A DNA stretch of 38,427 nt, taken from Lachnospiraceae bacterium (GTDB lineage: Bacteria > Bacillota > Clostridia > Lachnospirales > Lachnospiraceae). The stretch lies in contig JAAUZL010000023.1 of assembly GCA_014804615.1 (NCBI GenBank), forward strand, positions 109,737 to 148,163. Direction: 5' to 3'. Position numbers and translations under genes: made by a program. How positions within the stretch are numbered: position 1 is the stretch's first letter; every line of letters starts with the position of its first letter. Below the pieces are notes generated by a model that ran no database searches, was not told the DNA's origin, and saw nothing but the letters and a program-made list of their open reading frames with translations. Shown piece by piece: positions 1-38,427 of this stretch.

Positions 1-1065
1 TTCCTTTCTGACCGCCTGATTAAGCTTATCCAGATTGGGAACCTCGTCCCCGGAGATCACCGGATAGTCCGCCATAAGCATGAGATTGTCAGTTTCAAAA
101 TCCGGTTCATACTCATAATATTCCATATCTATCTGGTAGGACAGATCATACTTGATATCGTCGTGTATCGTATAATACTGCTCGTTATCGTAGTCGTAAT
201 CATAATCATAGTCGTAATCATAATCATAATCATAGTCATAATCATAGTCGTAATCATAACTGTAGTCATGATCATCCTGGAAATAATCATCTTCATCATC
301 GTCAAAATCAAAAGCATCGTCAAAGTTATACACATCCCGTCGAAGATCATCCTTTTTCTCTCTTTCGGAGAGCATATCCGCAGCTCTGCTTGCCAAAGCA
401 AATACCGCAACCAGAAAAAGAATGATGATCACGATGACGATTCCTATGATCAGACCTGTATGCTTTCCCTTCTGCGGCGCCGCATAAGGACTGTAAGGAT
501 TATTGTAGGGTGGCTGGTTCCCATAAGGAGGCTGTCCGCCGTAACCGTTACCCGGCTGATTACCGTAGGGCGGCTGTCCGCCGTAACCCATGCCCTGCTG
601 GTTCCCGTAGGGAGGCTGCATGCCGTAGCCGGCACCCTGTTGATCCCCGTAAGAAGGCTGCACGCCGTAACCCATACCCGGCTGACTCCCATAAGGAGAC
701 TGCATACCATAACCGTCACCCTGTGGGTTCCCGTACGGAGGCTGTACGCCATAGCCGTCACTCTGCTGGTTCCCGTAAGGAGGCTGCACGCCATAGCCGT
801 CACTCTGTGGATTCCCGTAGGGCGGCTGTCCGCCATAACCTCCCTGCTGATTTCCGTAATAAGACTGCCCGCCGTAACCGCCATACCCATTATCAGCCGG
901 CGGATAAACGCTGCTTCCCGGATAGACAGGATTGGCAGAATAATTCTCCTGATTGCTCGTCTCCTGCTGACTGCCGGAAAAAAGACCGTGTGTATCTACC
1001 GCTTCCGTCTCTACGATCTTTGTCTCTTCTCCCTGCAGGCCTTCCAAATTATCAGATTCACTCAT
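1..1065 (-). CDS. Partial low-complexity single-pass membrane protein (PYGNQ repeats, Tyr-Asp tract)
   Basis: Open from an ATG at 1065 (GGAG six bases upstream) through 355 codons to the left edge without a stop, so the C-terminus is missing. Residues 1-66 are polar. About nine copies of a 14-residue Gly/Tyr/Pro/Gln-rich unit (typically QPPYGNQQ followed by xDGYGx) fill residues 67-184. A hydrophobic helix spans about 204-225. An acidic stretch follows, then twelve consecutive Tyr-Asp dipeptides at 270-293, then the start of what may be a folded domain (about 316-355, containing [11 protein letters not shown]) that faintly resembles the extracytoplasmic DUF3298/RsiV-like family. With no signal peptide before the repeats, the N-terminus is probably cytoplasmic and the Tyr-Asp segment outside; that topology is inferred. 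It starts 16 bases after cinA and probably shares its transcript. Function unknown. The reading frame was translated by hand and is continuous; other frames here are repeat-driven shadows. Confidence 0.85.
187..258 (-). repeat. Tyr-Asp dipeptide repeat (12 copies)
   Basis: Twelve uninterrupted Tyr-Asp codon pairs, residues 270-293 of the partial membrane protein, written with mixed TAT/TAC and GAT/GAC codons. It lies about 45 residues after the predicted membrane helix in a region already rich in Asp and Glu. Confidence 0.9.
514..867 (-). repeat. 42-bp in-frame tandem repeat coding a PYGNQ-type 14-residue unit
   Basis: About nine degenerate copies of a 42-base unit encode a 14-residue module of the form QPPYGNxQxxGYGx. 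The first copy is one residue shorter and the last runs into [11 protein letters not shown]. Synonymous third positions differ between copies (for example Tyr as TAC or TAT, Gly as GGG, GGA or GGT) while the amino acid pattern is held, which points to selection on the protein rather than very recent duplication. Confidence 0.85.
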
Positions 1066-1081
1066 CGTCTTCTCCTTTTTC

Positions 1082-2353
1082 TCACTTTTCCTTACCGCCA
1101 AAGGTCATTTCACTGTAGTATTGCAAAATACATTCCCGTAACAGCGCAAGCGCCGCAGCCACTGTGCTCTCTCTGATCTTCTCACGGCTGCCGTGGAAAT
1201 GGCATTCCTTCACTGTTATTCTTCCGCATACATTACAACCAATGTATACCAGTCCCACCGGTTTTTCCGGCGTCCCGCCGTCAGGTCCGGCAATTCCGGT
1301 GGTGGAAACGCTCACATCGGCTCTGGCAAGAGCTGCTGCCGTCTTCGCCATCTCTCTTGCAATCTGCTCGCTGACCGCGCCATACTTTACCAGGATATTC
1401 TTTTTGATCCCTAACAGTCTGCGCTTGGATTTATTGGAGTAAGTCACATAGCCGGACTTAAAGACCTCCGACACACCGGGCACATTGATCAGCCTGGCGG
1501 AAAGCATACCGCCCGTACAGGACTCCACTGTGCAGGCCGTCAGCTTGTTCGCCGCAAGCAGATCCACCACTGCCTTCTCCAGCGTCACATCGCTGTCCGT
1601 GGTATAGATATGATTGCCGAATCGTCCCTTCAGCTCCTTGACCACCGGCTTCACCAGTTTCCTGGCTTCCTTCTCATCCTGTGCCGTTGCCGTTACCCGA
1701 AGATGCACTTCACCGGTCTTCGCATAGGTTGCTATCGTGGGATTGCTCTGCTCACTGATCAGATCCTCCACCATACTCTCCGCCTTGCTCTCTCCCACGC
1801 CGCTGATCTTCACAGTCTGGGAATAGATCACGCCGGTCTGCAGCCCCGCCAGATAAGGCATGATCGAGTGCTCAAACATGGGGATCAATTCTCCCGGAGG
1901 CCCCGGCATCAGGATCAGGTGTTTGTCATTTTCTGTTATGATGATCCCCGGTGCCGTACCGCCCGGGTTATCCACTACAATACACCCTTCCGGCACCATG
2001 GCCTGTTTCCAGTTGTTGTCCGTAATCTCCAGATTTCTCTCTGCAAAAAACTGCCGGATTGCTTCCTTTGACGGCTCGTGCATATAGAGTTCTCTCCCCA
2101 TCACCTTAGCCGCCGCCTCTTTGGTCAGATCGTCCTGGGTGGGCCCGAGACCGCCCGACAAGAGCAGAATATCCGCTCTGGAAAGCGCCAGACGAATCGT
2201 GTCCATAAGCCGCATCTCATTGTCACCGACCACATCCTGATAATAACAGGAAAGCCCCAGCTCCGCACACTTCTCCGCCAGATAAGCCGCGTTCGTATTT
2301 ACGATATTACCCAACAATATCTCTGTTCCCACTGCAATGATCTCTACTGTCAT
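1082..2353 (-). CDS. cinA: CinA family protein (COG1058 domain plus nicotinamide-nucleotide amidase domain)
   Basis: A 423-residue protein of full CinA length. The N-terminal MoaB/MogA-like domain (about 1-170) starts with [19 protein letters not shown] and carries [12 protein letters not shown], the usual motifs of the COG1058 part. The C-terminal domain (about 260-415) has [14 protein letters not shown] and [17 protein letters not shown], the active-site region of PncC-type nicotinamide mononucleotide deamidases. CinA proteins are linked to NAD by-product recycling and, in some species, to competence; the amidase role is inferred from family membership. It lies 42 bases after pgsA, as in many Gram-positive genomes, and is followed after 16 bases by the repeat-rich membrane protein gene. 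Confidence 0.95.
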
Positions 2354-2395
2354 AGCACGCTTCCCTCTCTGCCATATCTATGTCGTCAATTTCTG

Positions 2396-2932
2396 TTATT
2401 TCCCGCTTTCCTGCATCACGCCTCTGTTCTTGATCAGATAATCCACCAGAGAAACCACTGTCAATATGAGCGCCGCCCACATCACGACCTGTGTAACCAG
2501 ATAAAGCGGCTCCAGATCTGCGATCATCAGACAGATCATCACGATCTGGAAAGTTGTCTTAAACTTTCCCCAATAGCTTGCAGCGATAACCACGCCGTTA
2601 TCCGAAGCTATCAGCCGGAATCCGCTGATGATGAATTCTCTGGCAATGATCACGATCACGATCCATGCCGGAATCCTGGACAGCTCCACCAGACAGATCA
2701 ACGCAGAGCAGACAAGCAGCTTATCTGCCAGCGGATCCATAAATTTTCCGAAGTTTGTCACCAGATTGTATTTTCTGGCAATATGACCATCCAGGAAATC
2801 CGTCAGGCTGGCTATGATAAAGATTGCCAGTGCGATCCACTTATCATAGGCGGTAATATCAACCAACAAAAATAACACAAAAAAAGGAATCAATATCACT
2901 CGGAACACCGTTAATTTATTCGGCAGATTCAT
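2396..2932 (-). CDS. pgsA: CDP-diacylglycerol--glycerol-3-phosphate 3-phosphatidyltransferase
   Basis: A 178-residue integral membrane enzyme of the CDP-alcohol phosphotransferase family. It makes phosphatidylglycerol-phosphate, the committed step to phosphatidylglycerol and cardiolipin. The signature is intact: Asp45, Asp48-Gly49, Ala52-Arg53, Gly62, Asp66 and Asp70 with family spacing. The N-terminus MNLPNKLTVFRVILIPFFV is typical of PgsA, and several further hydrophobic helices follow. The ATG has AGGAG nine bases upstream inside the end of rimO, and the two genes overlap by 17 bases, so translation is probably coupled. Confidence 0.95.
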   Translation of the reverse strand: MNLPNKLTVFRVILIPFFVLFLLVDITAYDKWIALAIFIIASLTDFLDGHIARKYNLVTNFGKFMDPLADKLLVCSALICLVELSRIPAWIVIVIIAREFIISGFRLIASDNGVVIAASYWGKFKTTFQIVMICLMIADLEPLYLVTQVVMWAALILTVVSLVDYLIKNRGVMQESGK

Positions 2933-4259
2933 CTTCCAACTCTCCTATCAGATCATATTCATTTGAGCCCGTGATCTTCACCTGTACAAAATCACCGCTC
3001 ATCAGTTCTCTGTTCGTATGTACAAACACAAAGCCATCCACGCCCGGCGCGTCCTTGTAGGTTCTCCCCACATAGACATCCTCCTCCGCAAGCTTCCCTT
3101 CGATCATGGCGGTCACAGACCTTCCTGCCATGTCCGCCGCCATGGAAAAAGCGATTTCCTGCTGCAGAGCCATCAGTTCATCCCGGCGCAGTTCCTTCTC
3201 CTCCTCGGATATCTGCTCCGGCATATCCGCCGCCGGCGTATCCTCCTCCTGAGAATAGGGAAAGACGCCCAGCCTGTCAAAGGACATCTCCTCCACAAAC
3301 TGCAAAAGCGTCTCATGATCCTCTTTTGTCTCCCCCGGAAATCCTGCGATCAGCGTTGTCCGCAGACAAATATCCGGTATTTCCTGACGCAATTTATTGA
3401 CTATACCAGTCAGTTCATTTCTGTCCGTCCGTCTTCCCATACGCCGCAAAACAGGATCTGCCGCATGCTGGATCGGTATATCCAGATAATGACATATCTT
3501 TTCTTCTTCCCGCATCACCTGTATCAGGCCATCGTCTATCTCCTCCGGATAGCAATATAGCAGCCTGATCCACATGAGCCCCTCGATCCGACACAAGCTG
3601 CACAAAAGCTCCGGCAGCGCCTTACGTCCATAGAGATCTTCTCCGTAGATCGTAGTTTCCTGCGCTACCAGGATCAGCTCCTTTACACCCTGTCCTGCCA
3701 GATCCTCTGCCTCCCGCAGAAGGCTCTCCATGGGGACGCTCCGATAAGCACCCCGCACCTTGGGAATGATACAGTAGGTACAGTGCTTATCGCACCCCTC
3801 CGCAATCTTCAGATAGGCATAGTGTCCGCCCGTGGTAACAACACGCTTCCCGTCTGTGAGCGGGATTCTGCCAAGACTCTGATAGTGGTCTCTTCCCTTT
3901 CCTGCATAGATCTCATCCAGCGTCTCCAGAAGTTCATCAATGGCGGTCGTGCCGATGACGGCATCCACCTCCTCGATCTCCTTACGGACCTCCTCCTGAT
4001 AACGCTGTGCCAGACAGCCCGCCACAATGAGAACCTCTATGTCCCCACTCTGCTTTAGCTCCGCCATCTCCAGGATCGTGTTGACACTCTCCTCCTTGGC
4101 GTCCCCGATAAAGCAGCAGGTATTGACCACCACAATGTCCGCCTCTGTTTCGTCATCGGTAAACAGGTAGCCGCCCTGCCCCAGCATACCAAGCATCTTC
4201 TCGGAATCTACCAGATTTTTATCGCATCCCAGGGATACAAACATGACCTTTTTCTTCAT
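2916..4259 (-). CDS. rimO: Ribosomal protein S12 methylthiotransferase RimO
   Basis: A 447-residue radical-SAM methylthiotransferase that adds a methylthio group to an Asp of ribosomal protein S12. The N-terminal UPF0004 domain has the three cluster-binding cysteines Cys12, Cys48 and Cys82, with Cys49 beside the second. The radical-SAM motif CxxxCxxC is Cys156, Cys160 and Cys163 (GCDKHCTYC). A TRAM-like domain occupies the last ~65 residues. The opening MKKKVMFVSLGCDKNLVDSE and the motif PKVRGAYRS favour RimO over its tRNA-modifying relative MiaB. The Shine-Dalgarno sequence is far from the ATG (about 18 bases), so start strength is uncertain; a later Met6 start is possible. Confidence 0.95.
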   Translation of the reverse strand: MKKKVMFVSLGCDKNLVDSEKMLGMLGQGGYLFTDDETEADIVVVNTCCFIGDAKEESVNTILEMAELKQSGDIEVLIVAGCLAQRYQEEVRKEIEEVDAVIGTTAIDELLETLDEIYAGKGRDHYQSLGRIPLTDGKRVVTTGGHYAYLKIAEGCDKHCTYCIIPKVRGAYRSVPMESLLREAEDLAGQGVKELILVAQETTIYGEDLYGRKALPELLCSLCRIEGLMWIRLLYCYPEEIDDGLIQVMREEEKICHYLDIPIQHAADPVLRRMGRRTDRNELTGIVNKLRQEIPDICLRTTLIAGFPGETKEDHETLLQFVEEMSFDRLGVFPYSQEEDTPAADMPEQISEEEKELRRDELMALQQEIAFSMAADMAGRSVTAMIEGKLAEEDVYVGRTYKDAPGVDGFVFVHTNRELMSGDFVQVKITGSNEYDLIGELEDESAE

Positions 4260-4275
4260 AATAAATTGTCTGTGC

Positions 4276-4542
4276 TTACTCCTCTGCTACAGCCTCTTCC
4301 GCTTCCTCGGTAATCTCCTCGCTCAGGATCTTGATCTTACCCTGATTTAATTCCTCCACAGCCACAGACAACGGCTTTTTGCCTTTGCCGTCCACCAGCT
4401 CGTCATCACCGGCAATGATCTGCCGTGCCCGCTTGGAGGTAGCCATAACGATGGAATATCTGCTGTTCACCACCGGATCTTCCCCGTTTTCCACATCGCT
4501 GTTTACCACATTGATCAATTCTGCATAAGATGGATGTAACAT
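4276..4542 (-). CDS. rpoZ: DNA-directed RNA polymerase subunit omega
   Basis: An 88-residue omega subunit, which helps assemble RNA polymerase by binding the beta-prime subunit. Family features are MLHPSYAELI, then NSRYSIVMATSKRARQI, then a short segment ending in KPLSVAVEELNQGKI, followed by an acidic tail. An upstream in-frame ATG at 4548 overlaps the gmk stop, but it sits directly against the GAGGAG motif. The ATG at 4542 has the proper seven-base spacing, so that start is preferred. The gene follows gmk, a very common arrangement in Firmicutes, and is most likely expressed from the yicC promoter. Confidence 0.93.
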   Translation of the reverse strand: MLHPSYAELINVVNSDVENGEDPVVNSRYSIVMATSKRARQIIAGDDELVDGKGKKPLSVAVEELNQGKIKILSEEITEEAEEAVAEE

Positions 4543-4544
4543 AA

Positions 4545-5165
4545 TCATTCTCCTCTCAATTCCCGTCTCATTTTTTCAATAAACTCCTCATTGCGCTCCG
4601 GCACATGATGTGCGGCGGTAACGATCCCATGAAGTGTCTGTACGCAAGTTTCCAAATCATCATTTACCACAATATATTCATAGTCCTCGATTCCCTCCGC
4701 CTCCTGTACCGCACGGCGCATTCTCTGATCGATGACTTCCTTTGTCTCCGTTCCCCTGCCGGAAAGTCTGCGGTGCAGCTCTTCCGCGCTGGGCGGCATC
4801 ACAAAAAGCAACAGGGCATCCGGATACTGCTCTTTTATCTTATGCGCTCCCTGAATCTCAATTTCCAGGATCACATCATGCCCCTGCATAAGCTCTTTCT
4901 CTACATAATCCCGCGGCGTTCCGTAATAGTTGCCGCAGTAGGTCGCGTACTCGATCAGCGCCCTATCCGCGATCCTTTTTTCAAATTCCTCCTCAGACAA
5001 AAAGAAATACTCTCTGCCATCCTCTTCGCCGGGCCGCGGCGCACGGGTAGTCGCCGAGATCGACAGCGCGTAGCCGTCGTATTCCTCCACCAGCCGCTTC
5101 ATTAAGGTACCCTTCCCCGCCCCCGAAAAGCCGGAAACGACGATCAATATTCCCTTATTCTTCAT
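4545..5165 (-). CDS. gmk: Guanylate kinase
   Basis: A 206-residue kinase that phosphorylates GMP to GDP in purine nucleotide synthesis. The P-loop GFSGAGKGT lies near residues 12-20. The GMP-binding region follows with TTRAPRPGEEDGREYFFLSEEEF and GNYYGTPRDYVEKEL, and the lid region has RLSGRGTETKEVIDQRM. An in-frame ATG at 5177 is possible, but AGAGG abuts it; the ATG at 5165 has the same Shine-Dalgarno at about 11 bases and gives the usual MKNKGILIVVSG start. The gene overlaps the end of remA by 11 bases and ends next to rpoZ. Confidence 0.95.
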   Translation of the reverse strand: MKNKGILIVVSGFSGAGKGTLMKRLVEEYDGYALSISATTRAPRPGEEDGREYFFLSEEEFEKRIADRALIEYATYCGNYYGTPRDYVEKELMQGHDVILEIEIQGAHKIKEQYPDALLLFVMPPSAEELHRRLSGRGTETKEVIDQRMRRAVQEAEGIEDYEYIVVNDDLETCVQTLHGIVTAAHHVPERNEEFIEKMRRELRGE

Positions 5166-5415
5166 CTGTCTGTCCATCCTCTGTCTGCGCCCTGCCCGAT
5201 ATGGTCTCCGGCAGAAGCGCTGATAATACGATCTGACTGTTTTCCATCACCAGCACCGCCTTTGTCTTGCGCCCCTGAGTGGCGTCAATGGCCGTCCCCA
5301 TTTCCTTTGCCCTCTGCACCATGCGCTTGACCGGCGCTGAATCGGGGCTCACGATGGCAATGATCTTTCCTGTGTTGACCACATTGCCAAAGCCTATATG
5401 AATCAGTCTTCCCAT
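5155..5415 (-). CDS. remA: RemA/DUF370 family regulator
   Basis: An 86-residue protein of the RemA (DUF370) family. In Bacillus subtilis RemA is a DNA-binding activator of extracellular-matrix and osmoprotection genes; members are widespread in Firmicutes, usually beside gmk. The family core is visible in IHIGFGNVVNTGKIIAIVSPDSAPVKRM, the basic segment TQGRKTKAVLVM and SQIVLSALLPETI. The last ~14 residues are an acidic, poorly conserved tail. It sits between yicC and gmk with a 10-base gap on one side and an 11-base overlap on the other. Targets in this organism are unknown. Confidence 0.92.
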   Translation of the reverse strand: MGRLIHIGFGNVVNTGKIIAIVSPDSAPVKRMVQRAKEMGTAIDATQGRKTKAVLVMENSQIVLSALLPETISGRAQTEDGQTDEE

Positions 5416-5425
5416 AAAATCATCC

Positions 5426-6304
5426 TTACTCGATATTCTGTATCTGTTCCCTGACCTTTTCGATCTCGGTCTTCAACTCGATAGCCCGGTTGGATATCTC
5501 CAGATCCGTTGTCTTAGAGAGAATCGTATTGGCCTCGCGGTTCATCTCCTGTGCCAGAAAATCCAGCTTGCGCCCGATACTGCCGCCCTCTGTAATGCTC
5601 CCCTTTGTGGCTGAAATATGACTCTTTAAGCGCACCAGTTCCTCGTCCACACAGACCTTGTCCGCAAAAATAGTCACTTCCGTCAGCAGTCTCGCCTCAT
5701 CGATCTGGGTATCCTCCAAAAGCTCTCTCACTTTATCCCTAAGCTTCTGCTTATATTCCGCAATGATCTGGGGAGACCGATGTTCGATAAATTCCACACT
5801 GGCCAACATAGCATTCAGCTTTGCCAGCAGATCATCCCGAATGTTTTCTCCCTCTTTCACTCTGGTCTCCACAAAGGATTCCGCCGCCCCTCGTACAGCC
5901 TTCTCCAAAAGGTGCCAGAGCTCCTCCTCATCAATGGACTGCTCCTCCATGGTCAGCACCTCCGGATATCGTGACAGCGTAGACACGCGGACATCATTAT
6001 CCAGCGAAAAATCCTCCGACATCTGCCAGAGATACTTCATGTACTCTGCCGCCAGATCCCTGTTGTACTTTACACAGACATTCGTTTCCGTCATGTCCTC
6101 ATAGGAGATAAAAATATCCACCTTTCCCCTCTGCATATAGTTCTTGAGTTCATTTCGGATGGCGGTTTCAAAAAAGTTCAATTTCTTCGGCATCTTGATG
6201 TTGACATCCAGATATCTGTGGTTGACGGATTTCATCTCCACGGTGATCTTCCGTGCTCCCTCCTCCACCTCACATCTGCCGAAACCGGTCATGCTCTTGA
6301 TCAT
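5426..6304 (-). CDS. yicC: YicC family endoribonuclease-like protein
   Basis: A 292-residue protein with the full YicC architecture: an N-terminal YicC domain (about 1-155) starting MIKSMTGFGR and containing VEMKSVNHRYLD, and a C-terminal DUF1732 domain (about 208-292) with EEGGSIGRKLDFLAQEMNRE-type sequence and the terminal segment IELKTEIEKVREQIQN. Escherichia coli YicC has been described as an endoribonuclease involved in small-RNA turnover; that activity is family knowledge, not visible here. It is the first gene of the remA-gmk-rpoZ-rimO-pgsA-cinA run and is preceded by a long leader with a consensus promoter and two hairpins. Confidence 0.93.
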   Translation of the reverse strand: MIKSMTGFGRCEVEEGARKITVEMKSVNHRYLDVNIKMPKKLNFFETAIRNELKNYMQRGKVDIFISYEDMTETNVCVKYNRDLAAEYMKYLWQMSEDFSLDNDVRVSTLSRYPEVLTMEEQSIDEEELWHLLEKAVRGAAESFVETRVKEGENIRDDLLAKLNAMLASVEFIEHRSPQIIAEYKQKLRDKVRELLEDTQIDEARLLTEVTIFADKVCVDEELVRLKSHISATKGSITEGGSIGRKLDFLAQEMNREANTILSKTTDLEISNRAIELKTEIEKVREQIQNIE

Positions 6305-6333
6305 AGTCGTACTCTTCTTTCTCCTTTTGTAAA

Positions 6334-6421
6334 AATCGAGTGCCCGCGCACTCGATTAAGAGAATGCTCCGCATTCTCCTTCGAGGTTCTACGCTATGGC
6401 AATTTCCTATAGAATAAAAAA
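6334..6421. repeat. Intergenic tandem-hairpin element, copy 1
   Basis: Two perfect adjacent hairpins: a 10-bp stem at 6334-6343/6348-6357 with a CCGC loop (AATCGAGTGC arms) and an 8-bp stem at 6360-6367/6371-6378 with a TCC loop (GAGAATGC arms). A partly self-complementary tail of about 43 bases follows, containing TATAG at 6408-6412. Read on the minus strand, the larger hairpin is followed by a short T-run and lies 30 bases before yicC, so it could act as an attenuator. Its resemblance in layout to the element at 29048-29143 suggests a dispersed repeat instead. Confidence 0.6.
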
Positions 6422-6482
6422 TCGCCTCAAGACAGCAACGATTCTTTCTATAATAACAGAAAGACCTACGCATACAGTTTTT

Positions 6483-6511
6483 ATTATAGTGGAACAGGGC
6501 ATTTTAGTCAA
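6483..6511 (-). promoter_or_regulatory. Probable sigma-A promoter of the yicC operon
   Basis: On the minus strand, TTGACT (6511-6506) and TATAAT (6488-6483) are separated by exactly 17 bases. Transcription would start near 6476 and give a leader of about 170 bases before the yicC ATG. This is the best promoter match seen in the window, and it lies just downstream of the terminator of the previous unit. Confidence 0.75.
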
Positions 6512-6543
6512 GATGTCCTGCCTTTATCAAAATTGTCTGAAAC

Positions 6544-6583
6544 AAAAAAGGCAGCCGGTTTTCCGTCAGGATAAACCGCTGCC
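6544..6583 (-). terminator. Intrinsic terminator after the VOC gene
   Basis: On the minus strand, GGCAGC-GGTTT pairs with AAACC-G-GCTGCC (11 pairs, one bulged G) around a loop of about 12 bases and is followed by six T residues at 6549-6544. It begins 17 bases after the stop of the VOC-family gene and separates that unit from the yicC promoter. Confidence 0.88.
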
Positions 6584-6599
6584 AAAGCACATGATTTTG

Positions 6600-7043
6600 C
6601 TATTCCAGTTCCTGCTGTTTCGCCGGGTTTGGGCATGTAATGATCCATGTATAACCAAAACGGTCCTTCGTGACAGAACCGCATCCGCCGTCATCCGGTT
6701 CCGGATGCGGCTGTAATGGAGCAATTACGGTTCCGCCTTCCGACAATACAGACATCGTATGTAATGCTTCCTCTTCCGAGTCCATATGGATCATCAGCTT
6801 TATATCCGTATCCGTGTCTGCTCTGTCAAAGGTATCGCCTGCCGACATATGGGTATTGCCAAGTACAAATTCCACATGCATTACTTTTCCGATCTGATCC
6901 GGTGTTACTTTAACGGTATTCTCAGACCAACGAGACAAAAAATTAATTTCACCGCCAAACGCCTCAATATAGGTATTGACTGCCTCCTCGCAGTTTCCGT
7001 TAAACGGCAGATATGGGATGATTTCAACCTTCTTTTTTTCCAT
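6600..7043 (-). CDS. VOC family protein (PhnB/glyoxalase-like)
   Basis: A 147-residue protein of the vicinal oxygen chelate superfamily, PhnB-like branch. The N-terminus has the branch pattern IPYLPFNGNCEEAVNTYIEAFGGEI, the middle has HVEFVLGNTHMSAGD, and the C-terminal half ends with the typical KDRFGYTWIIT. Members include dioxygenases, glyoxalases and antibiotic-resistance proteins, but most PhnB-like bacterial proteins have no known substrate, so no reaction is assigned. GAGGAGG lies nine bases before the ATG. The gene follows the MmcQ/DUF3795 gene after 19 bases and is closed by the terminator at 6544-6583. Confidence 0.88.
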   Translation of the reverse strand: MEKKKVEIIPYLPFNGNCEEAVNTYIEAFGGEINFLSRWSENTVKVTPDQIGKVMHVEFVLGNTHMSAGDTFDRADTDTDIKLMIHMDSEEEALHTMSVLSEGGTVIAPLQPHPEPDDGGCGSVTKDRFGYTWIITCPNPAKQQELE

Positions 7044-7062
7044 TTGAGTCTTTCCTCCTCTT

Positions 7063-7692
7063 CTATTTCAAATTCCCCACCCGCTCTGCAATATTCGCCT
7101 CAAATTCCACATCCGTCATAGACGGATCCTTGGTGCTCCTCCAGATATCACAGGGCAGCTGCTCACACCCGGCACAATTTGCGTACTTGTTTTTATTCAC
7201 TGCACAGCGATAGATCGGGCAGGCCTGTCCCTTGGGCGCATGAAACACCTTGCCGCAGGCCTCGTTACATCCTTTACACATATCCATATCCCCGTAACAG
7301 CCGCACTTGGTACAGTCCGTACCACAGACGCTGAGCCCCAGAATCTCCCGCTGTTTCTTTCCGCTGAAAGAGGACAATACCAGCCGATATGCCTCGTCGA
7401 GCATATGCTTCATCAGGTCATCCGGTACTTCTCCGTCGGGTTTTACGGAATTCCAGTGCTGCTTATTCATATAGTAGCCGGGTATAATGTCCGGATACTT
7501 TTGCCGTAAATAATCCCCCTCCACGGGCTCCAGTTTCATGGTTATGTAGTAAGGTTTGTTGTCCGAATCCAGACAGACCGCTGCAAACATTTTCCCATCG
7601 ATCAGATACCGCTCCCAGTTCCAGTCGGCCTGCAGATCCTTCGTCACGCCGCGCTTGCTTTTCAGGTATTCGTCAATCCACGGATATTTCAT
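7063..7692 (-). CDS. MmcQ/YjbR-type domain fused to a Cys-rich DUF3795 domain
   Basis: A 209-residue two-domain protein. Residues 1-115 match the MmcQ/YjbR family (cyaY-like fold): WNWERYLIDGKMFAAVCLD, YYITMKLEP, and PGYYMNKQHWNSVKPDGEVPDDLM. Residues 118-209 form a DUF3795-like domain with twelve cysteines arranged as pairs and triplets (VCGTDCTKCGCYG, MCKGCNEACGK, ACPIYRC, NCAGCEQLPCD), a pattern suited to zinc or iron-sulfur binding. The function of either domain is not established. It lies between an AraC-type regulator gene and the VOC gene, probably in one transcript with both. Confidence 0.85.
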   Translation of the reverse strand: MKYPWIDEYLKSKRGVTKDLQADWNWERYLIDGKMFAAVCLDSDNKPYYITMKLEPVEGDYLRQKYPDIIPGYYMNKQHWNSVKPDGEVPDDLMKHMLDEAYRLVLSSFSGKKQREILGLSVCGTDCTKCGCYGDMDMCKGCNEACGKVFHAPKGQACPIYRCAVNKNKYANCAGCEQLPCDIWRSTKDPSMTDVEFEANIAERVGNLK

Positions 7693-7742
7693 CTGTATTT
7701 CTCCTTTTTCAAATTATGTCTCGCAAAACCATCATACTATGA

Positions 7743-8606
7743 TCAGGAATATATGTCTTGTACATTTCCGACATTCTGCATCGCATATTTTCTGGCATCC
7801 GCCATTCCCATGGAATGATACTTTTTAAAATCATGGCATAAATGTGCCTGATCGGAATACCCGTATTGATATACAGCATCCAGAACATTAAAATTCCTCT
7901 TGTATATGATATCACTCCACAAACACTGATATCTGACCAGGGATGCCAGACTCTTCGGCGAAACCCCCACATATTCGCCAAACAATCTTTCCAACTGCCG
8001 GTCGCCTACAAGAACCTCCCGCCGTAAATCCTCCATCGATATATTTCCCCTGCTTGCCAGGATCTTATAAACCGCCTGAAGAACGGTCTGATTCTCATAT
8101 CTGTCACTAAGGTATTTCAATAATACCTTCTCCACCATCGGGATCAGCTGATAGATATCCGCCACATCAAACAGCATTCTCTCAATCTCTTTTTTTATTT
8201 TTGGGAAATGATATCCGACGTCAAAAAAAGTATTTTTCGTACCTCTCACAGATTCCTCAGAAAATGCAATGACTCCCCAGGCATAGAATCGGATCGCAAA
8301 GGAAAAGATCGTTTTACTCTCATCTCTGACATCCTCTATCGCAAACGTCCTGTCATCTATTCCGCAAAACCGGCTTCCCAGCTTATTGTTCGTAAAATCC
8401 ACATGAAAGATAATATCCATACAGGTATCCGGCGTCACAATGTCTTTTATGACCACATCGCTCTTTTCCTGCCTGACCGCTCCCCTCGTTCCCCAAAAGC
8501 ATCGGATATAAGGCTTCAGGGCATCGCAGGGATCGAGTTCCATATAACTGTCACCGTTTTTTAACGGAGTCGCTGTTATCGGCCTGTACATATGATATAA
8601 TTCCAT
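7743..8606 (-). CDS. AraC family transcriptional regulator
   Basis: A 287-residue regulator from the ATG at 8606; a longer in-frame start at 8666 exists but gives an atypical leader. The N-terminal ~150 residues (CDALKPYIRCFWGT, VVIKDIVTPDTCMDIIFHVD) resemble the DUF6597-type sensor domain of many Firmicutes AraC proteins. The C-terminal ~100 residues form the double helix-turn-helix: NISMEDLRREVLVGDRQLERLFGEYVGVSPKSLASLVRYQ and the second motif with YGYSDQAHLCHDFKKYHSM. Ligand and targets are unknown. It is divergent from rqcH, with 155 bases between their start codons, and its likely targets are the MmcQ/DUF3795 and VOC genes immediately downstream. Confidence 0.85.
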   Translation of the reverse strand: MELYHMYRPITATPLKNGDSYMELDPCDALKPYIRCFWGTRGAVRQEKSDVVIKDIVTPDTCMDIIFHVDFTNNKLGSRFCGIDDRTFAIEDVRDESKTIFSFAIRFYAWGVIAFSEESVRGTKNTFFDVGYHFPKIKKEIERMLFDVADIYQLIPMVEKVLLKYLSDRYENQTVLQAVYKILASRGNISMEDLRREVLVGDRQLERLFGEYVGVSPKSLASLVRYQCLWSDIIYKRNFNVLDAVYQYGYSDQAHLCHDFKKYHSMGMADARKYAMQNVGNVQDIYS

Positions 8607-8686
8607 ACCCCCGCCTCTCCCTTCCTGTAGTATCCCTATTGTATCACAGCGCCTTTCGCTAAGCATCCACTAAAAAAAGTTAAAAA

Positions 8687-8715
8687 TTGAAAAACATTTC
8701 CGTTTATTGTATATT
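8687..8715 (+). promoter_or_regulatory. Probable sigma-A promoter of rqcH
   Basis: TTGAAA (8687-8692) and TATATT (8710-8715) are spaced by exactly 17 bases in an AT-rich segment, giving a start near 8722 and a leader of about 40 bases before the ATG at 8762. Confidence 0.6.
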
Positions 8716-8761
8716 TGTTGTGATATCATAATCTATGAACAGAAAAAGGACGGAACGCAAT

Positions 8762-10525
8762 ATGGCTTTTGACGGCATCACCATTGCAAATATCACAAAA
8801 GAATTACAGGAAACGCTTCTGGGCGGACGCATTTATAAGATCGCCCAGCCGGAAAATGACGCGCTTCTTCTCACCATAAAGAATAATGGCGGTCAATACC
8901 GCCTGCTGTTATCCGCAGACGCCTCTCTCCCTCTGGTCTATCTGACAGAGAAAAACAGGCAAAGCCCCATGACTGCGCCGGGCTTTTGTATGCTCCTGCG
9001 CAAACACCTGCAGAACGCCCGCATCACCGCCATCTCCCAGCCGGGCCTGGAACGCATCATTCATATCGATCTGGAACACCTAAACGAGATGGGCGATCTG
9101 TGTCAAAAGAAACTGATCGTGGAGATCATGGGCAAACACAGTAATATCATTTTCTGCGATGATAAGGAACAGATCATAGACAGTATCAAGCATATTTCTG
9201 CTATGGTCAGCTCTGTCAGAGAGGTTCTGCCGGGCCGCCCCTACTTTATTCCGCAGACACAGGATAAACAGAATCCTTTATCTTTGGATAATCGCGCCGA
9301 TTCAAGTTATGTAAACTTCAAAGCACAGATGCAGGAGAAACCCATGCCGCTCTACAAGGCGCTCTACACCACTTATACTGGCCTTTCTCCTGTCATTGCC
9401 CAAGAGATCTGTTATCGGGCCGGTGTGGACGCTGATCTGCCCGCAAAAGCGCTGGCAGATACCGATGAAGCTTCTCTGAAGGCGGCCTTTTCCGCATTCA
9501 CGGATATGATGGCACAGGTGGCCGCAGGGACATTTTCCCCTGTCATCATCTACGACGGTAAGACGCCCATCGAGTTTGCCGCCCTTTCCCTGACCCTCTA
9601 CCGTGACAAGGAAAGCTGTTCCTTCCCCAGTATCAGCAGTGTGCTGGAGCGCTACTATGCGGAGCGGGAAACCGTGACCCGTATCCGCCAGAAATCCATT
9701 GATCTGAGACGGATCGTACAGACCGCCCTGGAGCGCAATGTCAAAAAATATGACCTACAGCTTCGGCAGATGGAGGACACAAAAAAGCGGGATACCTATA
9801 AGATCTATGGAGAGCTTTTAAACACCTACGGCTACAGTGCAGAGCCAGGCGCAAAAACGCTGGAAGCTGTCAACTACTACACCGGCGAACCGGTGACCAT
9901 CCCTCTGGACGACACCCTCACAGCTCAGGAAAATGCCCAGAGATATTTTGATAAATACGGAAAGATGAAGAGAACCTATGAGGCGCTCTCAGAGTTGACC
10001 GTACAAGTCAAAGAAGAGATCGAGCATCTGGAATCCATCCTATCCGCCCTGGACATTGCCATGCAGGAGGAGGATCTGGTACAGATCCGGGAAGAACTGA
10101 TCGAGAGCGGTTATATCCGTCGGAAAGGCGGCGCTAAAAAAGCGAAGATCACAAGCAAACCCTTCCACTATATGAGCAGCGATGGTTTCCACCTCTATGT
10201 GGGAAAAAATAATTTCCAGAACGATGAGCTCACCTTCAAATTCGCCACCGGAGACGACTGGTGGTTTCATGCCAAGCAGATGCCCGGCTCTCACGTTATT
10301 CTTAAAACAGAGGGAAAGGAAGTGCCGGACCGCGCCTTTGAGGAGGCTGCAAAACTTGCCGCCTACTATTCCAGAGGCCGCGAACAGGATAAGGTGGAGA
10401 TCGATTACATCCAGAAAAAACATGTAAAAAAACCAGCCGGTGCTAAGCCCGGCTTCGTGGTGTACTATACAAACTACTCTATGGCGATAGATTCCGACAT
10501 CTCCGGTCTGACCGAGCTATCCTGA
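8762..10525 (+). CDS. rqcH: RqcH/NFACT family ribosome rescue factor
   Basis: A 587-residue NFACT protein, also annotated as fibronectin-binding protein A. RqcH binds the obstructed large ribosomal subunit and directs C-terminal alanine tailing of stalled peptides. NFACT-N runs from MAFDGITIANITKEL; a helical coiled-coil middle (about 290-430) includes RYYAERETVTRIRQKS and LSELTVQVKEEIEHLES; NFACT-R follows with SSDGFHLYVGKNNFQNDEL, DDWWFHAKQMPGSHVI and KKPAGAKPGFVVYYTNYSM. The position of the functionally important Asp97-Arg98 pair of B. subtilis RqcH reads Glu97-Arg98 here. The ATG at 8762 matches the family start; an upstream ATG at 8735 would add nine residues. This is the only plus-strand gene in the window, and its last 52 bases overlap the convergent lipoprotein gene. 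Confidence 0.93.
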   Translation: MAFDGITIANITKELQETLLGGRIYKIAQPENDALLLTIKNNGGQYRLLLSADASLPLVYLTEKNRQSPMTAPGFCMLLRKHLQNARITAISQPGLERIIHIDLEHLNEMGDLCQKKLIVEIMGKHSNIIFCDDKEQIIDSIKHISAMVSSVREVLPGRPYFIPQTQDKQNPLSLDNRADSSYVNFKAQMQEKPMPLYKALYTTYTGLSPVIAQEICYRAGVDADLPAKALADTDEASLKAAFSAFTDMMAQVAAGTFSPVIIYDGKTPIEFAALSLTLYRDKESCSFPSISSVLERYYAERETVTRIRQKSIDLRRIVQTALERNVKKYDLQLRQMEDTKKRDTYKIYGELLNTYGYSAEPGAKTLEAVNYYTGEPVTIPLDDTLTAQENAQRYFDKYGKMKRTYEALSELTVQVKEEIEHLESILSALDIAMQEEDLVQIREELIESGYIRRKGGAKKAKITSKPFHYMSSDGFHLYVGKNNFQNDELTFKFATGDDWWFHAKQMPGSHVILKTEGKEVPDRAFEEAAKLAAYYSRGREQDKVEIDYIQKKHVKKPAGAKPGFVVYYTNYSMAIDSDISGLTELS

Positions 10526-11343
10526 TCCACCTGCAGATTTACCCCGTCCGATGTGACTGTAACCGTCCCCTCATCGGTATAGTAAGCGCTGCATCGGCAG
10601 GACTCCAAAAGAGCCAGCGTCTCCTCCTCCACCCGGCTCCGCTCCGCTCCGGCTGTGAGGACAGCATACTTTGGCTGCACCTTCGTAAACAGATCCCGCA
10701 GTTTCTTATTATAATCGCCGTGGTGGGGCATTTTGATCAGATCCCATCGCTTCTGTGCAAGCGCAGAATCTAAAAGCTCTTCTGTCCGCTGTTTCTGGGC
10801 ATCCCCCATCAAAAGTATCCCGTTTCGGTTATTTGTAACAGCCGTTATCAAAGAATAGTTATTATCATTTTCGTAAGATACCTCACGGGGCGCATCCACA
10901 TAAAACTCTATTCCTTCCAAGGAAAACTGATAATTCTGCCGCAGCCGCCTGCTCGCCGTTTCCGTCTCCCCCAGAGCCTCCATAAGCGCAAGATAAGGTT
11001 CCGAATTCTCCTGATAATCCGGCATCAGCACACAGCCCACCTCATAGCGCCGCAGCAGTTTGGCCGCACTGCCGATGTGATCCTTGTCAAAGTGGCTTAA
11101 AATCAGATACTCGATCCGCTGCGTCTGCAGACTGTCCATGAACTCACAGATCATCTCCTGATCGTCCTCGTCCGCCGCATCATTCACCACCACGCTCTCC
11201 CCCGCCTCGATCACAATACAATCCGATTTCCCCGTATCCAGAAAGGTCATTTTTAACAGGGCCGGGGATTCCTCTTTCCCGCATCCAAAAAGCGCTGCCG
11301 TCAGCAAAAGCATGAGCAGTACAGCCCGCCATCTCACTTTCAC
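10474..11343 (-). CDS. Metallo-beta-lactamase-fold lipoprotein (ComEC C-terminal-like)
   Basis: A 289-residue protein starting with GTG at 11343, with GGAGG seven bases upstream. A short signal ends in a lipobox LFGC with Cys21, so the mature protein is probably a lipoprotein on the outer face of the membrane. The metallo-beta-lactamase motifs follow: SHFDKDHIG with His84, Asp86, Asp88 and His89, then LLMGDAQ, then KMPHHGDYN and YAVLTAG. This is the ComEC/Rec2 soluble-domain type, often acting on nucleic acids or phosphodiesters, but the substrate is unknown. Its start overlaps the stop of the flippase gene by four bases, so it is translationally coupled. The 3' end overlaps rqcH on the opposite strand by 52 bases. 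Confidence 0.88.
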   Translation of the reverse strand: MKVRWRAVLLMLLLTAALFGCGKEESPALLKMTFLDTGKSDCIVIEAGESVVVNDAADEDDQEMICEFMDSLQTQRIEYLILSHFDKDHIGSAAKLLRRYEVGCVLMPDYQENSEPYLALMEALGETETASRRLRQNYQFSLEGIEFYVDAPREVSYENDNNYSLITAVTNNRNGILLMGDAQKQRTEELLDSALAQKRWDLIKMPHHGDYNKKLRDLFTKVQPKYAVLTAGAERSRVEEETLALLESCRCSAYYTDEGTVTVTSDGVNLQVDQDSSVRPEMSESIAIE

Positions 11344-13070
11344 AGGGACGCCTCCTCCTTCTTCTTTTTTCGTTTCTTTCTCCGTCTTCTCTTCTTTTTC
11401 TTTACCCGCTTCCCCTTTTTCTCTTTTTTCGGCCCGTCTGATAACAGATGTAATTTTTTAGCAATAGCAACCAGCATCATGCCTTTCGGGAATGCCAGCA
11501 GCTCCTCCTCTTCCACACCGCCGATCATAAGCAGGATTGACGCATAGACACAGACACCCACACCGATCGCAATGAGCAGCACCACACGGCTCACGGGCAA
11601 AAGCAGCATCAGCCCGTGATAGATACCGAAGGCCGCCGCCCCCATCACAGCCGCCGCAAAGCCCGGCTTTACAAAAAGTTTCATCACATCCATGCGGTAA
11701 TCCAGATGCTTTCTCACAGAGAGCTGGTTCAGCACGCACACCACCAGAGAATAGATAATATTGGCCATCGCCAACGCATAGAGATCCAGATCCGTGTACA
11801 GCAAAAGGGCGATCATTCCCGCCACCTGGACCACCAACGCTATCGCCGCGTGGATCACCGGCGTGTTGACCTTGCCGATTCCCTGCAGGATTGCATTGGT
11901 CAGAGTCGAGAGGCTATAGAGTACGATGGTGATGGCAAGCGCCGCCAAAAGCCCTGATGCGATATCCAGAGATTCCTTCTGAGGAAAAATAAACTGCATG
12001 ATGGGCTTTGGCAGCACCGCCATCCCCACCGCCGCCGGAATCGCGATAAGCATTGTCATCTGCACAGCACGCGTCGCTTGTTTTCTGGTCTGTGTCAGAG
12101 TGCCCCGCACATAGGAAGCCGCAACATTCGGAATGATAGCCGAGGACATAGCAGAGGCGATCGCCACTGGAATATTCACCACCGCTACCGCTTGAGTCGC
12201 AAAAATCCCGTAATGATTGCTGGCCAGCACCGCGTCCACTTTTTTAAAATCCATGACATGGTAATAGATGGTCATATTGACCACCGTAGTACAGTTATAG
12301 ATAAAGGTACTGAGAATAAAAGGGGTAACGATGGTAAAAATTACCTTGAATATCTCCCGATAGGTCTCCTCATGCCGGGTTCTGTCCCGCTCCACCCGCT
12401 TTTTGATGATCCCGCTGTTTAAGCGGTACATACCGAACATAAAAAGAAGGCCGATCAGCACGCCTGCCCCGGTTCCCAACGCCGATCCCGCCGAACCGTA
12501 GATAGCCCGGCCGGTAAGATCATCCTCCGATGCCAGACTGATCAGAAGTTTTGCCGCCCCTATGCTGACAGACGCATTCAAGATCTGCTCAAGGACCTGA
12601 GATATAGAGGTGTGCAGCATAGAGCCGTGAGCCTGAAAGAAACCACGAAACACGCCTAAAAATCCCGAAAAAAAGATAGTCGGTGCCAGCACACGAAGGG
12701 CCACCACCGCATTCGGATTCTTCCTCACCAGATAAGGCGCTCCCACAAAGGTCAGGATCGAGGCAATACCGCCTACGACCAGCACATAAAGAAGTGCACA
12801 GACGAAAACCTTCTGTGCATTCTTATACTCCTTAAAAGCAAGCCTCTGCGCGATCACCTTGGAAATCGCCGAGGGAATGCTGTAGGAAGAAATCAACAAT
12901 ATAATTGTATAAATATTGATCGCCGCACTGTAATACCCGTTTCCCTCAATTCCAATGATGGAAAGAAGAGGGCTTCTGTATATCAGGCTGATCACTTTGA
13001 CAAGCATCCCGGCTGCCGCCAGGATGCCCGCCTGAAACACAAATGTGTTTTTTTTCTTCGGATGTTCCAT
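11340..13070 (-). CDS. SpoVB/MurJ-like polysaccharide flippase with basic C-terminal tail
   Basis: A 576-residue multi-pass membrane protein of the MOP/MVF superfamily, in the SpoVB/YtgP/MurJ branch that flips lipid-linked cell-wall precursors. The branch N-terminus is clear (AGILAAAGMLVKVISLIYRSPLLSIIG followed by GNGYYSAAINIYTI) and about a dozen hydrophobic segments follow. Residues 547-576 are extreme: 21 of 30 are Lys or Arg, encoded by a purine-rich tract at 11343-11432 that also contains the Shine-Dalgarno sequence of the next gene. The gene starts five bases after glgA ends. Whether it serves vegetative wall synthesis or sporulation cannot be told from sequence. Confidence 0.88.
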   Translation of the reverse strand: MEHPKKKNTFVFQAGILAAAGMLVKVISLIYRSPLLSIIGIEGNGYYSAAINIYTIILLISSYSIPSAISKVIAQRLAFKEYKNAQKVFVCALLYVLVVGGIASILTFVGAPYLVRKNPNAVVALRVLAPTIFFSGFLGVFRGFFQAHGSMLHTSISQVLEQILNASVSIGAAKLLISLASEDDLTGRAIYGSAGSALGTGAGVLIGLLFMFGMYRLNSGIIKKRVERDRTRHEETYREIFKVIFTIVTPFILSTFIYNCTTVVNMTIYYHVMDFKKVDAVLASNHYGIFATQAVAVVNIPVAIASAMSSAIIPNVAASYVRGTLTQTRKQATRAVQMTMLIAIPAAVGMAVLPKPIMQFIFPQKESLDIASGLLAALAITIVLYSLSTLTNAILQGIGKVNTPVIHAAIALVVQVAGMIALLLYTDLDLYALAMANIIYSLVVCVLNQLSVRKHLDYRMDVMKLFVKPGFAAAVMGAAAFGIYHGLMLLLPVSRVVLLIAIGVGVCVYASILLMIGGVEEEELLAFPKGMMLVAIAKKLHLLSDGPKKEKKGKRVKKKKRRRRKKRKKKKEEASL

Positions 13071-13075
13071 GTCCC

Positions 13076-14521
13076 TTATCCAATCAGCCAGTCATACATT
13101 TCCTGATATTTCTTTGCCGATACATGCCAGGAGAAGTCCGCAGCCATACCTCTGTCCACGATCTTATTCCACTCCCGTTTCTTGTCATAATAGATATGCT
13201 CCGCATACCGGATCGTTCCCAGCATCTCATGAGCATTATAATTCCTGAAGCTGAAGCCTGTGCCTACGCCTTCATATTCATTGTAAGGCTGTACCGTATC
13301 CTTCAGACCGCCGGTCTCACGCACAATGGGCACCGTGCCATAGCGCAGAGACATCAACTGGCTCAAGCCGCATGGCTCGAAGAGAGAAGGCATCAGGAAT
13401 GCATCGCTGGCCGCATAGATCTTATGGGAGAGCGCATCGGAATAGTAAATGTTAGCCGACACCTTGCCGTGATACTTCCAGTCAAAGTGGCGGAACATAT
13501 TCTCATACTGCTCCTCGCCCGTGCCAAGCACCACGATCTGCACATTATCCTGACACAACTCATCCATTATGTAGGCGATCAAGTCGAAGCCCTTCTGTCC
13601 TGTCAATCTCGACACGATACCGATCATCATGGCCTTATCATCCTGATTTAAGCCCAGCTCCTCCTGCAGAGCGCGCTTGTTCTTGATCTTTTCCTTGCGG
13701 AAATTGACTGCATTATACCTGAAATCTATGTTCTTATCCGTCTCCGGATTAAAGTCCTCATAATCAATACCGTTCACGATACCGCGCAGATCCCTCGTTC
13801 TGGCACAGAGCAGTCCGTTCAGGCCCTCGCCGTAAAACGCTGTTTTGATCTCCTCCGCATAGGTATCGCTGACTGTGGTGATCGCGTCCGCGTAGACCAG
13901 ACCGCCCTTTAAGAGGTTGGCATCCTTATAGGCCTCCAGCTTATCGGAAGTAAAGAAATATCCCGGCAGACCGGTGATCTCCTTGACATCCTTCACATTC
14001 CATTTCCCCTGGAACTTCAGGTTATGGATCGTCATAACGGTCTTAATGCCCCGATAGAATTCTCCGCCCTGGAAACGCTCCTTCAGATACACCGGAATCA
14101 AACCTGTCTGCCAGTCATGGCAGTGGATCAGATCCGGCCTGAAATCGATCACAGGCAGAATACACAGTGCTGCTTTAGAGAAAAAGGCATACTTCTCGAT
14201 CTCAAACAAAGCGTTGTCACTGTAAGGCTGAAACCCATTAAAATAACTCTCGTTATCAATAAAATAATACTTCACGCCATCGACTTCCGCTTCCAGAATA
14301 CCCACATACTCCTCTTTCCAGTGGAAATCCATGTAAAAATGCGCCTTGTAGGTGAGTTTATCCTTCATTTCCTGTTTCATACAGGTATATTTCGGAAGTA
14401 TCACCCGCACGTCAAAATACTCTTTGTCAATACATTTGGGCAGGGAACCGACCACATCCGCCAATCCCCCCGTTTTGATAAAAGGTACCCCCTCCGACGC
14501 AACAAATAATATTTTCTTCAT
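13076..14521 (-). CDS. glgA: Glycogen synthase (ADP-glucose type, GT5)
   Basis: A 481-residue GT5 glycosyltransferase that extends alpha-1,4-glucan from ADP-glucose. The N-terminal KTGGLADVVGSLPK motif (nucleotide binding), the segment HCHDWQTGLIPVYL, and the C-terminal MPSLFEPCGLSQLMSLRYGTVPIVRETGGLKDTV motif are all intact. The ATG at 14521 has GGAGGG six bases upstream; an in-frame start 27 bases earlier lacks a ribosome site. No other glycogen genes are nearby, so this is a stand-alone glgA, co-directional with the flippase gene five bases downstream. A promoter candidate lies at 14580-14608. Confidence 0.95.
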   Translation of the reverse strand: MKKILFVASEGVPFIKTGGLADVVGSLPKCIDKEYFDVRVILPKYTCMKQEMKDKLTYKAHFYMDFHWKEEYVGILEAEVDGVKYYFIDNESYFNGFQPYSDNALFEIEKYAFFSKAALCILPVIDFRPDLIHCHDWQTGLIPVYLKERFQGGEFYRGIKTVMTIHNLKFQGKWNVKDVKEITGLPGYFFTSDKLEAYKDANLLKGGLVYADAITTVSDTYAEEIKTAFYGEGLNGLLCARTRDLRGIVNGIDYEDFNPETDKNIDFRYNAVNFRKEKIKNKRALQEELGLNQDDKAMMIGIVSRLTGQKGFDLIAYIMDELCQDNVQIVVLGTGEEQYENMFRHFDWKYHGKVSANIYYSDALSHKIYAASDAFLMPSLFEPCGLSQLMSLRYGTVPIVRETGGLKDTVQPYNEYEGVGTGFSFRNYNAHEMLGTIRYAEHIYYDKKREWNKIVDRGMAADFSWHVSAKKYQEMYDWLIG

Positions 14522-14579
14522 AACAACCCTCCAACCGTAGCTCGTCATTCTTTGACAGGAGTAACACAGATTCTCCTAA

Positions 14580-14608
14580 ATAACAGTATACAATATTTCG
14601 GGTGTCAA
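14580..14608 (-). promoter_or_regulatory. Candidate promoter of glgA
   Basis: On the minus strand, TTGACA (14608-14603) is followed after 17 bases by TGTTAT (14585-14580), giving a consensus -35 and a four-of-six -10. The segment upstream is AT-rich. The leader to the glgA ATG would be about 50 bases. Confidence 0.5.
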
Positions 14609-14648
14609 TAAAAGAATTATTTTGAATTTTAACAAACGTTACAATTTA

Positions 14649-15164
14649 TTACCGCCGATACTGGAGTCGGATCTTGTCCGCGATCAAAGCAATAAACTCC
14701 GAATTCGTAGGCTTACCCTTCCCCGTATTGATGGTATAGCCAAAAAGTGCGTCCAGCGTTTCCATCCTGCCTCTGGACCAGGCCACCTCAATGGCATGGC
14801 GGATGGCCCGCTCTACCCGGCTGGGCGTCGTCTGATACTTTTTCGCTATAGTGGGATAGAGGATCTTTGTGATCGACCCCAGCATCTCCACATCCTCCAC
14901 TGACATCATGATCGCTTCCCGCAGATACTGATAACCCTTGATGTGAGCGGGTACTCCGATCTCGTGGATCATATCCGTTACATCCTTCTCCAGATCCCGG
15001 CCCTCAGATTCTGTCATCTCCGTTCCTTCCGGTGTATTCTTATCCGTATCCCCGGAAGGAACGGTTATCAGGATCCGAAATTCTCTGTTTGCACTGATCA
15101 GATTATCCAGAAGCCGATAGATCTGTTCCTGATCTCTTGTAGCCGTCACATTTATTGTCTCCAT
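14649..15164 (-). CDS. Spo0A-type DNA-binding protein lacking the receiver domain
   Basis: A 171-residue protein. Residues 60-171 are a near-canonical Spo0A effector domain: [20 protein letters not shown], then [16 protein letters not shown], the recognition region [21 protein letters not shown], and [17 protein letters not shown]. Normal Spo0A (about 260-270 residues) has a CheY-like receiver first, with a phosphorylated Asp. Here residues 1-59 are a short unrelated segment ([20 protein letters not shown] and a Thr/Glu-rich linker) with no receiver motifs. The ATG has GGAGG seven bases upstream, and only 98 bases separate it from the previous gene, so no receiver is hidden in another frame. 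Full-length spo0A usually follows spoIVB; here two glycan genes intervene. It could be a phosphorylation-independent regulator or a paralogue with true spo0A elsewhere. Confidence 0.85.
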
Positions 15165-15218
15165 TTGTTTCCTCCATTTCCCCTTTTACTTCCGGCTTGA
15201 TATCCATACCACTCTCTC

Positions 15219-15224
15219 ATTATA
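15219..15224 (-). promoter_or_regulatory. Candidate -10 element of the Spo0A-like gene
   Basis: TATAAT on the minus strand, 55 bases before the ATG at 15164, inside the 98-base gap after the SGNH gene. No convincing -35 hexamer is visible at 17 bases, so this is a weak call. No 0A box (TGTCGAA) is seen in this gap. Confidence 0.3.
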
Positions 15225-15262
15225 AACAATAGTCGGGACCGGGGAAACATTTAGGCATCGCA

Positions 15263-16975
15263 TTACACATATCCGAATCCTAAGATCGTAAATTCCTTCT
15301 CCTCATCGCCCGCCGCCATCTGAATCCGGATCTCATGCCGCTTCGTCTCCTGCTCCTGCAGCAGGATCACCGGGTTACAATGGAGCCAGCCGTTGATATG
15401 GGGATCCGCCACCAGCTTCCTCTCCCCATCCACGAAAACCTCTGCCCTGCCGACTCTGACCTCCCCGGAATCCTTAAAGATAAGCAGCAAAGCCTTGCAG
15501 GACAGCTCCAGCGTAAATGCCTGCCCGACATTCTCCGCCTTCTGCCCGCAATACATCCAGTTATAAGGAAACTCCGGCGTACAGACAAGGTTCTCGTCCA
15601 TCTCCACCTCCTGCAGCTCGGTATCCGTAAAGCCAAAGCTGCCGCAGGTAACCTTTGCCCCCTCCGGCATATCCTTTTTATCAAGCAGCCTCACTCTCTC
15701 AAAGTCGGCGCCGATCACAGGTTCCGGCAGACCTTTTTCCAGGGGATCCTGCCCCGCCGCGCTTTCCTGCTTTGCCGCCTGTGTGAAGAAATAGGTCAGA
15801 CAGTCCGCCATGACAGTGTGTCCCGCGTTGGTGGGATGGAACATATCGTAAAAATACTGGTTCTTGGAAAGTACCCGGCCCTGTCCCTGTTTCAACCGAA
15901 ACTGGGGTGTCACAGCATTAAGCACGCTGACCATAGGCAGCTGATATCGCTCTCCCACCACCCCCAGACGATCCTGCAGATTCCAATCGTTGGCAAAAAC
16001 CGAGAACAAAAGTATCACCGCCGGGCGGTTTGGCAAGGTTAAAATCTTACGCACCAGACTCTCATAGCAGTTGCCTCTGGTCTCGTCCCCGTCATCGTTT
16101 ACTGCAAACTCCACCACCACGATATCAGGCGTCTCTTCGCCGTCCCGCAGGACGTCTCTCTCAAACCGGATCATGCCAAGCTCCGAGGGTGTGCCGCCCA
16201 CTCCGGCCTTGACGAAACGAATATTTTTTCCCCCGCCGCACACCCGGACAAAGTCTCTGTAGGATTTATATGCATAACACTCGCAATTTATAGGTGTCGC
16301 GCCCGCTCCCTGCGTGATGGAACCCCCTATGTAAGCAATGGTCACGGACTCTCCGTTCTGTGCCTTATTTATGGCGCGCCGCACTCTCCCGGTATCTCCC
16401 ATCTGCATGAGCGAACGGGCGATCATCTCCTGATACGCCTCAGAGGTATAATCGATCTCGGCCTCCTCATCGATCTCCGGCGCCTGATAGCCATCATTCA
16501 GGAAAAAACGAACGCTGGCAGTGGCCAAAAGCTCCGGTTTGTCAAATACAAACAACATCTGCCCCGGTTCCTTGTCATCTTCGCTCCACTGCTGCCCGGA
16601 AAGATCGATCCGGACCTCTGCACCGTCCGTACAAAGAGGGCACCGCAGCATCGTCCCGCCGCCCAGTTTATCCTTTTCTCCGTACATCTGAAACAGGAAC
16701 TCTACGTTCTGCGTACTGTCATCCGCCTCCACACGGATCCCGATGCTGTGCACCAACTTCCGAAATCCCGCCACATCCTGCAAAAGCGTCAGAATCTCCT
16801 CATCCGTAATATCTCCCGCCACACGGGCGCTGTTTTCCAGTCGGCCCATGTCCTCATAAATATATTGAATTCCTCTGCCATCCGGCTGCTTTGTGCCGAA
16901 GATCTCCTTCTCCCGCATGACATAGAAAAACGGTCTTTTACTCTCAGGATCCTTTGGGGCTTTCGGTCCTCCCAT
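15263..16975 (-). CDS. SGNH/GDSL hydrolase, probable carbohydrate esterase
   Basis: A 570-residue cytoplasmic-looking protein (no signal peptide). Residues 1-190 form an N-terminal beta-rich domain of unclear family. The SGNH catalytic domain follows at about 205-400: block I GGSITQG with Ser219, block II GVGGT near 259-262, block III AVNDDG with Asn293, and block V DMFHPTNAGH with Asp377 and His380. The last ~150 residues look like a jelly-roll accessory domain. Domain layout and pairing with a GH43 enzyme suggest deacetylation of plant glycans such as acetylated xylo-oligosaccharides; that substrate is inferred. AGGAGG lies eight bases before the ATG, and the gene follows the GH43 gene after 12 bases. 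Confidence 0.85.
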   Translation of the reverse strand: MGGPKAPKDPESKRPFFYVMREKEIFGTKQPDGRGIQYIYEDMGRLENSARVAGDITDEEILTLLQDVAGFRKLVHSIGIRVEADDSTQNVEFLFQMYGEKDKLGGGTMLRCPLCTDGAEVRIDLSGQQWSEDDKEPGQMLFVFDKPELLATASVRFFLNDGYQAPEIDEEAEIDYTSEAYQEMIARSLMQMGDTGRVRRAINKAQNGESVTIAYIGGSITQGAGATPINCECYAYKSYRDFVRVCGGGKNIRFVKAGVGGTPSELGMIRFERDVLRDGEETPDIVVVEFAVNDDGDETRGNCYESLVRKILTLPNRPAVILLFSVFANDWNLQDRLGVVGERYQLPMVSVLNAVTPQFRLKQGQGRVLSKNQYFYDMFHPTNAGHTVMADCLTYFFTQAAKQESAAGQDPLEKGLPEPVIGADFERVRLLDKKDMPEGAKVTCGSFGFTDTELQEVEMDENLVCTPEFPYNWMYCGQKAENVGQAFTLELSCKALLLIFKDSGEVRVGRAEVFVDGERKLVADPHINGWLHCNPVILLQEQETKRHEIRIQMAAGDEEKEFTILGFGYV

Positions 16976-16987
16976 CGCACTCTCCTC

Positions 16988-18580
16988 CTATTCTACACTG
17001 CCTTCACTGTTTATTTCACTATATGTAAGATTTTTGAAAACAACGCATGCATCCTTATGATCACCGCCTGCCGCGTACAAGCCCACGGTACATCCTACAA
17101 AGCCGCCCGCCGTCTCCGTGGAAAGGCTGCGGATATCCACGTCTTCCGCCACTTTCACCTTTCCAAAGCCGCCGGATACCTTGACCGCCGCAGTAAGTCC
17201 TCTTACCTCCAGAGACAATCCGATTTCCACTCTGTCCTCATTTGGCTGCACAGAAAGCGTTTGTCCGGCTATCCTGCGATCTATCCCCTGCTCACACAGA
17301 TACACATTGATCTGAACCGCCTGTGCCGCTTCATCTCTTATAAGGGCAAGCCGCAGATGATACTCATTGCTCTGCACAAGCGCGATTCCCGCCTCTCCCT
17401 GTCCACTGCAAGGCGGCAGACTTAAAAGCGTCTCTGCCCTGAAATGATGGTGTCTCTGCCTGAGACCTACATAGACCGAAGATGCTTTCCGTGTCAGTTC
17501 ACAGCCGCCATAAGAGAGCTTCAATCCCTCTCCGGCACACAGGCTATAGCTGTCAGAATCGGGATTTCTCAAGAACAAAAAGGCATCCCCCAGCCGCTCC
17601 ATCCCGGCAAAATCATACACCATATCCATTCGCTCCGGTTCAACGGGCTTCCGGTCTGTAAGCCCTGTCTCCACCGTGTCTGTAAGCCTGCCGATCCCGG
17701 GATTCACCACGGGCCATCCATCCTCCCAGACCACTCTGGCAAGAAAAGTTTCCCTGCCCAACGTAGTATGTCCTTCCAGGGGGCGAACTGCCAGAGCCGA
17801 CATATACCATTCGCCTGCCGGGGTCTCCACCAGATCCCCATGCCCTACGCATTGCACCGGATAATCTTTACCCAAATGCCGATGTGTCAGGATAGGATTG
17901 CAGGGATTATTCTCATAGGGTCCCCAAATACTACGGCTCCGACACACCGCTGCGGCATGTCGAAATTCCGTACCGCCCTCCGCATGAACTATGTAGTAAT
18001 AGCTGTCCTTTTTGTATAAATGAGGGCCTTCCGGCCATACCACATGGCGCATGGCGCCGTTCCACACATCCTTCGCCTCTCCCACAAGACGCATTGTTTT
18101 CAGATCCAGCTCCTGAATCCAGATAAACCAGTCCCCGTCATAGCGGCACCCCTTTGGATTCGGATGCGTACCAATATAATAGCAGGTACCGTCCTCATCA
18201 AAGAACAGACTGGGATCGATCCCGGCCGCCTCCGGCAGATAACAGGGTTCTGACCAGGGACCTGCCGGATCAGACGCCGTAACGATAAAATTTCCCCCGC
18301 CGGATACATTGGTGCATATCACATAAAAAACGCCCGCATGATACCGTATGGTGGGCGCAAACAGCCCCTCAGAATGCCCGCATCCCTGCAGGGGAAGCTG
18401 GGATGCTCTGTCCATCACATTTCCAATCTGCTCCCAGTGCGCCAGATCCCTGCTGTGCATGATGGGAATGCCCGGGAAATACGCGAAAGTGGAATTGACC
18501 AGATAGAAATCGTCTCCTACCGCACAGAGGGAAGGATCCGGATAAAAGCCCGATAAAATTGGATTTTTTGCAATTGCCAT
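16988..18580 (-). CDS. GH43 family glycoside hydrolase (beta-xylosidase/arabinofuranosidase type)
   Basis: A 530-residue GH43 enzyme. The three catalytic acids are in place: Asp15 in GFYPDPSLC, Asp122 in GIDPSLFFDED, and Glu184 in VWPEGPHLYK. The five-bladed propeller covers about 1-320; the remaining ~200 residues form the beta-sandwich usual in the xylosidase-like subfamilies, with LRQRHHHFRAETLLSLPP and GIALVQSNEYHLRLAL. There is no signal peptide, so it should act on imported oligosaccharides. The ATG at 18580 has GGGAGG nine bases upstream; the earlier in-frame TTG is unlikely. It heads a two-gene unit with the SGNH esterase, inserted between spoIVB and the Spo0A-like gene, with its own extended -10 promoter. 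Confidence 0.9.
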   Translation of the reverse strand: MAIAKNPILSGFYPDPSLCAVGDDFYLVNSTFAYFPGIPIMHSRDLAHWEQIGNVMDRASQLPLQGCGHSEGLFAPTIRYHAGVFYVICTNVSGGGNFIVTASDPAGPWSEPCYLPEAAGIDPSLFFDEDGTCYYIGTHPNPKGCRYDGDWFIWIQELDLKTMRLVGEAKDVWNGAMRHVVWPEGPHLYKKDSYYYIVHAEGGTEFRHAAAVCRSRSIWGPYENNPCNPILTHRHLGKDYPVQCVGHGDLVETPAGEWYMSALAVRPLEGHTTLGRETFLARVVWEDGWPVVNPGIGRLTDTVETGLTDRKPVEPERMDMVYDFAGMERLGDAFLFLRNPDSDSYSLCAGEGLKLSYGGCELTRKASSVYVGLRQRHHHFRAETLLSLPPCSGQGEAGIALVQSNEYHLRLALIRDEAAQAVQINVYLCEQGIDRRIAGQTLSVQPNEDRVEIGLSLEVRGLTAAVKVSGGFGKVKVAEDVDIRSLSTETAGGFVGCTVGLYAAGGDHKDACVVFKNLTYSEINSEGSVE

Positions 18581-18613
18581 GCTCGCCCGCCTCCCTTTTT
18601 CCAATCTGACTTT

Positions 18614-18642
18614 ATTATATCACACGATCTTCCCATAAAAAA
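18614..18642 (-). promoter_or_regulatory. Extended -10 promoter of the GH43-SGNH unit
   Basis: On the minus strand, TGATATAAT (18622-18614) is a full extended -10 with only a poor TTTTTT at the -35 position (18642-18637, 17-base spacer). It lies in the 65 bases between the spoIVB stop and the GH43 ATG. It resembles a vegetative promoter, so the glycan genes are probably not just read through from spoIVB. Confidence 0.55.
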
Positions 18643-18645
18643 TGC

Positions 18646-19989
18646 CTAATGTGTCAGCATCTCCTCGATAAAAATCCCGTAACCCTTGGTGGAATCATTT
18701 ACCAGCACATGGGTGACTGCTCCCGCCAGCTTGCCGTTCTGGATGATCGGGCTGCCGCTCATGCCCTGTATGATCCCTCCCGTCAGCATCAGAAGCTTTT
18801 CGTCCACCACCCGGATCACGATGCCTCTGTTAACATTCTCATGCTCCAGATCCACCTCCACGATCTCCACATCATAAAATTCCGGCTCACCCGAAACGGA
18901 GCAGATGATCTGGGCCGGTCCCAGCTCGATCTCCTGCTTTAACGCAATGGGAACAGGCTCAAAAGCGGCGCTTTCTATCAGTTCATTATCGCAGATACCG
19001 AAGATCCCTTCCGCCGTATTTTCTGTGATCTCTCCAATCACATTGTCACTGTCATACTCGATGTATCCCGTCAATTCTCCGGGCGCTCCGTTAGCGCCTC
19101 TGGTAATGCCCACGATCTCAGTCTTATAGAGGGTTCCCTCCTCCAGATTCATCAAAATGGAGGTGTCCACATCATTAATACCATGGCCCAGCGCCCCGAA
19201 CGTGCTATCTGTTCCCTCATAAGTCATGGTACCGATTCCCTGCGCATTATCTCTGATCCAGATTCCCAGCTTCCACTCCTGCATCTGATTGGCACCAGGG
19301 CTTATCATAACATCCGTTATTTCATTGTTTCGACGGATCGTAAGTATCATGTCCTCTCCCTCAGAGCTCTCCACCATACTGATAAACTGTTTTTTGTTTT
19401 CCACCGTCTCTCCATCACATTTCAAAATGTAATCTCCCTTTTGCAGCACATATTTGGCAGGCGATATGGTCTCCCCCTCGCTGCTTTCAAACTCCCCGAT
19501 TCCTACCACCAGCACACCGTCCGTCTTTACATAGATACCGATAGGAAGCCCTGAAGGGATCAGCATTTTATCCTGGATCACCTCCACATCCACATTTTTA
19601 TAGGGCAGCACGCCAAACAGTTTCAGATCCATCTGATAAGTATCGACTTCATTCGCTTTCAGCCGCACAGTATGTGCAAAATTTACATGGATACTCTCCC
19701 TGTCCTCTCCTCCTGCCAGGAGCGCTTCTTCCGCCTCTCTGTCCACTTCCGTCACGGTAGATACCGGCGTGACTTCCTCTGCGATTCGATAGATCTCTCC
19801 CGACACCGGCACCCGGAAATCAAATTCCTGCTCCACACCGGCACGTATCTTGATCTTTGACGGAATCTTCTGCCAATAGGAAAAATAAATATTGCACAAA
19901 AGTGCCGCCATTCCCAGCAAAAGCAGCGCCCACAAAAATTTCCGGTATTTTTTCTCCTGTCTCTGCGTCATATATATCGAATTGTCCAC
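18646..19989 (-). CDS. spoIVB: SpoIVB serine peptidase (S55)
   Basis: A 447-residue forespore signalling protease. A membrane anchor spans about residues 18-38, a PDZ domain lies near 145-230 (IPSGLPIGIYVKTDGVLVVG, LQKGDYILKCDGETVENKK), and the S55 peptidase domain follows, with His269 in FGALGHGINDVDT and Ser411 in IIQGMSGSPIIQNGKLAGAV. In Bacillus SpoIVB crosses into the intermembrane space and triggers pro-sigma-K processing. The start shown is a GTG with AAGGGA nine bases upstream; an ATG 18 bases later has no ribosome site. It follows recN, the conserved order, but the usual downstream full-length spo0A is displaced. Confidence 0.95.
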   Translation of the reverse strand: MDNSIYMTQRQEKKYRKFLWALLLLGMAALLCNIYFSYWQKIPSKIKIRAGVEQEFDFRVPVSGEIYRIAEEVTPVSTVTEVDREAEEALLAGGEDRESIHVNFAHTVRLKANEVDTYQMDLKLFGVLPYKNVDVEVIQDKMLIPSGLPIGIYVKTDGVLVVGIGEFESSEGETISPAKYVLQKGDYILKCDGETVENKKQFISMVESSEGEDMILTIRRNNEITDVMISPGANQMQEWKLGIWIRDNAQGIGTMTYEGTDSTFGALGHGINDVDTSILMNLEEGTLYKTEIVGITRGANGAPGELTGYIEYDSDNVIGEITENTAEGIFGICDNELIESAAFEPVPIALKQEIELGPAQIICSVSGEPEFYDVEIVEVDLEHENVNRGIVIRVVDEKLLMLTGGIIQGMSGSPIIQNGKLAGAVTHVLVNDSTKGYGIFIEEMLTH

Positions 19990-20018
19990 TCTTCACATTC
20001 CCTTCTTTAAAACAATAA

Positions 20019-20047
20019 AAAGGACACACATTTACAGTATGTCCTTT
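20019..20047 (-). terminator. Intrinsic terminator after recN
   Basis: On the minus strand, AAAGGACATAC pairs with GTGTGTCCTTT (11 pairs including one G-T) around a seven-base loop, and TTTTATTGTT follows. It ends about 29 bases before the spoIVB GTG, so spoIVB expression must use a promoter overlapping or upstream of this hairpin. Confidence 0.75.
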
Positions 20048-20048
20048 C

Positions 20049-20055
20049 TAGTATG
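20049..20055 (-). promoter_or_regulatory. Possible forespore (sigma-G-like) -10 for spoIVB
   Basis: CATACTA on the minus strand equals the B. subtilis sigma-G -10 consensus. The -35 position 17-18 bases upstream reads GAAATT/AAATTA, a poor match. A start about seven bases downstream would fall inside the left arm of the recN terminator, so the spoIVB transcript could not form the full hairpin. Low confidence. Confidence 0.3.
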
Positions 20056-20071
20056 TGAAGAATCCTGTTTT

Positions 20072-21760
20072 TTAATTTCCTAATGATCTGTTTTTTCCTG
20101 CCAATTCTTTCATTTCTTCGGCATTTTTCAACGCATTCTCCGTAATACTGTCGCCACCCAGCATCCGGGCCAGCTCCTTCACACTCTCCTTTTCCGAAAG
20201 CTCCCGGATCCCGGTTATAGATCTTTGATCCACGACCTGCTTTTCGATCACATAATGAGTGTCCGCCATCGCCGCGATCTGGGGGAGATGGGTGATACAG
20301 ATCAATTGGTGTCCTTTTCCCAGAATTCCCATCTTCTCAGATACCTTCCATGCAGTCCTGCCGCTGATCCCTGTATCAATCTCGTCGAAGATCAGCGTCT
20401 CGATGTCGTCCTTATCCGCAAGCACGGTCTTTAACGCCAGCATAATGCGGGAGAGTTCTCCGCCGCTGGCTACCTGTGCCAGTTCCCGCACCGGTTCTCC
20501 CGGATTGGTTGAGATACGAAAGCATATCTGATCAAAGCCGTTTTCTCCCATCCACGCATCTTCCGACTCCACATCGATTTCGAAAACAGCCTGCTCAAAA
20601 TTCAGATCCGTCAAGGCCTGCCGCATCTGCTCCGCCAGTAACTGCGCATTTTTTCTACGCACATCGGAAATTTCTCCGCAAAGGGACAGCGCCTCTTTTT
20701 TCAACTTCTCCGTCTTTTCCAGAAGAGATGCCCTGTAGGTGTCATAATCCTGATACTTCTCTATGGTTTCCAGCGCCCGTTCCCGATATGCAAGAATCTC
20801 CTCCACTGAATTTCCATATTTTGATTTTAAATGGTTCAGAAGATTTAAACGCTGCTCCGTCTGTGTAAACTGGCTGCCATCAAATTCCAGCTCGCCGAGA
20901 TAGGCAGCCATCCCTCTGTTATAATCGTTCAAAAGACCATCTATGTCTAAAAGCTGTCTTTCGTATTCCTGCAGAGTCTCATCATAGACAGAGACACTTC
21001 GTATCTCCCGGAGCGCCCGGGCGATCATACTGCCCGCCCCGTTATCCTCATATCCGCACAGGGTATGCGCACTGACTGCCGCCTCTTCGATCTTTCTGGC
21101 ATTGTTCATCCTCTGATATGCCTTCTCGACCTCCTCATCCTCCCCGGGAACAAGAGCCGCCTCCTCGATCTCCCGACACTCAAACTCCGCCAGAGAGCAT
21201 TCCCTTCTCCGGGTCTCCTCATCCATCTCGTTCTCGGACAATTCTTTCTCATTTCTCCGATATTGATGATAAACCTCCCGCAGCCTTGTCTTTTTCTCCT
21301 GCAGAACTTCTCCCGCATAGGCGTCCAGGATTTCCAGCTGTCTGGCTGTCCGCAAAAGAGACTGGTGTTCGTGCTGCCCGTGGATATCGATCAGGATCTC
21401 CGCGAGCTGTCTTAACTGTCTGGCAGTTACCGTCTCGCCGCACACCTTGCAGACACTGCGGTTTGGCAGGATCTTTCTCTGCAGGATCACCTGCCCCTCC
21501 TCCAGGGAAAGCTCCATATCCTGTATCGCCTTTTGTCTGGCAGCGTCCTCCACCGTAAAGACCAGCTCCACCAGGGCATACTCCGCCCCGGAACGGATCA
21601 TTTCCTTGTCCGCCTTTGCTCCCAGCGCCAAGTTAATGGATCCGATGATGATAGATTTTCCCGCTCCGGTCTCCCCGGTAAGAATATTGAGTCCTTCGCC
21701 GAAAGTAACCTCTGTCTCATCGATCAATGCCAGATTTTTTACATGTAAGCTCTGTAACAT
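20072..21760 (-). CDS. recN: DNA repair protein RecN
   Basis: A 562-residue SMC-like ATPase acting early in double-strand break repair. Walker A is GETGAGKS near residues 28-35, the ABC signature is in VASGGELSRIMLALK, and Walker B is TLIFDEIDTGISG, followed by ITHLPQIAAMADTHYVIEK. A long charged coiled-coil region occupies about 150-380. It starts one base after the argR stop, so the two are probably co-translated, and is followed by an intrinsic terminator. The argR-recN-spoIVB order is conserved in spore-forming Firmicutes. Confidence 0.96.
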   Translation of the reverse strand: MLQSLHVKNLALIDETEVTFGEGLNILTGETGAGKSIIIGSINLALGAKADKEMIRSGAEYALVELVFTVEDAARQKAIQDMELSLEEGQVILQRKILPNRSVCKVCGETVTARQLRQLAEILIDIHGQHEHQSLLRTARQLEILDAYAGEVLQEKKTRLREVYHQYRRNEKELSENEMDEETRRRECSLAEFECREIEEAALVPGEDEEVEKAYQRMNNARKIEEAAVSAHTLCGYEDNGAGSMIARALREIRSVSVYDETLQEYERQLLDIDGLLNDYNRGMAAYLGELEFDGSQFTQTEQRLNLLNHLKSKYGNSVEEILAYRERALETIEKYQDYDTYRASLLEKTEKLKKEALSLCGEISDVRRKNAQLLAEQMRQALTDLNFEQAVFEIDVESEDAWMGENGFDQICFRISTNPGEPVRELAQVASGGELSRIMLALKTVLADKDDIETLIFDEIDTGISGRTAWKVSEKMGILGKGHQLICITHLPQIAAMADTHYVIEKQVVDQRSITGIRELSEKESVKELARMLGGDSITENALKNAEEMKELAGKNRSLGN

Positions 21761-21761
21761 C

Positions 21762-22211
21762 TCACCCCACCATTCTGCCGATCTTCTCCATCACGATCTC
21801 TGCGTCCTGCACACTTCGCATGGCCATCATCACAGTATTGTCCCCGGCAATACAGCCCACGATCTCTTCTATCTTCAAAGCGTCCACAGCCGCTGCTACC
21901 GCCATGGCCATACCGGCCACTGTCTTTAAGACCAAGAGATTTTGCGCCAGCTCCATGGACACATACCCTTCCTTTAACACCCTGCTGTACTTATCCCCCA
22001 GATAAGGCTCCTCCCCATCAAAGGCGACATATTTTTGTCTGCCCCTGCCGCTCGGAATTTTGGAGAGCTTTAACTCCCTGATATCTCTGGACACCGTTGC
22101 CTGAGTGACTTTGTAGCCGTCACGACGCAGATGATCCACCAGTTCCTCCTGAGTTTCCACTTCATACTGCGTGATCAGCTCTATGATCTTTTCATGTCTC
22201 TTTTTCTTCAT
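21762..22211 (-). CDS. argR: Arginine repressor ArgR
   Basis: A 149-residue ArgR/AhrC family protein. The N-terminal winged helix (about 1-70) has ETQEELVDHLRRDGYKVTQATVSRDIRELKLSKIP, and the C-terminal hexamerisation and arginine-binding domain ends with VGCIAGDNTVMMAMRSVQDAEIVMEKI, including the GDNT arginine-site motif. An in-frame GTG at 22244 would add 11 residues, but the ATG at 22211 gives the usual MKKKRHEKII start with GGAGG about 12 bases upstream. It lies between nadK and recN. No ARG box was searched systematically. Confidence 0.94.
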   Translation of the reverse strand: MKKKRHEKIIELITQYEVETQEELVDHLRRDGYKVTQATVSRDIRELKLSKIPSGRGRQKYVAFDGEEPYLGDKYSRVLKEGYVSMELAQNLLVLKTVAGMAMAVAAAVDALKIEEIVGCIAGDNTVMMAMRSVQDAEIVMEKIGRMVG

Positions 22212-22233
22212 AACAGGTTCCCATCCTCCTGCC

Positions 22234-23070
22234 TTACACTTCACACATTTTTTTATGGAGTACCGCCAGAAAGCTCTCCGTCTGCAGTCTAATGATCCCC
22301 GTGGTCTTATCTGCCCTGTGAATGACGATCCGGTCGCCTGTCCGCAGCGTTACCTTATGGCTGCCGTCAAAATTGGCCTCCACCACCTGTTCACTTCCAT
22401 CCTTGCCATCAGGGATCTCCACCACGATCTCATCCTCCGGCGCAAACACAATACTGCGAGTATTCAGCGTGTGCGGACAGATCGGCGTTAAAAGCAAAAG
22501 TCTGGCAGAGGGTTCCACGATAGGGCCTCCCGCCGACAGGTTATAGCCTGTAGAGCCGGTGGGCGTCGCCACGATCACACCGTCCGCACCATAGTTGTTC
22601 AGGAACTGGCCATTCACATAAATGCGGACATTCAGGATCTGTAACGAACCGCAGCGGGAGATCACAATATCATTCAGCGCATACTGCTCCTCTTCGTTCT
22701 CTCTCCCTAGGATCCTGCCCGAGAGCATCATCCGCTCCTCCCTGACATATTCGTCCCGCAAAAGCTTCTCTATGGCTTCCTCCACAAAGGCGCTCTCCAC
22801 CTCCGAAAGATACCCAAGCGTACCCAGATTAACCCCCAAAAGAGGCACCGAGCTGTCCATCATGTTTCTTGCCGCCCGCAGAACCGTTCCGTCACCGCCG
22901 AGCACCAAAGCGCAGTCTACCCGGTTTTCTTCCGCTTCCGAGAAGGCCTGTCTCTCATTCTTGACACAGACTGCCTCTCCTCCATGGGCCTCAATGTAAG
23001 CCGCTGTCTTTTTTGTAAACGTTCCCTGAGGATCTTTCACCTCATTGGTGATCAGATAAAATCTCTTCAT
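22234..23070 (-). CDS. nadK: NAD kinase
   Basis: A 278-residue ATP-NAD kinase that makes NADP from NAD. The GGDGTVLRAARN motif (ATP/phosphate site) lies near residues 59-70, and the NAD-binding segment NNYGADGVIVATPTGSTGYNLSAGGPIV lies near 158-185. ALNDIVISR, another family hallmark, precedes it. The gene starts three bases after the tlyA stop and ends 22 bases before the ArgR start, within the compact dxs-tlyA-nadK-argR-recN run. Confidence 0.96.
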   Translation of the reverse strand: MKRFYLITNEVKDPQGTFTKKTAAYIEAHGGEAVCVKNERQAFSEAEENRVDCALVLGGDGTVLRAARNMMDSSVPLLGVNLGTLGYLSEVESAFVEEAIEKLLRDEYVREERMMLSGRILGRENEEEQYALNDIVISRCGSLQILNVRIYVNGQFLNNYGADGVIVATPTGSTGYNLSAGGPIVEPSARLLLLTPICPHTLNTRSIVFAPEDEIVVEIPDGKDGSEQVVEANFDGSHKVTLRTGDRIVIHRADKTTGIIRLQTESFLAVLHKKMCEV

Positions 23071-23073
23071 CCG

Positions 23074-23970
23074 CTATTTCGCCTCGTCAAGCGCCTTATG
23101 CGCCTCCTCAATAATCTCTTTGATCCGCGCCGCCATCTTTTCCTCACGTGAGACGCCGTTTCCTTCCGCAAGAAGGCCGGAAAGCGCGGCAATCGCCTCC
23201 GTCTCCGACAAAGCAAGAATCTCCGCCGGAATTTCCTCCTGCTTTTCCAACCAGAGCAGATATTCTATATTGCCCTCCGGACCTTTGATCGGCGAATAGG
23301 TCAGACCCTTCACCACAAACCCGATCATAGCCGCATAATCGACCGTCCTGTGGACTACCTCCGCGTGCACCTTCTGATCCCGCACCACACCCTTTTTGCC
23401 AACCTTATCACGCCCGGCTTCAAACTGGGGCTTGATCAGGCACACCATCTGCCCCTGCTCCCGCAGCAGATTTCTGGCAGGGATTAAAATCTTTGTTAGA
23501 GAAATAAAGGAAACGTCCACGGAAGCAAAGTCGATCTGCTCCCGGATCTGTTCCTTTGTCACATAACGAAAATTTGTTTTCTCCATGCATATGACACGTT
23601 CGTCATTTCTGAGCGTCCACGCCAACTGCCCGTGCCCCACGTCAATGGCATACACTTTCCCGGCGCCGTTTTGCAGCATGCAGTCCGTGAAGCCGCCGGT
23701 GGAAGCCCCGATATCCATACACACCTTGTCCTGCAAAGTGATGGGGAACTGCGCCAATGCCCGTTCCAGTTTCAAACCGCCCCGGCTCACATAGGGAATG
23801 GGCTTGCCCTTTACCTCTATCCTGATTTTGCTCTCGTCAAACAGCGTACCCGCTTTGTCCTCCCGCTGGTTATCCACAAACACACTGCCCGCCATAAGAA
23901 GCGCCTTCGCCTTCTCTCTGGACGCCGCGTATCCCTGTCTGACCAAAATCACATCCAGTCTCTCTTTCAT
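23074..23970 (-). CDS. tlyA: TlyA family rRNA 2'-O-methyltransferase
   Basis: A 298-residue protein of the TlyA/hemolysin-A family. An S4 RNA-binding domain (about 1-65) starts ERLDVILVRQGYAASREKAKALLMAG. A FtsJ-like methyltransferase follows, with the SAM motif DIGASTGGFTDCML near 86-99 and LIKPQFEAG near 180-188. Mycobacterial TlyA methylates 16S and 23S rRNA; the Firmicutes members next to dxs are presumed rRNA methylases, though substrate specificity is not visible here. Its start overlaps the dxs stop by four bases, so it is translationally coupled. Confidence 0.94.
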   Translation of the reverse strand: MKERLDVILVRQGYAASREKAKALLMAGSVFVDNQREDKAGTLFDESKIRIEVKGKPIPYVSRGGLKLERALAQFPITLQDKVCMDIGASTGGFTDCMLQNGAGKVYAIDVGHGQLAWTLRNDERVICMEKTNFRYVTKEQIREQIDFASVDVSFISLTKILIPARNLLREQGQMVCLIKPQFEAGRDKVGKKGVVRDQKVHAEVVHRTVDYAAMIGFVVKGLTYSPIKGPEGNIEYLLWLEKQEEIPAEILALSETEAIAALSGLLAEGNGVSREEKMAARIKEIIEEAHKALDEAK

Positions 23971-25850
23971 AACGCCTGCTTGTCCGTCATCGCCTGATAA
24001 GCCGCGATAACCTTCTCCTCCACTGTCACCGCGTCAATGCCGGTCTCCTGCTTGAGCAGTTCCACATTGCCATGCTCCACATACTCATCCGGAATGGCAA
24101 TGTCAAGCACCCGCGTCTCCACCTCCAGAGAATCCACGAATGCCCTGACTTTCTCACCAAAACCACCGCTTGCCACATTCTCCTCCAGCGTAACGATCAA
24201 CTTGTGTGTCCCGCAGGCTTCCCGGATCGACTCCTCATCGATAGGTTTCACAAACCGGGCATTTGTCAGAGAGCACGCATAACCCTTCTCTTTCAGCTTC
24301 TCCCGCACTGTGAGCGCCACCTTCACCATACTGCCCACCGCAAGAAGCAGAATATCCTTCTCTGTAAAGAGAGGCTCACTCTTTCCATAAACAACAGGCG
24401 CCCTGTACTCCTTCAGGCCATCAAAGGCCTCGCCTCTGGGATAGCGGATCGCTATAGGTCTGCCAAATTCCACGGCATACTTGATCATATCGGAAAGCTC
24501 CCACTTATTTTTGGGTGCCATAATATGCATATTCGGTATGGAGGACAGAAAAGAGAGATCAAATAATCCCTGATGTGTCTCCCCGTCGCTTCCCACCAGT
24601 CCTGCCCTGTCGATACAGAAGACCACCGGCAGATTCTGGATACACACATCATGCAGGATCTGATCGTAAGCCCTTTGCAGGAAGGAGGAATAGATCGCCA
24701 CAATAGGCTTGAGTCCTCCCGCTGCCAGCCCGGCAGCAAAGGTCACCGCATGCTCCTCCGCGATCCCCACATCGAAGAACCGCTCCGGATACATATTGCG
24801 AAACCGTTTCAGCCCCGTGCCATCCGGCATAGCCGCTGTGATCGCTACTACCTTTTCATCCCGCTGTCCCAGCTTACACATGACAGTGGAGAAAATATCC
24901 GTATAATTCGCCTTGGTTCTCGGCGCGCTGGGAATCCCCGTCTCGATGTCGAAGGGCTCCGCTCCATGAAATCTGGCGGGATGACGCTCCGCCGGCGCAT
25001 ACCCCCTGCCTTTCTGGGTGATGACATGCACGAGCACCGCCTTCTTGACCTTTCTGGCCTCCTTGAAAATATGTACCATTTCCTGGATATTGTGTCCGTC
25101 TACAGGACCCAGGTAAGTGATGCCCATATCCTCAAAAAACATGCCCGGCACCACCAAGTGTTTAAAACTGCTCTTGGCACGCCTGATCTGGCTCACTACC
25201 TTATCTCCATACCTGGGTTTGCCCCGGAGGGAATTGTAGATTCCCTCTTTCAGATCCAGATACATATCGGCCGTACGGATATTGTTCAGATACTTGGATA
25301 CGCCGCCAACGTTCTCCGAGATGGACATATTATTGTCATTTAGCACAATGATAAAATTCGTTTCCAGCCGCGATGCGTTATTCAGGGCCTCATAAGCCAT
25401 ACCGCCTGTGAGAGAACCGTCCCCGATCACGGACACGATCGTATTTTTTCCACCCTGAATATCCCTCGCCTTGACCATGCCAAGTCCTGCGGATATGGAT
25501 GTCGAACTGTGCCCTGTATCAAAACAGTCACAATCACTCTCCTTCCGCTTCGGGAATCCGCTGATGCCGCCGAATTTGCGCAGATTCACAAACCCGTCCC
25601 GGCGTCCGGTCAGGATCTTATGGGTGTAGGATTGGTGTCCCACATCCCAGATCAGTCTGTCTTCCGGCAGATTTAAGAATAAATGGAGCGCCATGGTCAG
25701 CTCCACCGCCCCCAGATTGGATCCCAGATGGCCTCCCGTCACGCTGATCGTCTGAATCAGAAATTCTCTGATTTCCTCCGCCAGCACTCCGTAATCCTCC
25801 TGTGCGATCTGTTTGATGTCGTTTGTCTGTGTTATCTGCTCCAGCAACAT
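23967..25850 (-). CDS. dxs: 1-deoxy-D-xylulose-5-phosphate synthase
   Basis: A 627-residue thiamine-diphosphate enzyme that condenses pyruvate and glyceraldehyde-3-phosphate, the first step of the MEP isoprenoid pathway. The ThDP site GDGSLTGGMAYEALNN is near residues 143-158, the early motif DVGHQSYTHKILTGR near 69-83, and the pyrimidine-domain motif DVGIAEEHAVTFAAGLA near 360-376. Length is normal. It lies 10 bases after ispA, giving a local isoprenoid pair, and overlaps tlyA by four bases. Confidence 0.97.
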   Translation of the reverse strand: MLLEQITQTNDIKQIAQEDYGVLAEEIREFLIQTISVTGGHLGSNLGAVELTMALHLFLNLPEDRLIWDVGHQSYTHKILTGRRDGFVNLRKFGGISGFPKRKESDCDCFDTGHSSTSISAGLGMVKARDIQGGKNTIVSVIGDGSLTGGMAYEALNNASRLETNFIIVLNDNNMSISENVGGVSKYLNNIRTADMYLDLKEGIYNSLRGKPRYGDKVVSQIRRAKSSFKHLVVPGMFFEDMGITYLGPVDGHNIQEMVHIFKEARKVKKAVLVHVITQKGRGYAPAERHPARFHGAEPFDIETGIPSAPRTKANYTDIFSTVMCKLGQRDEKVVAITAAMPDGTGLKRFRNMYPERFFDVGIAEEHAVTFAAGLAAGGLKPIVAIYSSFLQRAYDQILHDVCIQNLPVVFCIDRAGLVGSDGETHQGLFDLSFLSSIPNMHIMAPKNKWELSDMIKYAVEFGRPIAIRYPRGEAFDGLKEYRAPVVYGKSEPLFTEKDILLLAVGSMVKVALTVREKLKEKGYACSLTNARFVKPIDEESIREACGTHKLIVTLEENVASGGFGEKVRAFVDSLEVETRVLDIAIPDEYVEHGNVELLKQETGIDAVTVEEKVIAAYQAMTDKQAL

Positions 25851-25860
25851 ACTATACCTC

Positions 25861-26763
25861 TTATTTTTCTCTGCTGATCAACTGCTCTACCAGTGTTTCC
25901 AAAAACTCGTTGCGCCTGCCAAAGGACTGCAGGATACCGATTGCCTCCCGGGAGAGCTCCTCCACCTGACGTCTGGATTCCTCCAGACCGTGCATCGCCA
26001 CATAGGTGAGCTTATGATTCTTCTCATCGCTCCCCACAGGCTTACCCAGAACCTCCAGGCTGCTTGTCACATCCAGAATATCATCCTGGATCTGAAAGGC
26101 TACCCCGATGTTACCTGCGCATTTCTCCAGCCTTACTACCGCTCCCTCATCCGCTCCTGCAAGTACCGCGCCAATAGTCATAGCCGCCTGAATAAGCGCG
26201 GCAGTTTTATTTTCGTGGATGAAAAGAAGTGTTTCTTCCTTCACATCCGCCTCCGGTTTTTCCGCAAGAAGATCCGCACACTGTCCGCCGATCATCCCAT
26301 AAACACCCGCCTTGCAGCCCAGAATATTCATGGCACATTCTATCCGCTGATAATCCTCCAAAGTCACCGCTTTTCCAAAAGCGCGAAGGGCCGTCTCAAA
26401 GGCATAGTTTAAAAGGCCGTCCCCCGCGATCACGGCAATATCCTCCCCGTAAACCACATGGGTCGTTTTCCTGCCCCTGCGGTAATCATCGTTGTCCAGG
26501 GCCGGCAGATCGTCGTGTATCAGGGAGTAGGTATGGACAAATTCGATGGCCGACATAAAACAGGAAAGGCTCTCTCCCGCCTCCCCAAACAGAGCCGCCG
26601 TCTCCGCCATCAAAAGAGGGCGAAGCCTCTTTCCTCCCGCCGACACCGCATATTCCATGGCTTCCAGCACCTTACTCTGAAAGCCCTCCGGCTTTGGCAG
26701 ATACGCCGCAAGTATTTTCTCCACTTCCCCGGTCTTTTTTCTAAGTTCCTCGTCAAAATTCAT
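25861..26763 (-). CDS. ispA: Polyprenyl (farnesyl/geranyl) diphosphate synthase
   Basis: A 300-residue trans-prenyl diphosphate synthase. The first Asp-rich motif is in HDDLPALDNDDYRRG and the second in QIQDDILDVTSS, with GGKRLRP upstream for the diphosphate site. This length and context fit the farnesyl diphosphate synthase clade used in Firmicutes, supplying C15 units for undecaprenyl phosphate; chain length cannot be proved by eye. The ATG at 26763 (MNFDEELRKK) is preferred; an ATG at 26781 has no ribosome site. It overlaps the end of xseB. Confidence 0.93.
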   Translation of the reverse strand: MNFDEELRKKTGEVEKILAAYLPKPEGFQSKVLEAMEYAVSAGGKRLRPLLMAETAALFGEAGESLSCFMSAIEFVHTYSLIHDDLPALDNDDYRRGRKTTHVVYGEDIAVIAGDGLLNYAFETALRAFGKAVTLEDYQRIECAMNILGCKAGVYGMIGGQCADLLAEKPEADVKEETLLFIHENKTAALIQAAMTIGAVLAGADEGAVVRLEKCAGNIGVAFQIQDDILDVTSSLEVLGKPVGSDEKNHKLTYVAMHGLEESRRQVEELSREAIGILQSFGRRNEFLETLVEQLISREK

Positions 26764-26989
26764 CCACTCCACCGTCCTCATTGATCTTCAGTACCTTTTT
26801 CTCCACACGGTCTATGGTCTCGTTACATTGCGCCAAAAGGTCCATCCCCCGGTGATACTGTGCAAAAGATTCTTCCAGCGTGATCTCCTCCGATTCCAAA
26901 CTCTCGATCACTTCCTCTATCTGTGCAAACGCCTGTTCCAAAGATAACGCCTGTTCTTTTTCCGTTGTCTCCTCTTTCTTTTTACCCAT
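26753..26989 (-). CDS. xseB: Exodeoxyribonuclease VII small subunit
   Basis: A 78-residue XseB subunit. The family core is EQAFAQIEEVIESLESEEITLEESFAQYHRGMDLLAQCNETIDRVEKKVLKI, a pair of helices that pack on the large subunit. The first ~18 residues are a charged, Lys/Glu-rich extension. It overlaps the end of xseA by eight bases and the start of ispA by about 11, so it is embedded in a coupled run xseA-xseB-ispA. Confidence 0.94.
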   Translation of the reverse strand: MGKKKEETTEKEQALSLEQAFAQIEEVIESLESEEITLEESFAQYHRGMDLLAQCNETIDRVEKKVLKINEDGGVDEF

Positions 26990-28187
26990 CCGCCTTCTCT
27001 TTCTCCTTCACTTCCGCCCGGAGACTGCCATCCTTCACGCAGACCCGAATCTGCTCTCCCAAAGCCACCTGCTCTACCGAGGTCAATGTCCTGCCTCCTG
27101 CATCCGCCGCATAGGCATACCCCTGATTCAGCTTGTCCAGCGGTGAAAGTCCCTTCATCCGTTCCACATAAAGTGCCAGTTTATGCCTTGTTTTCTGCAA
27201 ATGCTGCTCCATAGCCGTCTGAAGACGTTCTTCCATAGAGACCGCCTGGGTCTTTTTCATGCGCAATACCTGCAAAGGGCTCAGATAGCGCAGCCGCATC
27301 CCGTACTCTTTCGTCCTGTTCCGATATCTTTGTATCGTCCCTCTGCACAGATGCTGCAGGGTATAGGCATACTCCACCATATTCTCTTCCAGCTGTGCAA
27401 AATCACAGACCGCAAGCTCCGCCGCCGCAGAAGGAGTCGGTGCCCGCAGATCCGCCACAAAATCAGCAATAGTCACATCCGTCTCATGTCCCACTGCAGA
27501 AATAATGGGAATCTCACAATCAAAAATGGCCTGCGCCACCGCTTCTTCATTGAAGGCCCACAGATCCTCAATAGAACCGCCGCCTCTGCCCACGATGATC
27601 GCATCCACCTGAAGCCGCTCCATGGCATGAATTCCGTTTATGATACTGGGCACCGCCGCCTCCCCCTGCACGATCGCCGGATAGAGAATGATCTGCACAT
27701 AGGGATTTCTCCGGGAAGCCACATTGATGATATCCCGCACCGCAGCCCCTGTCTCGGCCGTCACGACGCCGAGAGTCTTGACATAGCGGGGAATCGCCTG
27801 TTTATACTGTTTGTCAAACATCCCCCGCTCTAAAAGCTCTTCTTTTAAACGCTCATATTTCTCATAAAGAGCACCGACGCCATCCAGCTCTATCGTCCTG
27901 GCATACAGCTGGTACTTTCCATCGCGCTCGTAGACGTCCACACTGCCGTTTACAACGATCTGCTGTCCCTCCGCCATACGAAAAGGCAGTCCCTTTCTGT
28001 CTGAGGCAAACATAACACATGATATTGTACTTTTCGCATCCTTCAGCGTAAAATAAATATGCCCGGAGGTGTGATATTTACAATTACTGACCTCACCTCT
28101 GATGCAAACTCTCTGCAGCATAAAATCCTGTGTGAACATATTCCTGATATAGGAATTGACCTGTGTCACTGTGTATGTGTTTTGCAT
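26982..28187 (-). CDS. xseA: Exodeoxyribonuclease VII large subunit
   Basis: A 401-residue large subunit of the single-strand-specific exonuclease VII. An N-terminal OB-fold (about 1-100) has VSNCKYHTSGHIYFTLKDAKSTISCVMFAS. The catalytic domain has LGVVTAETGAAVRDIINVASRRNP, IIVGRGGGSIEDLWAFNEE and ISAVGHETDVTIADFVADLRAPTPSAAAEL. A coiled-coil segment and the C-terminal LDKLNQGYAYA complete it. It lies 35 bases after nusB. Confidence 0.96.
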   Translation of the reverse strand: MQNTYTVTQVNSYIRNMFTQDFMLQRVCIRGEVSNCKYHTSGHIYFTLKDAKSTISCVMFASDRKGLPFRMAEGQQIVVNGSVDVYERDGKYQLYARTIELDGVGALYEKYERLKEELLERGMFDKQYKQAIPRYVKTLGVVTAETGAAVRDIINVASRRNPYVQIILYPAIVQGEAAVPSIINGIHAMERLQVDAIIVGRGGGSIEDLWAFNEEAVAQAIFDCEIPIISAVGHETDVTIADFVADLRAPTPSAAAELAVCDFAQLEENMVEYAYTLQHLCRGTIQRYRNRTKEYGMRLRYLSPLQVLRMKKTQAVSMEERLQTAMEQHLQKTRHKLALYVERMKGLSPLDKLNQGYAYAADAGGRTLTSVEQVALGEQIRVCVKDGSLRAEVKEKEKADG

Positions 28188-28222
28188 ACCCTTCTCCCTA
28201 TCAGTACGATCATCGCGGCCGC

Positions 28223-28618
28223 CTATGCAAATTTAGCCAGAACACCGTTCACGAAACCAAAGGACGCGTCCTGCCCGAATTTTTTGGCAAGCTCCACCGC
28301 CTCATTGATCGCCACGCCGGTGGGCACATCCTCGTCATAACAGATCTCATAGACAGCCAGCCGCAGGATCGTTAAGTCCACCTTATTCATCCTGTCGGTA
28401 TTCCATCCCTGAGCCTTCTCATTTAACTTTGAATCGATTTCAGACAGTTTCTCAGAAATTTTATGATATTTATCTGAAATATAGACGGCGTCCTCCTCTT
28501 TCGCGGCGTCCTCATCCTCGAAGAACAGCTGCTCCTGCTCCGCCATATCCTCCATACTGTTAAATTCCACACGGAACAACAGCTTGAATATCTGTTCGCG
28601 CAATTCTCTTCTGCTCAT
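28223..28618 (-). CDS. nusB: Transcription antitermination factor NusB
   Basis: A 131-residue NusB from the ATG at 28618. The N-terminus SRRELREQIFKLLFRVEF carries the basic RNA-binding face, and the C-terminal half has LDLTILRLAVYEICY-like sequence (VDLTILRLAVYEICYDEDVPTG) and AINEAVELAKKFGQDASFGFVNGVLAKF. NusB with S10 binds boxA of rRNA leaders and prevents premature termination. Residues 29-46 are acidic and low in complexity, which is common in this family branch. A TTG two codons upstream is the alternative start. It follows the Asp23-family gene after 15 bases. Confidence 0.93.
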   Translation of the reverse strand: MSRRELREQIFKLLFRVEFNSMEDMAEQEQLFFEDEDAAKEEDAVYISDKYHKISEKLSEIDSKLNEKAQGWNTDRMNKVDLTILRLAVYEICYDEDVPTGVAINEAVELAKKFGQDASFGFVNGVLAKFA

Positions 28619-28633
28619 AACCAACCACTCGTC

Positions 28634-29026
28634 CTATTTTTCTCTCGTCACGTTGATTCCGGCAATGCGAATATTCACATCCTGAACCTCTAAGCCTGTC
28701 ATATTCTCTATCGCGCTCTTCACCTTGGCCTGTACCCGCTGACAGGTGGTCGGAATGTTATACCCATACTCCATGGTAATTGCAAGCTCTGCCTTGACTT
28801 TCTTCCCTGACACCTCTACTCTGGCTCCCCTAGACAAGCCCTTAACACCAACCCTGCTAAGGAGCTCGTTGGTCAGATTCCCCGACATAGCGGCAACCCC
28901 GTCCACTTCCGTAGCCGCAAGTGCTGCGATCATTGCCACCACATCATCTGCGATCTTTACTGTGCCAGCTTTCTCTTCTTCCTGCATATCGTATCCGCTC
29001 TTCCCTGCTTCCTGTTCCATGCTCAT
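28634..29026 (-). CDS. Asp23/Gls24 family protein (YqhY-like)
   Basis: A 130-residue Asp23/Gls24 family protein. The family core runs from GTVKIADDVVAMIAALAATEVDGVAAMSG through ARVEVSGKKVKAELAITMEYGYNIP and ends VQDVNIRIAGINV. Members next to nusB correspond to B. subtilis YqhY, which is linked to control of acetyl-CoA carboxylase and fatty-acid synthesis; that role is not provable here. The first ~20 residues are an acidic extension. The ATG at 29026 has AAGGCGG close upstream. It heads the nusB-xseA-xseB-ispA-dxs run, with a hairpin-rich leader before it. Confidence 0.9.
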   Translation of the reverse strand: MSMEQEAGKSGYDMQEEEKAGTVKIADDVVAMIAALAATEVDGVAAMSGNLTNELLSRVGVKGLSRGARVEVSGKKVKAELAITMEYGYNIPTTCQRVQAKVKSAIENMTGLEVQDVNIRIAGINVTREK

Positions 29027-29047
29027 GTTTCCGCCTTTCCTCTACCT

Positions 29048-29143
29048 GGGTTTATAACCCTATATCTCAGAAGCTGTAATCCTTGGCAACGCCAACAAGA
29101 ATTACGCAGTAATTCTTGCGACGCAAGCTGCTGAGCTTGCGTC
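29048..29143. repeat. Intergenic tandem-hairpin element, copy 2
   Basis: Two perfect adjacent hairpins: a 10-bp stem at 29096-29105/29109-29118 with a GCA loop (CAAGAATTAC arms) and a 10-bp stem at 29120-29129/29134-29143 with a GCTG loop (GACGCAAGCT arms). A tail on the minus-strand side (29095-29048) holds a small TTGGC-GTT-GCCAA hairpin and then TATAG. The layout mirrors the element at 6334-6421 with different stem sequences and opposite orientation. It fills most of the gap between the transglutaminase-like gene and the Asp23-family gene. Confidence 0.6.
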
Positions 29144-29144
29144 T

Positions 29145-29153
29145 ATTATATCA
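29145..29153 (-). promoter_or_regulatory. Extended -10 promoter candidate for the Asp23-nusB run
   Basis: TGATATAAT on the minus strand (29153-29145) immediately precedes the tandem hairpins. No good -35 is visible. Transcription would begin inside the first hairpin, about 110 bases before the Asp23-family ATG. Confidence 0.45.
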
Positions 29154-29170
29154 ATATTTCTTATTTTTGG

Positions 29171-30370
29171 CTAGAGCCAGAAGCTCAAACTGTACTGCTT
29201 CTCATTTTCCGCGTAGGACACCGCACCATCGGGACAATCCAGGTAACGGAATATCCCCTGCTGCCCGATCAGCATTTCCTGCATTTTCTGATAGATATCC
29301 GGCCCTGCGCACTTAAGCGTCACATAGGTATCCCCTCTCTCATAGCTGTCCTGAAACACCTTTTGAATCTTCTCTTCATCCCATGCGGTAAAGTAAACGC
29401 CCTCCCGCACATAAAAATTCGCGTCCATAGAATTACAGGGCGGCATATCCACCACATTATCCAGCGTATGCGTTGATTCCATCTGTTCCGTCGTCACACA
29501 CAGATAATCGTAATTGATGGTAGGAATCTTCTCCATGGGATAGTTGCCGCCATCTACCGCCTGATAGGAGGCATCGCCCCAGGTGGTATCCACATAGTAA
29601 TATGCCCCATCGATCCGCACAAGATTCCAGGCGTGTCCCTCTCCGCCAATGACCCTGCCCAGAACCAGTGTGGAAAAAACACCTGCCTGATTCAGCAGAT
29701 ACTGGGTCGCTTTCGCGTAACCCTGACAGACTGATCTATGTTCCAGAAACACAGAGCAGATATTTTGGCTGTCCTTTGACGAAGCATCATAATCTGTATG
29801 TTGGATCAGATACTCGTAGATGTATTTTACTTTTTCATACTCGTCTGCATCTTTCGGTATCCCCGCAAGGCATTGGTTTACATAACTTTCAATTTCCTGC
29901 TGTTTTTTCTCTACCTCCACCAGACTGTACGAATAACTCCCGGTAAAAGTGATCTTTTTTAAAAGGGTGCCCAACGTATACTCTGTATAAGTATACCCTT
30001 CTACATAAAAGATTTCCGGATGGTCATTCAGCACACACTGGAACACGTGGGAGATCAGCTCTTTATCACAGCTGGAAAGCCGCACATTCTCCCGAAAATG
30101 AATCAGGGCCTCCAGTATTTCCAGATAAACCTTCTGCTCCTCATCCGTAAGCTGCAAAAAGGCATAGCAATCCTGCTGGGAAGAACGCAGTTCCTCGTCC
30201 GGCTGCGTGAGGATCTGCTCCGGCATCTTCTGTACCTTTTGCTCCGCTCCCAAGGCCTCCTGTCTCTGCTGTCCGCTCTCCTGAAAGGGCAGCTTATGTG
30301 CCGCATAAAAAAGGGTGCCGGTCAGGGCCAGCATACTAATACCAAATAGCAGTATACCCGTCTTCTTCAT
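29171..30370 (-). CDS. Membrane-anchored transglutaminase-like protein
   Basis: A 399-residue protein with an N-terminal hydrophobic helix at about 5-24 (uncleaved anchor or signal), a Gln/Glu-rich linker to about 65, and a C-terminal transglutaminase-like domain. The catalytic triad is recognisable: Cys215 in HRSVCQGYAKATQYLL, His246 in GGEGHAWNLVRIDG, and Asp261 in YYVDTTWGD. Bacterial proteins of this class are usually extracytoplasmic cysteine proteases or amidases, with unknown substrates. The ATG at 30370 has GGAGG about 10 bases upstream; a TTG one codon earlier is an alternative. It follows prfC after 33 bases, though no functional link is known. Confidence 0.88.
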   Translation of the reverse strand: MKKTGILLFGISMLALTGTLFYAAHKLPFQESGQQRQEALGAEQKVQKMPEQILTQPDEELRSSQQDCYAFLQLTDEEQKVYLEILEALIHFRENVRLSSCDKELISHVFQCVLNDHPEIFYVEGYTYTEYTLGTLLKKITFTGSYSYSLVEVEKKQQEIESYVNQCLAGIPKDADEYEKVKYIYEYLIQHTDYDASSKDSQNICSVFLEHRSVCQGYAKATQYLLNQAGVFSTLVLGRVIGGEGHAWNLVRIDGAYYYVDTTWGDASYQAVDGGNYPMEKIPTINYDYLCVTTEQMESTHTLDNVVDMPPCNSMDANFYVREGVYFTAWDEEKIQKVFQDSYERGDTYVTLKCAGPDIYQKMQEMLIGQQGIFRYLDCPDGAVSYAENEKQYSLSFWL

Positions 30371-30403
30371 CAACAGTCACCCTCCTTACTTCATTTTCAT
30401 GCT

Positions 30404-31996
30404 TTATGCTCTGCCAAACTCCGACAGGATCAATCCCTCGTTTCTCTCTACCGTCATACCGATACTCCACTGATTGACAAAGAGCAACAGCGGATTGTCC
30501 TTTAAGTCCTTGATCTTTTTCATATCTGAGGTACCGGTCAGCCTGTCCAGATCGATATCTTTGTTCTCTATCCATCGAATATGCTCATAGGGCAGATTCT
30601 CCAGCTTGATCTCCACATTATATTCGTTTTGCAGACGGTATTTCAGCACATCAAACTGCAAAACACCTACCACGCCGACAATGATCTCCTCCATGCCGGT
30701 ATTAAATTCCTGAAAAATCTGGATCGCACCCTCCTGTGCAATCTGCATGATCCCCTTGACAAATTGTTTCCGCTTCATGGTGTCCATCTGCCGCACTCTG
30801 GCAAAATGCTCCGGTGCGAAGGTCGGTATTCCCTCATAGGCAAATTCTTCCCCCGGCATACAGATGGTATCCCCTATGGAAAAAATTCCCGGATCGAACA
30901 CCCCGATAATATCTCCCGCATAGGCTTCATTCAAAATCTTCCGCTCGTCCGCCATGATCTGCTGAGGCTGCGAAAGCCGCATAACTCTGCCGCCCTGCAC
31001 ATGCTTTACCTCCGCGCTTACGTCAAACCTTCCCGAACAGATCCGCATAAAAGCGATCCTGTCTCGATGCGCCTTATTCATGTTCGCCTGTATCTTAAAA
31101 ACAAAGGCAGAAAATTCGTGTTCCACCGGATCGATCAGCCCGATATCCGCCTTTCTGGGCAGCGGTGTCGTCGTCATCTTCAAAAAGTGCTGCAAAAAAA
31201 TCTCCACGCCGAAATTCGTGAGAGCAGAACCGAAAAACACCGGAGTCAGATCTCCTGCCTGTATCTCATCCAGATCGTAAGGTGCACTGGCACCGTCCAA
31301 AAGCTCTATCTCATCGGTAAGCTGGGTCATAAACTCCTCACCGATCTGCGCTTTCAAGGCTTCCGTATCCTCCACAGATATCCGGGTAGCATGTCCCTCT
31401 TTCGTTCCCTTTTCCGTGTCCGCATAGGTGATCACACACTTGCTCTCCCGCTCATAAACTCCCTTAAAATTTTTACCGGAGCCTATGGGCCAGTTAATGG
31501 GACAGGTAGCGATCCCCAACTCCTTCTCGATATCGTCCAGAAGTTCAAAGGTATCATTGGCATCCCGATCCATCTTATTGATGAATGTGAAGATCGGAAT
31601 ATGCCGCATCACACACACCTTAAACAGCTTTCTGGTCTGGGCCTCCACGCCCTTGGACGCATCGATGACCATCACCGCCGAGTCCGCCGCCATCAACGTT
31701 CTATAAGTGTCCTCCGAGAAATCCTGATGCCCCGGCGTATCCAGAATGTTGATGCAAAAACCGTCATACGAGAACTGCAGCACGGAGGAAGTGACGGAAA
31801 TACCTCTCTCCTTCTCTATCTCCATCCAATCGGAGACCGCATGTCTGGCGGTGGCTTTCCCTTTAACGCTTCCCGCCAGATTGATCGCGCCCCCGTACAA
31901 CAGAAATTTCTCTGTCAGGGTCGTCTTTCCCGCATCCGGGTGTGAAATGATCGCAAATGTCCTTCTCTTATTTATCTCGTCCGCATACTTTCCCAC
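30404..31996 (-). CDS. prfC: Peptide chain release factor 3
   Basis: A 530-residue translational GTPase that recycles RF1/RF2 after termination. G1 is SHPDAGKTT, the switch region SVTSSVLQFSY, G3 DTPGHQDFSEDTY, and G4 FINKMDRDAND. The C-terminal half has GVVGVLQFDVLKYRLQNEYNVE, specific to RF3 rather than EF-G. The start shown is a GTG with GGAGG eight bases upstream, giving MGKYADEINKRRTFAIISHPD. An in-frame GTG at 32011 would overlap that ribosome site and is less likely. It lies 23 bases after deoB. Confidence 0.95.
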   Translation of the reverse strand: MGKYADEINKRRTFAIISHPDAGKTTLTEKFLLYGGAINLAGSVKGKATARHAVSDWMEIEKERGISVTSSVLQFSYDGFCINILDTPGHQDFSEDTYRTLMAADSAVMVIDASKGVEAQTRKLFKVCVMRHIPIFTFINKMDRDANDTFELLDDIEKELGIATCPINWPIGSGKNFKGVYERESKCVITYADTEKGTKEGHATRISVEDTEALKAQIGEEFMTQLTDEIELLDGASAPYDLDEIQAGDLTPVFFGSALTNFGVEIFLQHFLKMTTTPLPRKADIGLIDPVEHEFSAFVFKIQANMNKAHRDRIAFMRICSGRFDVSAEVKHVQGGRVMRLSQPQQIMADERKILNEAYAGDIIGVFDPGIFSIGDTICMPGEEFAYEGIPTFAPEHFARVRQMDTMKRKQFVKGIMQIAQEGAIQIFQEFNTGMEEIIVGVVGVLQFDVLKYRLQNEYNVEIKLENLPYEHIRWIENKDIDLDRLTGTSDMKKIKDLKDNPLLLFVNQWSIGMTVERNEGLILSEFGRA

Positions 31997-32019
31997 GTCT
32001 TTATCCTCCACAAAATCTC

Positions 32020-33171
32020 TTACAGCATCGTTGTCCCGCGAAACGCCGGCTTTATCCCGAAATAAGACAGCACTGTCGCACCGATATCCGCAAAGGTCTC
32101 ACGGGTGCCCAGATTCCCCGGTGTCACCGGCCTTCCGTACATCAGAAACGGCGTATGCTCTCTGGAATGATCGGTAGATACCGTATATCCCGGATCACAG
32201 CCATGATCCGCCGTGATCATCAGAATATCTTCTTCTCTCAGCTTGTCCAGGATCTGCGGCAGTCTGCCGTCAAAATAGGTGAGTGCCCTGGCGTATCCGT
32301 CCACATCATTACGGTGCCCGTAGAGCATATCATAATCCACTAGGTTGACAAAACAAAGTCCCTCAAACTCCTGATCCAGATAGGAGAGCGTTCTTTCGAT
32401 TCCCTCCTCATTCCCCTTCGTGTATACCGCCTCCGTGATCCCCTTCCCCGCAAAGATATCCTTGATCTTCCCCACGGAGATGACTGATTTCCCGGCCTCC
32501 TGCAGTTGATCCAACATGGTCACGCCGGGCGGAAGCAGAGAAAAATCATGTCTGCCTGCGGTTCTCGTATAATTCCCGTCCGCACCCGTAAAGGGTCTGG
32601 CGATCACCCGACCCACGCCATGTTCTCCCTGCAGGATCTCTCTGGCCTGTTTACAGTATTCATACAGAGTGTCCACGGGCACCACATCCTCGTGAGCAGC
32701 GATCTGAAACACGCTGTCCGCAGAGGTGTAGACGATCAGATCTCCCGTCCGCACATGTTCATCCCCGTATACTTTGATCACTTCCGTTCCGGAATAAGGC
32801 TTATTACAGAGAACCCCTCTGCCGGTCACCTTCCGAAAAGGAGCAAGCACCTCCTCCGGAAATCCCTGAGGGTATGTGGGCAGCGGTCTCTCAGAACAGA
32901 TTCCCGCAATCTCCCAGTGTCCTATGGTAGTATCTTTCCCTCTGGAGGCCTCCTTCATCCGGGCGATTCTGGCTGCAGGCGATGTTACCTTTTCTCCGCA
33001 GGTGACACCATCCAGATTAAAAAGTCCCAGTTTTCTCATATTGGGCATCGCAAACTCGGGGCTTGCGGATACGGAACGCAGAGTATTTGTCCCCTTGTCC
33101 CCGTACGCTTCCGCATCCTCCATCTCCCCGATTCCAAAGCTGTCTAATACGATCAGAAATACTCTCTTCAT
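32020..33171 (-). CDS. deoB: Phosphopentomutase
   Basis: A 383-residue alkaline-phosphatase-superfamily mutase interconverting ribose or deoxyribose 1- and 5-phosphates in nucleoside salvage. The N-terminal metal site DSFGIGEMEDAEAYGDKG, the phospho-Thr region GKDTTIGHWEIAG, and the C-terminal metal sites MITADHGCDP and STDHSREHTPFLMYG are intact. The ATG at 33171 has GGAGG six bases upstream; an open frame extends to 33288 but that part would run into spoIIIAH and lacks a ribosome site. No other salvage genes lie nearby. A TATAAT candidate -10 is at 33187-33192. Confidence 0.96.
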   Translation of the reverse strand: MKRVFLIVLDSFGIGEMEDAEAYGDKGTNTLRSVSASPEFAMPNMRKLGLFNLDGVTCGEKVTSPAARIARMKEASRGKDTTIGHWEIAGICSERPLPTYPQGFPEEVLAPFRKVTGRGVLCNKPYSGTEVIKVYGDEHVRTGDLIVYTSADSVFQIAAHEDVVPVDTLYEYCKQAREILQGEHGVGRVIARPFTGADGNYTRTAGRHDFSLLPPGVTMLDQLQEAGKSVISVGKIKDIFAGKGITEAVYTKGNEEGIERTLSYLDQEFEGLCFVNLVDYDMLYGHRNDVDGYARALTYFDGRLPQILDKLREEDILMITADHGCDPGYTVSTDHSREHTPFLMYGRPVTPGNLGTRETFADIGATVLSYFGIKPAFRGTTML

Positions 33172-33186
33172 CTTTTGCCTCCATAT

Positions 33187-33192
33187 ATTATA
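33187..33192 (-). promoter_or_regulatory. Candidate -10 element of deoB
   Basis: TATAAT on the minus strand, only 15 bases before the deoB ATG and overlapping no gene. The -35 position is not consensus. The 100-base gap after spoIIIAH has no clear terminator, so read-through from the spoIIIA operon is also possible. Confidence 0.3.
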
Positions 33193-33271
33193 TCTATTGT
33201 TCCTGCTGTCGGTCTGTAAAATCTCATACCTAACTATAGTATCATAAAACCGTCTGCAATGCACTGATGAA

Positions 33272-33979
33272 TTATTTCTCGTCTGCACTCACGGTACTGA
33301 TCACAACGGCGTCCGCACTCACCCCCGTCTTGCGAATCACAATATCCTCTATCTGTGCCCGCTGTGCCTCCGACAATTCCGCGGTGTTGACCACTACATC
33401 CACGCTGTCCCCGTCTATACTGACGATGGCATCATCAAATCCTTTGGCCTCCAAGAGAATCTCCGCCGCCGTCTCCTTCTCCGCAATGTCCGTCATGGAG
33501 ATCATGCTGCTCACAGCCTCCTGCTTCTGCGTCTCGCTGACATTGGCGTTATTGATGATCTCCAGAAGCATCTCCTTATTCTGCACTCTTGTCTGCTCCT
33601 TCTCCAGCTTCGCGCCGGAGAGAACTGTGGCTGTCTCCGCCGAAGTAAATACCGCTTCTCCCGGCACCTCATCCATCTGTTCCTCAGCCAGTGCTTGTGC
33701 CAGTTCCTCATCCACACTGCCGTTTGCCAGTGTCACATCGCTGTCCAGACTCTCGATATCGCCGGAGGCGCTCTCCATATCCTCGTCCGACAGATCTAAA
33801 AGTGCCATATAATCCGCTTCTTCGTCCGTCTGTGCCAGATTTGTCTCCACATCTCCGCTCACGCTCATAAGTTCTTCATCTGTCACCTTGGTTCCCGCAA
33901 AATTCAGGTAGCCCGCCACTGCGATCATAATAGCCAGCGCAGTGATCATCATCTGGTTCTTCTTGATCATATTTTTCAA
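33272..33979 (-). CDS. spoIIIAH: Stage III sporulation protein AH (SpoIIIAH)
   Basis: A 235-residue mother-cell channel protein. The membrane helix is MMITALAIMIAVAGYLNF (about 10-27). An acidic Asp/Ser/Ala-rich linker covers about 33-110. The YscJ/FliF-like ring-building domain follows (about 115-225), with NKEMLLEIINNANVSETQKQEA, AAEILLEAKGFDDAIVSIDGDSVDVVV and the end of a beta-strand pair. In Bacillus it binds forespore SpoIIQ. The start is a TTG with GGGGAG six bases upstream; an ATG three codons later has worse spacing. It is the last gene of the spoIIIA operon. Confidence 0.94.
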   Translation of the reverse strand: MKNMIKKNQMMITALAIMIAVAGYLNFAGTKVTDEELMSVSGDVETNLAQTDEEADYMALLDLSDEDMESASGDIESLDSDVTLANGSVDEELAQALAEEQMDEVPGEAVFTSAETATVLSGAKLEKEQTRVQNKEMLLEIINNANVSETQKQEAVSSMISMTDIAEKETAAEILLEAKGFDDAIVSIDGDSVDVVVNTAELSEAQRAQIEDIVIRKTGVSADAVVISTVSADEK

Positions 33980-33992
33980 TTTCTTCTCCCCT

Positions 33993-34607
33993 TCACTGAT
34001 TATTTGTTTTCATTTTAATTATTGCTATTCTATTCATGTCTATATCAAATAATACCTGAATCGCTTCGATTATGTCCCTGCGTACCTGCGCCTGATCCGC
34101 CCCCTGGGCGATCACCACTACGCCCTCCACACAGGGTGCCACTGTCTTGACCACCAGAGGAACATCCTGGCCCCTGTCATCCACCGTGCGGATAACACTC
34201 TGCTCCTCCCGGTTCTCCACCACATGACGGCTTCCCCCCGATGCATCCGTCTCCACAGTCTCCTGGCTCTCCAGGGCGCCGTCCTTAGCCAGTACCTGCT
34301 CCTCGGACTCCTTTAATGTAATGAGTACCCGGACTTTTCCGGCACCCTCCACAAAACGAAGGCTCTCCTCCAATTTCTCTTCCCAACCGGAGATATAATC
34401 TTTACTCCCCTCTTCGGAATAGAACGTTTGTTCGTTATTGATCATATCGCCGGAAGTGTCCGATAGATTGGACTGTGTTTTTTCTTTTTTCACCGGCAGC
34501 GAGATCACGCAAAACAGCATACCGACCAGTACCAGAATGACACACTGATCCTTTCGGAGTTTCTTTTTACCCCAAATACGCTCCAAAAAGGCTTTACCCT
34601 CTCCCAT
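33993..34607 (-). CDS. spoIIIAG: Stage III sporulation protein AG (SpoIIIAG)
   Basis: A 204-residue protein with one membrane helix (about 22-39, CVILVLVGMLFCVISLPV) and an extracytoplasmic domain that in Bacillus forms a large ring in the intermembrane space. Family segments include WEEKLEESLRFVEGAGKVRVLITLKESEEQVLAKD, VVENREEQSVI, PLVVKTVAPCVEGVVVIAQGAD and the terminal IQVLFDIDMNRIAIIKMK. It overlaps the spoIIIAF stop by 14 bases and is followed by spoIIIAH after 13 bases. Confidence 0.94.
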   Translation of the reverse strand: MGEGKAFLERIWGKKKLRKDQCVILVLVGMLFCVISLPVKKEKTQSNLSDTSGDMINNEQTFYSEEGSKDYISGWEEKLEESLRFVEGAGKVRVLITLKESEEQVLAKDGALESQETVETDASGGSRHVVENREEQSVIRTVDDRGQDVPLVVKTVAPCVEGVVVIAQGADQAQVRRDIIEAIQVLFDIDMNRIAIIKMKTNNQ

Positions 34608-35166
34608 CCACTCTCACCTCCACGTTCTCCTCAGGGATTCCCAGAAGTCCGGCAAATCTCTGCCGATAAACCTGCGCTTCCTCCGTATTTTCCGATTCCT
34701 CCGTCTCACCAATGGTGATCTCCTCCACCACGATCAAACTTTTTTCTTCTTTTTGTCCGATCCAGACCTCCACGAAAGGCATCTGCTCTTCCTTTATCAG
34801 TGACTGTCCTTCTCCCAAACGCACAACGACCCTTTTCACATAACGGTTCTCCTCCGCTAATTCCTGATTTAACAACTTCTGAATCTCTTCCTCCATCCGC
34901 GCAGCCGCCGCATCTGTCGCACTCGTTATCTGCGCCGTTTCCGGAAGATCCGGCATCTCTGTCAATTCAGCCATCTCTGCAAAGATCTGCCCCGGCTCCT
35001 CCCACCTTCCTCCGGACATCTGTAAAAACGGTTTTAAAAAAAGAAGCAATATTATAACACCCGATATTGATTTAATATATTTCTCATACCGGATGCCCGG
35101 CGCAAAGTGTACCACAGCCTGCGCCGCGATCATAAATATTCCGATCTCCCGTATGGTCCTTATCAT
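34594..35166 (-). CDS. spoIIIAF: Stage III sporulation protein AF (SpoIIIAF)
   Basis: A 190-residue protein with two N-terminal hydrophobic helices (about 8-24 and 34-48; the second is SGVIILLLFLKPFLQM) and a C-terminal extracytoplasmic domain with a YscJ/FliF-like ring motif, ending QRFAGLLGIPEENVEVRVDGRG. The linker is rich in Glu. GGAG lies seven bases before the ATG. It follows spoIIIAE after 13 bases and overlaps spoIIIAG by 14. Confidence 0.92.
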   Translation of the reverse strand: MIRTIREIGIFMIAAQAVVHFAPGIRYEKYIKSISGVIILLLFLKPFLQMSGGRWEEPGQIFAEMAELTEMPDLPETAQITSATDAAAARMEEEIQKLLNQELAEENRYVKRVVVRLGEGQSLIKEEQMPFVEVWIGQKEEKSLIVVEEITIGETEESENTEEAQVYRQRFAGLLGIPEENVEVRVDGRG

Positions 35167-35179
35167 ATTGTCTCTCCTT

Positions 35180-36250
35180 TCAGCGCATAGCCTGTCCTGT
35201 TGAACAGGTAATAATGGCCACCTGGATCACAAACATCCCCACAGAAGTCATTGCCATTTTCAAAAGCATCAGGCTTCCCTCCCCCATCCGGCTCACACAG
35301 TTCGTCAGTCGTTTATCGCTTATGATGCCGATCAGAGCAGCGCTCAACTTTATCACACAAGCCGTCAGGACGATCTTTAAAATCGGAATGGCGCAGAGCG
35401 CCATAAGCGCCAGCGTCATATAAAGTCCCAGGCTGTTTTTCACCAGAACGGCAGAGCCCATCACCATCTCAAACATTCCCTTTGTCAGATCTCCCAGCCC
35501 CGGCATGGCGGAGACTGCCCGCTTCACGGCCATATACTGCAGCGAATCAATAACAGGCGATATCATCGATTGTAAGAGACTGAATCCGGTGATCAGCCAA
35601 AGAGACGCCTTGACACTTCCTCCGACCGCCTTCTGTACGAGTTCCAGGAGCAAAGCAAGCTTTTCCCCCGTCCAGACCCCATTGATCACCGTCAAAAGGA
35701 CATAGACATGAACAAAAGGCAATAAAAGCGTAAGATATCCCCACTCGATCAGATAGACCACAACCAACAGAAGCTGATAACCGACCGAAGCCGAAGCTGC
35801 GCCGGAGGCGCTTCCCACAGCTATGATATAGGTGGGAATATATAACCGGATAAACGTTGTCACATTCTGCAAAATCTCCCGCACCGTTCCCGCTGTATCC
35901 GTAAAAAACTTTAACAGCACTGCGATCAGCAGCAGATAAATGAAATAGAACGCCAGATCTGAAACCTGATGGTCCTGAAACAGATCTGCAAAGTTTGAAA
36001 AAAGAGCCGCGGCTACGCCCAGCACCAAAATGGTGAAGAACAAAGTCCGGAACTCCCCTCGCTGAAACAAAACGGCTCCGGACAAACCTCCCGCCAGTTT
36101 CTTTACCGCCTCCCACAGATTGCCCTGCATGATGTCCGCAAACACAGCCTCACCGTCAAAGGAAAATCCGGGAAACAGTCTGTCAAAATCCCTTGTAATA
36201 GCGCCCATATCCATCTGCTCCCACAAAAGCGCACTTTCCTGAGTTCCCAT
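35180..36250 (-). CDS. spoIIIAE: Stage III sporulation protein AE (SpoIIIAE)
   Basis: A 356-residue polytopic membrane protein with about seven or eight hydrophobic helices from residue 67 on. The family signature region is MISPVIDSLQYMAVKRAVSAMPGLGDLTKGM with VKNSLGL soon after, and the C-terminus ends VIQVAIITCSTG. Bacillus SpoIIIAE is about 400 residues and begins with a signal peptide; here the ATG at 36250, with GGAGG six bases upstream, gives a soluble N-terminus (MGTQESALLWEQMDMGAITR) without one. Only 42 bases separate it from spoIIIAD, so no signal peptide is hidden upstream. It probably forms the membrane core of the channel. Confidence 0.93.
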   Translation of the reverse strand: MGTQESALLWEQMDMGAITRDFDRLFPGFSFDGEAVFADIMQGNLWEAVKKLAGGLSGAVLFQRGEFRTLFFTILVLGVAAALFSNFADLFQDHQVSDLAFYFIYLLLIAVLLKFFTDTAGTVREILQNVTTFIRLYIPTYIIAVGSASGAASASVGYQLLLVVVYLIEWGYLTLLLPFVHVYVLLTVINGVWTGEKLALLLELVQKAVGGSVKASLWLITGFSLLQSMISPVIDSLQYMAVKRAVSAMPGLGDLTKGMFEMVMGSAVLVKNSLGLYMTLALMALCAIPILKIVLTACVIKLSAALIGIISDKRLTNCVSRMGEGSLMLLKMAMTSVGMFVIQVAIITCSTGQAMR

Positions 36251-36292
36251 TGCTTTCCTCCTCTACACGAAGCACTCTTTCTGCCATCCATG

Positions 36293-36679
36293 TTAGCCTG
36301 CGATTCCCTGTATGCTCTCTATCAGGGAGAGCAGTACGGGCATCCCCATGGAAAGAATATAGAGCTTGCCCAACATCTCCACCTGTCCTGCCACGCCGCC
36401 ATAGCCCGCATCCTTACAGATTCCGGCACAAAATTCACAGGCATAGGTGGCCCCCACCGCTTTTAACAGCAGCGCCAGATAACTGTAATTCTCCTGCAGA
36501 TATCCCCGAAGCTGGTCCATGCCGGATAGGATCTGCATAAAATAACGAGTGATATACTCTAGGATAACCAGACAGACTGCCAGGGTCACATAAACGCCGT
36601 ATTCCGCTTTATAATTCTTGAGCGAAACGGCAAACAATACCCCCACAACACCGATCATACCGGCTCTCACCATATCCAT
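36293..36679 (-). CDS. spoIIIAD: Stage III sporulation protein AD (SpoIIIAD)
   Basis: A 128-residue SpoIIIAC/AD family membrane protein with three or four hydrophobic helices (about 6-22, 27-50, 65-80 and 103-122). Family residues include VGVLFAVSLKNYKAEYGVYVTLAVC and CEFCAGICKDAGYGGVAGQVEMLGKLYILSMGMPVL. It follows spoIIIAC after 12 bases. In the channel it probably works with SpoIIIAC and SpoIIIAE in the mother-cell membrane. Confidence 0.94.
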   Translation of the reverse strand: MDMVRAGMIGVVGVLFAVSLKNYKAEYGVYVTLAVCLVILEYITRYFMQILSGMDQLRGYLQENYSYLALLLKAVGATYACEFCAGICKDAGYGGVAGQVEMLGKLYILSMGMPVLLSLIESIQGIAG

Positions 36680-36691
36680 TCTCTTTCCCTC

Positions 36692-36886
36692 TCACCATTC
36701 AAACAGATTTTGCATCATCACAAACAAGTCATATATATACGGTACGATCCAAGTTAAAACAAGAATTAACCCGGCAAGGCTGATCAGAAAGGCATGATCC
36801 TCCCTTCCGCTATGCTTTAAAACTTGATTTAATATTGTGACCAAGATGCCGACTGCCGCTATCTTGAAAATCAGACTTACGCTCAT
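36692..36886 (-). CDS. spoIIIAC: Stage III sporulation protein AC (SpoIIIAC)
   Basis: A 64-residue membrane protein with two hydrophobic helices (about 4-23 and 32-56), separated by LKHSGREDHAF, the conserved polar loop of the family. Normal length for SpoIIIAC. GGAGG lies four bases before the ATG. It is paralogous to SpoIIIAD next door. Confidence 0.94.
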   Translation of the reverse strand: MSVSLIFKIAAVGILVTILNQVLKHSGREDHAFLISLAGLILVLTWIVPYIYDLFVMMQNLFEW

Positions 36887-36908
36887 CTGTCCTCCCTGTT
36901 TATTCCCA

Positions 36909-37427
36909 TCACAGCAGAAGGATCGCCAACAGCAATCCCGTCAGAATACTGACGCTGCGTATCATTTTCGATCTGTTCTCGTAGGCTCCCTCGGCCCGCC
37001 TGCATCTCTCCGCCAGAAACTCCCCGGCCTGTCCGATCCTGTCGGCCTGCCTTTCCCCCTCCTGAAAGCAGAGATTATCAGGAAGAGCCAACACAGTCTC
37101 CCTCTCCTCCTCCCGCAAGGGCAATTTGTCCAGACAGTCGCGAAACTCTTCCTTCCATATCCGGGGAATACCGATACCCTCTCCCTCCATACTCCGCTCA
37201 TAAATACGTTGAAAGCAGGCGCTGTAGCTCTCTTCTTTGACCATCGTCAAAAGCAGGCAGATTTCCGGCAGGGTATGTTTCCCATAGGCAATCTCGCTCT
37301 GCATCCGGTCAAAGATCTGCATCAGCAGGTGCAGATGCCTGATCCGGTCCCGCTCCTGCCCGATCTTACCATTCCCCCACCCGATACATCCGGCTAAAAT
37401 AAAGAAAATCCCCGCCAGCCTATACAT
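36909..37427 (-). CDS. spoIIIAB: Stage III sporulation protein AB (SpoIIIAB)
   Basis: A 172-residue protein with an N-terminal helix (about 4-20), a cytoplasmic helical domain similar to type II/IV secretion GspF proteins (RHLHLLMQIFDRMQSEIAYGKHTLPEI is the family hallmark), and a C-terminal hydrophobic helix (VSILTGLLLAILLL). It overlaps the spoIIIAA stop by eight bases. It is thought to pair with the SpoIIIAA ATPase. Confidence 0.94.
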   Translation of the reverse strand: MYRLAGIFFILAGCIGWGNGKIGQERDRIRHLHLLMQIFDRMQSEIAYGKHTLPEICLLLTMVKEESYSACFQRIYERSMEGEGIGIPRIWKEEFRDCLDKLPLREEERETVLALPDNLCFQEGERQADRIGQAGEFLAERCRRAEGAYENRSKMIRSVSILTGLLLAILLL

Positions 37428-38364
37428 GGTTTCCCTCCCCGTCGTAGATTCCCGCTATACGGCATACCCCCTGTGCTCTGTCAAGCACCACATATCTTTC
37501 AAACAAACCGTCCTCTGTTACATAACGCATGTATTTTTTATTCCAAACCTCCTCCAGAGACCCACCGTGGATGGTGGCAAGCAGTCTGCAGCCACATCCG
37601 CTCGCCATCCGCAAAGCCTGTATGTCCTCAAGACTTCCCAATTCATCCACCGCCAGTACCTGGGGCGCCATAGCACGGATCAGCATCATCATGCCCTCAT
37701 TTTTCGGGCAGCCGTCCAGTACATCGGTGCGACATCCCACATCGTTCTGGGCAACTCCCAGATAACTGCCTGCTATCTCGGAACGTTCATCCACCACACT
37801 GACATTTACCCCCGCTCCATATTTGGTGCCGTCAGAAATACTTCTGATCATATCGCGCAGCATAGTGGTCTTACCGCAGCCCGGCGGGGAGATCAACAGG
37901 GTATTGCGTACCTGTCCCACACTGTTATACAGATGGGGAAGCAGTGGCTCCGCCACACCTATTTTTTCATGGGCGATACGAATATTTAAATAACGTATGT
38001 ATTTTAAATTACGTACACGATTATTGTCCTCCAGGATCACCTGCCCTGCCAGTCCCACTCTATGACCGCCCTGTACGGTCAGAAATCCCTGCCGTATCTC
38101 ATCCGCATAGGCATAAATAGAATATTGACACAAATGCGCTAGGATCTCCTCCAATTCTCCGACCGTGGGCCTTGCCGCACACTCCTGCCTGTCCACGATC
38201 TTTCCGTGCGGATCCAGAAACCGTTCCCGGTCATTCACTAATATAGACAGGGGCATATCTGCGCGAAGCCGGATCTCCTGCAGCTTCTCCGCCGCTTTGG
38301 CAGCTTCCTGCCACCTGTACCTGCTCTTTTCCGGAAACATACGAAGAATTTCTTCTCCCTGCAT
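37420..38364 (-). CDS. spoIIIAA: Stage III sporulation protein AA ATPase (SpoIIIAA)
   Basis: A 314-residue ATPase related to secretion-system ATPases. Walker A is PPGCGKTT at about 160-167, and Walker B is VLAVDELG near 233-240. The segment YSIYAYADEIRQGFLTVQGGHRVGLAG and the SVVDERSEIAGSYLG motif are specific to SpoIIIAA. It is the first gene of the spoIIIA operon and powers the mother-cell channel. The ATG has GGAGG eight bases upstream, and a sigma-E-like promoter lies just before it. Confidence 0.96.
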   Translation of the reverse strand: MQGEEILRMFPEKSRYRWQEAAKAAEKLQEIRLRADMPLSILVNDRERFLDPHGKIVDRQECAARPTVGELEEILAHLCQYSIYAYADEIRQGFLTVQGGHRVGLAGQVILEDNNRVRNLKYIRYLNIRIAHEKIGVAEPLLPHLYNSVGQVRNTLLISPPGCGKTTMLRDMIRSISDGTKYGAGVNVSVVDERSEIAGSYLGVAQNDVGCRTDVLDGCPKNEGMMMLIRAMAPQVLAVDELGSLEDIQALRMASGCGCRLLATIHGGSLEEVWNKKYMRYVTEDGLFERYVVLDRAQGVCRIAGIYDGEGNHV

Positions 38365-38389
38365 TCACATCCCCTCCTTGTCTCATTAC

Positions 38390-38417
38390 AATATATGAGA
38401 CTTTGTCCGTGTTATAA
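38390..38417 (-). promoter_or_regulatory. Possible sigma-E promoter of the spoIIIA operon
   Basis: On the minus strand, CATATATT (38397-38390) matches six of eight positions of the sigma-E -10 (CATACAMT), and a TTATAA block (38417-38412) lies 14 bases upstream where an ATA-containing -35 is expected. spoIIIA is sigma-E controlled in Bacillus. The match is imperfect and close to the window edge. Confidence 0.4.
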
Positions 38418-38427
38418 CCTTAAAATC

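Follow-up and report, generated by a model that had tools for sequence, protein, structure and literature searches.

The window, by which we mean the whole stretch of 38,427 nucleotides analysed here, carries a short spo0A gene, hereafter form A, together with the neighbours and internal features collected in Table 1. An earlier note on this DNA had described a 171-residue gene with a ribosome site and a Spo0A DNA-binding domain, and had regarded it as a receiver-less Spo0A in the locus normally held by spo0A. Both descriptions hold. The open reading frame, the GGAGG and the Spo0A_C match (E 4.9e-47) are all present, and in a wider set of form-A loci (the 80 best among at least 199 confirmed matches, overlapping in part with a set of 43 loci also used below) recN and spoIVB lie upstream in the same orientation in 16/80, argR being also upstream in 15/80; in the other 64 spoIVB was not found within the stretch examined, and some of these stretches are short. 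The comparison of gene order in relatives, which the note had proposed, further placed glgA within ~1.5 kb of form A in all of these best 80 loci (inverted in one). In relatives including Kineothrix alysoides, form A sits between recN-spoIVB and glgA, and it thus lies downstream of recN-spoIVB, at the spo0A locus. The note had also stated that full-length spo0A commonly follows spoIVB in spore-formers. In several relatives spoIVB immediately precedes form A, at a distance of ~200 bases or less; in the window, GH43 and GDSL/SGNH hydrolase genes intervene.

Table 1. Features of the window around the short spo0A gene
Feature	Positions	Strand	Basis
glgA (glycogen synthase)	13076..14548	(-)	gene order and profile matches
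form A, receiver-less spo0A, 171 aa, ATG start	14649..15164	(-)	open reading frame, profile and structure matches
Spo0A_C DNA-binding domain, residues 62-165	14670..14981	(-)	profile and structure match
variable linker, residues 38-55	15000..15053	(-)	sequence comparison, dN/dS
receiver remnant, residues 1-32 (beta1-alpha1-start of beta2)	15069..15164	(-)	profile alignment, dN/dS
ribosome-binding site GGAGG of form A	15171..15175	(-)	six bases upstream of ATG, read from sequence
putative form-A promoter element GCGATR-N31-TATAAT, -10 hexamer 15219-15224	15219..15261	(-)	pattern search
GDSL/SGNH hydrolase gene between spoIVB and spo0A	15263..16975	(-)	profile matches
GH43 glycosidase gene between spoIVB and spo0A	16988..18604	(-)	profile matches
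spoIVB, upstream of spo0A in gene order	18646..19989	(-)	TIGR02860, 370 bits (cut-off 305)
spoIIIA operon (AA, AB, AD, AE, AG, AH by profile)	33272..38364	(-)	profile matches; AB, AD, AE, AG below curated cut-offs

The DNA-binding domain of form A matches Pfam Spo0A_C (PF08769) with 158.7 bits against a cut-off of 25, and the solved structures that match the protein are those of Spo0A DNA-binding domains (1fc3 and 1lq1). Form A also passes the NCBIfam model spore_0_A (TIGR02875; 205.4 bits, cut-off 200), over model positions 140-259 only. No Response_reg match was found in the form-A protein by profile search at E up to 1, and the protein has no receiver with the phospho-acceptor aspartate by which a Spo0A response regulator is recognised. 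A DUF5956 match (0.0021) was under that family's cut-off and was dismissed.

Collecting homologues of the N-terminus, as the earlier note suggested, gave a profile of 42 form-A N-termini (L042 omitted), which was compared with a profile of 27 Spo0A receivers (L053 dropped). Residues 1-32 of form A align with residues 1-32 of the receiver without a gap (E 1.9e-6, score 38.9), the highest score reached by 100 column shuffles being 20.8. These residues correspond to the first strand, the first helix and the beginning of the second strand of the receiver. Both aspartates of the acidic pair are invariant in 17 full-length receivers; in form A the second, Asp11, is kept in 42/42 proteins (L042 omitted) and the first, at residue 10, is replaced in 42/42, mostly by Arg or Lys. 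The first 59 residues, which the note had described as not a CheY-like receiver, are thus not unrelated to one: the first 32 of them are its start, in register. The possible new element for dimerisation or sensing proposed in the note is instead inherited from the receiver, and the note's own counter-possibility, that in relatives this N-terminus is a degenerate receiver, came close: it is receiver-derived, but the core has been deleted and has not degenerated.

The nature of the deletion is revealed by a transitional form, L042 (genome G290). Its residues 1-30 match receiver residues 1-30 (1e-11) and the stretch that follows matches receiver columns 104-128 (1.1e-7), ~73 middle columns, the phospho-acceptor among them, being missing. 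Because L042 joins the start of the receiver to its end with the phospho-acceptor part gone, the sequences indicate that form A is spo0A itself after an internal deletion within the receiver, the far junction being resolved in L042 and not in form A proper. The L042 junction and the in-register remnant together describe an internal loss within the receiver beside an intact output domain, as in the sad67 allele considered below. Since that part of the receiver is missing, form A cannot be phosphorylated at the usual aspartate, as the note had supposed; the dimer face of the Spo0A receiver is presumably among the parts lost.

Within the genus, residues 2-36 have a median dN/dS of 0.06, the DNA-binding domain one of 0.008 and the linker one of 0.66 (106, 137 and 70 pairs respectively, of 210 possible among 21 sequences); over all form A, spanning 19 genera, the corresponding medians were 0.12, 0.014 and 0.76 (261, 326 and 111 pairs, of 861 possible among 42 sequences). 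Saturated pairs, linkers of unequal length and L042 were left out, and the ratios are rough, dS being near saturation. By this measure the receiver remnant is under purifying selection, and its low dN/dS supports the view that it still does something. The recognition helix of form A (22/22) is identical to that of full-length Spo0A (17 parsed of 19), save for one position that varies alike in both.

A Spo0A_C search of the source genome (G000, 98.76% complete) returned two loci, form A and, on contig 24 (L002), a second receiver-less protein, form B; their stop-to-stop frames of 178 and 166 aa leave no room for a receiver. Full-length Spo0A was found neither in this genome nor in the 36 same-genus genomes searched. 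Form A is carried by 34 of these and form B also by 34, and the longest Spo0A_C frame among the 36 measures 208 aa. In G109, a further genome of the genus, a Spo0A_C frame of 220 aa has its start placed inside the frame. A second, receiver-bearing Spo0A, for which the note advised a genome search, is thus not present in the source genome, and the note's option of a dedicated paralogue competing with a full-length protein is not supported. In the order outside Lachnospiraceae, a Spo0A_C protein is found in 20/24 genomes, and the best one lies in a frame of at least 262 aa in 20/20. Within Lachnospiraceae, 171/250 genomes have Spo0A_C, and in at least 21 of these 171, the source genome included, the frame holding the best match measures 178-223 aa; G197, whose partial match sits in a frame of 108 aa, was left out of this count. 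Twenty short-form genomes from 20 genera were re-searched: all have a second short Spo0A_C protein, and none has a strong full-length Spo0A. Among the matches listed, form-A records include Kineothrix alysoides KNHs209, Lachnospiraceae bacterium A4 and bacterium D16-50, as well as several MAGs titled Acetatifactor; in eight genomes searched from among those behind these loci, no Spo0A_C frame exceeded 222 aa.

In the tree of the DNA-binding domain, based on a short alignment, the protein of the window falls among the form-A sequences and close to full-length Spo0A. Support for form A as a single group is 28/75, and two full-length rows sit on very long branches. As this tree is too short to resolve much, we relied on SpoIVA. 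A tree of SpoIVA from 21 form-A genomes (the transitional G290 included) and 19 full-length genomes, without an outgroup, was built with 40 of the 41 SpoIVA sequences of the two groups (G295 was omitted; G234 has none). The 21 form-A genomes form one clade with a branch support of 100/99, and a single change accounts for the distribution of the two Spo0A forms on the tree. Because all form-A genomes fall on one side, the receiver deletion would most simply trace to a single event in the common ancestor of this Lachnospiraceae clade, which has retained its sporulation genes.

Upstream of form A, a single base separates the promoter-like element of the window from the stop codon of the preceding gene. 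The pattern GCG[AG]T[AGT]-N24-36-TATAAT was found upstream of 106/123 form-A genes (43 plus the best 80 of 199) vs 2/28 full-length genes, counts that are not probabilities since related sequences are not independent. In form A the element nearly always measures 43-44 bases overall, and shuffles give 0.32/123; this control covers form A and not the 28 full-length regions, of which 7 come from outside the family and whose starts were set by pattern, that of L053 wrongly. As two full-length genes (L037 and L051) carry the element, it may partly predate the deletion. The exact 0A box TGTCGAA lies within 300 bases upstream of 16/28 full-length spo0A genes, nine of the boxes being at -98 to -107. 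It is found upstream of form A at 6/43 loci and at 9 of the best 80 of 199 (2.8 in shuffles), where it is not clustered at -98 to -107. The box common upstream of full-length spo0A is thus mostly gone from form A.

Sporulation promoters were inspected in the same way. Upstream of spoIIA, the exact box occurs in 1/17 form-A and 1/17 full-length loci, not above shuffles (17 of 22 form-A loci had a usable start, some doubtful; the 17 full-length loci come from 20 genomes), and upstream of spoIIE in 2/15 form-A and 0/15 full-length loci parsed (21 and 18 given). These spoIIA and spoIIE upstream sequences do not show direct control of sporulation promoters by form A. The window as a whole contains 3 copies of TGTCGAA vs 4.6 expected. 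The promoter pattern gave 23 matches in 5 genomes vs 13 for a reversed control, and we make no claim on a regulon of the element; one of the four matches in the source genome is the spo0A promoter. Two close intergenic copies of GCGATGGATTACACTTTAC...TATAAT, which resemble the form-A promoter, were seen in K. alysoides (L285 1501-1544 and 1939-1982).

Form A is orthologous to Spo0A (TIGR02875; PF00072 receiver plus PF08769) by its locus and its DNA-binding domain, with a like recognition helix, and differs from it by the loss of the phospho-acceptor, the first 32 receiver residues alone being left, and by a changed promoter. A laboratory allele of B. subtilis, Spo0A-sad67, combines an altered receiver with an intact output domain, as does form A; we take sad67 to be an internal receiver deletion, presumably a smaller one than that of form A. 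In contrast to sad67, form A is natural, clade-wide and under selection. The isolated DNA-binding domain of Spo0A also resembles form A in having an intact output domain. The sad67 protein is described as constitutively active in B. subtilis (PMC6391423, PMC4689505).

We consider form A, with a probability of roughly 0.7, to be a natural phosphorylation-independent Spo0A, internally deleted once, which is predicted to bind 0A boxes by default and to be set by its amount. Lost with the deletion would be the phospho-acceptor together with the switch residues and the receiver's dimer face; the first strand and helix, the linker and an intact DNA-binding domain remain. Because the inhibitory, phosphate-sensing part of the receiver is gone, as in sad67, form A most likely binds 0A boxes by default, and its activity would then depend on how much is made from a promoter that mostly lacks the usual 0A box. 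The retained beta1-alpha1 piece probably either folds back onto the protein or provides a docking site for a partner, and form B is likely to act as a modulator of the same targets, these two steps being the ones in which we place least confidence. In response regulators, the surface to which kinases and phosphatases dock includes beta1-alpha1. A bolder proposal, which we advance only tentatively, is that sporulation in a gut clade of Lachnospiraceae begins without phosphorylation of Spo0A, with beta1-alpha1 as a handle for a partner and form B as a counter-regulator; the partner would hold or release form A through this phosphate-free handle. A constitutive regulator need not mean uncontrolled sporulation, since constitutively active Spo0A alone is reported to give inefficient sporulation in rich conditions, a further signal or condition being needed (PMC4689505).

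Form A could also have been reassigned to other targets, such as stationary-phase, glycogen or envelope genes, with form B or another regulator starting sporulation. Form B (L002 1474-1956 (-); L074-L083, L172-L176) is, like the other Spo0A_C-only paralogues of Lachnospiraceae, receiver-less as form A is. It differs from form A in that it forms a separate group in the DNA-binding-domain tree (87/78, short alignment), no receiver remnant is seen in it and its recognition helix is changed. In that tree form A does not group with form B, as a free-standing paralogue of the form B kind would be expected to. Upstream of form B, the promoter element was found in 0/16 and the exact 0A box in 2/16 regions. 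The company of the two proteins speaks for reassignment: form B-grade matches (at least 120 bits) are present in 21/22 form-A genomes (109 bits in G225), the 20 full-length genomes have a sole second Spo0A_C match above 115 bits (G170, 122 bits), and the nine second paralogues of full-length genomes that were put in the tree fall outside form B. So does the proximity of glgA at all of the best 80 of 199 loci, together with much diverged receiver-plus-Spo0A_C proteins found beside forms A and B in three of the 22 form-A genomes (G143, G246 and G132). However, form A retains the spo0A locus and the DNA-reading helix of full-length Spo0A, whereas three further positions are changed in the helix of form B, including one that is changed in all 18 sequences, and we regard reassignment as unlikely.

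The diverged proteins (L346, L347, L348 and L349, two of them in G132) were identified among five weak long-frame Spo0A_C matches examined in form-A genomes (G062, G143, G246 and two in G132). Their Spo0A_C parts score 38-84 bits, and their receiver parts 14-35 bits with the Spo0A receiver profile vs 135-139 bits in three full-length proteins from outside the family. They could carry a phosphate input in G143, G246 and G132; no such match was found in the source genome or in 18 other form-A genomes of the 22. The match in G062 (L345 392-1123 (+)) is the third Spo0A_C protein of that genome; it lacks a full receiver, no receiver match covers its start, and by eye the stretch that precedes its DNA-binding domain looks like the N-terminus of form A. 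Clustered triplets of Spo0A_C-only proteins, in frames of 115-134 aa, were seen in G314 (C69:13595-15259) and G311 (C2:41703-45128).

If, on the other hand, the clade were losing sporulation, form A might be a leftover that does little. The markers of the programme were compared between 22 form-A genomes (the transitional G290 and Kineothrix included) and two groups hand-picked from the family survey, 20 full-length genomes and 20 genomes without Spo0A_C. SpoIIE (E <1e-40) was found in 21/22, 20/20 and 1/20 of them respectively, SpoIIAB in 22/22, 20/20 and 1/20, and SpoIVA in 21/22, 20/20 and 1/20. In 3/22 form-A genomes one marker is absent or broken (G246 lacks SpoIIE, G234 lacks SpoIVA and SpoIVA of G225 contains a stop), and SpoIIE is shortened, its matches starting at ~410-435 of 764 model positions and running to the model's end, which would suit decay. 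So would a survey in which Lachnospiraceae MAGs, Acetatifactor included, are predicted to be non-sporulating (PMC12536801); the same source cites the description of K. alysoides as a reference on sporulation among some strains of the order. Decay nonetheless appears improbable to us, as the markers persist in 21-22 of 22 form-A genomes vs 1/20 of those without Spo0A_C, and the dN/dS of the DNA-binding domain and the remnant is low across 19 genera.

Three further observations concern these markers. SpoIIE of the form-A clade (G000 C22:16791-17822) lies in frames of 388-495 aa in 21 genomes, with the first half of the model absent and a length from the chosen start of 392-420 residues in the 15 parsed; SpoIIE frames of ~470-504 aa also occur in 8/20 full-length-Spo0A genomes. 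In G076, G185 and G131 the match to SpoIIAB breaks in two near model residue 57, which suggests an insertion in the anti-sigma factor. G093 has SpoIIE, SpoIIAB and SpoIVA and no Spo0A_C match.

A receiver split off from spo0A and acting in trans on form A would have a ready source, as the source genome contains 80 receiver-domain matches, free-standing receivers among them. With a profile built from 17 Lachnospiraceae Spo0A receivers, the best match reached 74 bits in the source genome and 67-84 bits in 8/8 form-A genomes. In 4/4 full-length genomes the best match scored 205-211 bits and the second-best ~71-78 bits, so that nothing in these eight form-A genomes stands above ordinary receivers, which score equally in full-length genomes. 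Since the best matches of form-A genomes are at the level of ordinary receivers, the Spo0A receiver is, by these scores, gone rather than split off, and we give an action in trans very little credence. An assembly or sequencing gap removing the receiver, the artefact against which the earlier note had warned, is refuted as practically inconceivable by the recurrence of the short gene in 34/36 same-genus genomes and at 80 further glgA-adjacent loci (the best 80 of 199).

In Clostridia, sporulation is described as starting via Spo0A phosphorylated at a conserved receiver aspartate (review PMC11210211). A clade that keeps the programme with the phosphate input cut from spo0A would be a natural experiment on the need for a phosphate switch. 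Form A may also affect spo0A calls in gut surveys, in which the presence of spo0A is taken as a sporulation marker (PMC8340488, PMC11536998); gut Lachnospiraceae genomes whose sporulation genes are relatively complete are reported to include some that "had lost spo0A" (PMC11170972). The accessible parts of PMC6136694, PMC11210211, PMC3533761, PMC8340488, PMC11536998 and PMC11170972 make no mention of a natural receiver-less Spo0A, and none came up among the titles and abstract openings returned by a full-text literature search, whose scope mostly excludes subscription papers. Elsewhere in the window, positions 129-1176 are probably low-complexity repeats: long frames overlap there on both strands, and short units recur.
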